A DNA stretch of 64,000 nt, from positions 124,001-188,000 of the forward strand of contig NZ_JACVBX010000004.1 of the NCBI RefSeq assembly GCF_014852585.1, given 5' to 3'. Source of the stretch: Pseudomonas sp. PDM18. GTDB lineage: Bacteria; Pseudomonadota; Gammaproteobacteria; Pseudomonadales; Pseudomonadaceae. The translations under genes and the position numbers were made by a program. A model generated the notes under the pieces. The model was not told the DNA's origin, did no database searches, and was given only the letters and a program-made list of their open reading frames with translations. Below are positions 1 to 64,000 of this stretch, piece by piece; the stretch's first letter is position 1, and each line of letters opens with the position of its first letter.

Positions 1-1
1 T

Positions 2-205
2 GACGGCGCCGATCGTCCGGCCCGTGGTCCGCGCAGCGATGCCGGCGAAGGCCGCGCACCGCGCAAGGCGCCGAGCGACCGCCCGGCTCGCGAGAAAGGC
101 GCCCCGCTGGCCGAGCGTCCCGGCAAGCCAGTCGCCCGCAAGCCGATCGCCAAGCGTCGTCCGCAAGCTGCCGGTGACGGCATGCGTCCGGGCTTCAAGC
201 GCTAA
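2..205 (+). CDS. C-terminal tail of a basic protein, probably RluB (partial)
   Basis: The first bases continue an open frame (codons starting at base 2) that ends in TAA at 203-205. Only 67 residues are present. They are rich in Arg, Lys, Pro, Gly and Ala and end in GDGMRPGFKR, with no folded domain. Low-complexity basic tails like this sit at the C-terminus of the Pseudomonas 23S rRNA pseudouridine synthase RluB and of some RNA helicases. RluB is preferred because the next genes (a GGDEF protein, then an SDR) follow rluB in the same neighbourhood of P. aeruginosa, as I remember that map. A clean terminator follows, so this is a real 3' end. The identity cannot be settled from the tail alone. 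Confidence 0.6.
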   Translation, partial: DGADRPARGPRSDAGEGRAPRKAPSDRPAREKGAPLAERPGKPVARKPIAKRRPQAAGDGMRPGFKR

Positions 206-226
206 GCGACAGCAGTAAATGAAGAA

Positions 227-248
227 GGGCTCCTCGGAGCCCTTTTTT
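227..248 (+). terminator. Rho-independent terminator after the basic-tail gene
   Basis: A 7-bp GC-rich stem (GGGCTCC / GGAGCCC) with a 2-nt apex is followed by six T residues, 22 bases after the upstream stop codon. It is a canonical intrinsic terminator on the plus strand. Confidence 0.9.
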
Positions 249-297
249 ATTGCCTGCGAATTACCCGGATGGGCTCTTCGTAGGAGCGAGGCAGGCG

Positions 298-1236
298 TCA
301 GCTGGCGCAGGCCAGCCGGTTGCGACCGTCGCGCTTGGCCTCGTAGAGGGCGTTGTCTGCCCGGCGCAGGAGATCGTCCACCGATTCGCCGCCATTGAGT
401 GTCGCGCAGCCCAGGCTGATGGACAGCGGCAAGCGCTTGCCGTCGGCGGCCAGGTTCAGCTCCTCCACGGCAGTGCGAAGCCGTTCGCCCACCTGCACGG
501 CGGAGACGCCGGGGGTGTTGGAGAGCAGCACGAGGAACTCCTCGCCGCCGAAGCGGAACACCATGTCGACGTTGCGCAGGCTGTTCTTCAGCGCCGTGGC
601 CACGGCGCGCAAGGCGTCGTCGCCGACGCTGTGGCCGTGCTCGTCGTTGATCTGCTTGAAGTGGTCCAGGTCGAGCATGAGGATAGACAGCGGCAGCAGG
701 TGCCGCCGGGCTACCTCGACCTCGCGGCCCAGGGTCTGGTCCATGGCGATGCGGTTGCCGGTGCCGGTCAGCGCATCGCGTAGTGCCGACTGCACGGCGG
801 CGCGGTAGAGCAGGGCGTTGCGCAGGGGGTAGAGCAGGCAGGCCATCAGCGATTCCAGCTGCGACAGCTCGGCCTCGGAGAAGCGTCGGGCGCGGCGGAA
901 GCTGATCTCGCCCAGGTATTCGCTGGCGTGGGTCAGGCGGTAGTCGGCGTTGTGTCGGGCCGCTTCGCCGAACTCCAGGCGCAGGTCGGCTCCGGCATGG
1001 GCGTAGGCCATGTACTCCACCGGCAGCATCTGCTGGATCTCGCGGAAGAACACCGCCAGGATGCGCTCGGCCTCCAGGCTCACCTGCAATTGCAGGTTCA
1101 GCTGCTGGCGCAATTCCAGCAGGTCCAGCGGACGCCGCGAGAGGGTGCGGGTGTCCTGGCTGGCTGCGCGCTGGAGCTTGGCAGCATCGAAATCGATGGT
1201 GTTGGACTGCTTGGGAGGAACCATGGCGGTGACCAT
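298..1236 (-). CDS. GGDEF diguanylate cyclase
   Basis: A 312-residue soluble protein. The C-terminal half is a GGDEF domain with the active-site loop RFGGEEF (GGEEF at 230-234), the DALTGTGNR entry motif near residue 154, and an inhibitory I-site RNVD at 221-224, exactly five residues before GGEEF. It should therefore make c-di-GMP from two GTP and be subject to product inhibition. The first ~150 residues contain no transmembrane segment and no sensory domain I can name. An in-frame ATG four codons further on is an alternative start; neither start has a good ribosome binding site. It is on the opposite strand from the upstream gene. c-di-GMP output could reach the FlgZ protein encoded later in this window, but that link is inference. 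Confidence 0.9.
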   Translation of the reverse strand: MVTAMVPPKQSNTIDFDAAKLQRAASQDTRTLSRRPLDLLELRQQLNLQLQVSLEAERILAVFFREIQQMLPVEYMAYAHAGADLRLEFGEAARHNADYRLTHASEYLGEISFRRARRFSEAELSQLESLMACLLYPLRNALLYRAAVQSALRDALTGTGNRIAMDQTLGREVEVARRHLLPLSILMLDLDHFKQINDEHGHSVGDDALRAVATALKNSLRNVDMVFRFGGEEFLVLLSNTPGVSAVQVGERLRTAVEELNLAADGKRLPLSISLGCATLNGGESVDDLLRRADNALYEAKRDGRNRLACAS

Positions 1237-1347
1237 TTTTACGGCGTTTGCGAAGGACAGAGCGATTTCCGTGCCAGGGCGCGGAAAGGCCTGAAAAGTC
1301 GCCGTATTGACCGACCGATGGTGGTCAGGGTTCCCGGGGGAGGAAGG

Positions 1348-1369
1348 TTTCGCCAGAAGTCTGGCGAAA
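1348..1369. promoter_or_regulatory. Inverted repeat upstream of the diguanylate cyclase gene
   Basis: TTTCGCCAG and CTGGCGAAA form 9-bp perfect arms separated by four bases, in the 254-bp gap between the GGDEF gene and the SDR gene. It could be an operator or an mRNA hairpin. There is no T-run in either direction, so it is not a normal terminator. I see no other feature in this gap. Confidence 0.4.
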
Positions 1370-1490
1370 TAGTGGCACTTTGCCGGAGTGTTGCGCGAGG
1401 TGGAGCCGGAAAATTGGCGGAAAGCGGCGTGGTTGCTGGGCTGCAGGCCGACGCCGCTGGTACGTCAGTGCCGAATCTTCAGGGGCGGAA

Positions 1491-2234
1491 TCAGTCCTGG
1501 GCGTTGAAGGCCTGGCCGTTCACGCCTTTGCTGTCCGGGCCCATGAGATACAGATAGACCGGCATGATCTCTTCGGGCGCCGGGTTGTTGTAGGCATTCT
1601 CGCCCGGATAGGCGTGGGCGCGCATGGCGGTCCGGGTGGCGCCGGGGTTGACGCTGTTGGCGCGCACGCTGGAGATGTCCTCGCACTCGTCCGCCAGCAC
1701 CTGCATCAGGCCTTCGGTAGCGAACTTCGACACCGCGTAGGCGCCCCAGTACGCACGGCCCTTGCGGCCGACGCTGCTGGAGGTGAAGACCACCGAGGCG
1801 TCCTCGGAGAGCTTGAGCAGCGGCAGCAGGGTGTGGGTGAGGCTGAACATGGCGTTGACGTTCACCTGCATGACGCGGGTGAAGTTGTCGGTGGAAATCT
1901 GCTCGATGGGCGAGCGCAGGCCGAGGATCGAGGCATTGTGCAGCAGGCCGTCGAGCTTGCCGAACTCCTTCTCGATCATCGCCGCCAGCTCGTCGTACTG
2001 GTGCGGCAGGGTGGTTTCCAGGTTCAGCGGGATCACCACCGGTTCCGGATGGCCGGCGGCGAGGATCAGGTCATAGACCTCGTTGAGGTAGTCCTCGGTC
2101 TTGCCCAGCAGCAGCACAGTGGCGCCGTGGGCGGCGAAGGCGAGCGAGGCGGCCCGGCCGATACCGCGGCCGGCGCCGGTCACCAGGACCACGCGGCCCT
2201 TGAGCAGGTCGGGGCGGGCGGAATAGTCGAACAT
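1491..2234 (-). CDS. YciK-type short-chain dehydrogenase/reductase
   Basis: A 247-residue classical SDR. The Rossmann glycine motif TGAGRGIG is at 19-26, the NAS motif near 100-102, Ser around 152, and the catalytic YAVSK at 166-170. The overall pattern (start MFDYSARPDLLKGRVVLVTG, HNASILG, VNPGATRT) matches the YciK family of NADP-dependent oxidoreductases with unknown natural substrate. The ATG is preceded by AGGAG at good spacing. It lies 51 bp downstream of mupP on the same strand and is probably the last gene of the mtaD-ubiG-mupP-yciK run. The family assignment is firm; the substrate is unknown. Confidence 0.9.
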   Translation of the reverse strand: MFDYSARPDLLKGRVVLVTGAGRGIGRAASLAFAAHGATVLLLGKTEDYLNEVYDLILAAGHPEPVVIPLNLETTLPHQYDELAAMIEKEFGKLDGLLHNASILGLRSPIEQISTDNFTRVMQVNVNAMFSLTHTLLPLLKLSEDASVVFTSSSVGRKGRAYWGAYAVSKFATEGLMQVLADECEDISSVRANSVNPGATRTAMRAHAYPGENAYNNPAPEEIMPVYLYLMGPDSKGVNGQAFNAQD

Positions 2235-2285
2235 GGTTTCTCCTTGGCGGAGCCCGTCAGCGCGACGGGCTCCCGGGAATTCGGC

Positions 2286-2954
2286 TCAGCAGGAGCAGAG
2301 GGCGCGGTCCAGGACGGTGAGCAGGTCGCGGGGGGCATCGACGATGACGTCGGCGCCCCAGTGCGCGGGGTTGTCGTCCGGGTGGATATAGCCGTAGCGC
2401 ACCGCTGCGGTCTTGGTCCCGGCGGCACGGCCCGACTCGATGTCGCGCAGGTCGTCACCGATGAACAGCACTTCGGACGGGTCGACCTTCAGCTGGCTGC
2501 AGGCCAGCAGGAGCATTTCCGGGTCCGGCTTGCTGTTCTTCACGTGGTCCGGGCAGACCAGCACGGCCGAGCGCTTGGCCAGGCCCAGCTGTTCCATGAT
2601 CGGCGCGGCGAAGCGCACCGGCTTGTTGGTCACCACGCCCCAGATCAGGCGCGACTGCTCGATGCTCTCCAGCAGTTCGGCCATGCCGTCGTACGGACGG
2701 GTGAAGACGGCGCAGTGCTCCTGGTAGCGGTCGAGGAACTCCTGGCGCAGGGTCTCGAAGCCGGGGGCTTCCGGGTCCATGTCGAAGGTTGCTGCAACCA
2801 TGGCGCGGGCGCCGCCGGAGACCACGTCCTGGATGCGCTGGTCATCGATCGGCGCGCGGCCATGGGCGGCGAGCATCGCCTGGCACACGGCGATGAAGTC
2901 CGGCGCGGTGTCCAGCAGGGTGCCGTCCATGTCGAAGAGAACCGCTCTGAGCAT
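2286..2954 (-). CDS. mupP: N-acetylmuramic acid 6-phosphate phosphatase
   Basis: A HAD-superfamily phosphatase of 222 residues. The nucleophile motif DMDGT is at 8-12, the Lys motif KNSKPDP lies in the middle, and [14 protein letters not shown] provides the metal-binding acidic residues. Such proteins were long annotated as phosphoglycolate phosphatase (Gph). In Pseudomonas the homologue directly after ubiG is MupP, which dephosphorylates MurNAc-6-P in the anhMurNAc recycling route that bypasses de novo UDP-MurNAc synthesis and contributes to fosfomycin tolerance. The ATG at 2954 was chosen because GAGGAG lies eight bases before it. An in-frame GTG at 2963 would overlap the ubiG stop. Identification as MupP rather than Gph rests on neighbourhood and family knowledge. 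Confidence 0.85.
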
Positions 2955-2959
2955 GCGAC

Positions 2960-3658
2960 TCACTCCTCGCGCAGGGTCTGGATCATGTAGTTGACGTCAA
3001 CGTCGTTGGCCAGCTTATAGTGCTTGGTCAGCGGGTTGTAGGTCAGACCGATGATGTCCTTGACCGCCAGGCCCGCGTCACGGGACCAGGCGCCCAGCTC
3101 GGAGGGGCGGATGAACTTCTTGAAGTCGTGGGTGCCGCGCGGCAGCAGGCGCATCACGTACTCCGCACCGACGATGGCGAACAGGTAGGCCTTCGGGTTG
3201 CGGTTGATGGTGGAGAAGAACACCTGGCCGCCGGGCTTGACCATCTTGTAACAGGCGCGGATGACCGAGGCCGGGGCCGGCACGTGTTCGAGCATCTCCA
3301 GGCAGGTCACCACGTCGAACTGCTCGGGCATCTCTTCGGCCAGGTCTTCGGCGGTGATGCGGCGGTATTCCACCGGCACGCCGGATTCCAGCTGGTGCAG
3401 CTGGGCGACCGCCAGGGGCGCTTCGCCCATGTCGATACCGGTGACGGTGGCGCCGCGCTGGGCCATGGCTTCGCTGAGGATGCCGCCGCCGCAGCCGACG
3501 TCGAGTACCTTCTTGCCGGCGAGGCTGACGCGCTCGTCGATCCAGTTGACCCGCAGCGGATTGATGTCGTGCAGGGGCTTGAACTCGCTTTCGCGGTCCC
3601 ACCAGCGGTGGGCGAGGGCCTCGAATTTGGCGATCTCGGCGTGGTCGACGTTGCTCAT
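2960..3658 (-). CDS. ubiG: Ubiquinone biosynthesis O-methyltransferase UbiG
   Basis: A class I SAM-dependent methyltransferase of 232 residues that performs both O-methylations in ubiquinone synthesis. The SAM motif VLDVGCGGG is at 51-59, and the typical UbiG opening ([11 protein letters not shown]) and the later [11 protein letters not shown] segment are present. The start [12 protein letters not shown] was chosen over an in-frame ATG six codons upstream because family members begin there. The stop codon lies six bases before the mupP ATG, so the two genes are translationally close. It acts in the cytoplasm or at the membrane with the Ubi complex. Confidence 0.95.
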
Positions 3659-3743
3659 GGTGTCCCTATTGATCAAAAAGCTGGAAACGAAGGCTGACTA
3701 TGATGCCAGCTTCGTTCAATGGATGGGGCGCGGCATGACAGAT

Positions 3744-3777
3744 TGTCGCAGCGCCGGCCCGAGCCGCCGCTGCGACA
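3744..3777. repeat. 10-bp inverted repeat between mtaD and ubiG
   Basis: TGTCGCAGCG and CGCTGCGACA flank a 14-base GC-rich spacer in the 125-bp gap between mtaD and ubiG, both read on the minus strand. The transcript would form a strong hairpin just after the mtaD stop. No U-tract follows it, so it may be a processing or attenuating structure rather than a full terminator. Confidence 0.5.
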
Positions 3778-3783
3778 GAAAGC

Positions 3784-5109
3784 TCAGGCGCCAGCGATCT
3801 TGCGGCCCCACTCGCCAGCGACGGCGATCAGGCGCTCTTCGTCCAGGCGGGTGAGTTCGCCGTTGTCCAGCAGTTGTTTACCGCCGACCCACACGTGGCG
3901 CACGCAGTCGCGGCCGCTGGCATAAATGACCTGCGAGACCGGTTCGTACACCGGCTGCTGGGCCAGCCTGGAGAGATCGAAGGCGATGATGTCGGCGGAC
4001 TTGCCCAGTTCCAGGCTGCCGGTCTCCTGCTCCATGCCCAGCGCGCGGGCGCCATTCAGGGTGGCCATGCGCAGGGCGCGGTGGGCGTCCAGTGCTGTGG
4101 CCTGGCCAGCCACTGCCTTGGCCAGCAGCGCGGCGGTGCGGGTTTCGCCGAGCAGGTCGAGGTCATTGTTGCTGGCGGCGCCGTCGGTGCCGATGGCGAC
4201 GTTGACGCCGGCCTGCCATAGCCGCTCCACCGGGCAGAAGCCGCTGGCCAGCTTGAGGTTGGATTCCGGGCAGTGCACCACCGAGCTGTTGGTTTCCACC
4301 AGCATGGCCAGGTCTTCGTCGTTCACCTGGGTCATGTGCACGGCCTGGAAGCGCGGGCCGAGCAGGCCGAGGCGGTGCAGGCGGGCCAGCGGGCGCTCGC
4401 CGTCCTTTTCCAGCGCCTGCTGGACCTCGAAGGCGGTTTCGTGGACGTGCATGTGGATGCCGGCGTCCAGCTCCTCGGCGAGCATCAGGATGTTTTCCAG
4501 CTTGTCGTCGCTGACCGTGTAGGGCGCGTGCGGGCCGAAGGCGACCTTGATGCGCGGGTGGTGCTTGAGGTCGTCGCGCAGCGCCAGCCCCTGGCGGATC
4601 GCGTCGTCGGCGTCACGGGCGCCGGGCACCGGGAAGTCCAGCACCGGCACGCTGATTTGCGCGCGCACGCCGGCCTTGTGCACCACCTCGCAGGCGACCT
4701 GCGGGAAGAAGTACATGTCCGAGAAGCAGGTGATGCCGCCCTTGAGCTGTTCTGCGATGGCCAATTCGGTGCCGTCACGGACGAAGTCCTCGCTGACCCA
4801 TTTGGCTTCCGCCGGCCAGATGTGTTCCTGCAGCCAGGTCATCAGTGCCAGGTCGTCCGCCAGGCCGCGGAACAGGCTCATCGCCGCGTGGCCGTGGGCA
4901 TTGATCAGCCCGGGGGAGAGCAGCATGCCCGGCAGCTCGCGGGTTTCCGTGGCCGGATGGCGCAGTGCTTCGGCGCGCGGGGCGAGCAGGGCGATGCGGC
5001 CGTCGCGGATGCCCAGACCGTGGTCGCGCAGGACGACGCCGGCGGGCTCCACGGGGACGATCCAGGTGGGGAAGAGCAGCAGGTCGAGCGGGACTTTTTC
5101 GGTCGGCAT
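3784..5109 (-). CDS. mtaD: 5'-methylthioadenosine / S-adenosylhomocysteine deaminase
   Basis: An amidohydrolase-superfamily metalloenzyme of 441 residues. It has the metal-binding HGH in [11 protein letters not shown] (about 70-80), a HMHVHET segment in the middle, and [14 protein letters not shown] near the C-terminal metal site. The Pseudomonas homologue at this position (PA3170) deaminates 5'-methylthioadenosine to methylthioinosine, the entry step of the MTI route of methionine salvage. Its pairing with a divergent mtnA supports that reading. The ATG at 5109 has AGGA about nine bases upstream; another ATG three codons earlier lacks good spacing. The substrate preference (MTA versus SAH) is from family knowledge, not visible in the sequence. 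Confidence 0.88.
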
Positions 5110-5139
5110 GAAGCGCATCCTGGGCGCGTGGATAAAGGC

Positions 5140-5185
5140 GCCGAGTATAGCCGAGCAGCGGGGCTTCAGGCTCGGTATACTCGGC
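5140..5185. promoter_or_regulatory. Inverted repeat with divergent TATACT boxes between mtaD and mtnA
   Basis: The arms GCCGAGTATAGCCGAG (5140-5155) and CTCGGTATACTCGGC (5171-5185) are inverted copies with one extra base in the left arm. Each arm contains TATACT reading outward: at 5176-5181 towards mtnA, and on the minus strand at 5149-5144 towards mtaD. They could be paired -10 boxes of divergent promoters. I do not see good -35 hexamers at 17-bp spacing, so the call is tentative. The alternative is an operator shared by both genes. Confidence 0.4.
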
Positions 5186-5261
5186 CGTTTCCCGGTGTTT
5201 CCGGGGTGATTCCCGTGGTGCCGGAGCGGCCCGCGATTCCATTGAAATGAAGAGGTGTTCC

Positions 5262-6338
<1,077 letters not shown>

Positions 6339-6571
6339 CGGGGTCTGCGGCAATTCATCGAGGGGCTTGGCCGAGGGTAGGGTTTGACCCGGGCTTGTGG
6401 TAAGCTCCGACGGTTCTTGATGGGGCATTTTTTCGCCCCCCACAGCATCGCGGATCAACGGCCAAGTCGTTGATTTGTAGAGAGTCGGTGGCGCTTTGAT
6501 GGCGCGCCGCGCTCCGCCGGGCTCAGGACGGGCCTGGTGGAGTCACATTTGAAAAAGGAACCAGGCTTCTC

Positions 6572-9352
6572 ATGGGCGAACTGGCCAAAGAAATCCTCCC
6601 GGTCAACATCGAAGACGAACTCCGACAGTCCTACCTCGATTACGCCATGAGCGTGATCGTCGGTCGTGCCCTGCCCGATGCGCGCGACGGCTTGAAGCCC
6701 GTGCATCGCCGCGTCCTGTACGCCATGAGCGAACTGGGCAACGACTGGAACAAGCCCTACAAGAAGTCCGCCCGTGTGGTCGGCGACGTGATCGGTAAGT
6801 ACCACCCGCACGGCGACACTGCGGTGTACGACACCATCGTCCGCATGGCCCAGCCGTTCTCGCTGCGCTACATGCTGGTCGACGGCCAGGGCAACTTCGG
6901 TTCGGTGGACGGCGACAACGCTGCAGCCATGCGATACACCGAAGTGCGCATGTCCAAGCTCGCCCATGAGCTGCTGGCGGACCTGGACAAGGAAACCGTC
7001 GACTGGGTGCCCAACTACGACGGCACCGAGCAGATCCCGGCGGTCATGCCGACTAAGATCCCGAACCTGCTGGTCAACGGCTCGAGCGGTATCGCCGTGG
7101 GCATGGCGACCAACATTCCGCCGCACAACCTCACCGAGGTGATCGACGGCTGTCTGGCGCTGATGGACAACCCCGAGCTGTCCATCGATGACCTGATGCA
7201 GTACATCCCCGGCCCGGACTTCCCGACCGCGGGCATCATCAACGGCCGTGCGGGCATCATCGAGGCCTATCGCACCGGTCGTGGTCGCGTCTATATCCGT
7301 GCCCGCGCCACCATCGAGGACATGGAGAAGGGCGGCAACCGCCAGCAGATCATCATCACCGAGCTGCCCTACCAGCTGAACAAGGCCCGTCTGATCGAGA
7401 AGATCGCCGAGCTGGTGAAAGAGAAGAAGATCGAAGGCATCACCGAGCTGCGCGACGAGTCCGACAAGGACGGCATGCGCGTGGTCATCGAGCTGCGTCG
7501 CGGCGAAGTGGGCGAGGTCGTGCTGAACAACCTCTACGCCCAGACCCAGCTGCAGAGCGTCTTCGGCATCAACGTGGTGGCCCTGGTTGACGGCCAGCCG
7601 CGCACGATGAACCTCAAGGACATGCTCGAGGTGTTCATTCGTCACCGCCGTGAAGTGGTGACCCGCCGGACCGTCTACGAGCTGCGCAAGGCTCGCGAGC
7701 GCGGCCATATCCTCGAAGGCCAGGCCGTCGCCCTGTCGAACATCGACCCGGTAATCGAGCTGATCAAGACCTCGCCGACCCCGGCCGAGGCCAAGGAGCG
7801 TCTGATCGCCACCGGCTGGGAATCCAGCGCCGTGGAAGCGATGGTCGAGCGCGCTGGCGCCGATGCCTGCCGTCCGGAAGACCTGGACCCGCAGTACGGC
7901 CTGCGTGACGGCAAGTACTTCCTGTCACCGGAACAGGCCCAGGCCATCCTGGAACTGCGCCTGCACCGCCTGACCGGCCTGGAGCACGAGAAGCTCCTGT
8001 CCGAGTACCAGGAAATCCTCACCCTGATCGGCGAGCTGATCCGCATCCTGACCAGCCCCGAGCGCCTGATGGAAGTCATCCGCGAGGAACTGGAGAAGGT
8101 CAAGGCTGAGTTCGGCGACGCCCGCCGCACCGAGATCGTCGCCTCGCAGATGGACCTGACCATCGCCGACCTGATCACCGAAGAAGAGCGCGTGGTGACC
8201 ATCTCCCACGGCGGCTACGCCAAGTCCCAGCCGCTGGCCGCCTACGAGGCCCAGCGTCGCGGTGGCAAGGGCAAGTCCGCCAGTGGCGTGAAGGACGAGG
8301 ACTACATCGAGCACCTGCTGGTCGCCAACAGCCACGCCACCCTGCTGCTGTTCTCCAGCAAGGGCAAGGTCTACTGGCTGCGCACCTTCGAGATCCCGGA
8401 AGCCTCGCGTACCGCCCGTGGCCGTCCGCTGGTGAACCTGCTGCCGCTGGACGAGGGCGAGCGCATCACCGCGATGCTGCAGATCGACCTGGAAGCCGTG
8501 CGCGCCCAGTTCGCCGGCGACGACAACGATGACGACGACGTGGTTGCCGAGCAGGTCGCCGAAGTGGTGGAAGCCGAAGAGGCCGAAGAGGGCGACGACG
8601 CCGACTTCAGCCAGGACGAGCCGACCGGCGCGTACATCTTCATGGCCACCATGAAAGGCACCGTCAAGAAGACCCCGCTGATCCAGTTCACCAAGCCACG
8701 TTCCAACGGCCTGATCGCCCTGAAACTGGAAGAGGGCGACTCGCTGATCGCCGCCGCCATCACCGACGGTTCGAAGGACGTGATGATGTTCTCCGACGCC
8801 GGCAAGGTGATCCGCTTCAAGGAAAGCAAGGTGCGCATCATGGGCCGTAACGCCCGTGGCGTGCGCGGCATGCGCCTGGCCGAAGGCCAGCGCATCATCT
8901 CCATGCTGATCCCCGAGTGCCGCGAAGCGCAGATCCTCAGCGCCTCCGAGCGTGGCTACGGCAAGCGCACCCCGCTGGCCGACTACCCGCGTCGCGGTCG
9001 TGGTGGCCAGGGCGTGATCGCCATGGTGATCAACGAGCGTAACGGCAACCTGGTGGGCGCCGTGCAGGTGCTGGATGGTGAGGAGATCATGCTGATTTCC
9101 GACCAGGGAACCCTGGTGCGTACCCGTGTCGACGAAGTCCGCGGCGCTGGCCGTAACACCCAAGGCGTTATCCTCATCAAGCTCGCCGCCGACGAAACCG
9201 TCGTGGGCCTGGAGCGGGTGCAGGAGCCGACCGTGGTGGAAGGCGAAGACGACGTCATCGATGGTGAAATCGTCGAGGGCGAAGTGTCGGAAGAAAACCC
9301 AGAAGCAGGCGAAGCTGCGGCTGAAGAAGCCCCGCAGGCCAGCGAAGACTGA
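6572..9352 (+). CDS. gyrA: DNA gyrase subunit A
   Basis: A 926-residue type II topoisomerase subunit that breaks and rejoins DNA and introduces negative supercoils with GyrB. Catalytic Tyr122 lies in [11 protein letters not shown]. The quinolone-resistance region reads GDTAVYD at 81-87, so Thr83 and Asp87 are the sensitive wild-type residues of Pseudomonas numbering. The GyrA box QRRGGKG starts the C-terminal beta-pinwheel. Within that pinwheel, residues about 649-685 are a highly acidic insert (runs of Asp and Glu), and the C-terminus is also a Glu-rich tail. Both are seen in pseudomonad GyrA. The start is ATG with AAGGA upstream. serC follows after 14 bp, so gyrA may be cotranscribed with the block downstream. 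Confidence 0.98.
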
Positions 9353-9366
9353 TAGCGAGAGTGGAT

Positions 9367-10452
9367 GTGAGCAAGCGAGCCTTTAACTTCTGCGCCGGTC
9401 CCGCGGCGCTTCCCACCGAGGTGCTGGAGCGCGCCCGCGCCGAGTTGCTGGATTGGCAGGGCAAGGGCCTGTCGGTCATGGAAATGAGCCACCGTAGCGA
9501 CGATTACGTGGCCATCGCCGAGAAGGCCGAGCAGGACCTGCGCGACCTGATGGGCGTGCCGTCGAACTATAAGGTGCTGTTCCTGCAGGGCGGCGCCAGC
9601 CAGCAGTTCGCCGAGATCCCGCTGAACCTGCTGCCCGAAGATGGCGTGGCGGACTACGTGGAAACCGGTATCTGGTCGAAGAAGGCCATCGAAGAGGCTC
9701 GCCGCTACGGCAACGTCAACGTGGTTGCCAGCGCATCCAAGTACGACTACTTCGCCATCCCCGGGCAGAACGAGTGGAACCTGTCCACGGACGCCGCTTA
9801 CCTGCACTACGCGTCCAACGAGACCATCGGCGGCCTGGAATTCGACTGGATTCCGCAAGTCGGTGACGTCCCGCTGGTGGTGGACATGTCCTCGGACATC
9901 CTCTCCCGCCCGACCGACGTGTCGAAGTTCGGCTTGATCTACGCTGGCGCGCAGAAGAACATCGGCCCTTCCGGCCTGGTCGTTGTTATCGTTCGCGAAG
10001 ACCTGCTGGGCCGCGCCCGCAGCATCTGCCCGACCATGCTCAACTACAAGGTCGCCGCTGATAACGGCTCCATGTACAACACCCCCGCGACCTACTCCTG
10101 GTACCTCTCCGGCCTGGTCTTCCAGTGGCTGAAGGAGCAGGGCGGCGTCGACGCCATGGAGCAGCGCAACCGCGCCAAGAAGGACATGCTGTACGGCTTC
10201 ATCGACAACAGCGACTTCTACACCAACCCGATCCAGCCCAGCGCCCGCTCCTGGATGAACGTGCCGTTCCGCCTGGCCGACGAGAAGCTCGACAAGGCCT
10301 TCCTCGAAGGTGCCGACGCGCGCGGCCTGCTCAACCTGAAGGGCCATCGTTCGGTGGGCGGCATGCGTGCCTCCATCTATAACGCCCTGGGCCTGGATGC
10401 CATCGAAGCCTTGGTTGGCTACATGGCCGAGTTCGAGAAGGAGCATGGCTGA
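9367..10452 (+). CDS. serC: Phosphoserine aminotransferase
   Basis: A PLP enzyme of 361 residues that makes 3-phosphoserine from 3-phosphohydroxypyruvate, and also acts in pyridoxal phosphate synthesis. PLP-binding Lys197 is in GAQKNIGPSG. Other signatures are FNFCAGPAALP at the N-terminus, FLQGGASQQF, and the C-terminal HRSVGGMRASIYNA. A GTG start at 9367 (MSKRAF) is preferred because family members begin there; a GTG two codons earlier is possible. The stop TGA overlaps the pheA ATG by one base, indicating translational coupling. Confidence 0.95.
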   Translation: MSKRAFNFCAGPAALPTEVLERARAELLDWQGKGLSVMEMSHRSDDYVAIAEKAEQDLRDLMGVPSNYKVLFLQGGASQQFAEIPLNLLPEDGVADYVETGIWSKKAIEEARRYGNVNVVASASKYDYFAIPGQNEWNLSTDAAYLHYASNETIGGLEFDWIPQVGDVPLVVDMSSDILSRPTDVSKFGLIYAGAQKNIGPSGLVVVIVREDLLGRARSICPTMLNYKVAADNGSMYNTPATYSWYLSGLVFQWLKEQGGVDAMEQRNRAKKDMLYGFIDNSDFYTNPIQPSARSWMNVPFRLADEKLDKAFLEGADARGLLNLKGHRSVGGMRASIYNALGLDAIEALVGYMAEFEKEHG

Positions 10453-11549
10453 TGAGCGACGCTGACCAGCTCAAGGCTTTGCGCGTACGCATCGACAGCC
10501 TCGACGAGAAGATCCTCGAGCTGATCAGCGAACGCGCCCGCTGCGCCACCGACGTGGCGCGCGTGAAGATGGCTGCCCTGCCCGAAGGCGAGAAGCCGGT
10601 GTTCTACCGGCCCGAGCGCGAGGCGTGGGTGCTCAAGCACATCATGGAGCTGAACAAGGGCCCGCTGGACAACGAGGAAGTCGCTCGTCTGTTCCGCGAG
10701 ATCATGTCCTCCTGCCTGGCCCTGGAACAGCCGCTGAAAGTGGCCTACCTCGGCCCGGAAGGCACCTTCACCCAGGCCGCGGCGCTCAAGCACTTCGGCC
10801 ATGCGGTGATCAGCACGCCGATGGCGGCTATTGACGAAGTGTTCCGCGAAGTCGCTGCCGGTGCGGTGAACTTCGGCGTGGTGCCGGTGGAAAACTCCAC
10901 CGAGGGCGCGGTCAACCACACCCTCGACAGCTTCCTCGAGCACGACATGGTGATCTGCGGTGAGGTGGAACTGCGCATCCACCACCACCTGTTGGTAGGC
11001 GAGAACACCAAGACCAGCAACATCACCCGTATCTACTCCCACGCCCAGTCCCTGGCCCAGTGCCGCAAGTGGCTGGATGCGCACTACCCGAACGTCGAGC
11101 GCGTGGCGGTCTCCAGCAACGCCGACGCCGCCAAGCGGGTGAAGAGCGAGTGGAACAGCGCGGCGATTGCCGGCGATATGGCCGCCAACCTGTACGGCCT
11201 GGACAAGCTGCACGAGAAGATCGAGGACCGCCCGGACAACTCCACGCGCTTCCTCATGATCGGCAACCAGGAAGTGCCGCCCACCGGCGATGACAAGACT
11301 TCCATCATCGTCTCCATGCGCAACAAGCCGGGCGCTCTGCACGAGCTGCTGGTGCCGTTCCACAACAACGGCATCGACCTGACCCGCATCGAGACCCGCC
11401 CGTCGCGCAGCGGCAAGTGGACCTACGTGTTCTTCATCGACTTCGTGGGCCACCACAAGGACCCGCTGATCAAGGATGTCCTGGAAAAGATCAACAGCGA
11501 AGCCGTTGCCCTGAAGGTGCTGGGTTCGTACCCCAAAGCGGTTCTCTGA
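10452..11549 (+). CDS. pheA: Bifunctional chorismate mutase / prephenate dehydratase
   Basis: A 365-residue P-protein. The N-terminal ~90 residues are an AroQ chorismate mutase helix bundle, including ALRVRIDSLDEKILELISER. The prephenate dehydratase domain follows (AYLGPEGTFTQAAA, the catalytic-region motif NSTRFLMIG). The C-terminal ACT domain (from about 285) ends with the Phe-sensing ETRPSRSGKWTYVFF segment. It converts chorismate to phenylpyruvate and should be feedback-inhibited by phenylalanine. The ATG overlaps the serC stop (TGATG). It is part of the serC-pheA-hisC-tyrA/aroA-cmk-rpsA supraoperon. Confidence 0.97.
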   Translation: MSDADQLKALRVRIDSLDEKILELISERARCATDVARVKMAALPEGEKPVFYRPEREAWVLKHIMELNKGPLDNEEVARLFREIMSSCLALEQPLKVAYLGPEGTFTQAAALKHFGHAVISTPMAAIDEVFREVAAGAVNFGVVPVENSTEGAVNHTLDSFLEHDMVICGEVELRIHHHLLVGENTKTSNITRIYSHAQSLAQCRKWLDAHYPNVERVAVSSNADAAKRVKSEWNSAAIAGDMAANLYGLDKLHEKIEDRPDNSTRFLMIGNQEVPPTGDDKTSIIVSMRNKPGALHELLVPFHNNGIDLTRIETRPSRSGKWTYVFFIDFVGHHKDPLIKDVLEKINSEAVALKVLGSYPKAVL

Positions 11550-11556
11550 ACCGACA

Positions 11557-11616
11557 GCCGCAAGCCAGGGCCGCAAGCTGCCGACACGTCGGTAGAAGGT
11601 TGATGGCTTGCGGCCC
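11557..11616. repeat. Nested inverted repeat between pheA and hisC (REP-like)
   Basis: In the 87-bp gap, GGGCCGCAAGC (11568-11578) pairs perfectly with GCTTGCGGCCC (11606-11616). A second 5' copy, GCCGCAAGCC (11557-11566), can compete for the same right arm (11605-11614). Inside the loop a smaller palindrome, CCGAC-AC-GTCGG (11581-11592), adds a second hairpin. It has the look of a REP-type element or a switchable mRNA structure within the operon. There is no U-tract, so full termination is unlikely. Confidence 0.6.
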
Positions 11617-11636
11617 ATAGCTTGAGGCTTTTAGCG

Positions 11637-12749
11637 ATGTCGTGTGATTTCCTTGCCCTCGCCCAGCCAGGCGTGCAGAAACTTTCCCCCTACGTGCCCG
11701 GCAAGCCGGTCGATGAACTGGCCCGCGAGCTGAAGCTCGACCCCGCCGGCATCGTCAAGCTGGCCAGCAACGAGAACCCGCTGGGCCCGAGCCCGAAGGT
11801 CCTCGACGCCATTCGTGCCGAACTGGCCGAACTGACCCGCTACCCTGACGGCAACGGCTTTGAGCTGAAGAGTCGACTGGCCGCCCGTTGCGGCGTCGAG
11901 ACCACGCAGGTCACCCTGGGCAACGGTTCCAACGACATTCTCGACCTGGTGGCCCGCGCCTACCTAGCCCCCGGCTTGAACGCCGTGTTCAGCCAATACG
12001 CCTTCGCCGTTTACCCGATCTCCACCCAGGCGGTTGGCGCTCAGGGCAAGGTCGTGCCAGCGAAAGACTGGGGCCATGACCTGGAAGCCATGCTGGCGGC
12101 CATCGACGCCAACACCCGCGTGGTCTTCATCGCCAACCCGAACAACCCCACCGGCACCTGGTTCGGTCCGGACGCGCTGGAGCGCTTCCTCTCGCAGGTG
12201 CCGCAGAATGTGCTGGTGGTGCTCGACGAGGCCTACATCGAGTACGCCGAAGGCGAAGAACTGCCGGACGGCCTGAAGTACCTGACCCGCTACCCGAACC
12301 TGCTGGTTTCGCGCACCTTCTCCAAGGCCTATGGCCTGGCTTCGCTGCGGGTCGGCTACGCGATCTCCTCGGCGCAGGTCGCCGACGTGCTCAACCGCGT
12401 GCGCCAGCCGTTCAACGTCAACAGCCTGGCCCTGGCCGCCGCCTGCGCCGCGCTGGATGACGCGCAGTATCTGGCTGAAGGCAAGCGCATCAACGATGAA
12501 GGCATGACCCAGGTGGAAAGCGGCCTGCGTGCCTTGGACCTGCAATGGATTCCTTCCAAGGGCAACTTTATCGCCGTCGACCTCAAGCGTGATGCAGGGC
12601 CGATCTACCAGGCCCTGCTCGCCGAAGGCGTAATCGTCCGTCCTGTGGGCGGCTACGGCATGCCGCAGCACCTGCGCATCTCCATTGGCCTGCCGGCCGA
12701 GAACGCCCGTTTCCTCCAAGCGCTCGCCAAGGTGCTTGCCCGTGCCTGA
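11637..12749 (+). CDS. hisC: Histidinol-phosphate / aromatic aminotransferase
   Basis: A fold-type I PLP aminotransferase of 370 residues. The PLP Lys230 is in SRTFSKAYGLASLR. Other signatures are KLASNENPLGPSP, ANPNNPTGTW and the C-terminal Arg motif LRISIG. It is the second (broad-specificity) HisC paralogue of pseudomonads, often called hisC2 or hisHb. Its place between pheA and tyrA suggests it transaminates phenylpyruvate/prephenate-type substrates as well as imidazole acetol phosphate. The start MSCDFLALAQPG was taken over upstream ATGs because of family length and a GAGG nine bases before. Its 3' end overlaps the next gene by eight bases. Confidence 0.93.
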   Translation: MSCDFLALAQPGVQKLSPYVPGKPVDELARELKLDPAGIVKLASNENPLGPSPKVLDAIRAELAELTRYPDGNGFELKSRLAARCGVETTQVTLGNGSNDILDLVARAYLAPGLNAVFSQYAFAVYPISTQAVGAQGKVVPAKDWGHDLEAMLAAIDANTRVVFIANPNNPTGTWFGPDALERFLSQVPQNVLVVLDEAYIEYAEGEELPDGLKYLTRYPNLLVSRTFSKAYGLASLRVGYAISSAQVADVLNRVRQPFNVNSLALAAACAALDDAQYLAEGKRINDEGMTQVESGLRALDLQWIPSKGNFIAVDLKRDAGPIYQALLAEGVIVRPVGGYGMPQHLRISIGLPAENARFLQALAKVLARA

Positions 12750-14967
12750 TGTCCAGCCGCACAAGCTGCGCCGACTGGTGGTGGTGGGGCTGGGCCTGAT
12801 CGGCGGCTCCTTCGCCAAGGGCATCCGCGAAAAGGGCCTGTTCGAGGAAGTAGTCGGCGTCGACCGTGACCCGCAGACCCGTCGCCTGGCGGTGGAGCTG
12901 GGCGTGGTAGACCGCTGCGAGGAAAGCCTTGCCGCCGGTTGCCGCGAGGCCGATGTGATCCAGCTCGCCGTGCCGATCCTGGCCATGGAGAAGGTTCTCG
13001 GCGAACTCGCCACCCTCGACATCGGTAACGCGATCCTCACCGATGTGGGCAGCGCCAAGGGCAACGTGGTGCGCGCCGCGAAAGCGGTATTCGGCGGCAT
13101 GCCGGCGCGCTTCGTGCCCGGCCATCCCATCGCCGGCTCCGAGCAGAGCGGCGTGGAAGCGGCCAACGCCAAATTGTTCCGCCGTCATAAAGTCATCCTC
13201 ACGCCGCTGGATAATGCCGACGCGGACGCGATCCAGTGCGTCGAGAGCCTCTGGCGCGAGCTGGGTGCGGATGTCGAGCAGATGGCCGTCGAGCACCACG
13301 ACGAAGTCCTCGCTGCCACCAGCCACCTGCCGCACCTGCTGGCCTTCACGCTGGTCGACTCGCTGGCCAAACGCAGCGAGAATCTGGAAATCTTCCGCTA
13401 CGCCGCTGGCGGCTTCCGCGACTTCACGCGGATTGCCGGCAGCGACCCGGTGATGTGGCACGACATCTTCCTCGCCAACCGCGAGGCGGTGCTGCGCATC
13501 CTCGACGTATTCCGTGACGACCTCGATGATCTGCGCGAGGCCGTCGACAAAGGGGACGGGCAACAACTGATGGGCGTCTTTACCCGCGCCCGTGTTGCCC
13601 GCGAGCATTTCAGCAAAATCCTGGCCCGTCGGGCCTATGTGGACGCCATGCACAACAATGACCTGATTTTCCTGGCCCAGCCGGGTGGCCGCCTTTCCGG
13701 ACGTGTTCGCGTACCGGGTGACAAGTCCATTTCCCACCGCTCGATCATGCTCGGCTCCCTCGCCGAAGGCACGACCGAGGTGCAAGGCTTCCTCGAGGGT
13801 GAAGATGCCCTCGCCACCATCCAGGCGTTCCGCGACATGGGCGTGGTCATCGAAGGCCCGCACCACGGCCGCGTGACCGTTCACGGCGTTGGCCTGCACG
13901 GCCTGAAGACCCCGCCCGGCCCGATCTACCTGGGCAACTCCGGCACCTCCATGCGCCTACTCAGCGGCCTGCTGGCCGCCCAGCCGTTCGACACCACCCT
14001 GACCGGTGACGCCTCGCTGTCCAAGCGTCCGATGAACCGCGTCGCCAAGCCGCTGCGCGAGATGGGTGCGGTGATCGAGACCGGCCCCGAAGGTCGTCCG
14101 CCGCTGACCATCCGTGGTGGCCAGAAGCTCACCGGCATGCACTACGACATGCCGATGGCCAGCGCCCAGGTGAAGTCCTGCCTGCTGCTCGCCGGCCTGT
14201 ATGCCGCTGGAGAAACCTCCACCACCGAGCCGGCTCCGACCCGCGATCACACCGAGCGTATGCTGCGCGGCTTCGGCTACCCGGTCGACGTCGAAGGCGC
14301 CACCGCCCGCGTCGAGTCCGGCCACAAGCTCAGCGCCACCTCAATCGAAGTGCCGGCCGATATTTCCTCGGCGGCCTTCTTCCTGGTCGCCGCGAGCATC
14401 GCCGAAGGTTCCGACCTGACCCTGGAGCACGTCGGCATCAACCCGACCCGCACCGGCGTCATCGACATCCTCAAGCTCATGGGTGCCGACATCACCCTGG
14501 AAAACCAGCGTGAAGTGGGCGGCGAGCCGGTTGCCGACATCCGCGTGCGTTCGGCCAAGCTCAAAGGCATCGATATTCCCGAAGATCTCGTGCCGCTGGC
14601 CATCGACGAGTTCCCGGTACTCTTCGTCGCCGCCGCCAACGCGGAAGGCCGCACCGTCCTGCGCGGCGCGGAAGAGCTGCGGGTGAAGGAATCCGACCGC
14701 ATCCAGGTCATGGCCGACGGCCTGCTGGCCCTGGGCGTGAAGTGCGAGCCGACCCCGGACGGCATCATCATCGACGGCGGCAGCTACGGCGGCGGCGAAG
14801 TCTGGAGCCACGGCGACCATCGCATCGCCATGTCCTTCAGCGTGGCCTCCCTGCGTGCCGGCGCGCCGATCCGCATCCACGACTGTGCCAACGTCGCGAC
14901 CTCCTTCCCGAACTTCCTCGGGCTGGCGTCCGGCGCGGGCATCCGTGTTGCCGAGGAGAAGAACTGA
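12742..14967 (+). CDS. tyrA-aroA: Fused prephenate dehydrogenase - EPSP synthase (TyrA-AroA)
   Basis: One 741-residue frame joins two enzymes. Residues 1-~295 are a NAD(P)-dependent cyclohexadienyl dehydrogenase (GLGLIGGSF at 16-24, [11 protein letters not shown] in the middle). Residues ~303-741 are 3-phosphoshikimate 1-carboxyvinyltransferase (GDKSISHR near 327, [41 protein letters not shown]). The RPMNR and TRDHTE motifs are those of class II EPSP synthases. The position equivalent to Ala100 of the glyphosate-insensitive CP4 enzyme is Gly here (GNSGT). A GTG start at 12742 with AAGG nine bases upstream overlaps hisC by eight bases. The fusion couples the shikimate step to tyrosine synthesis, and the same fusion is known in P. 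aeruginosa. The stop overlaps the cmk start. Confidence 0.95.
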
Positions 14968-15656
14968 TGAACGGCGAATGGCCGGTCCTCGCCATCGACG
15001 GCCCCAGCGGCTCGGGCAAGGGCACCGTCGCCGGCCTGCTGGCCAAGCGCCTGGGCTGGAACCTGCTGGACTCCGGCGCGCTCTATCGCCTGCTGGCGTT
15101 CGCCGCCGGTAACCACGGCATCGACCTGACCAACGAGGAAGCCCTCAAGGTCCTCGCCGCGCATCTGGACGTGCAGTTCACCCACGCCAAGGGCGGGCAG
15201 GGCCAGCACATCATCCTCGAAGGCGAGGATGTCACTGACGTGATCCGTACAGAGCAGGTAGGCGCGGGCGCCTCGCAGGTTGCCGCACTGCCGGCGGTCC
15301 GCGATGCGCTGCTGCAGCGTCAGCGTGCCTTCCTCGAAGCGCCGGGCCTGGTGGCCGATGGTCGCGACATGGGCACGGTGGTCTTCCCCAGCGCTCCGCT
15401 GAAGATATTCCTCACCGCTTCCGCCGAGGAGCGCGCCCGTCGCCGCTACCTGCAACTCAAGGGCAAGGGCATCGACAGCGACCAGGCGCAACTGGCCGAG
15501 GAAATCAGCGCCCGCGACGAGCGCGACAGCCAGCGTGCCGTCGCTCCGCTGAAGCCTGCCGAAGGTGCCATCCTGGTGGACTCCACCTCGATGAGCATCG
15601 ACGAAGTAGTGGATAACATCCTCGCCGAGGTTTCGCGCTTGGGGCTGGCGGACTAG
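14967..15656 (+). CDS. cmk: Cytidylate kinase
   Basis: A 229-residue P-loop kinase phosphorylating CMP and dCMP to the diphosphates. The Walker A motif is GPSGSGKGT at 12-20. LLDSGALYR and [13 protein letters not shown] are the CMP-binding and catalytic signatures, followed by the lid segment AEERARRRY. The ATG overlaps the tyrA-aroA TGA by one base, so it is translationally coupled. A strong terminator follows, which separates it from rpsA even though the gene order is conserved. Confidence 0.96.
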
Positions 15657-15676
15657 TCGAATCGGGAAACGAAAAT

Positions 15677-15699
15677 CCCCGGCCATTCCGGGGGTTTTT
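15677..15699 (+). terminator. Rho-independent terminator after cmk
   Basis: The stem CCCCGG/CCGGGG with a 5-nt loop is followed by G and a T-rich run (TTTTTCTTTT), 20 bases after the cmk stop. It probably ends the gyrA/serC-cmk transcript, with rpsA mainly expressed from its own promoter. Confidence 0.85.
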
Positions 15700-15821
15700 C
15701 TTTTCGGATAAGGATACTCGTAGGAGGGATCTGACGGGCGGTTCTCCCAACTTGCCAGCCTGGGCGAAAATGGAAGATTGAGGCTGGAGTGGCGAAGATC
15801 GGTGGAAACCAGGGTCATCGA

Positions 15822-15850
15822 TTGACGCAATCGGGATCCGTTGCTACCAT
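15822..15850 (+). promoter_or_regulatory. Sigma70 promoter of rpsA
   Basis: TTGACG at 15822-15827 and TACCAT at 15845-15850 are separated by exactly 17 bp. The -35 matches the consensus at five of six positions and the -10 at four of six. A transcript starting about seven bases later would carry a ~195-base leader before rpsA, with the two hairpins described in the next entry. Confidence 0.65.
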
Positions 15851-15865
15851 TCCAGACCTTGTATC

Positions 15866-15986
15866 GGGAGGGTTTCGTCCATATTGAGCGAAACCTTCCC
15901 TTAAAATCTGAATGTGGAGCATCCGTTTCGGCGGGTGCAACAGGGGGCCGGCGGGATACCAGTCTCGATCCCGCTGGCTTCTTTTT
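15866..15986 (+). promoter_or_regulatory. Structured rpsA 5' leader: two hairpins, the second terminator-like
   Basis: Hairpin 1 pairs GGGAGGGTTTCG (15866-15877) with CGAAACCTTCCC (15889-15900), 12 bp with one G-U, followed by an A/U-rich stretch. Hairpin 2 pairs GCCGGCGGGAT (15947-15957) with ATCCCGCTGGC (15968-15978), 11 bp with one G-U, followed directly by TTCTTTTTC. The second has the form of an intrinsic terminator about 70 bases before the rpsA ATG, so it could attenuate rpsA. Autogenous control of rpsA by S1 binding to its leader is known in E. coli; whether these hairpins serve that purpose is inference. The rest of the 397-bp gap between cmk and rpsA holds no gene that I can see. 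Confidence 0.55.
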
Positions 15987-16053
15987 CATCACTTGACCGT
16001 GTCTGCTGGTGGCGCGGAATCGGGCTTACAAGCCTTTGACTACAGGTATAGAC

Positions 16054-17736
16054 ATGAGCGAAAGCTTCGCAGAACTCTTTGAAGAAAGTCTGAAATCCCT
16101 CGACATGCAGCCGGGTGCAATCATCACCGGCATCGTGGTCGACATCGATGGTGACTGGGTCACCGTCCATGCCGGTCTGAAATCCGAGGGCGTCATCCCG
16201 GTCGAGCAGTTCTACAACGAACAGGGCGAGCTGACCATCAATGTGGGTGACGAAGTCCACGTTGCGCTTGACGCGGTAGAAGATGGCTTTGGTGAAACCA
16301 AGCTGTCCCGCGAAAAAGCCAAGCGTGCCGAGAGCTGGATCGTTCTGGAAGCTGCTTTCTCTGCCGACGAAGTGGTCAAAGGCGTCATCAACGGCAAGGT
16401 CAAGGGTGGCTTCACCGTTGACGTCAACGGCATCCGCGCGTTCCTGCCGGGTTCGCTGGTCGACGTGCGTCCGGTGCGTGACACCACTCACCTGGAAGGC
16501 AAAGAGCTCGAGTTCAAGGTCATCAAGCTGGACCAGAAGCGCAACAACGTTGTCGTTTCCCGTCGCAGCGTCCTGGAAGCCGAAAACAGCGCCGAGCGCG
16601 AAGCTCTGCTGGAATCGCTGCAGGAAGGCCAGCAGGTCAAAGGTATCGTCAAGAACCTCACCGACTACGGTGCGTTCGTTGACCTGGGCGGCGTCGATGG
16701 TCTGCTGCACATCACCGACATGGCCTGGAAGCGTATCAAGCATCCGTCGGAAATCGTCAACGTTGGCGACGAGATCGATGTCAAGGTTCTGAAGTTCGAC
16801 CGCGAGCGCAACCGCGTATCCCTGGGCCTGAAGCAACTGGGCGAAGACCCATGGGTTGCCATCAAAGCCCGTTACCCGGAAGGCACCCGCGTTACCGCGC
16901 GCGTCACCAACCTCACCGACTACGGCTGCTTCGCCGAGCTGGAAGAGGGCGTGGAAGGCCTGGTACACGTCTCCGAAATGGACTGGACCAACAAGAACAT
17001 CCACCCGTCGAAAGTCGTTCAGGTTGGCGACGAAGTGGAAGTTCAGGTTCTGGACATCGACGAAGAGCGTCGTCGTATCTCCCTGGGCATCAAGCAGTGC
17101 AAGTCCAACCCGTGGGAAGACTTCTCTGGCCGCTTCAACAAGGGCGACAAGATCTCCGGCACCATCAAGTCGATCACCGATTTCGGTATCTTCATCGGCC
17201 TGGAAGGCGGCATCGACGGTCTGGTTCACCTGTCCGACATCTCCTGGAACGAAGTTGGCGAAGAAGCCGTTCGCCGCTTCAAGAAGGGCGACGAGCTGGA
17301 AACCGTCATCCTCTCCGTTGATCCGGAGCGCGAGCGCATCTCCCTGGGCATCAAGCAGCTGGAAGACGATCCGTTCTCCAACTACGCCTCGCTCAACGAG
17401 AAAGGCACCATCGTTCGCGGCACCGTGAAGGAAGTTGACGCCAAAGGCGCTGTCATCAGCCTGGGCGGCGAAATCGAAGGCGTTCTGAAAGCCTCCGAAA
17501 TCAGCCGTGACCGCGTTGAAGACGCTCGCAACGTTCTGAAAGAAGGCGAAGAAGTCGAAGCCAAGATCATCAGCATCGACCGTAAGAGCCGCGTCATCTC
17601 CCTCTCCATCAAGTCCAAGGACGTTGATGACGAGAAAGATGCGATGAAAGAACTGCGCACCAAGCAAGACGTAGAAAACACTGGTCCGACCACCATCGGT
17701 GATCTGATCCGTGCTCAGATGGAGAACCAGGGCTAA
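16054..17736 (+). CDS. rpsA: 30S ribosomal protein S1
   Basis: A 560-residue protein made of six S1 RNA-binding repeats. The repeats are visible as recurring segments such as [39 protein letters not shown] and [21 protein letters not shown]1 docks mRNA leaders on the 30S subunit. The start [15 protein letters not shown] fits the family; an in-frame upstream ATG at 16009 would add 15 unrelated residues. Length and repeat number are normal for gamma-proteobacteria. A terminator follows. ihfB (himD), which follows rpsA in many gamma-proteobacteria including P. aeruginosa, is not next to it here. Confidence 0.98.
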
Positions 17737-17760
17737 TCCCTGATTCACCATCCAAGGAAA

Positions 17761-17784
17761 AGGGCGACTTCGGTCGCCCTTTTT
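17761..17784 (+). terminator. Rho-independent terminator after rpsA
   Basis: The 8-bp stem AGGGCGAC/GTCGCCCT with a TTCG tetraloop is followed by TTTTC. It lies 24 bases after the rpsA stop. Confidence 0.92.
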
Positions 17785-17876
17785 CGTTTCTGCCTTTCAC
17801 AGGGCGCGGGCGCGCAGCGCTTTTCCTACGCTGAGACTGACGCTATGTTGCCTGCCCCGTTCCGGTCGCCTTTTCC

Positions 17877-18746
17877 ATGCCTTACCTGCTTTTCGTCACC
17901 GTCCTCTGGGCGTTCTCCTTCAGCCTGATCGGCGAGTACCTCGCCGGGCAGGTCGACAGCTATTTCGCCGTGCTGACCCGTGTGGTGCTGGCCGGCCTGG
18001 TGTTCCTGCCGCTGACTCGCTGGCGCGGCGTGGAGCCGCGCTTCATCGCCGGCGTGATGCTGGCGGGCGCGCTGCAGTTCGGCATTACCTATGTCTGTCT
18101 CTACCAGAGCTTCCGCGTGCTGACGGTGCCGGAAGTGCTGCTGTTCACCGTGCTGACGCCGCTGCACGTGGCACTCATCGATGACGCGCTGAACCGCCGC
18201 TTCAACGCCTGGGCGCTGCTGGCTGCCGCCGTTGCGGTGCTGGGCGCCGGGATCATTCGTTATGACGGCGTCAGCGGCGACTACATCCAGGGCTTCCTGC
18301 TGCTGCAGCTGGCCAACGCGACCTTCGCAGCGGGGCAGGTGTTCTACAAGCACCTGGTGCAGCGTTATCCCTCGGATATCCCGCAGTACCGTCGCTTCGG
18401 CTACTTCTTCGTCGGCGCGCTGTTGATCGCGCTGCCGGGCTGGCTGCTGTTCGGCAATCCGCAGAAGCTGCCAACCACCGACCTGCAGTGGGGTGTGCTG
18501 GTGTGGATGGGCCTGCTGGCCACCGCGTTGGGACAGTTCTGGTGGAACAAGGGCGGCACGATGGTGGATGCCGGCACCCTGGCAGTGATGAACAACCTGC
18601 ACGTACCAGTGGGCCTGCTGATCAACCTGCTGATCTGGAACGAGGCCGCCGACCTGCCGCGCCTGGCGTTGGGTGGTGCGGTGATCGTCGCGTCGCTGGG
18701 TGTCAACCGCTTCGGCCTGCGCCGCCAGAAGGAGCGTTTCGCATGA
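17877..18746 (+). CDS. EamA/DMT-family permease
   Basis: A 289-residue, very hydrophobic protein with about ten predicted transmembrane helices in two EamA repeats (start MPYLLFVTVLWAFSFSLIGEYL). The drug/metabolite transporter superfamily exports amino acids, amines and other small metabolites; no substrate can be read from the sequence. Its stop overlaps the ATG of a second EamA permease (ATGA), so the pair is coupled and may act together or as related carriers. It takes the place downstream of rpsA where ihfB is often found. Confidence 0.88.
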   Translation: MPYLLFVTVLWAFSFSLIGEYLAGQVDSYFAVLTRVVLAGLVFLPLTRWRGVEPRFIAGVMLAGALQFGITYVCLYQSFRVLTVPEVLLFTVLTPLHVALIDDALNRRFNAWALLAAAVAVLGAGIIRYDGVSGDYIQGFLLLQLANATFAAGQVFYKHLVQRYPSDIPQYRRFGYFFVGALLIALPGWLLFGNPQKLPTTDLQWGVLVWMGLLATALGQFWWNKGGTMVDAGTLAVMNNLHVPVGLLINLLIWNEAADLPRLALGGAVIVASLGVNRFGLRRQKERFA

Positions 18747-19639
18747 ACATCTCCGGACGTGGTGTAGCGCTGTCCCTGGCGTCTTCCGTGCTGTTCGTGA
18801 CCCTGCCGGGTTACATCCACTCGCTGGAGCCGCTGACCAGCATCCAGGTGATTGCTCACCGAGTGGTCTGGTCGATTCCCATGGTTCTGCTGCTGGTGCT
18901 GTTCACCCGCCAGGGCGGCGTGCTGCGCGACGCGGGCCGGCGCCTGCTGCGCGAGCCGTGGCTGCTGGCGTGCTTCCCGCTGACGGCGGCGATGATGCTG
19001 ATCCAGTGGGGCGTGTTCATCTGGGCGCCTATGGTCGGGCGCACGTTGGAGCTGTCGCTGGGCTACTTCCTGCTGCCGCTGACCATGGTGCTGTGCGGCC
19101 GGGTGTTCTACGGCGAGCGCCTGACCACGCTGCAGGCCATCGCCGTTGCCTTCGCACTGGCGGGCGTGCTGCACGAGCTTTGGCTGACCCGCGCATTTTC
19201 CTGGTTCACCCTGATCACGGCACTGGGCTATCCGCCGTACTTCATGCTGCGCCGCAAGATGGCGGTGGATTCGCTGTCGGGCTTCGTCTTCGAGATGATC
19301 GTGCTGCTGCCGTTCGCCCTGGCGACCCTGTGGATAACCGATAGCGGCCAGGTGCTGGAGGAGGTGCCGCGCCTGTGGGCTCTGCTGCCGCTGCTGGGAC
19401 TCATCAGCGCGCTGGCGTTCGGCGCAATGATGGCCGCCAGCCGGCTGCTGCCCATGGGGCTGTTCGGGATTCTGAGTTACGTCGAGCCGGTGCTGCTGTT
19501 CGCCATCGCCGTGCTGTTCCTGGGCGAGGCGTTCAACCCGGCGCAGATCTGGACCTACGGGCCGATCTGGATCGCCGTGCTGCTGACCGGTTGGGATAGC
19601 GCGCGACTGCTGCGCCGACAGGCGCGTCGCGGCCTGTAA
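18743..19639 (+). CDS. RarD-like EamA permease
   Basis: A 298-residue membrane protein with about ten hydrophobic helices. Its order and motifs (IQVIAHRVVWSIPMVL near the start, IQWGVFIWA, SLGYFLLPL, FGILSYVEPVLLF) match the RarD subfamily of EamA transporters, named from chloramphenicol-sensitivity phenotypes but of unknown substrate. The ATG lies inside the stop of the preceding permease gene. The C-terminus ends in a short basic cytoplasmic tail (RLLRRQARRGL). Confidence 0.88.
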   Translation: MNISGRGVALSLASSVLFVTLPGYIHSLEPLTSIQVIAHRVVWSIPMVLLLVLFTRQGGVLRDAGRRLLREPWLLACFPLTAAMMLIQWGVFIWAPMVGRTLELSLGYFLLPLTMVLCGRVFYGERLTTLQAIAVAFALAGVLHELWLTRAFSWFTLITALGYPPYFMLRRKMAVDSLSGFVFEMIVLLPFALATLWITDSGQVLEEVPRLWALLPLLGLISALAFGAMMAASRLLPMGLFGILSYVEPVLLFAIAVLFLGEAFNPAQIWTYGPIWIAVLLTGWDSARLLRRQARRGL

Positions 19640-19663
19640 GCGAAGGGATAGAGGCGAGGAGCC

Positions 19664-19690
19664 AGCGCTCTCCCGCAAGGGGAGAGCGCT
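19664..19690. terminator. Hairpin between convergent genes, probable bidirectional terminator
   Basis: An 11-bp perfect stem AGCGCTCTCCC/GGGAGAGCGCT with a 5-nt loop lies between the RarD-like gene and the convergent NlpC/P60 gene. There is no clear T-run on either side, so efficient intrinsic termination is uncertain. Confidence 0.5.
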
Positions 19691-19695
19691 CGGCA

Positions 19696-20301
19696 TCAGT
19701 CGAAGCGACCGCCGACGTCAGCCTTGGCCAGGGTTTCCGGCAGGATGCGGCGGGCAGCGGTGTAGTGCTTCTTCCAGTAGTCGCCGCTGAGGTCGGAGAC
19801 GCGGACCTTCTGGCCGCGGCGTGGCGCGTGGACGAACTGGTTGTCGCCGACGTAGATGCCGACGTGGTCGACATTGCGGCGGTTGTGGATACGGAAGAAC
19901 ACCAGGTCGCCGGGCTGCAGGTCGTCGCGTGCCACTTTCGAGTTGCCACGCATGCTGAACATCTGCTGGGCGGTACGCGGCAGGTCGACTTCGTCTACGT
20001 TCTGGAACACGTAGTTCACCAGGCCGCTGCAATCGAAGCCGCGCTTGGGCGAAGTGCCGCCCCAGCGGTAAGGCGTACCGATCATGCTGTAGGCACGCTG
20101 GGTAACCTGGTGCGCCTCGCTCTTGGTCTGCTTGACGGGTTTGGCGTTGAAGGTCAGCAGGGCGCTGCCCTGGACCGGGACGCGGAGATCAACCGGGGCG
20201 GGTTGATAGGTTCGAGTGATCTTGTAGGAGGCGGTAGCCTCGGTAGCGACCAAAAAGGTCGCCAAGCCTATGGAAAGGCATGTCAAAAGGGTACTTCGCA
20301 T
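19696..20301 (-). CDS. Secreted NlpC/P60 peptidoglycan endopeptidase
   Basis: A 201-residue exported protein with a hydrophobic signal segment at 1-25 (cleavage probably after ATEATA). The NlpC/P60 domain covers about 62-190, with the catalytic triad Cys91 (RGFDCSGLV), His146 (VDHVGIYV) and His158 (QFVHAP). Members cut D-Glu-mDAP or mDAP-D-Ala peptide bonds in peptidoglycan, as MepS and MepH do in E. coli. There is no lipobox, so it is likely a soluble periplasmic protein. It stands alone on the minus strand with a ~340-base region upstream. Confidence 0.9.
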   Translation of the reverse strand: MRSTLLTCLSIGLATFLVATEATASYKITRTYQPAPVDLRVPVQGSALLTFNAKPVKQTKSEAHQVTQRAYSMIGTPYRWGGTSPKRGFDCSGLVNYVFQNVDEVDLPRTAQQMFSMRGNSKVARDDLQPGDLVFFRIHNRRNVDHVGIYVGDNQFVHAPRRGQKVRVSDLSGDYWKKHYTAARRILPETLAKADVGGRFD

Positions 20302-20644
20302 TCGGCATGTCTTCTTGCTGGTTGATATCGCCCAGACTCCGCTGGATCGCCATTGTTGTCGGCGTGGTTTCCTTTGGTCCGCTCAAAAATTCCACGCATT
20401 CTGAACGACTTTTCATGACAGTTCGTACCGTCTGTCGATTCTGACTTTTCCCTTGTGACTTGCAGGGCGCTGCGTGACATGTGCTCCGACGCATCAGTCA
20501 CGGCCTGACCTTATAGCCGGAAGCCCTATAAAACGGGGCTTTCCGCCTGGCGGCAGAAAACTGACGGGGTACTAGCCAGAAGCCAGTCGCTTAAGGCTTC
20601 TTAAGGAAAAACCCGACGAAGTGCAGGTGTTTGAGCTGAACGAA
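20302..20644. other. Non-coding gap upstream of the NlpC/P60 gene
   Basis: These 343 bases hold no convincing gene. Short open frames in it lack ribosome binding sites and codon bias. A small hairpin pairs AAGCCC (20521-20526) with GGGCTT (20536-20541). The region presumably contains the promoter of the NlpC/P60 gene (minus strand) and the 3' end of the NUDIX transcript. Confidence 0.5.
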
Positions 20645-21049
20645 TCAGCCCAGATGGGCAAGCAGAGCGGGAAGCACCTGTTCGCGCAGCAGTGGGGCGA
20701 GGTTGTGCGGGTAATCGCCGGTTGGGTCCAGCCAGGCGAGCTCTTCCAGCTCGGCGGCGGGCTGGACGGTGTGGGGCAGGGCGGCGACATAGACCTGCGC
20801 GTCGACGCGCACGTCCGGCTCATTGGCGGCCTCGGCCTGGAAATGGCCGAGCGGCGTCAGCGCAGAGATCGGCAGGTGCAGGTCGAGTTCTTCGCCCAGT
20901 TCGCGCAGTAGGGCCTGGACCGATGTCTCGCCGGGTTCGTGCTTGCCGCCGGGCAGCATGAAGGCCTGGGTGCCACGCTTTCGCACTAGCAGCAGGCGTC
21001 CGGCTTCATCTAGCAGGCAAGCGGCGGCGATACGAATGGTGGCGGTCAT
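20645..21049 (-). CDS. NUDIX hydrolase
   Basis: A 134-residue protein with a full NUDIX box starting at GGKHEPGETSVQALLREL and continuing GEELDL (residues ~34-57: G-x5-E-x7-RE-x2-EE). It should hydrolyse a nucleoside diphosphate linked to another moiety; the substrate cannot be predicted. The ATG overlaps the stop of the RibD/DHFR-like gene by four bases, so the two are cotranslated. In the other reading frame the sequence continues open far upstream, but codon usage supports the short form. Confidence 0.88.
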   Translation of the reverse strand: MTATIRIAAACLLDEAGRLLLVRKRGTQAFMLPGGKHEPGETSVQALLRELGEELDLHLPISALTPLGHFQAEAANEPDVRVDAQVYVAALPHTVQPAAELEELAWLDPTGDYPHNLAPLLREQVLPALLAHLG

Positions 21050-21591
21050 GGCGAGGGCGTTTCCTTCAGAACCTGGTAGCGCATCTGCACGATGCCGCTG
21101 GGGAAGCTGCGCTGCTCCAGCAGCTGCAGGCGTTGCTCGAGGCCGATGCTGAACAGGGGAATGCCGGCGCCGAGCAGGTGCGGAATGATGCTGACGATCA
21201 CCTCGTCGAGCAAGCCTGCGGCGAGGAAATTGCCCGCCAGACTGCCGCCGCCCACCAGCCAGATGCGCTCGCAGCCGCGCGCCTCCAGTGAGGCGAGCGC
21301 GTCCACTGGTGTGTAGTGCTCCAGTTCCACCTGCGGCGCGGCCTTGGGCAGATGGTTGGAGCGGGTCATGACCAGCGCGGGTTTTTCCTGGTAGGGCCAT
21401 TGGTCCTGCTTCAAGCAGAACAGGTAGGTGGCGCGGCCCATCAGGAGCCCGTCGATGCTGGCATAGAAGGCGTTGTAGCCGTGATCGTCGGCTTCGCTGC
21501 CGTAGCCTTCGAGCCAGTCCACGCTGCCGTCGGGGCGTGCGATGTAGCCGTCGAGGCTGGCCGCCACGTAATAAATGAGAGTCGATGGCAC
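21046..21591 (-). CDS. RibD C-terminal / dihydrofolate reductase-like protein
   Basis: A 181-residue protein of the RibD_C/DHFR-like reductase family: TLIYYVAASLDGYIARPDGS at the start, DGLLMGRATY, then the NADPH-binding IWLVGGGSLAGNFL. Such stand-alone proteins resemble the reductase half of RibD and are usually annotated as dihydrofolate reductase family proteins of unknown substrate. A GTG start (MPSTLIYYV) at 21591 was chosen because AGGAG lies seven bases before it; longer upstream starts add unrelated residues. It is translationally coupled to the NUDIX gene. Confidence 0.85.
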   Translation of the reverse strand: MPSTLIYYVAASLDGYIARPDGSVDWLEGYGSEADDHGYNAFYASIDGLLMGRATYLFCLKQDQWPYQEKPALVMTRSNHLPKAAPQVELEHYTPVDALASLEARGCERIWLVGGGSLAGNFLAAGLLDEVIVSIIPHLLGAGIPLFSIGLEQRLQLLEQRSFPSGIVQMRYQVLKETPSP

Positions 21592-21777
21592 CTGTATTCT
21601 CCTTTTTGTCAGGCCCATCAGAGCATGGCATCGCCTTTGGTCCGGCGCCGGTACGTTTGTCGGGTTATTGACGCGGCGGGTCGCACACAGGGGCCGTCGG
21701 CAATAATTCCAGCGCGCCGGCTCGGCAAACATTAAGCTATGCAGCTATTTGGTCTTTACGTGATATCGAGGTCTGCC

Positions 21778-23100
21778 TTGTTCTCCCAATTCGCCCTCCA
21801 CGAACGCCTGCTCAAGGCGCTCGATTCGTTGTCCTTCACCGAGCCGACCCCGGTCCAGGCCGCGGCCATTCCGAAGGCCCTGGAGGGACGCGATCTGCGG
21901 GTGACGGCGCAGACCGGCAGCGGCAAGACCGCCGCCTTCCTGCTGCCGCTGCTCAATCGCCTGCTCACCGAGGAGAAGCCCAAGAGCGGCGCCCGCGCGC
22001 TGATCCTGCTGCCGACCCGCGAGCTGGCCCAGCAGACCCTCAAGGAAGTCGAGCGCTTCGCCCAGTTCACCTACATCAAGGCCTGCCTGATCACCGGCGG
22101 CGAGGACTTCAAGGTGCAGGGTGCGCGTCTGCGCAAGAACCCGGAGATCATCATCGGCACCCCGGGTCGCCTGAACGAGCAGTTCAACGCCGGCAACTTG
22201 CCGCTGGGCGACGTTGAAGTGCTGATCCTCGACGAAGCCGACCGCATGCTCGACATGGGGTTCTCCGAGGACGTGCTCAAGCTCGCCGCACAGTGCCCGA
22301 CCGAGCGCCAGACCCTGCTGTTCTCCGCCACCAGCGGCAGCGGCCTGCACGAGATGGTCGAGAAGGTCCTGCGAGAGCCTGAGGTCCTGCAGCTCAACCG
22401 CGTCAGCGAGCTGAACGAGGACGTCAGCCAGCAGGTGATCCTGACCGACCACGTTGGCCACAAGGAGCAGCTGCTGCAGTGGCTGCTGACCAACGAGACC
22501 TACGAGAAGGCCATCGTCTTCACCAACACCCGCGTTGCCGCCGACCGCCTGACCGGCCGCCTGATCGCCGCTGGCCACAAGGTCTTCGTGCTGCATGGCG
22601 AGAAGGACCAGAAGGATCGCAAGCTGGCCATCGAGCGCCTGAAGCAGGGCGCGGTAAAGATCCTCGTCGCCACCGACGTGGCCGCACGCGGCCTGGACGT
22701 CGACGGCCTGGACCTGGTGATCAACTTCGACATCCCGCGTCGCGGCGATGAGTACGTGCACCGCATCGGTCGTACCGGTCGCGCAGGCGCCGGCGGGGCG
22801 GCGATCTCGCTGGTGGGCCACGGCGATTGGAACCTGATGTCGAGCATCGAGCGCTACCTCAAGCTGCGCTTTGAGCTACGTGTCATCAACGAGCTGAAGG
22901 CCACTTACAAGGGGCCGAAGAAGGTCAAGGCTTCCGGCAAGGCCGCCGGTACCAAGAAGAAAAAGGACGATGCGAAGAAGACCGGTGGCAAGGCGGCGGC
23001 GAAGAAGAAGCCCGCTGCCAAGCGCAAGACCGGCCCGTCCAAGATTGTGAGCCAGGACGGCCTGGCGCCGCTCAAGCGCAAGAAGCCGGCTGCGGAATAA
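21778..23100 (+). CDS. DEAD-box RNA helicase with Lys-rich tail
   Basis: A 440-residue ATP-dependent RNA helicase. Motifs in order: Q-motif region (FTEPTPVQAAAIP), AQTGSGKT (I), PTRELA (Ia), TPGR (Ib), DEAD (II, LDEADRMLDMGF), SAT (III), VATDVAARGLDVD (V) and HRIGRTGRAG (VI). The last ~55 residues are almost only Lys, Ala and Gly, a disordered RNA-binding tail. The core resembles RhlE/SrmB-type helicases of Pseudomonas that act in ribosome assembly and RNA decay; the exact paralogue is not certain. A TTG start at 21778 (MFSQFALHERLL) follows GAGG at proper spacing; an ATG at 21739 would add 13 residues not typical of the family. Confidence 0.92.
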   Translation: MFSQFALHERLLKALDSLSFTEPTPVQAAAIPKALEGRDLRVTAQTGSGKTAAFLLPLLNRLLTEEKPKSGARALILLPTRELAQQTLKEVERFAQFTYIKACLITGGEDFKVQGARLRKNPEIIIGTPGRLNEQFNAGNLPLGDVEVLILDEADRMLDMGFSEDVLKLAAQCPTERQTLLFSATSGSGLHEMVEKVLREPEVLQLNRVSELNEDVSQQVILTDHVGHKEQLLQWLLTNETYEKAIVFTNTRVAADRLTGRLIAAGHKVFVLHGEKDQKDRKLAIERLKQGAVKILVATDVAARGLDVDGLDLVINFDIPRRGDEYVHRIGRTGRAGAGGAAISLVGHGDWNLMSSIERYLKLRFELRVINELKATYKGPKKVKASGKAAGTKKKKDDAKKTGGKAAAKKKPAAKRKTGPSKIVSQDGLAPLKRKKPAAE

Positions 23101-23120
23101 GTCATTCGCGTCACGCCGAA

Positions 23121-23147
23121 CGCCTCCCCTGACCGGGAGGCGTTTTT
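23121..23147 (+). terminator. Rho-independent terminator after the helicase gene
   Basis: The stem CGCCTCCC/GGGAGGCG with a 6-nt loop is followed by five T residues, 20 bases after the stop codon. It also lies between this gene and the convergent MFS gene. Confidence 0.92.
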
Positions 23148-23159
23148 GTTTGTGCGCCG

Positions 23160-24824
23160 CTAGCCCAGTGTGTCCGGCGGCGCTTCGTAGCTACCCGACT
23201 CGTAGCTCACCCCGTGGCGGATCACCGGCGGAGCGTCGCCCACGTGCAGACTGGTGACGTTGTCGATGATGGTCTTGTCCTCCAGGGTGAGGCGGTCGAG
23301 CATGCGCAGGTGACCGATCCAGTTGTCCACCAGGAACAGTTCCTGCCAGATTTCCGGGTTGCTCACGTCGAGGTAGAGCGCCCAGCGTTCCGCGCCGTTA
23401 CGCAGACGCAGGCGGCGCAGGGGTTTGGCGGAGCGGACGAAGTCACGGGTGCGCTCGGCGGGAATCCGGTACTCGATGGACACCAGCACCGAGCCGCGCT
23501 CGGGGTTGAACACGAAGGTTGGCTGTCCCGGCACGCCGCCCGGTGCGCGGGCAATGCTGGTCGAATCGAGCTCCGGCAGCCGGGAGTTGTAGAGCAGCGC
23601 CACCGAGACCAGCAGCAGGCAGCCGGCGGCGATCAGTGCGCCCTGCACACCCATGGTTTCGGCGAAATGACCCCAGAGGAACGAGCCTGCTGCCAGGCCG
23701 CCATAGATCGCGGTCTGGTACAGCGCCAAGGCACGGGCCTTGACCCAGTCGGGCACGAGGATCTGCACGGCGGAGTTATAGGTGGCCACAGCGGCGATCC
23801 AGCAGGCGCCGCCCAGTACCAGCGCGGGGAAGATCACCCAGAGATTGTCGACCCAGCCGAGAATGAGCATGACCACCGCGAGCGTGGCGGCAGCGAAGCT
23901 GATCAGCCGGCTGCTGCCCAGCCATTGCCGCGCCTTGCTCACCATGGTGCTGGCGACGATGGCGCCCAGTCCCAGGGTGCCAAGCATGTAGCCGTACACC
24001 GAGGCGCTGCCGTCCGGGTTGCGGTGCGCCAGCAGCGGCAGCAATGCCCAGACGGCGCTGGCGGAGAGGCCGAACACCGCCGAACGCAACATCACCAGGC
24101 GGGTGACGCTGGAGTACTGGGTGAAGCGCAGCGCAGCGATCACGCCTTCGAAGATGTGCTCGGGCGGCAGGGTGCGTTTGGGCACGTCGCGGCGCCATTG
24201 CCAGATCGCCCAGATCAGCGCGGCGTAGCAGATGCAGTTGAACAGGAATACCCAGGATGCGCCGGTGGCCGACAGCAGCAGGCCGCCGATGGCCGGGCCG
24301 ACGGCACGGGCGACGTTGTAGTTGACGCTGTTGAGCAGCACCGCATCGCCGAGCATGCGCGGCGGCACCTGCTCGTTCACCGCGGCCTGCCAGGCCGGGA
24401 TGGTGATCGAGCTGCCCAGCGACAGCCAAAGGATCGACACGATCAGCATCAGCGGGTCGAGGTAGCCCATGAACGCCAGCACCGTCACCAGCGCGGCGCC
24501 GGAGAGTTCCACCGTTAGGCCGACCAGCATGATCTTGCGGCGGTCGTGGTTGTCGGCCAGCACGCCGGACATGATCGACAGCAGCACCAGTGGCAAGGCC
24601 GAGGCGACCTGGATCATCGCCACCATCAACGGGCTGGCATGGGCTTCGGTGACCACCCAGGCGGCGGCGACCGATTGCGCCCAGGTGCCCAGGTTGGCGA
24701 ACAGGTTGCAGATCCAGATGATGCGGAACGCGGCGATGCTGAAGGGGGCGAGGACGCCGCTACGGGGTTCGGCTGGATCGGGCTTGAGGGGGAGGTCTTG
24801 CTTGGGTGAAACGGACTGCAGCAT
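23160..24824 (-). CDS. MFS exporter (MFS_3 / EntS-like) with C-terminal soluble domain
   Basis: A 554-residue protein. Residues ~25-430 form about 12 hydrophobic helices with the MFS loop motif NHDRRK after helix 2 and TIPAWQAAVNEQVPPRMLGDA typical of the MFS_3 (EntS/transmembrane secretion effector) family. The last ~110 residues are soluble, with VSIEYRIPAERTRDFVRS and LRNGAERWALYLD, a ferredoxin-like ABM type of fold by appearance. Relatives export siderophores or other compounds; the substrate is unknown. The ATG at 24824 has AAGGG eight bases upstream. It is divergent from the phospholipase C-like gene, with a 14-bp palindrome in between. Confidence 0.88.
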   Translation of the reverse strand: MLQSVSPKQDLPLKPDPAEPRSGVLAPFSIAAFRIIWICNLFANLGTWAQSVAAAWVVTEAHASPLMVAMIQVASALPLVLLSIMSGVLADNHDRRKIMLVGLTVELSGAALVTVLAFMGYLDPLMLIVSILWLSLGSSITIPAWQAAVNEQVPPRMLGDAVLLNSVNYNVARAVGPAIGGLLLSATGASWVFLFNCICYAALIWAIWQWRRDVPKRTLPPEHIFEGVIAALRFTQYSSVTRLVMLRSAVFGLSASAVWALLPLLAHRNPDGSASVYGYMLGTLGLGAIVASTMVSKARQWLGSSRLISFAAATLAVVMLILGWVDNLWVIFPALVLGGACWIAAVATYNSAVQILVPDWVKARALALYQTAIYGGLAAGSFLWGHFAETMGVQGALIAAGCLLLVSVALLYNSRLPELDSTSIARAPGGVPGQPTFVFNPERGSVLVSIEYRIPAERTRDFVRSAKPLRRLRLRNGAERWALYLDVSNPEIWQELFLVDNWIGHLRMLDRLTLEDKTIIDNVTSLHVGDAPPVIRHGVSYESGSYEAPPDTLG

Positions 24825-25001
24825 GGGGAAGCCCTTATTTCGAGTGGCTGGCACGCGCGCGCAACCGGTGCCTTTCCATGCCGGGCAAGTGTAGTGGCTG
24901 AGGCGGCATGCGCCATTGATGATGGTCAGCGATGGCGTTATCGGTGACATGCGCTGGCAAGCTTCGACAGTGCCGGAGTGGCTTCGGATTGATAGGCTGC
25001 G

Positions 25002-25015
25002 TCGGAATTTTCCGA
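25002..25015. promoter_or_regulatory. 14-bp palindrome between the MFS and phospholipase-like genes
   Basis: TCGGAA-TT-TTCCGA is a perfect 6-2-6 palindrome 30 bases before the phospholipase-like ATG, in the 220-bp divergent intergenic region. The position suits an operator for a dimeric regulator. No regulator gene is adjacent. Confidence 0.35.
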
Positions 25016-25044
25016 TTTGCATTGCCAATAAGAGCGAAGAGCCG

Positions 25045-26367
25045 ATGAAGCGACTTTCCATCTGCCTGCCCACCTGCCTGCTGGCGGGGCTGCTGGCCCT
25101 GCCGCAAAGCCTCTGGGCCTGGTCCAATCACACACTGGGCAGCTATATCGCCTTGAAACAGTTGCCCGCAGTCGCCCAAGCGCCGGAAGTCGAGGTCGAG
25201 CCGCTGGAAAGCTTTGTCAGCCAGCAGCGCGCTGGCCTGGTGCAGTTGCTGGACGAGCAGGAGGCCTATGCCCGCGAGCACTTCCGCCAGTACCCGCCGC
25301 GCCCGGACGATCTGCGCCTGACTGAAGACGGTCGCGATGACCTGCGCAAGGCCTTCCTCATGGCGCTGCGCTTGAATCCCGAGATCAAGCTGGCCTCCGC
25401 CGTGCAGCCGCCGCCCGGTGGTGAGCTGCCGAGCGATTTGTTGCAGAAGCATGCGGCCCTGCAGCCGGCGGACGTGCTGGTGTTCCGCAACCTGTCGGGC
25501 TGGAACCAGTGGCGCTTCGTGCAACTGCAGGCGGGGGAAAAGATTCCTGCGCTGGACGTGCTGGCCAGCGCCGCCGATGAGCCGGACTTCGGCCACGACA
25601 TCAACCTGTTCAGCGACAACCCCGGCGAAGCGGGGCAGCGCTACGGCTTCGGCCCCCAGCCGTTCGGTGACCCGCGTTACGAGTTCAGTTCCCAGGCGCC
25701 GTTCCACATGGGCTTCTACCACGAGGACGCCATTATCTTCGCCGGCGCGCCGTACCTGGAGCGCAACTGGCCGGAGTGGCGCGCCTACCAGTTCTACGGC
25801 CTGGCGCGCTTCGCCTTCGAGAAGGGCCATCCGTACTGGGGCTACCGTTTCCTCGGCTGGGCGATGCATTACATCCAGGACATGACCCAGCCCTACCACT
25901 CGACGCCGCTGCCGGGCGAGACCACCACCAGCATGCTGTGGACGGCGGGCAAGTCCATGGCCGGCTTCGATGCCGACAAGCAGGCGGCGATCCAGCGCGT
26001 GGCGGACCGGCATACGGGGGTGGAGCGTTACGAGGTGGACTGGCTGCGCGAGACGTTGCGTCTGGGCGGGCCGTCGCCGTTGCTGGCTGCCTATGCGGAT
26101 GTCAGCGCGGATGGCACTTATCCGCCGTATTCGACCCAGTATCTGCGCGAGGTGGTGGCGAGCGAGTCCCATGCCCATGCGGCGGCGTTCGATGCGGCGA
26201 TCGGCCATTGGCTGGAAAACGAGAAGGCGCCGGCGGGGGATTTCAGCGCGGGGAACTCACCGGAGCCGTTCCGCCACGACGAGGCGTTGGATGAACAGAT
26301 TCTGCAATTGATCCGGCACTTCGGCGCGCACAGTCGCAACATCGCGAAGGCGGCCCTGCAGCCGTAA
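25045..26367 (+). CDS. Secreted zinc-dependent phospholipase C / S1-P1 nuclease-like protein
   Basis: A 440-residue exported protein with a signal peptide at 1-25 ending ...SLWA, so the mature protein begins WSNHT. An N-terminal Trp followed by a nearby His is the zinc-binding start of zinc-dependent phospholipase C and S1/P1 nucleases. A second signature, HYIQDMTQPYHS (275-286), supplies further His and Asp ligands, as in the HxxxD...H motif of that superfamily. The large middle insert (~60-230) has no recognisable fold. It probably hydrolyses phospholipid or phosphodiester substrates in the periplasm or outside the cell. The ATG follows GAAGAG. The superfamily call is moderately sure; the substrate is unknown. 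Confidence 0.75.
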   Translation: MKRLSICLPTCLLAGLLALPQSLWAWSNHTLGSYIALKQLPAVAQAPEVEVEPLESFVSQQRAGLVQLLDEQEAYAREHFRQYPPRPDDLRLTEDGRDDLRKAFLMALRLNPEIKLASAVQPPPGGELPSDLLQKHAALQPADVLVFRNLSGWNQWRFVQLQAGEKIPALDVLASAADEPDFGHDINLFSDNPGEAGQRYGFGPQPFGDPRYEFSSQAPFHMGFYHEDAIIFAGAPYLERNWPEWRAYQFYGLARFAFEKGHPYWGYRFLGWAMHYIQDMTQPYHSTPLPGETTTSMLWTAGKSMAGFDADKQAAIQRVADRHTGVERYEVDWLRETLRLGGPSPLLAAYADVSADGTYPPYSTQYLREVVASESHAHAAAFDAAIGHWLENEKAPAGDFSAGNSPEPFRHDEALDEQILQLIRHFGAHSRNIAKAALQP

Positions 26368-26424
26368 AGAGGGTTGGCATTCCCGCCGGGGCTGCGTGGG
26401 CCGCGGCGGGAGTGCGCAATTTGC

Positions 26425-26688
26425 TTAGCCGCCTGAGCAGCCGTTGCCCCACACCTGGTATTCGACGGTGTGGCGCTGACCGTTGGAGTCGTCGTAGGTC
26501 ATGCGTGCCGGCACGATGCCGCATTCGTTGGATACGTCGGTGGTCGAGATGACCTGGGCAACGTCCAGTTTCATGTCGTAGGTGTACTGCTCCACGGCCG
26601 AGCTTGGCGCCTGGTCGGCGGCGTTCACCTGCTCGGCGAGGGCGAGCGAGGAGAAGCCTAGCATGGCCAGGATGACTACAGCTTTCAT
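26425..26688 (-). CDS. Small periplasmic DUF2790 protein
   Basis: An 87-residue protein with a signal peptide (MKAVVILAMLGFSSLALA). The mature part ends with the Pseudomonas-typical pattern VISTTDVSNECGIVPARMTY ... VEYQVWGNGC, which is the DUF2790 family. It has two Cys in the mature protein (in NECG and GNGC) that could form a disulfide. Members are abundant, often metal- or stress-responsive, and without known function. The ATG at 26688 follows AGGT at good distance; the open frame extends upstream but without a plausible start. It is convergent with the phospholipase-like gene. Confidence 0.8.
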   Translation of the reverse strand: MKAVVILAMLGFSSLALAEQVNAADQAPSSAVEQYTYDMKLDVAQVISTTDVSNECGIVPARMTYDDSNGQRHTVEYQVWGNGCSGG

Positions 26689-26983
26689 GAATTTACCTGC
26701 CTTGTTCCCGGAGTCCGGACGTGACGGGTCCGTGACGTTCAGCTGATGGCTGCATCGGGAAGCGTTGGGGAATGATGTCGGGTCTTGGGTGGTGTTGCGG
26801 CGCGCGCTGTAACAGCACGGAAATAATAGGATTTGCCTGACCTGAGTCATATATCCAGGCGCCAACAAGACTTCGTACTCAGAGGCAACAATCCAGGTGT
26901 GGCGAGGGTTTCAGGGGTGGTCGTGTGGCGGGAGGTCGCAGATTTCGGCATTTGCAGGAGTGACATCGCGGCGCTGGGGCTTC

Positions 26984-27102
26984 CCCCTCACCCCAGCCCT
27001 CTCCCGGAGGGAGAGGGAGCTGATCGTGCCAGCTGACACTGTGGTGTGATCCTGCACGAACGGTCCCCTCTCCCGCTTGCGGGAGAGGGTTAGGGTGAGG
27101 GG
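26984..27102. repeat. Pair of inverted REP-type elements
   Basis: Two copies of a widespread Pseudomonas-type element face each other: CCCCTCACCCCAGCCCTCTC... (26984-27018, with CTCTCCC-GGA-GGGAGAG) and its reverse form at 27064-27102 (CCCTCTCCCGCTTGCGGGAG ... GGGTGAGGGG). Each copy contains its own hairpin and the pair can form a larger cruciform. It lies in the 459-bp gap between the DUF2790 gene and the FUSC gene. The rest of that gap (26689-26983) shows only the DUF2790 upstream region and no gene. Confidence 0.85.
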
Positions 27103-27147
27103 CTTTGTATCTTCTGAGAGTGCGCCTATGGCGCGAACCTGCAGGAG

Positions 27148-29295
27148 TCAATCGCGCAGCGGCGACTGCGGATCGAGCAGCGAAGTACGGATGAAGTGCA
27201 GGTAGCTGCACACCCGGCGCAGGGGCGAGGAATCGAAGTGCGGCGGGCGACGATCATCCGTGGTGCGCGTGGCATGGATGGCGTGTTCCACCGCTGCCAG
27301 GGCGCGCTGGCGGTTGCTCTCGCTGGGCTGGATGAACAGGCGGATCAGCGCTCGGCCCAGCGCACGGATAGCCCGGCGCCAGGGCATGCGCTCGGCATAC
27401 CAGGGTTCCTTCGGCAGGGCCTCCTGCTCGCGGCGCAGCTCGATGATCGAAAGACCGATCTCCTGTACCTGAAAGGTCCAGCGCAGCAAGCGCTGCTGCA
27501 CGTCCGGGCGACCTGTGGATAATCCATACGCCTGGTTCAGCAGATCGCGGGTGCCGCTCTCGAAGTTCGATGACAGACCTTTCAGCGGATCGCTGATCAC
27601 CCGCACCACGCGCAGGCGCAGCTCGGCTTCCAGGCGCTCCCACAGCCACGGCCGGTTCGGCGGCAGGATGACGATGGCCGCGACCACCGCCATGCCCATC
27701 GACAGCAGCATCGCCAGGTATTCGTTGATGAAGGTGTAGGCGTCGTAGCGCGCCACGTTGGCGGGCAGCGAGGCGATGCAGAACCACACCAGCAGGCCGA
27801 CACCGTAGCCGCTCCACTTGGGCCGGGTGATCAGGAAGGCACCGAGGGCGAACACCGGCGAGAGCACGAAGCACAACAGGGGGAAGCCGTCGATGTGCGG
27901 CAGCACGCGGAAGGTGAGGATGAAGCCGAGTGTGGCGCCGAGCAGCGTGCCGAGGGTCAGCTGCAACGACAGGCGCTTGGGATTCGGCGAGGCGGAGGAG
28001 AGCGCGGCGATCAGCACCGAAGTCAGCGCGAAGGTGGCGCCGCTGAGCCAGGAGGTCTCGATCCAGAACACGCCGCCAACTATCACCAGCAGCGCGCAAC
28101 GGAATCCCGCGACGGCGGCGGCGAGGGCGTTGGCCTTGGGGGTGAAGCGCTCCTTCCACTGCTCGCGCTCGTGTTTGTGCGCGGCCAGCGAGGCGTGGGT
28201 CTGGGCGTAGTTGTGCATATCGTCGGCGAAGCGGTAGAGCAGCTCGGCGGCCGTCTCGAAGTCCAGCTGGTCGGCTTCCCGCGGGCAGGTGTGGCCGAGG
28301 TTGGCGCGAGCTTCGCGGATGCGGGGCATCAGGTGGTGCTTGCAGAGTTCGAGTTGCACGCTCAGACGCTCGGCATCCGCTTCGCTGAGCGGCCGGCCGT
28401 GCCAGCTCGCAAGCAGTTCGCTGACGTCGATCAGGCATGGCATCAGCACTTCCAGCACGTTGCTGGCCTGGCGTTCACGCAGGCGCTCGAGCAGACGCTG
28501 CAGGGCGTGGAAGCGCGTGGTCAGCTGCATGAACTCACTGTTCAGGCGCGCCAGGCGACCGCTGCGCAAGCGCATGTGCGGGTCTTCGAAGGCGGTGACA
28601 TTGCGCAGGCTTTCCAGGCCCACCACTTCGGCGGCGATACGCGCGCTGGCCTGCTCGAAGCGCTCGCGCTCCAGCGTGCCGTTGAGGCCCGCGCTGGCGA
28701 GGCCGGCGAAGTCGCCGAAGCGGGTGTTCAGCGCGTTGCGCAGGGCGGCCGTGCTGGTTTGTGGCAGGACCACGGCGCTGACCACGCCGGTGCAGAGAAT
28801 TCCCAGGCTGATCTCGATCACCCGCCACAGCGCCTGCATGAAGGCGCCCTCGGGGTGCAGGGAGGCGGGGATGCCGATCATTACCGCGGTGTAGCCGGCG
28901 AGCAGGCAGGCGTAGGCGCGAAAGTCCCGGTAGCGCGCGGCGCCCGCCGTGCACAGGCCGACCCAGATCGCCACGCAGAGCAGGAACAGCACGCGCTCCT
29001 GGGCGAACAGGGCGATGAAGGTAACCATTACCGTGAGCCCGGCCAGCGTGCCGAGGATGCGGTAGAAACTCTTCGCCAGCACCTGGCCGCTCTGCGGCTG
29101 CAGCACGATGAAGGCGCTCACCAGCACGGTGCTGGGCTGCGGCAACTCCAGGCGGTAGGCCAGCCACAATGCCGTGAAGGCGGTGATCAGCGTCTTGAGA
29201 ATGAACATCCAGGTGACGCCGTCGGTGTGCGCCCAATCGGACAGGGCGAAGCGCACCGCGGCGGCCTTGGGCAGGCGCACGGACAGACTGCTCAT
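27148..29295 (-). CDS. FUSC-family (AaeB-like) aromatic acid exporter
   Basis: A 715-residue inner-membrane protein. It has two membrane blocks of about five to six helices each (residues ~25-190 and ~385-530), each followed by a long cytoplasmic region, the layout of the fusaric acid resistance / YccS / AaeB family. These pumps export hydroxylated aromatic carboxylates or fusaric acid. The start MSSLSVRLPKAAAVRF at 29295 was taken because an upstream ATG adds a Pro-rich unrelated stretch. It is divergent from a LysR regulator with a clear LysR-type box between, the aaeR-aaeB type of arrangement, but no AaeA-type membrane-fusion protein is next to it. Confidence 0.85.
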   Translation of the reverse strand: MSSLSVRLPKAAAVRFALSDWAHTDGVTWMFILKTLITAFTALWLAYRLELPQPSTVLVSAFIVLQPQSGQVLAKSFYRILGTLAGLTVMVTFIALFAQERVLFLLCVAIWVGLCTAGAARYRDFRAYACLLAGYTAVMIGIPASLHPEGAFMQALWRVIEISLGILCTGVVSAVVLPQTSTAALRNALNTRFGDFAGLASAGLNGTLERERFEQASARIAAEVVGLESLRNVTAFEDPHMRLRSGRLARLNSEFMQLTTRFHALQRLLERLRERQASNVLEVLMPCLIDVSELLASWHGRPLSEADAERLSVQLELCKHHLMPRIREARANLGHTCPREADQLDFETAAELLYRFADDMHNYAQTHASLAAHKHEREQWKERFTPKANALAAAVAGFRCALLVIVGGVFWIETSWLSGATFALTSVLIAALSSASPNPKRLSLQLTLGTLLGATLGFILTFRVLPHIDGFPLLCFVLSPVFALGAFLITRPKWSGYGVGLLVWFCIASLPANVARYDAYTFINEYLAMLLSMGMAVVAAIVILPPNRPWLWERLEAELRLRVVRVISDPLKGLSSNFESGTRDLLNQAYGLSTGRPDVQQRLLRWTFQVQEIGLSIIELRREQEALPKEPWYAERMPWRRAIRALGRALIRLFIQPSESNRQRALAAVEHAIHATRTTDDRRPPHFDSSPLRRVCSYLHFIRTSLLDPQSPLRD

Positions 29296-29493
29296 CGGGC
29301 TTATCTCGGCAGGCGGTGGTCGGGCTGGGGCGGGTTTTGGGAACCCTGTCGTTGGAAGGCGGAGCGAAGGGGTGGAAGCACGTTGCACGAAAGGCGGAGC
29401 ACGGCTGCTTGTCCTGGGGCGTGGCGGGAGACCGCGTTGGGGAGGGCGATTCTAGAAGTGCGGCGGGGGCAGGATAAGCTGACGGATGGGCGA

Positions 29494-29520
29494 ATTATTG
29501 TTACCTGAAAGTACAATAAT
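29494..29520. promoter_or_regulatory. LysR-type operator between FUSC and LysR genes
   Basis: ATTATTGT and ACAATAAT are perfect 8-bp inverted arms separated by 11 bases, matching the T-N11-A style interrupted dyad of LysR regulators. It lies 123 bp before the lysR start and 199 bp before the FUSC start, in the 347-bp divergent region (29296-29642), which otherwise shows nothing. It is strikingly AT-rich in GC-rich surroundings. Confidence 0.75.
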
Positions 29521-29642
29521 CCCTGCGCGGCACCTGTGCGACAATTCGCCGCCTGTCATGAATCTGTAACAAGGCGTTGCTCGCCCGTGCACCGTTGCAG
29601 AGGCCGCCCGCCGTGGCGTGGACAGGCTCTTCTGGAGAAATG

Positions 29643-30590
29643 ATGGACCTGCTGCACAACATGCGTGCTTTCGTCTGTGTCGCCGAGACCGGCAGCTTCA
29701 CCGCCGCCGCCCAGCGCATGGACCTCACCACCGCGTACGTCTCGCGGACGGTGGCCAAACTCGAAGCTCACCTGCGCACTCGCCTGCTGCACCGCACCAC
29801 CCGCCGCATCGCCCTGACCGAAGCCGGGCAGCGCTACCTGCAGCGCTGCCAGCAGATCCTCGGCTACATCGAGGAAGCCGAGGCCGAGGCCGGCGACGCC
29901 CACGCCCGTCCCCACGGCAAGGTGAAGGTGCATGCCATGACCGGCATCGGCCAGCACTACCTGATCCGCGCGATCTCGCAGTACTGCGAGATCTACCCGG
30001 AGGTCACCTTCGACCTGACCCTGGCCAACCGCATCACCGACATCCTCGATGAGGGCTACGACATCTCCGTGGTCATCGCCCAGGAGCTGCCCGATTCGGG
30101 CTTCGTCTCCAAGCGCATCGGCAAGACCTACAGCGTGCTCTGCGCCTCGCCCGATTACGTGGCGCGGCATGGCATGCCGAAGCAGCTCGGAGAGCTGACG
30201 GATCACCGTTGCCTGCGCTTGGTGAACTCGGTGATGTCGCTGGACAAGTGGCTGTTCGACGGCCCTGACGGCCAAGAAATGGTCGGCATCAACCACAGCC
30301 ATTTCCAGGTCAACACCGCCGACGCCATGACCGAGGCGGTACGCGCCGGCATGGGGATCGGTGCGCTGCCGGTGTACTCCGCCGTGCAGGGCCTGAAGGA
30401 CGGCAGCCTGGTCCGTGTGCTGCCTGACTACAGCCTGTTCCACCTCAACGTCTATGCGCTGTATCCGTCGCGCCAGTACCTCGACGCGAAGATCCGCACC
30501 TGGGTGGAGTTCCTCCGTGACTGTGTGCCCGGCATGCTCGAAGAACACGAGCGGATGATGCTCGAACACCGCACGCGGGCGCCTGCCTGA
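29643..30590 (+). CDS. LysR-family transcriptional regulator
   Basis: A 315-residue LTTR. The N-terminal winged helix-turn-helix is at ~3-60 (MRAFVCVAETGSFTAAAQRM, then RTVAKLEAHLRTRLLHRTTR). The effector-binding domain spans ~90-295 (VHAMTGIGQHYL). The ATG at 29643 has GGAG five bases upstream; the ATG just before it is too close. It probably regulates the divergent FUSC exporter and itself through the dyad in between, likely in response to an aromatic acid. The effector is inference. Confidence 0.92.
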   Translation: MDLLHNMRAFVCVAETGSFTAAAQRMDLTTAYVSRTVAKLEAHLRTRLLHRTTRRIALTEAGQRYLQRCQQILGYIEEAEAEAGDAHARPHGKVKVHAMTGIGQHYLIRAISQYCEIYPEVTFDLTLANRITDILDEGYDISVVIAQELPDSGFVSKRIGKTYSVLCASPDYVARHGMPKQLGELTDHRCLRLVNSVMSLDKWLFDGPDGQEMVGINHSHFQVNTADAMTEAVRAGMGIGALPVYSAVQGLKDGSLVRVLPDYSLFHLNVYALYPSRQYLDAKIRTWVEFLRDCVPGMLEEHERMMLEHRTRAPA

Positions 30591-30619
30591 GCCACCGCCG
30601 CCTAGCGGCAAGCAGCTGA

Positions 30620-31828
<1,209 letters not shown>

Positions 31829-31873
31829 TCCGCCCGGTCTCGCCGGATGGTGGGACCTTCTGGAGACTTTTCC

Positions 31874-32512
31874 ATGAACCGACTCGTGCGCGTCTGGAAC
31901 CACTTCGAGGAAGGCGCCATCGCCTTCCTGCTGGCGGCCATGACGCTGGTGACCTTCGTCTACGTGGTGATGACCAACGTCTTCACCCTGTTCTATGACC
32001 TGGGCGACCGCCTGCCGTCGATCCAGGGGCCGTTCTACGCCATCGGCGACGCGATCCTCGGCGTCGCCCAGGATATGTCCTGGAGCAACGCGCTGACCAA
32101 GGCGCTATTCGCCTGGCTGATCTTCTTCGGCATCGCCTATGGCGTGCGCACCGCCGGCCACCTGGGCGTGGACGCGCTGGTTCGGTTGGCACCGCGCCCG
32201 GTGCAGCGCTGCATCGGCGTGCTCGCCTGCCTCTGCTGCCTGGGCTATGCCGGGCTGTTCATGGTCGCCAGCTTCGACTGGGTGAAGACCCTGTTCATCG
32301 CCGGCATCGGCGCGGAAGACCTCGACCACTTCGGCATCCTCCAGGCTTACATCGCGGTAATCGTACCCATCGGCTTCGGCCTGGTGGTACTGCGCTACCT
32401 GGAAATCCTCGTCAACCTGTTGCGCGGCCGCCAGCTCGGTCTGGGCCTCGCCGACGAGGCCGCGGAAGCCTCGAAGCTGGCCGGTGAAGACGCCGCGGAG
32501 AGCCGCCCATGA
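31874..32512 (+). CDS. dctQ: TRAP transporter small membrane subunit (DctQ type)
   Basis: A 212-residue protein with four hydrophobic helices (about 17-45, 80-105, 112-135, 155-180), the hallmark of DctQ. AYGVRTAGHLGVD is the conserved loop motif. It forms the membrane complex with DctM and interacts with the binding protein. The stop codon overlaps the dctM ATG (ATGA). The C-terminal ~30 residues are a charged cytoplasmic tail. It is separated from dctP by 45 bp. Confidence 0.9.
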   Translation: MNRLVRVWNHFEEGAIAFLLAAMTLVTFVYVVMTNVFTLFYDLGDRLPSIQGPFYAIGDAILGVAQDMSWSNALTKALFAWLIFFGIAYGVRTAGHLGVDALVRLAPRPVQRCIGVLACLCCLGYAGLFMVASFDWVKTLFIAGIGAEDLDHFGILQAYIAVIVPIGFGLVVLRYLEILVNLLRGRQLGLGLADEAAEASKLAGEDAAESRP

Positions 32513-33789
32513 CCGTGATGATCCTGTTCCTCCTGTTGTTCGTCTTCATGTTCATCGGCGTGCCCATTGCCATTTCCCTGGGCCTGTCCGGCGCGCTGAC
32601 GATCCTCCTGTTCAGCCCCGACTCGGTGCGTTCGCTGGCGATCAAGCTGTTCGAGACCTCCGAGGCCTACACGCTGCTGGCGATCCCGTTCTTCCTGCTC
32701 TCCGGCGCCTTCATGACCACCGGCGGCGTGGCCCGTCGGCTGATCGACTTCGCCAACGCCTGCGTCGGCCACATCCGCGGTGGCCTGGCCATCGCGGCGG
32801 TGCTGGCGTGCATGCTGTTCGCCGCGTTGTCGGGTTCCTCACCGGCGACCGTGGCGGCGGTGGGTTCGATTGCCGTGGCCGGTATGGTGCGTTCGGGCTA
32901 CCCGCGCGAGTTCGGCGCCGGGATCATCTGCAATGCCGGCACCCTGGGCATCCTGATTCCGCCGTCGATCGTCATGGTGGTTTACTCGGCCGCCACCGAG
33001 ACCTCGGTGGGCAAACTGTTCGTTGCCGGCGTGGTGCCGGGCCTGCTGCTGGGCGTGATCCTGATGGTGGTGATCTACATCGTCGCGCGGGTGAAGAAGC
33101 TGCCCGCTCAGCCGCGCGCCAGCCTGCGCGAATGGCTGTCCGCCGCGCGCCGGGCGATCTGGGGCCTGTTGCTGCTGGTGATCATCCTCGGCGGCATTTA
33201 CTCGGGGCTGTTCACGCCCACCGAGGCGGCGGCGGTGGCGGCGGTCTACTCGGCCTTCGTCGCGCTGTTCGTCTACAAGGACATGCGCCTGCGCGACTGC
33301 CCCAAGGTGCTGGTGGATTCCGGGCGGCTGAGCATCATGCTGATGTTCATCATCGCCAACGCCATGCTGTTCGCCCACGTACTGACCACCGAGCAGATTC
33401 CCCAGCAGATCACCGAGTGGGTGATGCAGGAAGGACTGACGCCGATTGGCTTCCTGCTGATGGTCAACGTGGTGCTGCTGGTGGCCGGCAGCTTCATGGA
33501 GCCCTCGGCCATCGTGCTGATCCTCGCGCCGATCTTTTTCCCTATCGCCATGCGCCTGGGGATCGATCCGATCCATCTGGGCATCGTCATGGTGGTGAAC
33601 ATGGAGATCGGCCTGGTGCATCCGCCGGTAGGGCTCAACCTGTTCGTCACTTCGGCGGTCACCGGCCTGCCACTGGGCTCGACCATTCGCGCGGCGCTGC
33701 CGTGGCTGATGATCCTGCTGCTGTTCCTGATCCTGGTGACCTACGTGCCCTATATCTCGCTGGCGCTGCCCCACGCCCTTGGTATGTGA
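32509..33789 (+). CDS. dctM: TRAP transporter large membrane subunit (DctM type)
   Basis: A 426-residue integral membrane protein with about 11-12 helices, the sodium-coupled translocation subunit of TRAP transporters. Family signatures are FVFMFIGVPIAISLGLS at the start, LSGSSPATVAAVGS, CNAGTLGILIPPSI and EIGLVHPPVGLNLFV. Length is normal. The ATG lies inside the dctQ stop, so it is translationally coupled. Confidence 0.93.
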   Translation: MTVMILFLLLFVFMFIGVPIAISLGLSGALTILLFSPDSVRSLAIKLFETSEAYTLLAIPFFLLSGAFMTTGGVARRLIDFANACVGHIRGGLAIAAVLACMLFAALSGSSPATVAAVGSIAVAGMVRSGYPREFGAGIICNAGTLGILIPPSIVMVVYSAATETSVGKLFVAGVVPGLLLGVILMVVIYIVARVKKLPAQPRASLREWLSAARRAIWGLLLLVIILGGIYSGLFTPTEAAAVAAVYSAFVALFVYKDMRLRDCPKVLVDSGRLSIMLMFIIANAMLFAHVLTTEQIPQQITEWVMQEGLTPIGFLLMVNVVLLVAGSFMEPSAIVLILAPIFFPIAMRLGIDPIHLGIVMVVNMEIGLVHPPVGLNLFVTSAVTGLPLGSTIRAALPWLMILLLFLILVTYVPYISLALPHALGM

Positions 33790-33801
33790 CAGGTTGTCGC
33801 G

Positions 33802-33840
33802 GCCCCATGAGCTCGTTGCCAAAACAACGGCTTATGGGGC
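33802..33840. terminator. Hairpin after dctM
   Basis: GCCCCATGAGCTCGTTG pairs with CAACGGCTTATGGGGC through about 16 bp with one G-U and one bulge, around a 6-nt loop, starting 13 bases after the dctM stop. There is no U-tract. It may stabilise or partly terminate the dctPQM mRNA before acsA. Confidence 0.5.
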
Positions 33841-33951
33841 TCATCACTAAGACTAAGGATTGGTAAGACCATGGTCGTATGGTTCGGGAGAGGGTGTCGC
33901 CGTTACAACTTAGGGCAACAAAAACAACACTCTTCACCGAGGTAAAACGCC

Positions 33952-35907
33952 ATGACAGCGGCATCCGTGTACCCCGTGCGTCCCGAAGTGGCCGCGACCA
34001 CTCTGACTGACGAGGCCACCTACAAGAAGCTGTACCAGCAGTCGGTGGTCAATCCCGACGGCTTCTGGCGCGAACAGGCCCAGCGCATCGACTGGATCAA
34101 GCCGTTCACCAAGGTCAAGCAGACCTCCTTCGACGATCACCACGTGGACATCAAGTGGTTCGCCGATGGCACCCTGAACCTCTCCTACAACTGCCTCGAC
34201 CGCCACCTGGCCGAGCGCGGCGACCAGCTCGCCATCATCTGGGAAGGCGACGATCCTTCCGAGCACAAGGAAATCACCTACCGCGAACTGCACGAGCAGG
34301 TCTGCAAGTTCGCTAACGCCCTGCGCGGTCAGGACGTGCACCGTGGCGACGTGGTGACCATCTACATGCCGATGATCCCGGAAGCCGTGGTCGCCATGCT
34401 GGCCTGTGCCCGCATCGGTGCGATCCACTCCGTGGTGTTTGGCGGCTTCTCTCCCGAAGCCCTGGCCGGCCGCATCATCGACTGCCGCTCCAAGGTAGTG
34501 ATCACCGCGGACGAAGGTCTGCGCGGCGGCAAGAAGACCCCGCTCAAGGCCAATGTCGACGACGCGCTGACCAACCCGGAAACCAACAGCGTGCAGAAGA
34601 TCATCGTCTGCAAGCGCACGGGTTCTCCCATCAAGTGGAACCAGCACCGCGACGTGTGGTTCGAGGACCTGATGAAGGTCGCAGGCTCCACCTGCGCACC
34701 GAAGGAAATGGGCGCCGAGGACCCGCTGTTCATCCTCTACACCTCCGGCTCTACCGGCAAACCCAAGGGCGTGCTGCACACCACCGGCGGCTACCTGGTC
34801 TACGCCTCGCTGACCCATGAGCGGGTGTTCGACTACCGCCCGGGCGAAGTCTTCTGGTGCACCGCCGACATCGGCTGGGTCACCGGTCACACCTACGTCG
34901 TCTATGGCCCGCTGGCCAACGGCGCGACCACCGTGCTGTTCGAGGGCGTGCCGAACTACCCGGACATCTCCCGCGTCGCGAAGATCGTCGACAAGCACAA
35001 GGTCAACATCCTCTACACCGCCCCGACCGCCATTCGCGCCATGATGGCCGAGGGCAAGGCCGCGGTCGAAGGCGCCGACGGTTCCAGCCTGCGCCTGCTG
35101 GGTTCGGTGGGCGAGCCGATCAACCCGGAAGCCTGGCAGTGGTACTACGAGACCGTCGGCCAGTCGCGCTGCCCGATCGTCGACACCTGGTGGCAGACCG
35201 AAACCGGCGCCTGCCTGATGACCCCGCTGCCGGGCGCCCACGGCCTGAAGCCGGGCTCCGCTGCCAAGCCGTTCTTCGGCGTGGTGCCGGCGCTGGTGGA
35301 CAACCTGGGCAACATCCTGGAAGGGGCCACCGAGGGCAACCTGGTGATCCTGGATTCCTGGCCGGGCCAGGCGCGCACCCTTTACGGCGACCACGACCGC
35401 TACGTGGACACCTACTTCAAGACCTTCAAGGGCATGTACTTCACCGGTGATGGTGCCCGTCGCGATGAGGACGGCTACTACTGGATCACCGGCCGCGTCG
35501 ATGACGTGCTCAACGTCTCCGGCCACCGCATGGGCACCGCCGAGATCGAGAGCGCCCTGGTCGCCCACCCGAAAGTGGCCGAGGCCGCAGTGGTTGGCGT
35601 ACCGCACGACATCAAAGGGCAGGGCATCTACGTCTACGTCACCCTGAATGCCGGCGAGGAAAGCAACGAGCAGCTGCGCCAGGAACTGCGTGCCTGGGTA
35701 CGCAAGGAAATCGGCCCGATCGCCACGCCGGACGTGATCCAGTGGGCGCCCGGCCTGCCGAAGACCCGCTCGGGCAAGATCATGCGCCGCATCCTGCGCA
35801 AGATCGCCACAGCCGAGTACGATTCGCTGGGTGACATCTCCACCCTGGCCGATCCAGGTGTGGTGCAGCACCTGATCGACACGCACCAGGCCATGCGCGC
35901 GGCCTGA
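33952..35907 (+). CDS. acsA: Acetyl-CoA synthetase
   Basis: A 651-residue AMP-forming ligase that activates acetate to acetyl-CoA through acetyl-AMP. The P-loop [11 protein letters not shown] starts at 263. [28 protein letters not shown] and [13 protein letters not shown] are the adenylate-forming core motifs. The catalytic Lys609 is in [11 protein letters not shown], the residue reversibly acetylated in other Acs enzymes. It is nearly identical in layout to Pseudomonas AcsA. It lies downstream of the TRAP genes but with a 162-bp gap and its own likely promoter. A terminator follows. Confidence 0.97.
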
Positions 35908-35924
35908 TCCGCCGCCCGATGAAA

Positions 35925-35953
35925 AACGCCCCGCTAGCCGGGGCGTTTTTTTT
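35925..35953 (+). terminator. Rho-independent terminator after acsA
   Basis: The 9-bp stem AACGCCCCG/CGGGGCGTT with a 5-nt loop is followed by a run of T residues. Confidence 0.95.
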
Positions 35954-36009
35954 CCCATTTCCAGATGGATCAAGCTTGTTCGTTCCGCAGTATTCCTTTT
36001 CTAGCCCGC

Positions 36010-36039
36010 TTGAAATATCGAACGCGTGGTGCGTATTTT
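36010..36039 (+). promoter_or_regulatory. Possible sigma70 promoter of the polyamine ligase gene
   Basis: TTGAAA (36010-36015) and TATTTT (36034-36039) are 18 bp apart, 65 bp before the start codon of the glutamine synthetase-like gene. Both are partial matches to the consensus. Confidence 0.4.
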
Positions 36040-36103
36040 GTACGGGCTCGCGCGCCTCGCGCGGCGTCCTGTGACAAGGACAAAAGAACAAGGATAAGAA
36101 GTC

Positions 36104-37444
36104 ATGAGTAGCGATCCAGGAATCCCACTCGCCGAGCGTCTGGCTGGAGTGGAAGAGATCGAGTGCGTCACCCCCGACCTCAACGGGGTGCCGCGTGGCA
36201 AGGTGATGACCGGCGAGGGATTTCTCACCGGGCGCCGACTGCAACTGGCGCGTGGCGTCCTGCTGCAGTGCATCATGGGCGGCTATCCGGCCGCGAAGTT
36301 CTACGGCAGCGACGATGGCGACCTCGCCCTGATCGCCGAGCCGAGCCAGATTCACCGCCTGCCGTGGAGCGACGAGCCTCGCGCCTTCGCCATCTGCGAT
36401 GCGGTGGAACTCGACGGCAAGCCTTCCGGCCTGTCCACCCGCGGCCTGCTCAAGCAGGTGGTTGCGCGCTACGCCGAACGCGGCTGGAGCCCGGTGGTGG
36501 CGACCGAGTTGGAGTTCTTCGTCTTCGCCCCCAACCCCGATCCGCAAGAAGCCTTCCAGGCGCCGGTCGGCCTCGACGGTCGCCGTGAGATCGGCCACTC
36601 CGCTTTCAGCGTGTCGTCCAATAACGGCCTGCGACCGTTCTTCCAGGACGTCTACCGCTGCATGGAGGCGGTAGGGCTGGAACGCGACACCTTCATGCAC
36701 GAGATGGGCACCACCCAGTTCGAGATCAACTTCCTGCACGACGACCCGGTACTGCTGGCCGACCAGACTTTCCTGTTCAAGCACCTGCTCAAGGAAGTCG
36801 CGCTCAAGCACGGGTTGATCGTCGTTTGCATGGCCAAGCCGCTGGCGCATACGCCGGGCAGTTCGATGCACATTCACCAGAGCATCGTCGACGGCGAGGG
36901 CCGCAATATCTTCAGCGACGCCCAGGGCGAGGCAACGCCGGAGTTCCGCCACTTCATCGGTGGCCTTCAGGCCTGCTTGTCGGACTTCACCCTGTTGTTC
37001 GCGCCGAACGTGAACTCCTTCCAGCGCCTGTGCCATCCCTACGCCTCGCCGAACAACGCCTGCTGGTCCCACGACAACCGCGCCGCCGGCCTGCGCATTC
37101 CTGCCAGTGCGCCGGTGGCCCGTCGTGTGGAGAACCGCTTGCCGGGCGCCGACGCCAATCCCTATTTGGCCATTGCCGCTAGCCTGGCTGCCGGCCTACA
37201 CGGCATCGAGCGCGCGCTGGAACCCACGGCGCCGATCCAGGGCGAGTTCGAGGTGCCGCCGGAGCTGCTGCTGCCCTGCACGATGTATGACGCACTGCGG
37301 CGCCTGCAGCGCAGTGAACTGGCCCGCGAGGTGTTCGGCAACGAGTTCATCGACGGCTATAGCGCGACCAAGTCCATGGAGCTGACCAGCTTCTTCGACG
37401 AAATCACCCCGTGGGAGCGCCGCGTTCTCGCAGCGCAAGCCTGA
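36104..37444 (+). CDS. Glutamine synthetase-like gamma-glutamylpolyamine synthetase
   Basis: A 446-residue protein of the glutamine synthetase fold. Metal- and ATP-binding signatures include the ATELEFFVF strand (~133-141), HEMGTTQFEINF, GSSMHIHQS (the catalytic His loop) and NRLPGADANPYLAIA. Pseudomonads carry several PauA/SpuI-type paralogues that ligate glutamate to putrescine, cadaverine or other amines at the start of polyamine catabolism; this protein fits that group better than GlnA (shorter than ~470 residues and without the adenylylation segment). Which amine it uses is unknown. It appears monocistronic, 271 bp upstream of an MFS gene on the same strand. Confidence 0.82.
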   Translation: MSSDPGIPLAERLAGVEEIECVTPDLNGVPRGKVMTGEGFLTGRRLQLARGVLLQCIMGGYPAAKFYGSDDGDLALIAEPSQIHRLPWSDEPRAFAICDAVELDGKPSGLSTRGLLKQVVARYAERGWSPVVATELEFFVFAPNPDPQEAFQAPVGLDGRREIGHSAFSVSSNNGLRPFFQDVYRCMEAVGLERDTFMHEMGTTQFEINFLHDDPVLLADQTFLFKHLLKEVALKHGLIVVCMAKPLAHTPGSSMHIHQSIVDGEGRNIFSDAQGEATPEFRHFIGGLQACLSDFTLLFAPNVNSFQRLCHPYASPNNACWSHDNRAAGLRIPASAPVARRVENRLPGADANPYLAIAASLAAGLHGIERALEPTAPIQGEFEVPPELLLPCTMYDALRRLQRSELAREVFGNEFIDGYSATKSMELTSFFDEITPWERRVLAAQA

Positions 37445-37715
37445 GGCGCATGATCTGATTTGAAGTCGCTGACACAGTTGCGCCGAAACCAGGTGCAGCT
37501 GTGATCGGCAGCCATCTTCTGGCGATCTTCAGGCCATCCTCGTTCATCCCGCCGCCATCCTTCGAAACGCCCCACATGACCGTGCGCGACACGCGCTATT
37601 CCGGGCCCGGCAGCCCTCTCGACGCGCCGATTGGCAAGCTCTAAGGTGTGAGCGCAAGTCCCGCTTTCCGCTGCCCGGCACGTAGTGCCGGGGTTGTCCT
37701 GGACCAGGAGGTCCA

Positions 37716-39056
37716 ATGCTTCGGATCGTCACTGCCTTCCGCGCTCTGTACTTCGCCGCCGTCATGCTCCTGACCGGTTCCGGTCTGCTCAGTACCTACC
37801 TCGCGCTGCGCCTGGGCGCGGAGAAGGTCGATGGGCTGTGGATCGGCGCCATGATGGCCGCCTACTACCTCGGCCTGGTGCTGGGCGGCAAGATCGGCCA
37901 CCGCCTGATTGCCCGCGTCGGCCACATCCGCGCCTACGTTGCCTGCGGCGGGTTGGTGACCGCTGCGGTGCTGGGCATCGGCCTGTTGCCCTGGCTGGGC
38001 TTCTGGCTGGTGCTGCGGGTCGCCATCGGCCTGGGGATGATGTGCCAGTACATGGTCATCGAGAGCTGGCTCAACGAGCAGGCCGAGGCGCGCCAGCGCG
38101 GCGTGGTGTTCGCCGGCTACATGGTCGCCTCCTATCTGGGGCTGGTGCTCGGCCAACTGGTGCTGGTGGTGCATCCGGGGCTGGGCCCGGAGCTGCCGAT
38201 GCTGATCGCGCTATGCTTCGCCCTGTCGCTGATCCCGGTGGCGATCACCCACAAGGTCCACCCCGCGCCGCTGCGCCCGGCTCCACTGGAGCCGCGCTTC
38301 TTCATCCAGCGTGTGCCGCAGTCGCTGACCACGGTGCTGGTGTCCGGGCTGGTGGTCGGTTCGTTCTACGGTCTGGCGCCGCTCTATGCAGTGGATCAAG
38401 GGTTGGGTACCGAGGAGATCGGCCTGTTCATGGGCGGCTGCATCTTCGCCGGATTGCTGGTGCAGTGGCCGCTGGGCTGGCTGTCGGACCGCATCGACCG
38501 CGCCGTGCTGATCCGCAACGCTGCCATTCTGCTGTTGATAGTTGCCTTGCCGCTGGCGCTGTTGCCGCTATTGCCGGTTCCGCCGATCTCGTTGGCGTGG
38601 CTGCTGCCGATGGGCTTCATCGTCTGCCTTGTGCAGTTCACCCTGTATCCGCTGGCGGTGGCCTTCTCCAACGATCACGTCGAAGGCGAGCGCCGCGTCT
38701 CGCTGACGGCGATGCTGCTGGTGACGTTCGGCGTCGGCGCCTGTATCGGCCCGCTGGCGGCCGGCGCGCTGATGAAGCTGTTCGGCAGCAACATGCTCTA
38801 CGCCTTCGTCTGCGCCTGCTCGCTGATCCTCATCTGGCGCGTGCAGCCGGAGAAGGTCAGCGGTGTGCACCGGGTCGACGAGGCGCCGGTCAAACACGTT
38901 GCCACGCCGGACAGCCTGGCGTCTTCGCCGCTGTCCGCCGCCCTCGACCCGCGGGTCGACGAAGCGGCCGTGAAAGAGCAGATGACGAGTAACGACAACA
39001 CCGCGCCAGCACCCGAGACGGAAACCGAAGCCGAGGAAGAAAGCCGGCCCGCGTGA
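37716..39056 (+). CDS. MFS transporter (YcaD-like)
   Basis: A 446-residue permease with about 12 hydrophobic helices in the first ~390 residues, LGGKIGHRLIARVGHIRAY as the loop 2-3 motif, and QYMVIESWLNEQAEARQRG in the middle, typical of the YcaD/UMF1-type MFS branch. The last ~60 residues are a hydrophilic tail rich in Glu, Ala and Pro (ETETEAEEESRPA). The substrate is unknown. Its neighbour, the polyamine ligase, hints at amine uptake, but this is weak. It is convergent with flgZ. Confidence 0.85.
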   Translation: MLRIVTAFRALYFAAVMLLTGSGLLSTYLALRLGAEKVDGLWIGAMMAAYYLGLVLGGKIGHRLIARVGHIRAYVACGGLVTAAVLGIGLLPWLGFWLVLRVAIGLGMMCQYMVIESWLNEQAEARQRGVVFAGYMVASYLGLVLGQLVLVVHPGLGPELPMLIALCFALSLIPVAITHKVHPAPLRPAPLEPRFFIQRVPQSLTTVLVSGLVVGSFYGLAPLYAVDQGLGTEEIGLFMGGCIFAGLLVQWPLGWLSDRIDRAVLIRNAAILLLIVALPLALLPLLPVPPISLAWLLPMGFIVCLVQFTLYPLAVAFSNDHVEGERRVSLTAMLLVTFGVGACIGPLAAGALMKLFGSNMLYAFVCACSLILIWRVQPEKVSGVHRVDEAPVKHVATPDSLASSPLSAALDPRVDEAAVKEQMTSNDNTAPAPETETEAEEESRPA

Positions 39057-39069
39057 GGCCACAAGGGAA

Positions 39070-39091
39070 GGGCGGCAAGAACTTGCCGCCC
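39070..39091. terminator. Hairpin between the convergent MFS gene and flgZ
   Basis: A 10-bp perfect stem GGGCGGCAAG/CTTGCCGCCC with a 2-nt apex lies 13 bases after the MFS stop. No long T-run is present. The stem contains the same TTGCCGC heptamer that recurs upstream of flgB. Confidence 0.45.
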
Positions 39092-39099
39092 GGAGCGAA

Positions 39100-39849
39100 C
39101 TAGAACAGCTCGTCCTTCTCGAAGCGCCGGGCTTCGCGTTGCAGCTGGTAGACGAAGCGCTCGATGTTGCGCTGCGCCAGGCCGCTCATCTGGTGGAAGC
39201 GCATGCCGGCGAAGCTGTAGCCGACCTTTTCCTCGAAGTGCACGTGGCGCAGTTCGACTTCCATGGTCAGGGCGCCGAAGGGTAGGCGTGCGGTGAACTC
39301 TTCATAGACCTGGCCGGGTTGCAGGCGCTCGGTGGCGTTGCCTTCCAGGCGGATCTTGCAGCCGGTGGCAGAGATGTCGATCAGGCTGCCCTTGAGCGGC
39401 GACTTCAGCTTGCTGCCGCCGATCTCCACGGCCACCGGCTGGCCTTGGCTGACGGGCGCGCGGAAGGCGTTGCGGCGCTGGTGGTAGAGCATCTCGGCGG
39501 GTACCGGCAGCCAATAGCAGCGGGCGCCGTCGATCTCGGAGAAGAAAGCGTTCTGGGTGTTTTCCCAGGCGATGCGCACGCCTTCGTGGAAGGCTTCGAT
39601 GCGGAATTGCTCGCCGTTCTGCAGGAAACGTTCGCCGTCGTTGGGGATGAGCTCATCAAGGGCAACGATGTTGCGCTCGCGGTTGATTTCGACGACGAAG
39701 CTCTGGAAGCGTTGGCCTCGGCCTTCGAAGGTAATCACCAGGGGATCGTGACTGTCCATCAGCATTTTCAGGCTGGCGTGGATCTCCACCGGAGCTTTCA
39801 ACACCTTCGGTGGTTGAGGGCCATTTTCCTCGGCGAACAGATTGGACAC
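39100..39849 (-). CDS. flgZ: FlgZ, YcgR-type PilZ c-di-GMP effector of flagellar motility
   Basis: About 249 residues. The N-terminal YcgR domain (~25-120) is followed by a PilZ domain with the c-di-GMP-binding motifs RRNAFR and DISATG (~125-185). In Pseudomonas, FlgZ binds c-di-GMP and acts at the motor stators to slow swimming and swarming. It is the last gene of the minus-strand flgA-flgM-flgN-flgZ run. The start is uncertain: a GTG at 39849 (MSNLFAEENGPQ) gives the family length, while the open frame extends to an ATG at 39912. A GGAG lies about 11 bases before the GTG. Confidence 0.88.
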   Translation of the reverse strand: MSNLFAEENGPQPPKVLKAPVEIHASLKMLMDSHDPLVITFEGRGQRFQSFVVEINRERNIVALDELIPNDGERFLQNGEQFRIEAFHEGVRIAWENTQNAFFSEIDGARCYWLPVPAEMLYHQRRNAFRAPVSQGQPVAVEIGGSKLKSPLKGSLIDISATGCKIRLEGNATERLQPGQVYEEFTARLPFGALTMEVELRHVHFEEKVGYSFAGMRFHQMSGLAQRNIERFVYQLQREARRFEKDELF

Positions 39850-39946
39850 GGTCCGCGGGTCTCCATTGTGTTTGTTATGAGTGGTGCACGGGGCAGGGCC
39901 GGATAGTGGCATTCTGCCCTAGCGCTGGCCTTCAGGCCAGAGGAGT

Positions 39947-40408
39947 TCAGGCCTGGCTGAGCGGACGCTGGCGGTTGCTCTGGGTGGAGCCGCCGTAACG
40001 GTCATAGAGTCGCGGAGTTTCCTGGCCACGCAGGATATCGAGCGTGCGCTCGGTACTGGTCTGGCCAGAACGGATGATGCGGCCGTTGCGCTGGTTGGCT
40101 TCCTGGCAGCGTTCGAGCAGGGCACCGAGCTCCTGCGCACGAGGGGTGAGAGCGGCGTTGCCGGTCGCCTGGGCGATTTGCGCAAGGCCCTCGCTATCAG
40201 CGCTGACCCCGGCCTGTTGCAGTGCCTGAGTGCGGATGCGACCGTTCTGCTCGAGCTGATGCAGCAGTGGTAGCTTGCTGTCGAGCAGCTTCTGCAACTG
40301 GTCCAGGTCGCGGGCTTGCAGCGCCTGGTACTCGTCGTCGATCAGCTGCAGCAGGTTGCTGGCTGCTTCGATGTCGCCGTTGATCAGAGAAAGCAGGGCA
40401 TCGGACAT
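39947..40408 (-). CDS. flgN: Flagellar export chaperone FlgN
   Basis: A 153-residue, mainly helical protein with the FlgN pattern (start MSDALLSLINGDIEAASNLL, then ALQARDLDQLQKLL). It is the chaperone for the hook-filament junction proteins FlgK and FlgL, both encoded in this window. It is 43 bp downstream of flgM on the same strand, the standard flgMN pair. Confidence 0.92.
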   Translation of the reverse strand: MSDALLSLINGDIEAASNLLQLIDDEYQALQARDLDQLQKLLDSKLPLLHQLEQNGRIRTQALQQAGVSADSEGLAQIAQATGNAALTPRAQELGALLERCQEANQRNGRIIRSGQTSTERTLDILRGQETPRLYDRYGGSTQSNRQRPLSQA

Positions 40409-40451
40409 CTTGGGCTCGGCGTACTAGCGGTTGACCAGGCGGTGAACGAAC

Positions 40452-40766
40452 TCAGCGCTGGGATTCGAAATCGAGCAGCTTGCTGGCGACTTTCTGGCTG
40501 TCGACCTGGTAGCTGCCGTCAGCGATGGCCGCCTTGATGCGGGCCACTTTCTCGTTGTCGACCACGGGCTGGTCCTTCAGTTGATCGCTTACTTTCTGCA
40601 ATTGCTGCGCGGTGTCGCTCAGCTGTACCGACTCGCCGCTCTTGGCCGGGGCGTTGACGGAGGCATTCTCTGCTGCGGCTTCGCTGCGACCGCTCTGGGC
40701 AGCACTGCTACGGCCAGTGCTGGCTGTCGTAGAGGCCGGGTTCAGCCGGTTGAAGTCGATGACCAT
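40452..40766 (-). CDS. flgM: Anti-sigma28 factor FlgM
   Basis: A 104-residue protein that holds FliA (sigma28) inactive until it is exported through the completed hook. The N-terminal half is Ser/Ala-rich and probably disordered. The C-terminal FliA-binding region has [13 protein letters not shown] and [19 protein letters not shown]. The start [12 protein letters not shown] at 40766 fits the family; upstream in-frame sequence lacks similarity. A FliA-type promoter lies just upstream, giving negative feedback. Confidence 0.93.
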
Positions 40767-40803
40767 GGTGGAAACCTCTGGAGGTATTGGACGCTTGCCA
40801 AGC

Positions 40804-40830
40804 TTTTCGGCCGTCTTGAGAGAAACTTTA
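40804..40830 (-). promoter_or_regulatory. FliA (sigma28) promoter of flgMN
   Basis: On the minus strand TAAA (40830-40827) is followed after exactly 15 bases by GCCGAAAA (40811-40804), which differs from the sigma28 consensus GCCGATAA at one position. It lies about 40 bases before the flgM ATG, where the FliA-dependent flgM promoter of Pseudomonas is expected. Confidence 0.75.
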
Positions 40831-40907
40831 GGCCGAATTTTCGTGCGCCTGAGCACATTTTGCAGAGGGCTGCGTCCATCATGCCAGAAAAAGCCCGGCG
40901 CCGAGCG

Positions 40908-41666
40908 CTACAGGGTGACTTCCACCGCTCCCGGCTCGACCACACGAGCCTTGACGATACGCTGGGAGCGCAGGTTGCGCACGCGGATCTGCTCGCCGGT
41001 TACCCCATCGGACAACGCTTCGCCGGGCATGAACACGTTGATCGAACTGGTCCTGGCGCGGATCACCACTTGGTCGCCCTTGCGCACGGCGGCGGCCTGT
41101 TCGAGGAACACCGGCGCCAGCACCTGGTCGTTGACCGTCGGGCGCTTGAGCTTCATGCCGACTACCTGGTTGGGGTCAGTCAGATAGCCCTGGCTCAGTT
41201 GGCCGACGTCCCGTTCGACGACGCTGATATCACCGGGCTCGACGACATGATTGCGCTGCAGGGGCAGAGTGGTGACGACAACCTGGCGGAATAACTTGAC
41301 CGTCGCCGGCACGAATACCGTCCAGGGCGAACTGCCTTCGCAGAGCACTCGCACGGTGACCCGACCAACGGGTTGCGCCGGGCTTTCCAGCTTTTGTGTC
41401 AGGTCTTTGTCGCACTCCGCCAGGCGCAGGCGGGGATCGATGCGCGCGACTTCGATCTCGTAACGGGCGTCTATGCCGGAAGTCTGCAGATAATCTTCCA
41501 CCTTGAACTCAAGAAAGCCCTGGGTGGAGCCGATAAGGATTTCAGGCGCAGTGAAGCCTTCCGCCCCAGCCGGGGAGAGGGTCAGCGCACCCGTCATGCC
41601 GAGCAGCGCAGCCATCAGGGCGCGCGCGGGTCTCAGCTGTCGGAAAAATGTCGTTGCTCGTTTCAT
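40908..41666 (-). CDS. flgA: Flagellar P-ring assembly chaperone FlgA
   Basis: A 252-residue periplasmic protein with an N-terminal signal peptide (hydrophobic MAALLGMTGALTL, cleavage near PAGA-EGF). The SAF domain is in the C-terminal half (VEPGDISVVERDVGQLSQGY, GDQVVIRARTSSINV, NLRSQRIVKARVVEPGAV). It assists FlgI polymerisation into the P ring. The start MKRATTFFRQLRPARAL at 41666 is likely; an internal ATG 17 codons later is possible. It is divergent from cheV with a 67-bp gap. Confidence 0.9.
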   Translation of the reverse strand: MKRATTFFRQLRPARALMAALLGMTGALTLSPAGAEGFTAPEILIGSTQGFLEFKVEDYLQTSGIDARYEIEVARIDPRLRLAECDKDLTQKLESPAQPVGRVTVRVLCEGSSPWTVFVPATVKLFRQVVVTTLPLQRNHVVEPGDISVVERDVGQLSQGYLTDPNQVVGMKLKRPTVNDQVLAPVFLEQAAAVRKGDQVVIRARTSSINVFMPGEALSDGVTGEQIRVRNLRSQRIVKARVVEPGAVEVTL

Positions 41667-41733
41667 GCAACGATCCAAGCAATGGTCATGCCGCCTTCGT
41701 GAGTCGGGCGGCGTTGCGTGCACAGGAGGCTCA

Positions 41734-42672
41734 ATGGCCGGAGTCATGGATTCGGTCAACCAGCGTACGCAGCTGGTTGGCCAGAATCGTCTCGAACTGC
41801 TGCTGTTCCGCTTGAACGGCAGCCAGCTGTACGGGATCAACGTGTTCAAGGTGAAGGAGGTGCTGCAGTGCCCCCGCCTGACCGTGATGCCCAAATCCAG
41901 CCAGGTGGTGCGCGGGGTGGCGAACATCCGTGGCGGCACCATTCCGATCCTCGACCTGGCGCTGGCCACGGGGCGTCACGCCCTGCGGGACATCGCCAAC
42001 AGCTTCGTGATCATCACCGAGTACAACACCAAGGTGCAGGGCTTCCTGGTGCACTCGGTGGAGCGCATCGTCAACATGAACTGGGAGTCGATCCATCCGC
42101 CACCCAAGGGAACCGGCCGTGACCACTACCTGACGGCGGTGACGCGGGTCGACAACCAGCTGGTGGAAATCATCGACGTGGAGAAGATCCTCGCCGAAGT
42201 GGCGCCGACGTCGGAGGACATCTCCGAGGGCGTGCTGGATGCCGAGACCCAGGCCCGCGCGGTCAGCAAGCGCGTTCTGGTGGTGGACGACTCCTCCGTG
42301 GCGCGCAAGCAGCTGGTGCGTTGCCTGGAGACCGTCGGCGTGGAAGTGCTGGCGCTCAACGACGGCCGCCAGGCGCTGGATTACCTGCACCAGATGGTGG
42401 AAGCCGGCGGGCATCCGGGCACTGATCTGCTGATGGTGATCTCGGATATCGAGATGCCGGAAATGGATGGCTACACGCTCACGGCGGAAATCCGTCACGA
42501 CCCGCGCATGCAGGATCTGCACATTCTCCTGCATACTTCGTTGTCCGGGGTGTTCAACCAGGCGATGGTGAGAAAGGTCGGCGCTGACGACTTCCTCGCC
42601 AAGTTCCGTCCCGATGACCTGGCGGCCCGCGTGTCGGACCGCATCAAGGCAGTGGATGGCGCATCGGCCTGA
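41734..42672 (+). CDS. cheV: Chemotaxis coupling protein CheV
   Basis: A 312-residue protein: a CheW-like domain (~20-165, including GINVFKVKEVLQCP and RGVANIRGGTIPILDL) fused to a response-regulator receiver domain (~180-305). The phosphoacceptor Asp238 is in VISDIEMPEMDG, the acidic pair in VVDDSS, and the conserved Lys in FLAKFRPDD. It links chemoreceptors to CheA and probably helps adaptation. The ATG follows a consensus AGGAGG. It is upstream of cheR, with a strong hairpin between them. Confidence 0.95.
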   Translation: MAGVMDSVNQRTQLVGQNRLELLLFRLNGSQLYGINVFKVKEVLQCPRLTVMPKSSQVVRGVANIRGGTIPILDLALATGRHALRDIANSFVIITEYNTKVQGFLVHSVERIVNMNWESIHPPPKGTGRDHYLTAVTRVDNQLVEIIDVEKILAEVAPTSEDISEGVLDAETQARAVSKRVLVVDDSSVARKQLVRCLETVGVEVLALNDGRQALDYLHQMVEAGGHPGTDLLMVISDIEMPEMDGYTLTAEIRHDPRMQDLHILLHTSLSGVFNQAMVRKVGADDFLAKFRPDDLAARVSDRIKAVDGASA

Positions 42673-42685
42673 TGCCGGCGTGACG

Positions 42686-42716
42686 AGATGCGGGCGGCGC
42701 CGGTGCCGCCCGCATC
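42686..42716 (+). terminator. Hairpin between cheV and cheR
   Basis: A 12-bp perfect stem GATGCGGGCGGC/GCCGCCCGCATC with a 7-nt loop starts 13 bases after the cheV stop. A T6 run comes only eight bases after the stem, so termination may be partial. Confidence 0.6.
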
Positions 42717-42794
42717 GTCTATGGTTTTTTGAGCACCGGTCAGGCAGTTGTCGTCGTTTTGCCGGCAGCTGTCCACGAGCAAAGAGGCTTATCT

Positions 42795-43616
42795 GTGACA
42801 TCCACCAATTCTGAATTCGAGCTGTTCCGGGATTTCCTGGAGAAGACCTGCGGCATCCTCCTGGGCGCCAACAAGCAGTACCTGGTCTCCAGCCGCTTGA
42901 ACAAGTTGATGGAGCAGCAGGGCATCAAGTCCCTGGGCGAGCTGGTACAGAAGATCCAGATGCGCAGCCAGCTGCGCGAGCAGGTGGTCGATGCGATGAC
43001 CACCAACGAGACCCTGTGGTTTCGCGATACCTATCCCTTCGAGGTGCTGAAAAACCGCGTGCTGCCGGAGATGATCAAGGCCTCCCCTGGTCAGCGCCTG
43101 CGTATCTGGTCGGCGGCTTGCTCGTCGGGGCAGGAGCCGTACTCGCTGTCCATGGCCATCGACGAGTTCGAGCGCACCAACCTCGGCCAGTTGAAGGCGG
43201 GGGTGCAGATCGTCGCCACCGACTTGTCCGGCTCCATGCTCACCGCCTGCAAGGCCGGTGAGTACGACAGCCTGGCCATTGGCCGTGGCTTGTCGCAGGA
43301 GCGCCTGGCGCGCTACTTCGACCAGAAGACGCCGGGGCGCTGGACGGTCAAGCCACCGATCAAGAGCCGCGTGGAATTCCGCGCGCTGAACCTGCTGGAC
43401 AGCTACGCCACGCTGGGCAAGTTCGACATGGTGTTCTGCCGCAACGTGCTGATCTATTTCTCGGCCGAAGTGAAGCGCGACATCCTCCTGCGTATCCATG
43501 CCACGCTCAAGCCTGGCGGCTACCTGTTCCTTGGCGCTTCCGAAGCGCTCAACGCGCTGCCGGACCACTACCAGATGGTCCAGTGCAGCCCGGGGATCAT
43601 CTACAAGGCCAAGTGA
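42795..43616 (+). CDS. cheR: Chemotaxis protein methyltransferase CheR
   Basis: A 273-residue SAM-dependent methyltransferase that methylates glutamates on chemoreceptors. The N-terminal helical domain (~5-75) precedes the catalytic domain with MTTNETLWFRD, the SAM motif IWSAACSSGQEPYS and the FDMVFCRNVLIYF segment. A GTG start at 42795 with GAGG eight bases upstream was chosen over an earlier in-frame ATG, because the family begins near TNSEFELFRDFLEKTCG. It corresponds to CheR1 of P. aeruginosa. Confidence 0.94.
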   Translation: MTSTNSEFELFRDFLEKTCGILLGANKQYLVSSRLNKLMEQQGIKSLGELVQKIQMRSQLREQVVDAMTTNETLWFRDTYPFEVLKNRVLPEMIKASPGQRLRIWSAACSSGQEPYSLSMAIDEFERTNLGQLKAGVQIVATDLSGSMLTACKAGEYDSLAIGRGLSQERLARYFDQKTPGRWTVKPPIKSRVEFRALNLLDSYATLGKFDMVFCRNVLIYFSAEVKRDILLRIHATLKPGGYLFLGASEALNALPDHYQMVQCSPGIIYKAK

Positions 43617-43626
43617 TTGGCCGACG

Positions 43627-43651
43627 CCCCGCCTGTTCGGGCGGGGTTCTT
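43627..43651 (+). terminator. Terminator-like hairpin after cheR
   Basis: The stem CCCCGCC/GGCGGGG with a 6-nt loop is followed by TTCTT, 10 bases after the cheR stop. Confidence 0.7.
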
Positions 43652-43747
43652 GCTGCTTTCCTTTTATCAGTCGCGGGCTCCGTCCGCGCTTTTTGCTTAT
43701 GCGGTCCCGGTAACGATCGGGCGCGCTGCCGTAGACGTGCCCGTCGG

Positions 43748-43837
43748 GCGGCAAAACGCAGCAGGAAGCTTGCCGCCTTGCCCCCGGCGGCAAGGAAAGC
43801 GATTGCCGCTTTGCCGCTGTTTGCCGCCCCTTGCCGC
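43748..43837. repeat. Seven TTGCCGC heptamers upstream of the flgB promoter
   Basis: TTGCCGC occurs at 43770, 43803, 43811, 43821 and 43831 on the plus strand and as GCGGCAA at 43748 and 43787. The last four are spaced 8, 10 and 10 bases apart, close to one helical turn. Two copies form a 9-bp hairpin (43769-43777 with 43786-43794). The array ends 46 bp before the -24 element of the flgB sigma54 promoter, in the 323-bp gap after cheR. The position suits upstream activator sites, but this is inference; no other feature is seen in that gap apart from the terminator and promoter. Confidence 0.55.
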
Positions 43838-43882
43838 TATTCAGATTCCCTCAAGCCCTTGATTATCAAGGGAATGAAGATG

Positions 43883-43898
43883 TGGCACGCACCTTGCT
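43883..43898 (+). promoter_or_regulatory. Sigma54 promoter of flgBCDE
   Basis: TGGCAC-N5-TTGCT matches the sigma54 consensus perfectly (GG at 43884-43885, GC at 43896-43897). It is 41 bp before the flgB ATG. Class III flagellar genes of Pseudomonas are expected to use RpoN with FleQ/FleR. Confidence 0.93.
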
Positions 43899-43939
43899 GA
43901 AGTGTTGGCAAGCCCACACCGGCAAACAGGTTCGTGACC

Positions 43940-44347
43940 ATGAGCATCAGCTTCGACAAAGCCCTCGGTATCCACCAGCAAGCGCTGAACTTCCGCTCCC
44001 AGCGCGCTGAAGTCCTGGCCAATAACCTGGCCAACGCCGACACGCCCAACTACAAGGCGCGCGACCTGGATTTCGCCTCGGTGCTGGCGGCCCAGTCGGA
44101 CAAGATGAAGAACGGCACCTTCAGCGCAACCCTGACCAATTCGCATCACATTGCCGCCGATGGTTTCGGCATGGGTGACGAGTCGGTGAAGTACCGCATC
44201 CCGAACCAGCCTTCGGTCGACCAGAACACCGTCGACGAACAGATCGAGCAAGCCAACTACGCGGAGAACTCCGTGCAGTTCCAGGCCTCGTTCACTTTCC
44301 TCAACAGCAAATTCAAAGGGCTGATGAACGCCCTGCGCGGGGAGTAA
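43940..44347 (+). CDS. flgB: Flagellar proximal rod protein FlgB
   Basis: A 135-residue rod protein. The N-terminal rod signature LNFRSQRAEVLANNLANADT and the C-terminal heptad region ending LNSKFKGLMNALRGE are typical. It builds the proximal rod between the MS ring and FlgC/FlgF, exported by the flagellar type III system. The ATG at 43940 is the family start (MSISFDKALGIH); a GTG two codons earlier is not needed. flgC begins five bases after its stop. Confidence 0.95.
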   Translation: MSISFDKALGIHQQALNFRSQRAEVLANNLANADTPNYKARDLDFASVLAAQSDKMKNGTFSATLTNSHHIAADGFGMGDESVKYRIPNQPSVDQNTVDEQIEQANYAENSVQFQASFTFLNSKFKGLMNALRGE

Positions 44348-44352
44348 TCGCC

Positions 44353-44796
44353 ATGTCGCTCGCCAGTGTCTTCAATATCGCCGGTACCGGCATGAGTGCC
44401 CAGACCACTCGTCTGAACACTACCGCGTCGAACATCGCCAACGCCGAGAGCGTCTCCTCGAGCATCGACCAGACCTACCGCGCCCGTCACCCGGTGTTCT
44501 CCACCATGCTGCAGAACGCCCAGGGCGGCGACCAGGGCTCGCTGTTCGGCGAGACCGACCAGGCTGGTTCCGGTGTGCAGGTGCTGGGCGTGGTCGAGGA
44601 CCAGAGCCCGCTGGTGCCGCGCTACGAGCCGAACCATCCGGCCGCCGACAAGGACGGCTACGTTTACTACCCCAACGTCAACGTGGTGGAGGAGATGGCC
44701 GACATGATCTCCGCCAGCCGTTCGTTCCAGAGCAACGCGGAAATGATGAACACCGCCAAGCAGATGATGCAGAAGGTCCTGACCCTGGGTCAGTAA
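44353..44796 (+). CDS. flgC: Flagellar proximal rod protein FlgC
   Basis: A 147-residue rod protein with the N-terminal pattern SVFNIAGTGMSAQTTRLNTT-ASNIANAES and the C-terminal YYPNVNVVEEMADMISASRS-FQSNAEMM helix. It lies directly after flgB and 16 bp before flgD in the same operon. Confidence 0.96.
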   Translation: MSLASVFNIAGTGMSAQTTRLNTTASNIANAESVSSSIDQTYRARHPVFSTMLQNAQGGDQGSLFGETDQAGSGVQVLGVVEDQSPLVPRYEPNHPAADKDGYVYYPNVNVVEEMADMISASRSFQSNAEMMNTAKQMMQKVLTLGQ

Positions 44797-44812
44797 GCGC
44801 AGAGGACGCCCC

Positions 44813-45514
44813 ATGAGCATCAATACCGATAACAGTGCTTCGAGTTCGATCCTGTCGTCACTGAACGCCGGATCCAAGAGCTCGTCGTCGACCGCCGAGA
44901 CCGGCACCAGTGCGCTGGGCAAGGATTCCTTCCTGCAGTTGCTGGTCACCCAGTTGAACAACCAGAACCCGCTGGACCCGCAGGACAACACCGAGTTCGT
45001 CTCCCAGCTGGCGCAATTCAGCAGCCTGGAAAGCATGCAGAACCTGGATACCACCCTGGGCACCTTCTATTCCTCGTTCCAGTCTTCCCAGGCCCTGCAG
45101 GCGTCTTCGCTGGTCGGCCGCTCGGTGATCGTCAACTCCAGCAAGGTGCAGGTCGACGATCCGTCCGCGGGCGTCAAGGGCTCGCTGGTGATGCCGTCCA
45201 AGGGCGATGGCGTGACCCTGAAGATCTACGACGACTCGGGTGATCTGGTGCGCACCGTCGATATGGGCAGCCAGAAGGCCGGCAACATTGACTTCAAGTG
45301 GGATGGCAAGGACGACAGCGGCGAGCTGGTGGGTGCTGGCACCTACACCGTCAAGGCGAGCGCCAGCCTGGACGGTACCAGTACCGCCCTGACCACCTAC
45401 CTGCCGGCCACGGTCAACAGCGTTACGCTGGGCCAGAACGGCGGGGAAATGTCCCTGAACCTGGCTGGCATCGGCGCCGTTTCCGCCTCCAGCATTCAGA
45501 CCATCGGAAAATAA
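44813..45514 (+). CDS. flgD: Flagellar hook capping protein FlgD
   Basis: A 233-residue scaffold needed for hook polymerisation. The N-terminal part is Ser-rich and then carries the FlgD motif LGKDSFLQLLVTQLNNQNPL. The C-terminal half has the tandem Tudor/FnIII-like FlgD_ig region (VRTVDMGSQKAGNIDFKWDG). It is cotranscribed with flgE, which starts 27 bp later. Confidence 0.95.
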   Translation: MSINTDNSASSSILSSLNAGSKSSSSTAETGTSALGKDSFLQLLVTQLNNQNPLDPQDNTEFVSQLAQFSSLESMQNLDTTLGTFYSSFQSSQALQASSLVGRSVIVNSSKVQVDDPSAGVKGSLVMPSKGDGVTLKIYDDSGDLVRTVDMGSQKAGNIDFKWDGKDDSGELVGAGTYTVKASASLDGTSTALTTYLPATVNSVTLGQNGGEMSLNLAGIGAVSASSIQTIGK

Positions 45515-45541
45515 CGCCGCGTTTCGGCACAGGAGCAACAC

Positions 45542-46849
45542 ATGTCTTTCAATACCGCCCTGAGTGGACTCAACGCCGCGTCGATGGACCTGAACGTCAC
45601 CGGCAACAACATTGCCAACGTCGGCACCACTGGCTTCAAATCCTCGCGGACCGAGTTCGCCGACCTCTACGCCTCCTCGATGCTCGGCACCGGCCGCATC
45701 GCCGTGGGTAACGGCGTGGTCACCCAGGCCGTTTCGCAGCAGTTCACTCAGGGCAACCTGAGCACCACCGGTCGCAGCCTGGACCTGGCAGTGAGCGGCA
45801 ACGGCTTCTTCATGACCAGCGACAACGGCAGCCGCGTCTACACCCGCAACGGCACCTTCAATACCGACGCCAGCGGCTACATCGTCGATGGTTCGGGCAA
45901 TCGCCTGCAGGGTTATGGCGTCAATGGCAACGGCAACATCGTCAACGGCGTGATCACCGACCTGAAGGTCGACACCGCCAACCAGCCGCCGAGCCCGACC
46001 TCGAAGATCACTTCGACCCTGAGCCTTAATTCCAACGCGACGACGCCCAAGACCACGCCGTTCGATGCGACTGACTCGGACAGCTACAACTGGTCGACCT
46101 CTGTGGACATCTACGACTCCCAGGGCAATTCGCACACCATGACGAACTACTTCGTCAAGGACAGCGCCAATAACTGGAGCATGTACACGCTGGTGGATGG
46201 GCGTAACCCGCAGACCCCGACCAGCACTACGCCGCTGAGCAGCGACATCACCTTCAACAGCGCCGGCCAGCTGACGGGCATTACCTCCACCGGCATGACC
46301 GTCAACGCCGACAACACCATGACTCTGACCGGCTGGACTCCTGCGGCTGTCACCGACTCCACCACCAGCCCGGTGACCTGGGGTGCCAATGGCGCAGCGG
46401 GTACTGCTGGCGGTATCAGCATCGACCTGACCAAGACCACCCAGACCAACGGCGCCTTTGCCGTCACTGCGGTGACCCAGGATGGCTATGCCACGGGTCA
46501 GATGTCCGGCCTGTCCTTCGCCGAAGACGGGCAGATGTACGCCACTTACACCAACGGCCAGTCCAAAGTGATCGGTCAGGTGATCCTGGCCAACTTCGCC
46601 AATACCCAGGGTCTGACCCCGGTGGGCAACACCGGCTGGAAGCAGTCGCTGGCCTCGGGTGAGGCAGTGATCGGCACGCCGACATCCGGCACCCTCGGCG
46701 CGGTCGGCTCGGGCACCCTGGAAGACTCCAACGTCGACCTGACCGCGCAACTGGTGAACCTGATCGTGGCGCAGCGCAACTACCAGGCGAACGCCAAGAC
46801 CGTCCAGACCGAAAGCACCATCTCCGACACCATCATCAACCTGCGTTGA
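45542..46849 (+). CDS. flgE: Flagellar hook protein FlgE
   Basis: A 435-residue hook subunit. The N-terminal rod/hook signature is SFNTALSGLNAASMDLNVTG-NNIANVGTTGFKSS, and the C-terminal helix is VDLTAQLVNLIVAQRNYQANAKT. The middle is Thr/Ser-rich and variable, as in all hook proteins. It is the last gene of flgBCDE and is followed by a terminator. Confidence 0.96.
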   Translation: MSFNTALSGLNAASMDLNVTGNNIANVGTTGFKSSRTEFADLYASSMLGTGRIAVGNGVVTQAVSQQFTQGNLSTTGRSLDLAVSGNGFFMTSDNGSRVYTRNGTFNTDASGYIVDGSGNRLQGYGVNGNGNIVNGVITDLKVDTANQPPSPTSKITSTLSLNSNATTPKTTPFDATDSDSYNWSTSVDIYDSQGNSHTMTNYFVKDSANNWSMYTLVDGRNPQTPTSTTPLSSDITFNSAGQLTGITSTGMTVNADNTMTLTGWTPAAVTDSTTSPVTWGANGAAGTAGGISIDLTKTTQTNGAFAVTAVTQDGYATGQMSGLSFAEDGQMYATYTNGQSKVIGQVILANFANTQGLTPVGNTGWKQSLASGEAVIGTPTSGTLGAVGSGTLEDSNVDLTAQLVNLIVAQRNYQANAKTVQTESTISDTIINLR

Positions 46850-46899
46850 TGACGTCCCCTTGCCGCAGGCGGCAGTCCTTCGCCGCCTGACGGCCATCG

Positions 46900-46927
46900 A
46901 GGCTCCTTCGGGAGCCTTTCTTTTTTG
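46900..46927 (+). terminator. Rho-independent terminator after flgE
   Basis: The stem AGGCTCC/GGAGCCT with a TTCG tetraloop is followed by TTCTTTTTT. It separates flgBCDE from flgF-L. Confidence 0.95.
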
Positions 46928-46971
46928 ATATCTCCATGAATATCAATGTCTTGAGTTTCATTTTGCAGTTC

Positions 46972-46987
46972 TGGCACAGCCCTTGCT
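46972..46987 (+). promoter_or_regulatory. Sigma54 promoter of flgFGHIJKL
   Basis: TGGCAC-N5-TTGCT is again a perfect consensus, 50 bp before the flgF start. The sequence continues TTGCTGAAGT exactly as at the flgB promoter, so the two promoters are close copies. Confidence 0.93.
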
Positions 46988-47037
46988 GAAGTCACTCCAA
47001 CACCGCCGGGAATCCGACTCGGCACTGGAGGATAGCC

Positions 47038-47781
47038 TTGGACAGAATGCTGTATGTCGCCATGAGCGGCGCGAGCCAGAACACTAAAGCCATGCAGGCT
47101 CACGCCAACAACCTGGCGAACATCTCCACGACCGGTTTCCGCCGTGACTTCGAGCAAGCTCGCGCGATGCCCGTGTTCGGCGACAGCTTTCCGGCGCGCG
47201 TCTTCGCCATGAGCGAACGCCCGGCGACCGACTTCACCACCGGCTCCCTGCAGGAAACCGGCCGTGACCTGGACGTTGCCGCCAAGGGTGATTCCTGGAT
47301 TGCCGTGCAGGCACCGGACGGCAGCGAAGCCTACGTGCGCACCGGCAGCCTGGAGATCGATGCCCTCGGCCAGCTGCGCACCAGCGACGGCATGCCGGTG
47401 ATGGGCAACGGCGGGCCGATCGCGATTCCCCCGGAAGAAAAGATCGACATCGGCGAGGACGGCACCATCACCATCCGCGGCCAGGGCAACAACCCCAATG
47501 CGCTGGCCACCGTCGACCGCATCAAGCTCGTGACTCCCGATGCCAAGCAACTGGAGAAGGGCAGCGATGGCCTCATCCGCATGAAGTCCGGTCAGCCCGC
47601 TCCCCAGGTCGACGCCAACGCCAGCGTGCAGTCCGGTGTGCTGGAAGCCAGCAACGTCAATGCTGTCGACGAGATGACCTCGATCCTGGCGCTGTCTCGC
47701 CAGTTCGAGTTGCACGTGAAGATGATGAAAACCGCCGAAGAAGACTCCCAGTCGATGGCGCGTGTTTTGCAATTCAGCTGA
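47038..47781 (+). CDS. flgF: Flagellar proximal rod protein FlgF
   Basis: A 247-residue rod protein with MLYVAMSGASQNTKAMQAHA-NNLANISTTGFR at the N-terminus and the conserved C-terminal ASNVNAVDEMTSILALSRQF. A TTG start (MDRMLYVAM) is preferred because GGAGG lies six to seven bases before it; an ATG three codons later has no suitable ribosome binding site. It opens the second rod/hook operon. Confidence 0.93.
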   Translation: MDRMLYVAMSGASQNTKAMQAHANNLANISTTGFRRDFEQARAMPVFGDSFPARVFAMSERPATDFTTGSLQETGRDLDVAAKGDSWIAVQAPDGSEAYVRTGSLEIDALGQLRTSDGMPVMGNGGPIAIPPEEKIDIGEDGTITIRGQGNNPNALATVDRIKLVTPDAKQLEKGSDGLIRMKSGQPAPQVDANASVQSGVLEASNVNAVDEMTSILALSRQFELHVKMMKTAEEDSQSMARVLQFS

Positions 47782-47836
47782 TAGAAACTGATTAACCGTT
47801 CGAGGCGCCACGAAACCGGCGCCCGAGGAGAACGAC

Positions 47837-48622
47837 ATGCTTCCGGCACTTTGGGTCAGCAAGACCGGTCTGTCCGCCCAGGACATGAACCTGACCACCA
47901 TCTCGAACAACCTGGCGAACGTGTCCACCACGGGCTTCAAGCGCGATCGCGCGGAGTTCCAGGACCTGCTCTACCAGATCAAGCGTCAGCCCGGCGCCAA
48001 CTCGACGCAGGACACCCAGCTGCCTTCGGGCCTGCAACTGGGTACCGGTGTGCGCATCGTCGGCACCCAGAAGAACTTCACCGCCGGCAGCCTGCAGACC
48101 ACCGACAACCCGCTGGACATGGCGGTCAACGGCCGTGGCTTCTTCCAGGTGCTGACTCCGGACGGCACCGTCGCCTATACCCGCGACGGCAGCTTCCACC
48201 TGAACTCCGACGGCCAGATCGTCACCTCCAACGGCAATGCTCTGGAGCCGGCCATCATCGTGCCGCCGGAAACCCAGACCTTCACCGTCGGCAACGACGG
48301 CACTGTCTCGGTCACCGTTGCCGGCAACGCCACGCCGCAGATCATCGGCAACATCCAGACCGCCGACTTCATCAACCCGGCCGGCCTGCAAGCCACCGGC
48401 AACAACCTGTTCCTGGAAACCGCCGCCAGCGGCGCGCCCCAAGTCGGCACCCCTGGCCTGAACGGTCTGGGCACCACCCTGCAGAACACCCTGGAGAACT
48501 CCAACGTCAGCGTGGTGGAGGAGATGGTGAACATGATCACCACCCAGCGCGCCTACGAGATGAACTCCAAGGTGATCTCCACCGCCGACCAAATGCTCTC
48601 CTTCGTCACCCAGAACCTATAA
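47837..48622 (+). CDS. flgG: Flagellar distal rod protein FlgG
   Basis: A 261-residue rod protein, the main distal rod subunit. It has LWVSKTGLSAQDMNLTTISN-NLANVSTTGFKRDR at the N-terminus, the FlgG-specific segment following about residue 45, and the C-terminal NVSVVEEMVNMITTQRAYEM. Length is exactly that of enteric FlgG (about 260). Confidence 0.97.
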   Translation: MLPALWVSKTGLSAQDMNLTTISNNLANVSTTGFKRDRAEFQDLLYQIKRQPGANSTQDTQLPSGLQLGTGVRIVGTQKNFTAGSLQTTDNPLDMAVNGRGFFQVLTPDGTVAYTRDGSFHLNSDGQIVTSNGNALEPAIIVPPETQTFTVGNDGTVSVTVAGNATPQIIGNIQTADFINPAGLQATGNNLFLETAASGAPQVGTPGLNGLGTTLQNTLENSNVSVVEEMVNMITTQRAYEMNSKVISTADQMLSFVTQNL

Positions 48623-48652
48623 CGACCGGCTGCGCGTCGGCCATGCAGCGTT

Positions 48653-48710
48653 GAAATCGAATTAGGAATGCTCATTGGCTGGAGCCAACTCCGCTTCCAA
48701 ATTCGATTTC
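48653..48710. repeat. Long nested hairpin between flgG and flgH
   Basis: The outer arms GAAATCGAATTAGGAA (48653-48668) and TTCCAAATTCGATTTC (48695-48710) are inverted copies with one mismatch. Inside them TTGGCT (48675-48680) pairs with AGCCAA (48683-48688). The mRNA would form a long two-tier hairpin inside the operon, in an unusually long 181-bp flgG-flgH gap. It may modulate processing or expression of the flgH-L part. Confidence 0.65.
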
Positions 48711-48803
48711 GCCTTGCCTGACCTAGCTCGCGCGGTCGTTGGATAAACCGGCCCTTGGGCCACCTGTGATCCCGTAGTCGCTCTCCCCGAGAGGTAGCTG
48801 TAG

Positions 48804-49496
48804 ATGAACCGTTCCCACCTCCTTCCGCTGCTGGCCATCGCCGCGTTGGCAGGGTGCGTGAGCCCGCCGCCCAAGCCGGACGATCCCTATTACGCTCCGG
48901 TGTTGCCGCGCACCCCTGCGCCGGCCGCCCAGAACAACGGGTCGATCTACCAGGCCGGGTTCGAGAACAACCTCTACGGCGACCGCAAGGCCTTCCGTGT
49001 GGGTGACATCATCACCATCACCCTCAACGAGAAGACCCAGGCCAGCAAGAAGGCCAGCTCGGACATCTCTAAGGACAGCAAGACCAAGATGGGGCTGACC
49101 TCGATGTTCGGCAGCGGCCTGACCACCAACAACCCGGTGGGTGGCGGTGACCTCAGCCTCTCCGCCGAATACGGCGGCTCGCGCGATGCCAAGGGCGACA
49201 GCCAGGCAGGGCAGAGCAACAGCCTGACCGGCTCGATCACCGTCACCGTGGCCGATGTCATGCCCAACGGCATCCTCGCCGTGCGGGGCGAGAAGTGGAT
49301 GACCCTGAACACCGGCAACGAGCTGGTGCGCATCGCCGGCCTGATCCGCGCCGACGACATCGCCACCGACAACACCGTCGCTTCCACCCGTGTGGCCGAT
49401 GCGCGCATCACCTACTCGGGCACCGGCGCGTTCGCCGATGCGAGCCAGCCGGGCTGGTTCGATCGCTTCTTCCTCAGCCCGCTGTTCCCGTTCTGA
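48804..49496 (+). CDS. flgH: Flagellar L-ring lipoprotein FlgH
   Basis: A 230-residue outer-membrane lipoprotein with lipobox LAGC (Cys18). It has the FlgH features [49 protein letters not shown] and the C-terminal [12 protein letters not shown]. It forms the L ring around the rod in the outer membrane. Confidence 0.96.
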
Positions 49497-49507
49497 GGGT
49501 GATGACG

Positions 49508-50653
49508 ATGACTGCCGTTCGCAAGGTATCCCACGGCCTGCTCTGCACGCTCCGCCTCGGTGGCGCGCTGCTGCTCTGCGCGCTGTCTGCCGTGCCGGCC
49601 GCCCATGCCGAGCGGCTCAAGGACATCGCCAGCATCCAGGGCGTGCGCAATAACCAGCTGATCGGCTACGGCCTGGTCGTCGGCCTCAATGGCACGGGCG
49701 ACCAGACCACGCAGACGCCGTTCACCGTGCAGACCTTCAATAACATGCTGGCGCAGTTCGGCATCAAGGTGCCGGCCGGCACGGGCAACGTGCAGTTGAA
49801 GAACGTCGCGGCGGTGTCCATCCACGCCGATCTGCCACCGTTCTCCAAACCAGGCCAGGTCATCGATGTCACGGTGTCTTCCATCGGCAATTCCAAGAGC
49901 CTGCGCGGCGGCAGCCTGCTGATGACCCAGCTCAAGGGTATCGACGGTCAGACCTACGCCATTGCCCAGGGCAACCTGGTGGTCGGCGGCTTCGACGCCG
50001 AAGGTCGCGATGGCTCGAAGATTACCGTCAACGTACCGTCGGCCGGTCGCATCCCCGGAGGCGCCACCGTCGAGCGCGCGGTGCCCAGTGGCTTCGACCA
50101 GGGCAACACCCTGACCCTGAACCTCAACCGCCCGGATTTCACCACCGCCAAGCACATCGTCGACCGCATCAACGAACTGCTTGGCCCGGGCGTCGCCCAG
50201 GCCGTGGACGGCGGCTCGGTGCGCGTCAGCGCGCCGCTGGATCCGAGCCAGCGCGTGGACTACATGTCCGTGCTGGAGAACCTCGAAGTACAGTCCGGCG
50301 AAGCCGTGGCCAAGGTCATCATCAACTCGCGCACCGGCACCATCGTGATTGGCCAGAACGTGCGCGTGTCGCCGGCCGCCGTGACCCACGGCAGCCTGAC
50401 CGTGACCATCACCGAAGACCCCATCGTCAGCCAGCCCGGCCCGTTCTCCAACGGCCAGACCGCCGTGGTGCCGCGCTCGAACGTGAGCGCCAACCAGGAA
50501 GCCAAACCGATGTTCAAGTTCGGCCCCGGCACCACGCTGGATGAAATCGTACGCGCCGTTAACCAGGTGGGCGCCGCGCCCAGCGACCTGATGGCGATCC
50601 TCGAAGCCCTGAAACAGGCCGGCGCGCTGCAAGCCGACCTGATCGTGATCTGA
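49508..50653 (+). CDS. flgI: Flagellar P-ring protein FlgI
   Basis: A 381-residue periplasmic ring protein with a signal peptide of about 34 residues (ending VPAAHA), then [20 protein letters not shown] and [18 protein letters not shown], diagnostic for FlgI. The ATG at 49508 is preferred because GAGG lies nine bases upstream; an ATG two codons earlier is too close to it. It needs FlgA, encoded on the opposite strand near 41 kb, for assembly. Confidence 0.95.
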
Positions 50654-50663
50654 GGACGCCGCC

Positions 50664-51905
50664 GTGGACGCCCGACTGCTTTCTGCTGGTACCTCCACTA
50701 CCGACTCCGGTTCCTATTCCGACCTCAATCGCCTGTCGGCGATGAAGACCGGCGCGAACCGCGACAGCGCGGGGAACATCCGCAAGGTCGCCCAGGAGTT
50801 CGAATCGCTGTTCATGAACGAGATGCTGAAATCCATGCGCTCGGCCAACGAGGTGTTCGCCAAGGACAACCCGATGAACAGCGAAGCGGCCAAGCAGTAC
50901 CAGGACATGTACGACCATCAGCTTTCTGTGTCCCTGGCTACGCAGGGGCATGGCATCGGCCTGGCCGACGTGCTGGTCAAGCAGATGGAGAAGATGCAGG
51001 GCGTCCGCCACACCGGCAACAATCCCTTCGCCCAGACTGGGGCGCAGGCGGCCGCCGACTCCAATCGGAGCGCCGCAGCCACCGCTGCAGCATCAGACCG
51101 GCAGAAGACCCCGAGCGTGTTTGCCGCCAACGGCAAGGCCTTACCGCAACCCGAAGCCGGTCGTGATGATCGCCAGGCGCTGAACGCCCGCCGTCTCGCG
51201 CTGCCGGGCAAGCTCGCCCAGCGTATTGCTGCAGGCCTCGTGCCGGGCGCCGATAGCTCCGTCGCATCCACCGCCAACCAGCCGGCGCAGCTGGCCAGCA
51301 ACGACTGGCGCGGCAGCCGGGCCTATACGAAGCAGATCGACACCACCGTGCCGGTGGCCGACATCGATACTTCGGCTATCTCCACCAAGCCGGGCAAGTC
51401 GATGTTCGCCTCGGCCGACGACTTCATCAGTACCATGCTGCCCATGGCCGAACGCGCGGCCAAGCGCATCGGCGTCGATCCGCGCTACCTGGTGGCCCAG
51501 GCCGCGCTGGAAACCGGCTGGGGCAAGAAGATGATCGCCCAGCGTGATGGCAGCAGCAGCCACAACCTGTTCGGCATCAAAACCGGCTCGAGCTGGAAGG
51601 GCGACTCCGCCCGCGCCACCACCACCGAATTCGAGAAAGGCAAGGAAGTGAAGGAAGTGGCTTCGTTCCGCGCCTACAACTCCTTCGAGCAGAGCTTCCA
51701 GGACTACGTCAGCTTCCTGCAGAACAACGATCGCTACCAGGGCGCGCTGGATTCCGCCGCGCGCCCGGATCAGTTCATGAAGGAACTGCAGCGCGCCGGC
51801 TACGCCACCGACCCGCAGTACGCGCGCAAGGTGAACCAGATCGCCAAGCAGATGCAGGTCTACCAGACCGTCGCGATGGCCGACACCCCGACTCGCACAC
51901 TGTGA
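50664..51905 (+). CDS. flgJ: Bifunctional rod-cap / peptidoglycan hydrolase FlgJ
   Basis: A 413-residue protein. Residues ~35-110 are the rod-cap domain (VAQEFESLFMNEMLKSMRSA). Residues ~240-400 are a beta-N-acetylglucosaminidase domain with catalytic Glu283 in QAALETGWGKK and HNLFGIKTGSSWKGD. The linker between (about 120-235) is Ala/Gln-rich and longer than in enteric FlgJ (~313 residues in total). A GTG start follows GAGG. It opens the peptidoglycan for the rod. Confidence 0.95.
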   Translation: MDARLLSAGTSTTDSGSYSDLNRLSAMKTGANRDSAGNIRKVAQEFESLFMNEMLKSMRSANEVFAKDNPMNSEAAKQYQDMYDHQLSVSLATQGHGIGLADVLVKQMEKMQGVRHTGNNPFAQTGAQAAADSNRSAAATAAASDRQKTPSVFAANGKALPQPEAGRDDRQALNARRLALPGKLAQRIAAGLVPGADSSVASTANQPAQLASNDWRGSRAYTKQIDTTVPVADIDTSAISTKPGKSMFASADDFISTMLPMAERAAKRIGVDPRYLVAQAALETGWGKKMIAQRDGSSSHNLFGIKTGSSWKGDSARATTTEFEKGKEVKEVASFRAYNSFEQSFQDYVSFLQNNDRYQGALDSAARPDQFMKELQRAGYATDPQYARKVNQIAKQMQVYQTVAMADTPTRTL

Positions 51906-51939
51906 AGCCCTGTACAAAGGACTGCGCTAAGGAAAGACC

Positions 51940-53937
51940 ATGAGCCTCCTATCCATCGGACTGTCCGGCCTCAATGCCTCGCAAGCGGCGCTGAGCACCA
52001 CCGGCAACAACATCACCAACGTCAACACGGCCGGCTATACCCGCCAGACGACGTCGCAGGTGACCTCCGCGGAGCAGTTCGCAGGGCAGTACTACGTCGG
52101 TACCGGTACCACGGTGCAGGACGTCCGCCGGATGTACAGCGAGTTCCTGGCCAACCAGCTGCGCGGTTCCACGTCGGTGAACAGCGATGCGCAGACCTAC
52201 CTGTCGCAGGTCAACCAGATCGATTCGCTGCTGTCCGACAGCACTACCGGTCTGTCCAAGGTGATGCAGAATTTCTTCGCCTCGCTGCAGACCGCCGCCG
52301 CGACGCCGACCGACGCCGCCTCGCGCCAACTGGTGCTGACGCAGGCCGCGAACCTGGCGCAGCGCTTCAACTCGATTTCCACCCAGCTGGGCACCCAGAA
52401 CAGCTACGTCAACACGCAGATGGACAGCCTGGCCGGACAGGTTACCGACCTGGCCAGGACCATCGCCCAGTACAACCAGGCAATCATCGCGGCCGAGGCC
52501 GGTGGCGCCAGCGCCAACGACCTGCAGGACAAGCGCGACCAGGCGGTGCTTCAGCTCTCCGACATGGTCGGCGTCAGCGTGGTCAAGCAGGGCAGCAGCC
52601 TCAACCTTTACCTGGGCTCCGGCCAGCCGCTGGTGGTGGGCGCCAATTCCTCCACCCTGACCGCCGGCCCGAGCGCCAACAACCCGTCGCAATTCAGCCT
52701 GAGCCTGAGTTCCGGCAGCTCGACCATGGACGTCACCTCGGTGGTCGCCGGTGGCCAGATGGGCGGTCTGCTGCGCTACCGCAGCGACGTGCTGGATACC
52801 ACCCAGAACGAACTGGGGCGCATGGCTATCGTCCTCGCCGACACCTTCAACAGCCAGCTCGCCCAGGGCCTGGACCTGAACGGCAACTTCGGCGCGCAGC
52901 TGTTCAAGGACATCAACGATGCCAGCGTCATCGGCAACCGCAGCCTGGCCAACACCCATAACACCGGCACCGGCAACCTCAACGTCAACATTACCGACAG
53001 CGGCGCGCTGACCACCAGTGACTACGAGGTGACCTTCACCTCCGCCACCGGCTACACCATCAAGCGCTCCTCAGACGGCTCTGTGCTGGGCACGGGCGAC
53101 CTGACCGACAACCCGCCCAAGGAGTTCGACGGCTTCAGCATCAGCCAGCAGAGCGTTGGCACCGTGCAGGCGGGCGACCGCTTCACGGTGATCCCGACGC
53201 GCACCGCAGCTTCGGACATCTCGGTCACCATGACTGACTCCAACCGCCTGGCCTTCGCCTCGCCGGTGGTCGCCAGCACGACCACTGGCAATGAAGGCAG
53301 CGGCACCATCAGCGGCACCACCCTGACCAGCAAGCTGGATGCCAGCAACGGCGCCGCGCTGAGCGCCTCGATCAAGGCCGGGCTACCGGTGAAGCTGGTC
53401 TTCGACGCGGCCAGCGGCGGCACCCAGGGCTACACCATCTACGATTCGGCGGGCAATCCACTGGGCACCGGCAATATCGTGCCGGGCCAGAGCAACGACA
53501 TCAGCATCACTGTGCCGGGCTCGCCCTCGTTCAGCTTCCAGACCACCATCGCCGGTTATCCAGCGGACGGCGATAGCTTCGGCGTGGCCTTCAACAGCAA
53601 CGGCGATGCCGACAATACCAACGCTCAGAAGCTGATCGACCTGCAGACAGCCAAGACCGTCGGCAGCGGCACGGGCAGCGGCAGCGGCATGAGCTTGACC
53701 GGCGCGTACAGCAGCTTGACCGAGACCGTCGGCGCCACGGCCAACCAGGCCAAGCTCGACGCCACTGCCACCGAGGCGGTGCTGACCCAGGCGCAAGGCA
53801 GCCGCGATTCATTGTCGGCGGTGAACCTCGACGAAGAGGCGGCCAACCTGGTGAAGTTCCAGCAGTACTACACGGCCTCCGCGCAGATCATCAAGACTGC
53901 GCAGACGCTCTTCGACACCCTGATCAACAACATCTGA
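51940..53937 (+). CDS. flgK: Flagellar hook-associated protein 1 FlgK
   Basis: A 665-residue hook-filament junction protein. The conserved N-terminus is LLSIGLSGLNASQAALSTTG-NNITNVNTAGYTRQ and the C-terminus LDEEAANLVKFQQYYTASAQ-IIKTAQTLFDTLIN. The centre is variable with several Ser/Thr-rich beta regions. FlgN is its chaperone. It is followed 10 bp later by flgL. Confidence 0.96.
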   Translation: MSLLSIGLSGLNASQAALSTTGNNITNVNTAGYTRQTTSQVTSAEQFAGQYYVGTGTTVQDVRRMYSEFLANQLRGSTSVNSDAQTYLSQVNQIDSLLSDSTTGLSKVMQNFFASLQTAAATPTDAASRQLVLTQAANLAQRFNSISTQLGTQNSYVNTQMDSLAGQVTDLARTIAQYNQAIIAAEAGGASANDLQDKRDQAVLQLSDMVGVSVVKQGSSLNLYLGSGQPLVVGANSSTLTAGPSANNPSQFSLSLSSGSSTMDVTSVVAGGQMGGLLRYRSDVLDTTQNELGRMAIVLADTFNSQLAQGLDLNGNFGAQLFKDINDASVIGNRSLANTHNTGTGNLNVNITDSGALTTSDYEVTFTSATGYTIKRSSDGSVLGTGDLTDNPPKEFDGFSISQQSVGTVQAGDRFTVIPTRTAASDISVTMTDSNRLAFASPVVASTTTGNEGSGTISGTTLTSKLDASNGAALSASIKAGLPVKLVFDAASGGTQGYTIYDSAGNPLGTGNIVPGQSNDISITVPGSPSFSFQTTIAGYPADGDSFGVAFNSNGDADNTNAQKLIDLQTAKTVGSGTGSGSGMSLTGAYSSLTETVGATANQAKLDATATEAVLTQAQGSRDSLSAVNLDEEAANLVKFQQYYTASAQIIKTAQTLFDTLINNI

Positions 53938-53947
53938 GGAGGCTGAA

Positions 53948-55543
53948 ATGGTTGTGCGAATTTCCACCCCGCAGATCTTCAACTCGAACATCGACAACTA
54001 CAACCGCGGCTACGCCAGTCTCTCCAAGCTGCAGGAGCAGATATCCAGCGGCACGCGAATCCAGACCCCGGCCGACGACCCTGTCGGAGCCGCGCGCCTG
54101 CTGCAACTGGAACAGCAGCAGGCGCTGCTGACCCAGTACAGCGGCAACATGACGTCCGCGACCAACAGCCTGAACCAGGAGCAGAGCGTCCTCGACTCCA
54201 TCACCACCGCCCTGCAGCGTGCGCGCGAACTGACGCTGCGCGCTGGCGACGGTTCGATGACTGACGAGGACCGCGGCGCCATCAGCGATGAACTGGGCGA
54301 GATCCAGAATCAACTGCTGACCCTGATGAACAGCAAGGACGCCAGCGGCAACTACCTGTTCTCCGGCAGCAAAAGCACCGTGCAGCCCTTCGTGCAGAAC
54401 GCCGACGGCAGCTTCAGCTACCAGGGCGACCAGAGTTCCCTCAAGCTGCAGATATCCGACAACCTGACGATGTCGACCAACGACAACGGCTGGAGCATCT
54501 TCGAGATGGCGGCCAACGCCAGCCGGACCGCCAGCTCGCTGGCGAGCAATCCGAACGCTGACGGCATCCAGCGCGCCTTCCTGTCCCAGGGCAACGTCAC
54601 CAACGACAGCAACTACAACGCCAGCTTCCGCAATGGTGCGCCGTACACGCTGAACGTACTCAATGGGACGCAGTACCAGATCCTCGACAAGAACGGCAAC
54701 GACGTTACCAGTGAAGCCACCACCAACGGCGTGTACGACGCCACGTCCACCGACAGCAACGCCATCAACTTCCGTGGCGCGCAGTTCCAGCTGGATGTCT
54801 CGCTGCAGAAGACCGATGACGCCAGCACCATGGACACCCTGGTAGGCGGCTACAGCTTCAGCTTCGGCGCGGCGGCGGAAAGCATGTCGGTCAAGCGCAG
54901 CGCCACCAACACCTCGACGGCGCAGATCACCTCGGCCTCGGTGAGCAACAGCACGGCCTATACCACGCAGTTCCCCAGCAGTGGCGTGCAGCTCAAGTTC
55001 ACCAGTGCCACCGCCTACGAAGTTTATGCGCTACCCACCAGCCAAGGCGCTTCGCCGCTGTCCACCGGCACCCTCGGCGCGACCTTCCCGCAAACCGTGA
55101 CCGTGGCCGGCGTCGACATGAGTATCAGCGCGGCACCGGCTGCCGGCGACCAGTTCAGCGTCACCGCCAGCTCGCCGGAGCGGCAGAACATCCTCAACAC
55201 CATCGGCGACCTGCGCAACGCACTGAATACCTCCACCGCAGGCAACCCGCAGGCGCAGCTGAACATCCGCAACATGGTGGCCACCGCACTCACCAACCTG
55301 GACAAGGCAAGCGACCAAGTGCTTGCGACCCAGTCGTCGATTGGCGCGCGACTCAACACCATCGATGTGCTCACCCAGGAAAACCAGAGCCTGGCGCTGA
55401 CCAATACCACCACGCAGTCGTCGATCCGTGACACCGACATGGCCGCCGCGACTTCTCAGCTGGTCCTGCAGCAGACCATGCTCGAAGCGGCTCAGGCCGC
55501 GTTCGCGCGGATCAGCCAGCTCAGCCTGTTCAACAAACTCTGA
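53948..55543 (+). CDS. flgL: Flagellar hook-associated protein 3 FlgL
   Basis: A 531-residue junction protein. The flagellin-like N-terminus (RISTPQIFNSNIDNYNRGYA, SSGTRIQTPADDPVGAARLL) and C-terminus (LQQTMLEAAQAAFARISQLS-LFNKL) are clear. It is much longer than enteric FlgL (~317) because of a large central Ser/Thr-rich domain (~200-430). That domain would be surface-exposed at the junction and could be modified by the glycosylation genes just downstream. It is the last gene of flgF-L, followed by a strong hairpin. Confidence 0.95.
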   Translation: MVVRISTPQIFNSNIDNYNRGYASLSKLQEQISSGTRIQTPADDPVGAARLLQLEQQQALLTQYSGNMTSATNSLNQEQSVLDSITTALQRARELTLRAGDGSMTDEDRGAISDELGEIQNQLLTLMNSKDASGNYLFSGSKSTVQPFVQNADGSFSYQGDQSSLKLQISDNLTMSTNDNGWSIFEMAANASRTASSLASNPNADGIQRAFLSQGNVTNDSNYNASFRNGAPYTLNVLNGTQYQILDKNGNDVTSEATTNGVYDATSTDSNAINFRGAQFQLDVSLQKTDDASTMDTLVGGYSFSFGAAAESMSVKRSATNTSTAQITSASVSNSTAYTTQFPSSGVQLKFTSATAYEVYALPTSQGASPLSTGTLGATFPQTVTVAGVDMSISAAPAAGDQFSVTASSPERQNILNTIGDLRNALNTSTAGNPQAQLNIRNMVATALTNLDKASDQVLATQSSIGARLNTIDVLTQENQSLALTNTTTQSSIRDTDMAAATSQLVLQQTMLEAAQAAFARISQLSLFNKL

Positions 55544-55551
55544 TTCATCCA

Positions 55552-55571
55552 GCCCGCCGGTAACGGCGGGC
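55552..55571 (+). terminator. Hairpin after flgL
   Basis: An 8-bp perfect stem GCCCGCCG/CGGCGGGC with a GTAA tetraloop begins nine bases after the flgL stop. No U-tract follows, so read-through into the methyltransferase gene 23 bp later is likely. Confidence 0.5.
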
Positions 55572-55593
55572 ACTCATTTCGGAAGACACGCAT

Positions 55594-56244
55594 ATGGGCG
55601 ATATCGACTTCAGTTCCAAAGGCCGCCAGTTGATCGAGATGTACGGGCAGATGGCCCGCGAAGGCTACGACCGCAGCGATGAGCAGCACGTCGAGGTGGC
55701 TTTCAGCGACTTCGAGTTGCGCCCATTCCGCCCGCAGATCCGCGAGATCCTGCAGAACCATGCCATTCGCAACGTGCTGGACTACGGCTGCGGCGGTTCG
55801 GACTGGAACATGCCCGGCTTTGACGACAACGGCCAGTCGGCGGTGCAGTACTTCAATCTCGAATCGGCCTACCGCTACGAGCCGGCGCGCGGTATCGATG
55901 AGCGTCGGAAAGTCGACTGCGTGGTGTCCTTCGACGTGCTCGAACACATCTTCGTCGCCGACGTGCCCAAGGTTCTGCGTGACATCTATTCGTGTGCAGA
56001 CCGGCTGGTAATCCTCAACGTCGCCTGCTATCCGGCGCAGGCGCTGCTGCCCAACGGCGAGAATGCCCACATCACGGTGCGCCAGCCGCTGTGGTGGAAG
56101 GGCATGGTCGATTGCATCACGCCTGAATTCCCCAACGTGACCACTTGCCTGATCTGCTCCACTGCATGGCGCCAGGCCACCGGCTTCCCGCAATGGAGCG
56201 GCAACGGCTGGCAGGCCAGCGAGACGTTCGTCATCGCCAACTGA
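55594..56244 (+). CDS. SAM-dependent methyltransferase of the flagellin-modification island
   Basis: A 216-residue class I methyltransferase: SAM motif NVLDYGCGGSDWN (~63-75), VSFDVLEHIFVAD as motif II/post I (~110-122). No membrane segment. Position between flgL and fliC is where pseudomonads keep flagellin-glycan genes, so it may methylate a flagellin sugar; this is inference. It follows flgL with only 50 bp and may be read from the flgF promoter. A terminator follows. A related small methyltransferase occupies a similar place in P. aeruginosa, as I recall. Confidence 0.8.
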   Translation: MGDIDFSSKGRQLIEMYGQMAREGYDRSDEQHVEVAFSDFELRPFRPQIREILQNHAIRNVLDYGCGGSDWNMPGFDDNGQSAVQYFNLESAYRYEPARGIDERRKVDCVVSFDVLEHIFVADVPKVLRDIYSCADRLVILNVACYPAQALLPNGENAHITVRQPLWWKGMVDCITPEFPNVTTCLICSTAWRQATGFPQWSGNGWQASETFVIAN

Positions 56245-56265
56245 TGGGTTTCTGATCGACAAGAG

Positions 56266-56292
56266 AAAGCCTCCCTTGCGGAGGCTTTTTCT
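56266..56292 (+). terminator. Rho-independent terminator after the methyltransferase gene
   Basis: The stem AAAGCCTC/GAGGCTTT with a 7-nt loop runs into a T-rich tail (TTTTTCTT). Confidence 0.9.
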
Positions 56293-56327
56293 TCCCGGCG
56301 GGGAACAGTTTGCGGGGGGGCAATCCT

Positions 56328-56395
56328 GTAGGAGCGAGCTTGCTCGCGAACCCGGATTTGCAGTGAAACTTGTTCGCGAGCAAGCTCGCTCCTAC
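56328..56395. repeat. Pair of inverted REP elements (BIME)
   Basis: GTAGGAGCGAGCTTGCTCGC plus GAA (56328-56350) and its exact reverse complement (56373-56395) are 23-bp perfect arms separated by 22 bases. Each arm itself contains GAGC...GCTC palindromes. This is the common Pseudomonas REP family. It lies between two convergent genes. A partial copy (GTAGGAGCGAG) is seen near 281. Confidence 0.92.
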
Positions 56396-56408
56396 GAAAA
56401 GCCAAAGA

Positions 56409-56433
56409 AAAAGCCCGGCATTGGCCGGGCTTT
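56409..56433 (-). terminator. Terminator for the minus-strand TPR-methyltransferase gene
   Basis: The stem AAAGCCCGGC/GCCGGGCTTT with a 4-5-nt loop is followed on the minus strand by a U-rich tail (TTTTTCTTTGG), 18 bases after the stop codon of the gene at 56451. Confidence 0.85.
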
Positions 56434-56450
56434 GTTGTTGCTGCGATCTG

Positions 56451-58037
56451 TCAGTCCAGTCGCTTGAACACGCAGAAGCCACGGTGGTGGACCTTGTCGT
56501 CCAGCAGTTGGCCCTGGTACAGCAGGAAGAAGCCCTGCTCGTAGAAGTGCCGCACGTTGGCGAAGAACTTGGTGTCGTTCATCTTCAGGTCGTTGCTCTC
56601 GATGACCACGATGCCGCCAGGCTTGAGCAGGTTTTTCAGGTCGGCAACATAGTCGGGCATCGGCTTGCCGATCCACACATGCACGGCGAAGGAGAAGATC
56701 ACGTCGAACAGATCCGGTTCGCTGGCGCGCAGGTCTTCGTAAGTGCAGGTGCGGAATTCGCAGTTCTTCACCCTATGGTATTGCGCCAGGCGCTCGGCAA
56801 TGCGGATCAGCGAGTCGTTGTTGTCGAAGCCGAGGTAGCTGCCGACTTTCTGTGCCACTTCGATACCGAAGCAGCCGATGTTGCAGCCGATGTCCAGCAC
56901 GCGGTCGGTGGGCGAGAGCCATTTTTCCAGCGCATAGCGCTCCATGCGGAACAGCGTCGGGCGCGCACCGGGCAGGTCCCAGCCTTCGTGACCCTGGTAC
57001 AGCTCCTTGTTGGCACCGAATACCTGGGACTGAGAGAAGAAGTTCTCATGCACATCCAGCTTGCAGTCGCGCCATTGGCTGTCTTCCGGCGCGGCTTCTG
57101 GGCTGCGCAGGTAGCAGAGCACATCGTTGCCATCCACCAGGTTCAGTTGTTCGCGCAGGTTGTGCTCGGCCCAGACTTCCAGCACATCCGGCGAGGACGG
57201 CACGGCAGCACGGCGGATCAGCACCGGCGCGTGGCGGCCTTCGAACTGCAGGAAGCCTTGGTAGTAGAAATAGCCCATGCGGATGTAGGGCACGTGCTCG
57301 TACGGCGCGGGGTAAACGATGCCATTGCCGGACTCGAAGAACAGCGGGGCGATCTTCTGCACCAGTTCCTTCGGATCGAACAGCGCCTGCAGGTTCAGGG
57401 TGCCGGACTCGATACGCTGCCAGCCGGTGACTGCCAGCAGGTCGTCACGCTGGCCAGGGTTCTGCTCCATGATTGCCTTGGCGCCGGGCGGGCCGCCGGC
57501 GGTGGCGGCGTTGCTCGAGCGAGCGAAGACACGGGCCTTGCCGAAGAAGCTGCTGGCCTCGGCCTGGCGCATGCCCTGGAGCATTTCCAGCTGAGCGAGC
57601 AGGTCGGCGGTGTCGGCGCGCTTCTCGTAAGTGGAGAGGCTGGCCAGCCAGTGGTAGGCCTCTTCCAGGTGGCCCTGGAACAGCGCCAGGGTCGCCAGAG
57701 TGTTGCGCGCTTCGAAGTCTTCCGCGTCCAACTGCACGGCCAGGTGCAGGTACGGGTGGGCTTCGTCGTAGCGATGCAGGCGAACCAGCAGGCGGCCGAG
57801 CAGGCTGTTCACCGCAGCGTTGTCCGGCACGCTGCGTTGGATGTGCAGCAGGTGTTCCAGGGCTTCGTCGTTGTGCTTGCCCAGCTCACCCAAGGCGATG
57901 GCCAGGCTCAGGCGCACCGGCAGGTCGTCGGGACGCTCGCCATGCAGCTCGCGCAAGGCGGTGACGGCGGCTTCGCGCTGGCCGCTCTGGAGCAGTTGCT
58001 GGGCCTGGGCAGTGCGGGCTTCAAAAGGTTGGGACAC
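56451..58037 (-). CDS. TPR - methyltransferase fusion of the flagellin-modification island
   Basis: A 528-residue protein. Residues ~1-160 are tetratricopeptide-like helices (LRELHGERPDDLPVRLSLAI, LLGRLLVRLHRYDEAHPYLH). The middle (~190-360) has no fold I recognise. Residues ~370-528 are a class I SAM methyltransferase (VLDIGCNIGCFGIEVAQK around 376-393, then FDVIFSFAVHVWIGKP). A TPR arm could present a protein or glycan substrate to the enzyme. A GTG start follows GGAGG. It lies downstream of the TPR-glycosyltransferase on the same strand (91 bp), and both face away from fliC. Probable role: methylation of a flagellin glycan or flagellin side chain; this is inference from position. Confidence 0.78.
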   Translation of the reverse strand: MSQPFEARTAQAQQLLQSGQREAAVTALRELHGERPDDLPVRLSLAIALGELGKHNDEALEHLLHIQRSVPDNAAVNSLLGRLLVRLHRYDEAHPYLHLAVQLDAEDFEARNTLATLALFQGHLEEAYHWLASLSTYEKRADTADLLAQLEMLQGMRQAEASSFFGKARVFARSSNAATAGGPPGAKAIMEQNPGQRDDLLAVTGWQRIESGTLNLQALFDPKELVQKIAPLFFESGNGIVYPAPYEHVPYIRMGYFYYQGFLQFEGRHAPVLIRRAAVPSSPDVLEVWAEHNLREQLNLVDGNDVLCYLRSPEAAPEDSQWRDCKLDVHENFFSQSQVFGANKELYQGHEGWDLPGARPTLFRMERYALEKWLSPTDRVLDIGCNIGCFGIEVAQKVGSYLGFDNNDSLIRIAERLAQYHRVKNCEFRTCTYEDLRASEPDLFDVIFSFAVHVWIGKPMPDYVADLKNLLKPGGIVVIESNDLKMNDTKFFANVRHFYEQGFFLLYQGQLLDDKVHHRGFCVFKRLD

Positions 58038-58128
58038 GGTGGTTCTCCTCCAGGCGGAGTCGCTGGCGATCAGGATTGACAGGCGCCGCGCGAGCGGGCC
58101 GGTTGATACGTCGTTGCGGCGATAGCGC

Positions 58129-59766
58129 TCATATCACGCCGCTGCCTTGCATGCGTTGCACCGCCTGGTCCAGGGCTTCACCCCAGCGGCCCAGCTCGCG
58201 GTTGCGGATCAGTTGTACGGACGGGTACCAGTAGCTGGTCGCGTCATCGACAGCCCAGCGCCAATTCGGGTTGAGCTGGAGCAGCACGAAGGTCGGCACG
58301 CCCAGCGCGCCGGCCAGGTGGACGGTGGTGTTGTCGATGCTCAGCACGGCGTCCAGCGCGCAGAGTTGCGCAGCCTGGGAGTCCATATCCTTGAGCGGAT
58401 CGACGTTCGCGTCGTGGTGAATGTGCAGGCCCAGGCTTTCGGCCTCGGCGCGCTCGGGCGCGGTATTGCCGTACTGCAGGTTGATGAGCTGCACGTTCTC
58501 CAGCTTCGCCAGTTGCGCCAGCTCCTGCATCTCGATGCGACGGCTCTGCATGTCGTTGGCGGTGTCGGTGCCGCCGCGCCAGGAAATGCCCACCAGGCGT
58601 TTGCCGGGGAACAGTTGCTGGTACTCGGCGCGCTTGGCCTGCACCTGCTGCGGGTCAGCCTGGAGGAAGGCGCGCGGACCAGCGAAGGAGGCCAGGGTAG
58701 GGCGCAGGAACTCGCCCAGGCTGCCCATGGGAATCTGATAATCGCTGCGCGGCCAGGTTTGGCGATGCATCATGCGCTGGCCGTTGTGAACCTGGCCGGT
58801 GCTTTCGCGCTGGATGATGGAAAGGCCTGGCAGGCTGCGGTGCAGCAGCGGGTAGAGGCGATCATAGGTCTCGACATGCACCTGGCCGCCCAGCTTGAGC
58901 AGGTCTGACAGCATGCTGGCGAACATCACATGATCGCCGATGCCCTGTTCGGCCCAGACCAGCAGCGTCTTGCCCTCCAGCGGCTCGCCACGCCAGCGCG
59001 GCGTGTTGAACTCCTGGTGGTGTTCCTTCAGCGAAGTCTTCCAGCGTGCTTCGTAGTTGACCCACGCCACGTCGAACTGCTTGAAGCGCAGTTGCAGCAG
59101 CGACAGGTTGTTGTGCGTGCCCGAATGCTCCGGCGCTTTCTGCAGCATCTGTTCATAGAGGCGATAGGCCTCCTGATACCGGCCAACCTGTTCCAGGGAC
59201 AGGGCGAGGTTGAACGGGCCGTAATAGTAGTTGGGGGTCAGTTCCACCGTCAGCTGGTGGCAGGCGACGCTGTCATGGTAGCGGCCGCACTCGAAGTACA
59301 GCGTGCCCAGCAGACCGAGGAGGCTGCTCTGTTGCCAGGGCTCCAGTGGTTTCTCCAGCGCTTTCGTATAAAGAGCCTCGGCTTCATCGAAGCGCTTGCG
59401 CAGGCTCAGTGCGGCGCCATACAGCGCCATGCGCGGCAGGCTCGGCGAGGCCTGGTACCAGCGCTCGGCGCGCTCAAGGTTCTTGATGAACAGCCGATGA
59501 GTTCGCATCGTGTCGAGCAGCTCTTCATCGACCTTGGGATCGGTGGTCATATCCAGCGCGCGCTCGGCCCAGGGCTCCGCCGATTGCGGGTCCTGCAGTT
59601 CGAGGTGCAGGCGGGCGATCTTGGCGTGAACCATCGGCGTGTTCGGCGCCAGCGTCGCTAGAGCTTCATATAAGCGGATCTGCTCGCCGCGATCTTCACG
59701 ATCTTCGGCAATCTGCAGTGCCTGGCTCAGGCGCTGAATCTCGGATTGAAGCTTGTGTTGGGACAT
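58129..59766 (-). CDS. TPR-containing glycosyltransferase, FlmG-like, probable flagellin glycosyltransferase
   Basis: A 545-residue protein. Residues ~1-230 are TPR repeats (for example GLLGTLYFECGRYHDSVACH and NLALSLEQVGRYQEAYRLYE). Residues ~255-545 are a GT-B type domain with the signature WAEQGIGDHVMFAS (~270-283), SWRGGTDT, and a C-terminal donor-site region DAVLSIDNTTVHLAGALGVP. TPR plus this domain is the build of FlmG-type flagellin O-glycosyltransferases (pseudaminic acid transfer in Caulobacter) and of related GT41/GT9-like enzymes. It starts 210 bp from the divergent fliC. Its donor sugar is unknown, and no nonulosonic acid or rhamnose synthesis genes are nearby. Confidence 0.78.
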   Translation of the reverse strand: MSQHKLQSEIQRLSQALQIAEDREDRGEQIRLYEALATLAPNTPMVHAKIARLHLELQDPQSAEPWAERALDMTTDPKVDEELLDTMRTHRLFIKNLERAERWYQASPSLPRMALYGAALSLRKRFDEAEALYTKALEKPLEPWQQSSLLGLLGTLYFECGRYHDSVACHQLTVELTPNYYYGPFNLALSLEQVGRYQEAYRLYEQMLQKAPEHSGTHNNLSLLQLRFKQFDVAWVNYEARWKTSLKEHHQEFNTPRWRGEPLEGKTLLVWAEQGIGDHVMFASMLSDLLKLGGQVHVETYDRLYPLLHRSLPGLSIIQRESTGQVHNGQRMMHRQTWPRSDYQIPMGSLGEFLRPTLASFAGPRAFLQADPQQVQAKRAEYQQLFPGKRLVGISWRGGTDTANDMQSRRIEMQELAQLAKLENVQLINLQYGNTAPERAEAESLGLHIHHDANVDPLKDMDSQAAQLCALDAVLSIDNTTVHLAGALGVPTFVLLQLNPNWRWAVDDATSYWYPSVQLIRNRELGRWGEALDQAVQRMQGSGVI

Positions 59767-59871
59767 GTAGGGCCTGCGTGTGACGGAGCTTTGGCGCGTG
59801 CGAGGGGGCTTTGCAAGAACGAGGCCAGCCGTGCCCTACAGACCCATCTGAAGAAAATTCGAAAAAAAAGT

Positions 59872-59898
59872 TAAAGCCCATCCGACTTGGGACGATAA
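59872..59898 (+). promoter_or_regulatory. FliA (sigma28) promoter of fliC
   Basis: TAAA (59872-59875), exactly 15 bases, then GACGATAA (59891-59898); consensus is TAAA-N15-GCCGATAA, with one mismatch. It is 77 bp before the fliC ATG. It is the expected late-class promoter for flagellin. Confidence 0.88.
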
Positions 59899-59975
59899 CC
59901 CTAACGAAGGTTCTCCACGCCATTTCGAATCAATCGGGCAGGGAGGCCACTTAGCCCTAACACGAGGAATTCGTC

Positions 59976-61121
59976 ATGGCTCTTACCGTCAACACCAACA
60001 TCGCCTCGCTGTCGGTTCAAAAGAACCTGACCAAGGCCGCCAACAACCTGAACACTTCGATGACCCGTCTGTCCACCGGCCTGCGTATCAACAGCGCCAA
60101 GGACGACGCCGCCGGCTCGCAGATTTCCAACCGTCTGACCAGTCAGGTCAACGGCCTGAACGTAGCCGTGAAGAACGCCCAGGACGCCAACTCCATCGCC
60201 CAGGCTGCCGAAGGTGCTCTGCAAGAGTCCACCAACATCCTGCAGCGTATGCGTGAACTGTCCCTGCAGTCCGCCAACGGCTCCAACAGCAGCGAAGACC
60301 AGACCTCGCTGAACCAGGAGTTCAAGTCGCTGACCGCTGAACTGACCCGTATTTCCAAGACCACCACCTTCGGTGGCGGTACTTCCGGTATCAAGCTGCT
60401 CGACGGCACCGCCGGCACCAACGGCACCCTGACCTTCCAGGTCGGCGCCAACGCCAACGAAACCGTCAGCTTCACCCTGAGCGACATGAGTGCCACCGCG
60501 CTGAAAGGCTCCTCGCAACTGGCTTCCGCCAGCCTGGACCTGTCCACCGTGCTTTCCGGCACGGGTGGCGTTGCAGCTACCGCTGGCTCGATCACCGTCA
60601 ACGGTACCCAGGTCAGCTACGCCAAGGGCGCCAGCGCCAACGACATCGTCTCGGCGATCAACACCAACATCAGCGGCGTAGCGGCAGTAGCTGGCGCGGC
60701 TGGCAGCGGCGGCACCACCACTTCCATCTCGCTGACTTCCGGCAAGGACTTCACCGCAGGTGTGGGCACCGGCGCCGGCAGTGCGCACGCTGTGGTCACC
60801 TCCAACTCCACCATCCAGGCGCTGGACATCGCGACCGCCAAAGGCGCCCAATCGGCTACCCAGGTGATCGACGCCGCCCTGAAGCAGATCGACAGCCAGC
60901 GTTCCTCGCTGGGTGCCATCCAGAACCGTCTGGACAGCACCATCTCGAACCTGCAGAACGTGTCCGAGAACGCCACCGCTGCACGCAGCACCATCCAGGA
61001 CGTGGACTTCGCCGCAGAAACCGCGGAGATGACCAAGCAGCAGACCCTGCAACAGGCCGCCACCGCGGTACTGGCCCAGGCCAACCAGCTGCCTTCCGCT
61101 GTCCTGAAGCTGCTCCAGTAA
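59976..61121 (+). CDS. fliC: Flagellin FliC
   Basis: A 381-residue filament protein. The N-terminal D0/D1 region ([20 protein letters not shown] ... [20 protein letters not shown]) and the C-terminal D1/D0 region ([20 protein letters not shown] ... [14 protein letters not shown]) are fully conserved. The central part (~165-290) is short and rich in Ser, Thr, Ala and Gly, a likely surface for O-glycosylation. Size is like P. aeruginosa a-type flagellin (~390) rather than b-type (~490). The conserved [15 protein letters not shown] region is the TLR5-type site. It is flanked by the glycosylation genes and flaG. Confidence 0.97.
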
Positions 61122-61146
61122 GGGGTTGCCGCAAGGCAAAAACGGA

Positions 61147-61178
61147 AAGGAAGGGCGCCCGGCGCCCTTCCTTGTTTT
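61147..61178 (+). terminator. Rho-independent terminator after fliC
   Basis: AAGGAAGGGCGCC and GGCGCCCTTCCTT are near-adjacent 13-base inverted arms (apex GCGCCCGGCGC) followed by GTTTT, 25 bases after the fliC stop. Confidence 0.88.
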
Positions 61179-61199
61179 GCATTCGGAGGGTAATACCTG

Positions 61200-61538
61200 A
61201 TGGATACCAGCCTCGGAATCAACAACTCGCGTCCGGTCGACAGCGCCGTCGCAGGCAGCAAGCCGGTCAGCGGCAACAGCTTGCCGCAGAGCGCCAAGGA
61301 ATCGCCGGCCAGCAAGGCTCGCAGCCTGAACGAAGCCGTCAGCCGGCTGCGCGAACAGGCCCAGTCGGTGCAACGCAACCTGGAATTCTCGGTGGACGAT
61401 GCCAGCGGCGAAACTGTCGTGAAGGTCGTGGCCTCCGATACCGGTGAAGTGATCCGGCAGATTCCTTCGGAAGTTGCGCTCAAGTTGGCAGAAAGCCTGA
61501 AGGAAGCGGGTAATCTGCTGTTCAGTGAACGCGCCTGA
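61200..61538 (+). CDS. flaG: FlaG family protein
   Basis: A 112-residue protein with a Ser/Ala-rich N-terminus and the conserved C-terminal FlaG domain (RNLEFSVDDASGETVVKVVA, VIRQIPSEVALKLAESLKEA). FlaG influences filament length in Vibrio, Campylobacter and Pseudomonas. It lies between fliC and fliD as usual. GGAGGG precedes the ATG. Confidence 0.93.
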   Translation: MDTSLGINNSRPVDSAVAGSKPVSGNSLPQSAKESPASKARSLNEAVSRLREQAQSVQRNLEFSVDDASGETVVKVVASDTGEVIRQIPSEVALKLAESLKEAGNLLFSERA

Positions 61539-61635
61539 GTCCTTATAAGGCTCTGGCGCGATTCTTGAATGAAGCGTCACAAGACGCCGGCGGTAATCAG
61601 AAAACCGCCAGAAATTTGGACAGGAGGGTAGGCAA

Positions 61636-63042
61636 ATGGCCGGGACTTCGATCAACGGTGTAGGGTCGGGATACGACATCGACTCCATCGTGACCGCTCT
61701 GGTGAATGCGCAGAAGGCGCCGAAGTCGAACCAGATCAGCACCCAGAAGAGCACCACCAATACCACGCTGTCCGGTATCGGTTCGCTCAAGAGCGCCTTG
61801 TCCACCTTCCAGACCGCCCTGGGCAAGCTCAACGGTACCGATTCCACCGCCTTCGCCGGCCTGGCCGTGAAGAGCTCCAATGCCGATGCGCTCACCGCTG
61901 CGCTGGGCACCGGCGCCTCCGCCGGCACCTACAACATCGAAGTGAAGAACCTGGCGACCAGCTCCAAGATCGCCACGCAGTATGTGGACAAGTCCACCTC
62001 CTTCGGCGCGGGCAGCCTGACCATCAAGCAGGGCAGCAGTACCTACAACATCAGCGTCAAGGCTGGCGCCAGCCTGTCGGACATCCGCGACAGCATCAAC
62101 AGCCAGCTCAAGGACAGCGGCTTCACCGCCAACATCATCACCGACTCCACCGGCCCGCGTCTGGTCCTGGGCTCGAGCGTCACCGGTGCCGGCAGTGACA
62201 TCAGCGTCACCACCTCCGGCGACAGCAGCCTCTCGGTGCTCGCCATCGACGGCGCCGGCACCAAGGCCTCAGCCACTAGCGGCGGCTACATCGACAAACC
62301 CGCGATGAACGCCAGCTACACCATCGACGGGCTGGAGATGAGCAGCTCGGTGAACAAGATCTCCAGCGCCATCAGTGGCGTGGAGCTGAGCCTGGTGGCC
62401 GAAGGCAAGTCGACGCTGACCGTGGACAAGAACACCGATGGCCTGAAGACCTCGGTGCAGTCTTTCGTCGATGCCTACAACGCGTTGATCACCAGCATCA
62501 ATTCGCTGACCAAGGTCACCAACACCACCGACTCCAGCGGCAACCCGACTACCACTGCGGCTGCCCTGGCCAGTGATTCGATGACCCGCAACCTGCTCAG
62601 CGGGCTGCATAGCCAACTTGTGGGAGGCTCCAGCAATGGCGGCAGCATCAAGTTGCTGTCGCAGTTGGGGATTTCCACCAAGAACGACGGCACCCTGCAG
62701 GTCGATAGCGACAAGCTGGACAAGGCGCTGGAAAAGAACTTCGCCTCGGTCCAGGGCTTTTTCTCCGGTGATGGCGGGCTGCTCTCTCGCATGAGCAAAA
62801 GCCTGGATATCTACACCCAGACCAACGGTCTGCTCGATCAGCGCACGTCCGCGCTCAACGGCACGCTGAGCGATCTGGCTGACCAGCAGATCAAGCTGGA
62901 CAACCGGATGACCAAGCTCACCGAAACGCTCATGGCCAAGTACACCGCCATGGACACCCTCGTCGCTCAGCTCAAGGCTACCCGCTCCAGCGTACTGACC
63001 ACCCTCAACGCGCTGAACAAGACCAGCAGTTCTGACAGCTGA
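61636..63042 (+). CDS. fliD: Flagellar filament cap protein FliD
   Basis: A 468-residue cap protein (HAP2). The N-terminal FliD domain (ASINGVGSGYDIDSIVTALV-type start, here GTSINGVGSGYDIDSIVTAL) and the C-terminal coiled-coil (QQIKLDNRMTKLTETLMAKY-TAMDTLVAQLKATRS) are typical, with a variable Ser/Thr-rich centre. GGAGGG lies before the ATG. It is needed for flagellin folding at the tip and, in P. aeruginosa, for mucin adhesion. Confidence 0.96.
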   Translation: MAGTSINGVGSGYDIDSIVTALVNAQKAPKSNQISTQKSTTNTTLSGIGSLKSALSTFQTALGKLNGTDSTAFAGLAVKSSNADALTAALGTGASAGTYNIEVKNLATSSKIATQYVDKSTSFGAGSLTIKQGSSTYNISVKAGASLSDIRDSINSQLKDSGFTANIITDSTGPRLVLGSSVTGAGSDISVTTSGDSSLSVLAIDGAGTKASATSGGYIDKPAMNASYTIDGLEMSSSVNKISSAISGVELSLVAEGKSTLTVDKNTDGLKTSVQSFVDAYNALITSINSLTKVTNTTDSSGNPTTTAAALASDSMTRNLLSGLHSQLVGGSSNGGSIKLLSQLGISTKNDGTLQVDSDKLDKALEKNFASVQGFFSGDGGLLSRMSKSLDIYTQTNGLLDQRTSALNGTLSDLADQQIKLDNRMTKLTETLMAKYTAMDTLVAQLKATRSSVLTTLNALNKTSSSDS

Positions 63043-63108
63043 TTCCTTGGCCGCACGCGCCGCTCTGCGACGCCGTTGTGCAGCCGTACGCCAGTGCTGA
63101 TTTTTGCC

Positions 63109-63135
63109 TAAAGCTTTTCCCGCTTGCGCCGATAC
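63109..63135 (+). promoter_or_regulatory. FliA-type promoter upstream of fliS
   Basis: TAAA (63109-63112), exactly 15 bases, then GCCGATAC (63128-63135), seven of eight matches to the sigma28 -10 consensus. It lies in the 140-bp fliD-fliS gap, 47 bp before the fliS ATG. Confidence 0.7.
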
Positions 63136-63182
63136 TTTGAATATCGACGATTTGATCGTTCAGCGAATCAAGGGGAAATCAG

Positions 63183-63563
63183 ATGAACGCTTCGGCAGCG
63201 CTGCGCCAGTACCAGAACGTGAACAACCAGTCGCAGGTGCACGACGCCTCTCCCCACCGTCTGATCCAGATGCTGATGGAAGGCGGCCTGAGCCGCATCG
63301 CACAGGCTCGCGGTTCGATGGAACGCGAGCAGTTCGCCCAGAAGGGCATGCTGATCGCCAAGGCCACGGCCATCATTGCTGGCCTGCGCGAAGCGCTGAA
63401 CTTCGAAGCCGGTGGTGAGGTGGCGGAAAACTATGCCAACCTGTACGACTACATGAGTCGTCGCCTGGGCGACGCCAACCGCAGCAACGAAGTCGAAACT
63501 CTCGACGAAGTATCCGGCCTGCTGCGCACTATCAAGGAAGGTTGGGACGCCATCGCTCCGTGA
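63183..63563 (+). CDS. fliS: Flagellin export chaperone FliS
   Basis: A 126-residue helical chaperone that binds the C-terminus of flagellin and prevents premature polymerisation. Signatures are the N-terminal ALRQYQNVNNQSQVHDASPH and RLIQMLMEGGLSRIAQARGS and the later YANLYDYMSRRLGDANRSNE. A 26-bp gap separates it from the FliT-like gene. Confidence 0.95.
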   Translation: MNASAALRQYQNVNNQSQVHDASPHRLIQMLMEGGLSRIAQARGSMEREQFAQKGMLIAKATAIIAGLREALNFEAGGEVAENYANLYDYMSRRLGDANRSNEVETLDEVSGLLRTIKEGWDAIAP

Positions 63564-63589
63564 TCGCGACCCGCCAGGAGATACCGAAC

Positions 63590-63886
63590 ATGACTCTCGC
63601 CGTCCAGCAGATCGAACAGACCCGCCTTGCACTGGGCGCGGCGCTGGCCCAGGAAGACTGGGAAGCTGTTGCTCAACTCGACCTCCAGTGTCGTGAGCAT
63701 GTCGACGCCGCCATGGTCGAGCCGATGGACGATGACAGCGACCTCAAGCGCAGCCTCGAAGGGCTGCTGGCGCTGTACCGCGAGCTGGTCCAGGCGGTTA
63801 CCCGCCAGCGTGAAGAAGTGGCGACCGAGATCGTCCGCGTCAACCGTTCGCACCAGGGTGCCAAGGTTTACCAGATGTTTGGCTGA
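63590..63886 (+). CDS. FliT-like flagellar protein
   Basis: A 98-residue, probably all-helical protein (start MTLAVQQIEQTRLALGAALA, then WEAVAQLDLQCREHVDAAMV). Size, helical character and position after fliS match FliT-type chaperones, which bind FliD; in P. aeruginosa the gene at this place has also been called fleP. The ATG follows CAGGAG. fleQ is expected directly downstream, beyond the window end. The remaining 114 bases of the window show only a weak hairpin at 63885-63898. Confidence 0.75.
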   Translation: MTLAVQQIEQTRLALGAALAQEDWEAVAQLDLQCREHVDAAMVEPMDDDSDLKRSLEGLLALYRELVQAVTRQREEVATEIVRVNRSHQGAKVYQMFG

Positions 63887-64000
63887 TCCGTCCGGATCGG
63901 CTCTCTTTCGGCGGTGATCGGCCAGGTGCCGGTGGCCGCCGCCTCCGCTTCGAACTACGCTCCATTTCAATTGCCATGACAGGGATCAACACCCTTCGTC

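Follow-up and report, generated by a model that had tools for sequence, protein, structure and literature searches.

What kind of locus lies between flgL and fliC in Pseudomonas sp. PDM18, and what might the unusual methyltransferase encoded there contribute to it? We examined this question in a window of 64,000 nucleotides, the whole stretch of DNA that was analysed, which is part of contig C44 of a 6.43-Mb genome. A preliminary description had seen here a compact flagellin-modification island made up of a TPR glycosyltransferase (TPR-GT), a TPR methyltransferase (TPR-MT) and a second, small methyltransferase (MT1), and the coordinates confirm that three genes lie between flgL and fliC (Table 1). 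We consider the locus probably a flagellin-modification cassette, in which TPR-guided glycosylation would be followed by TPR-guided methylation, possibly after phosphorylation; the flgL-fliC position of the slot, the domains predicted in it and a census of the genus all agree with the flagellin-modification reading given earlier. The kind of locus is ordinary, the enzyme is unusual, and the natural experiment that related species offer is unusually clean.

The three genes do not form one transcription unit. MT1 is convergent to TPR-MT and TPR-GT, with a REP-like inverted repeat and what look by eye like terminator hairpins in between, and this opposite orientation means that the set is not one operon. 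TPR-GT and fliC are divergent and separated by a gap of 209 bases, in which a sigma-28-like site precedes fliC; a scan with what we take to be the sigma-28 consensus, allowing at most three mismatches, gave 9 matches where 4.9 are expected by chance, so that the promoter call rests on position. All three proteins have low dN/dS (0.066-0.10) among the four genomes that carry the set, and so behave as products of real genes under purifying selection. For MT1 the value in these four carriers is 0.066; its orthologues occupy the equivalent position in 3/3 of the other TPR-MT carriers, and it matches a Pfam methyltransferase family at 26.2 bits, slightly below the cut-off of 27, and a PHROG methyltransferase (3.4e-14). 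The genome holds a second flagellar gene set as well (G000:C55, loci L055 and L056), with flgL, flgK, a fliC-like gene, fliD and, by eye, motor genes; its flagellin is 293 aa long as called. When the genome was searched with TPR-GT at E 1e-15, the sole match was the window copy.

Table 1. Features of the flgL-fliC slot and its borders, in window positions
Feature	Position	Strand	Remarks
flgL	53948-55543	+	Left border of the three-gene slot
MT1, small class I SAM-dependent methyltransferase (predicted)	55594-56244	+	216 aa; Pfam and PHROG matches, orthologues in the same place
REP-like element	56328-56395	.	Two perfectly complementary 24-nt arms, 20 nt apart; between convergent MT1 and TPR-MT
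TPR-MT, predicted TPR / RFK-like / methyltransferase fusion	56451-58037	-	528 aa; GTG start
TPR arm of TPR-MT, aa 1-165	57543-58037	-	Pfam TPR_19
Middle domain of TPR-MT, aa 166-312	57102-57542	-	Sub-threshold RFK-type matches; GTLNL at aa 212-216; putative boundaries
Linker and SAM methyltransferase domain of TPR-MT, aa 313-528	56454-57101	-	Pfam Methyltransf_31, PDB
TPR-GT: TPR arm aa 1-245, GT-B-like domain aa 246-545	58129-59766	-	545 aa; Pfam, NCBIfam
Putative sigma-28-like promoter before fliC (TAAAG ... GACGATAA)	59872-59898	+	From consensus and position
fliC	59976-61121	+	Presumed acceptor; aa 171-310 hold 39 Ser/Thr

The TPR arms that had been described on both the transferase and the methyltransferase are well supported. 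Searched alone, the arm of TPR-GT matches TPR_12 (E 2.8e-14, Pfam) and that of TPR-MT (aa 1-166 searched) matches TPR_19 (E 1.1e-15, Pfam), and homology between the two arms is not detectable (E 0.1). The C-terminal domain of TPR-GT gives a weak GT9 match (E 0.029, below the Pfam cut-off) and a match to NCBIfam heptosyltransferase I (E 1.3e-5, below cut-off), and the motif quoted from it in the preliminary description is conserved in 10 aligned proteins of the genus except for V/I and A/V exchanges. The parallel with FlmG that was drawn at that stage survives in its layout, strongly for the N-terminal TPR half and by way of these weak, sub-threshold matches for a C-terminal GT-B domain; a nonulosonic donor of the FlmG kind is unlikely (see below). 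Relatives of TPR-GT are present in 46 of 369 genomes sampled across the class, the window's own included. Apparent fusions of such relatives to large partners, in frames of 1029-1179 aa, were set aside, the extra length being an open frame antisense to fliC. We note that a phage record (MW202512.1:23633-24610) encodes a TPR protein with 30% identity to TPR-GT over aa 195-521, and that the GT domain of TPR-GT matches phrog_36377 (E 6e-19).

TPR-MT had been recognized as an unusual fusion whose middle domain had no assignment, a judgement to which we add only a sub-threshold, RFK-like (riboflavin kinase-like) resemblance of that domain. Its methyltransferase is of class I (Methyltransf_31, E 8e-16, above the Pfam cut-off); among the 19 PDB sequences listed, the closest match is a phosphoethanolamine methyltransferase (E 1e-12), and WbdD is matched as well (E 6e-5 to 9e-5). 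Full-length TPR-MT is found in 4 of 25 genomes of the genus, in the identical four among 398 genomes of the family (at E 1e-40), and among 369 genomes of the class only in the window's own (at E 1e-15). The middle domain alone, searched at E 1e-3 in 398 genomes of the phylum, finds itself and one match outside the genus (in G944, E 5e-4), which is chance-like and lies in a frame with three stops. Full-length TPR-MT was thus confined to the genus among the genomes sampled, in samples that overlap in part and that distant relatives could escape. One carrier locus has a name, that of P. nitroreducens 381H (L035; 93% identity over TPR-MT), from a search limited to close relatives. The predicted combination of TPR, kinase-like and methyltransferase domains is a rare and unusual enzyme architecture. 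Among the matches listed from the open-licence literature, none relevantly reports an RFK-like domain with methyltransferases, which is no claim of absence from print, and for TPR, methyltransferase and flagellin together only CheR-TPR proteins and FlmG are relevant.

Other origins and roles for TPR-MT found little to sustain them. No relative was confirmed in viral contigs, which leaves a viral origin unsupported, and a plasmid origin is likewise unsupported, the three plasmid records that match doing so in the methyltransferase part only; the middle domain has no match in the plasmids or phages searched and belongs to no family in a PHROG search. A PADLOC match to mad2 (E 6e-19) covers only aa 369-508, and because it is confined to the methyltransferase domain we do not take the locus for phage defence.

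The middle domain is probably a cradle-loop, RFK-related domain. With aa 206-368 as query, PF01982 (CTP-dependent riboflavin kinase, DUF120) is the top match (E 0.011, below cut-off), and with aa 165-375 the same family appears at E 0.019, again below cut-off; TPR-MT of the window scores 16.1 bits against a cut-off of 25, and its three orthologues score 15.9-16.0 bits (E 0.012-0.013). An NCBIfam riboflavin kinase model is matched at E 0.0039, far below cut-off, and the only match in PDB is MJ0056 (E 1.5 and 1.6). These RFK-type matches are not independent of one another, as a single C-terminal motif of about 26 residues underlies them all. TPR-MT carries a G-T-L-N motif and then the C-terminal E-x-x-x-x-x-L-R-E motif, in the order of RFK, in which the T and N of the GTLN motif have a role in metal binding. 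Since AbrB proteins also carry the C-terminal motif, the case for a cradle-loop barrel is firmer than that for a kinase, and kinase activity of the domain is doubtful.

We lean slightly towards an alternative that concerns this one part of the main reading rather than the whole, namely that the domain is a degenerate cradle-loop barrel without kinase activity, an AbrB-like barrel or some other, which would act only as a spacer or contact surface. That AbrB proteins share the motif fits this alternative, as does the restriction of the PF01982 alignment to 26 residues at that motif; a search of the window's genome with PF01982 gives no match at E 0.05, and the family is not among the best 25 of 28 Pfam families for the whole of TPR-MT. 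In hhalign comparisons of the domain with three RFK-type sequences the probabilities are 15 and 23% (P 4e-4 and 2e-4), and the second motif is aligned without the GTLN motifs; MAFFT aligns both. A degenerate barrel sits less well with the sequence GTLNL, which precedes the C-terminal motif, as it does in MJ0056, and is invariant across the aligned TPR-MT orthologues: G[ST]LN[LIV], a motif picked post hoc after being seen, has five occurrences in the ORFs of 14 sources (87,754 aa in all), and four of these are the TPR-MT orthologues. Nor would it lead one to expect a dN/dS for the middle domain (0.078) that is close to that of the methyltransferase domain (0.069). We note that a bacterial PF01982-like protein of 184 aa (L060:1465-2019, in G879), above cut-off with its neighbours, is encoded near what appears by eye to be an undecaprenyl-diphosphatase gene; bacterial RFK-like domains may have roles involving glycans.

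The occupants of the slot were compared across 25 genomes of the genus, of which 24 were resolved and one (G018) was left out where its contigs end. The set described here (type I: MT1, TPR-MT and TPR-GT) occurs in 4/25, the window's own genome, G006, G010 (read from L035) and G017. A second set (type II: TPR-GT, a GT2-FkbM fusion and a different small methyltransferase) is present in G007, G016, G009, G020 and G011, and, without the small methyltransferase, in G005, bringing type II to 6/25; TPR-GT is found in exactly these type I and type II genomes (10/25). Larger islands fill the slot in 8/25 (G001, G002, G003, G023, G012, G024, G013 and G008), with genes nearly all in one direction and in each a protein of at least 1171 aa, assigned from Pfam in G012 and G008 and from length and N-terminal sequence in the others. 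The slot is empty in the remaining 6/25 (G022, G021, G014, G015, G019 and G004), the gap measuring 0.27-0.57 kb and in G004 containing a putative 130-codon frame on the opposite strand. By gene content, then, the flgL-fliC slot is a cassette site, and 18 of the 24 resolved slots hold glycosyltransferase-containing gene sets, several of them judged by sequence alone.

Some observations on these neighbours may be recorded. The GT2-FkbM fusion (L051:6744-8057 in G011, with orthologues in 5 other genomes) occupies the position of TPR-MT; FkbM enzymes are mostly sugar O-methyltransferases. MT1 and the small methyltransferase of type II have no detectable homology (E 0.18). The slot of G008 encodes a 415-aa TPR-like and methyltransferase protein (L106:9433-10680; TPR match weak, E 2.9e-5, below cut-off) with no detectable relation to TPR-MT, and an 1824-aa methyltransferase/WbsX/GT2 fusion (L106:10742-16216). 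Flagellins as called are 480-649 aa long in the six empty-slot genomes (L103, L104, L108-L111) and 380-395 aa long with type I or II.

We propose that the TPR-GT arm would grasp cytoplasmic FliC, as FlmG does, and that the transferase would add a first sugar to Ser/Thr in the central region of FliC. TPR-MT might then grasp FliC or its glycoform, and its methyltransferase domain would methylate the sugar or a phosphate on the sugar; the RFK-like middle domain could phosphorylate the sugar beforehand, or merely help in substrate binding, and MT1 might add a further methyl group or act on a precursor. The idea of two arms delivering first sugar and then methyl is drawn from analogy with FlmG, whose TPR half is reported to be required and sufficient for interaction with flagellin (PMC7591256). 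The PAO1 flagellin island is reported to make a deoxyhexose-phospho-dimethylthreonine (PMC11833859), which gives the genus a precedent for flagellin glycans that bear phosphorus and methyl groups. In its fullest form, which we consider unlikely, the proposal would make TPR-MT a one-chain capping enzyme whose arm holds flagellin while the RFK-like domain phosphorylates the bound sugar by means of CTP and the methyltransferase methylates the phosphate or sugar. Were this so, the filament would bear a methyl-phosphate cap made with a riboflavin-kinase-derived domain, and a fold associated with riboflavin would be at work on a glycan.

The methyltransferases could instead act on flagellin side chains (lysine or glutamine) and not on sugar, which we regard as decidedly unlikely. 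TPR-MT has what by analogy is a protein-binding arm of its own, protein lysine methyltransferase 2 is among the matches of its methyltransferase domain (E 4.5e-8), and the flagellin of Aeromonas caviae is described as methylated beside its glycosylation (PMC9290775); yet the central region of FliC (aa 171-310) holds 5 Lys as against 39 Ser/Thr, and the type II cassette places an FkbM-type methyltransferase fused to GT2 at the equivalent position.

Does the cassette belong with the flagellin beside it? In trees of the 10 TPR-GT genomes, the four type I carriers form a clade in the best trees of TPR-GT and of fliC, and that clade is rejected for flgIJK (AU p 0.0007), flgL (0.0005) and fliD-fliS (6e-5). 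TPR-GT and fliC thus agree with each other against flanks on both sides, and the cassette goes together with the flagellin as a unit. Contrary to the history of the flanking genes tested, the TPR genes and fliC have either passed between species or been retained as a block, the comparison being with the flgIJK, flgL and fliD-fliS trees. Identity to the window's FliC is 98-99% in the other type I carriers and 80-88% in type II; within type I the variable central part of FliC changes little, and from one cassette type to the other it changes strongly. Identity of flgK runs otherwise (98% in G016, of type II, and 95% in G006, of type I). Adjacent genes may co-recombine from adjacency alone. Between types, the TPR arm of TPR-GT is 44% and the GT domain 61% identical, and within type II the values are 64% and 71%; greater divergence of the arm is expected if the arm reads FliC, and faster-evolving TPRs would produce part of this contrast too. 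At 0.34-0.48, the dS of the cassette is similar to the flgL value of 0.33, and the set is therefore not a very recent arrival.

That the TPR genes act elsewhere, on LPS or a secreted protein, and simply sit in a recombination-tolerant slot is highly improbable, for although TPR-GT relatives are widespread in the class and the slot accepts many gene sets, the clade pattern is common to cassette and fliC, unlike the other flanks tested, and most resolved slots hold glycosyltransferase-containing sets. Sister species that share a related TPR-transferase, and differ in the second step and in flagellin, offer a natural comparison that makes recognition of flagellin by O-glycosyltransferases and later enzymes directly testable.

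The slot has three genes only and, as stated previously, no sugar-nucleotide synthesis gene among them. NeuB and RmlC were the donor-pathway proteins searched for genome-wide. NeuB (PF03102) is absent from the window's genome (controls positive in 9/14), which makes a nonulosonic donor of the FlmG type unlikely. RmlC is present and adjoined by RmlB, RmlD and RmlA, so that dTDP-L-rhamnose should be made and is the leading candidate. The sequence of the predicted GT domain does not reveal the donor; a housekeeping sugar, dTDP-L-rhamnose, is most likely, and UDP-GlcNAc or other housekeeping donors are possible. Rhamnose is reported to be put on Ser by Fgt1 in P. syringae (PMC3927599), and the base of the PAO1 flagellin glycan is described as probably rhamnose (PMC11833859).

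How does the cassette compare with known systems? FlmG of Caulobacter crescentus, as described (PMC7591256), resembles TPR-GT in its N-terminal TPR and C-terminal GT-B-like halves, in size (596 vs 545 aa) and in having flagellin as presumed target, a likeness taken from its description; it works with a pseudaminic acid pathway that includes NeuB, whereas the window's genome lacks NeuB. In P. syringae, fgt1-fgt2 and a viosamine island with vioM are likewise associated with a methylated flagellin sugar and with rhamnose on Ser; in the portion of that report drawn on here the methyltransferase belongs to the separate viosamine island and TPR proteins are not described (PMC3927599). In Shewanella sfmABCDE, as described, the methyltransferase is a separate protein and a NeuB-like protein is present (PMC3765264). 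The fusion of TPR with a methyltransferase is shared by CheR-TPR proteins such as WspC, which, unlike TPR-MT, are accounted for as CheR-family proteins in chemosensory clusters (PMC3447774); no CheR model is among the best 25 of 28 Pfam or the best 25 of 40 NCBIfam families for TPR-MT. We take flgL to be the other border of the PAO1 island. That island (b-type, PA1088-PA1091) and CD0240-CD0244 of C. difficile are, as reported, each a small set beside a flagellin gene, like the locus described here, with a glycosyltransferase, a methyltransferase and a methylated end product (PMC11833859, PMC4441256). Both are described with phosphatase-like and cytidylyltransferase-like proteins, neither of which is encoded among the three genes of the window's slot; that slot has TPR proteins and an RFK-like/methyltransferase fusion instead. 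A kinase-like domain beside a methyltransferase invites comparison with WbdD of E. coli O9a, from which a phosphate-then-methyl step might by inference be carried over to TPR-MT. In the account given of it (PMC3482155), WbdD similarly joins kinase and methyltransferase in one chain, phosphorylating a sugar and methylating the phosphate, and it differs from TPR-MT in having a eukaryote-like kinase, a coiled coil in place of TPR, and lipid-linked O antigen as its substrate.
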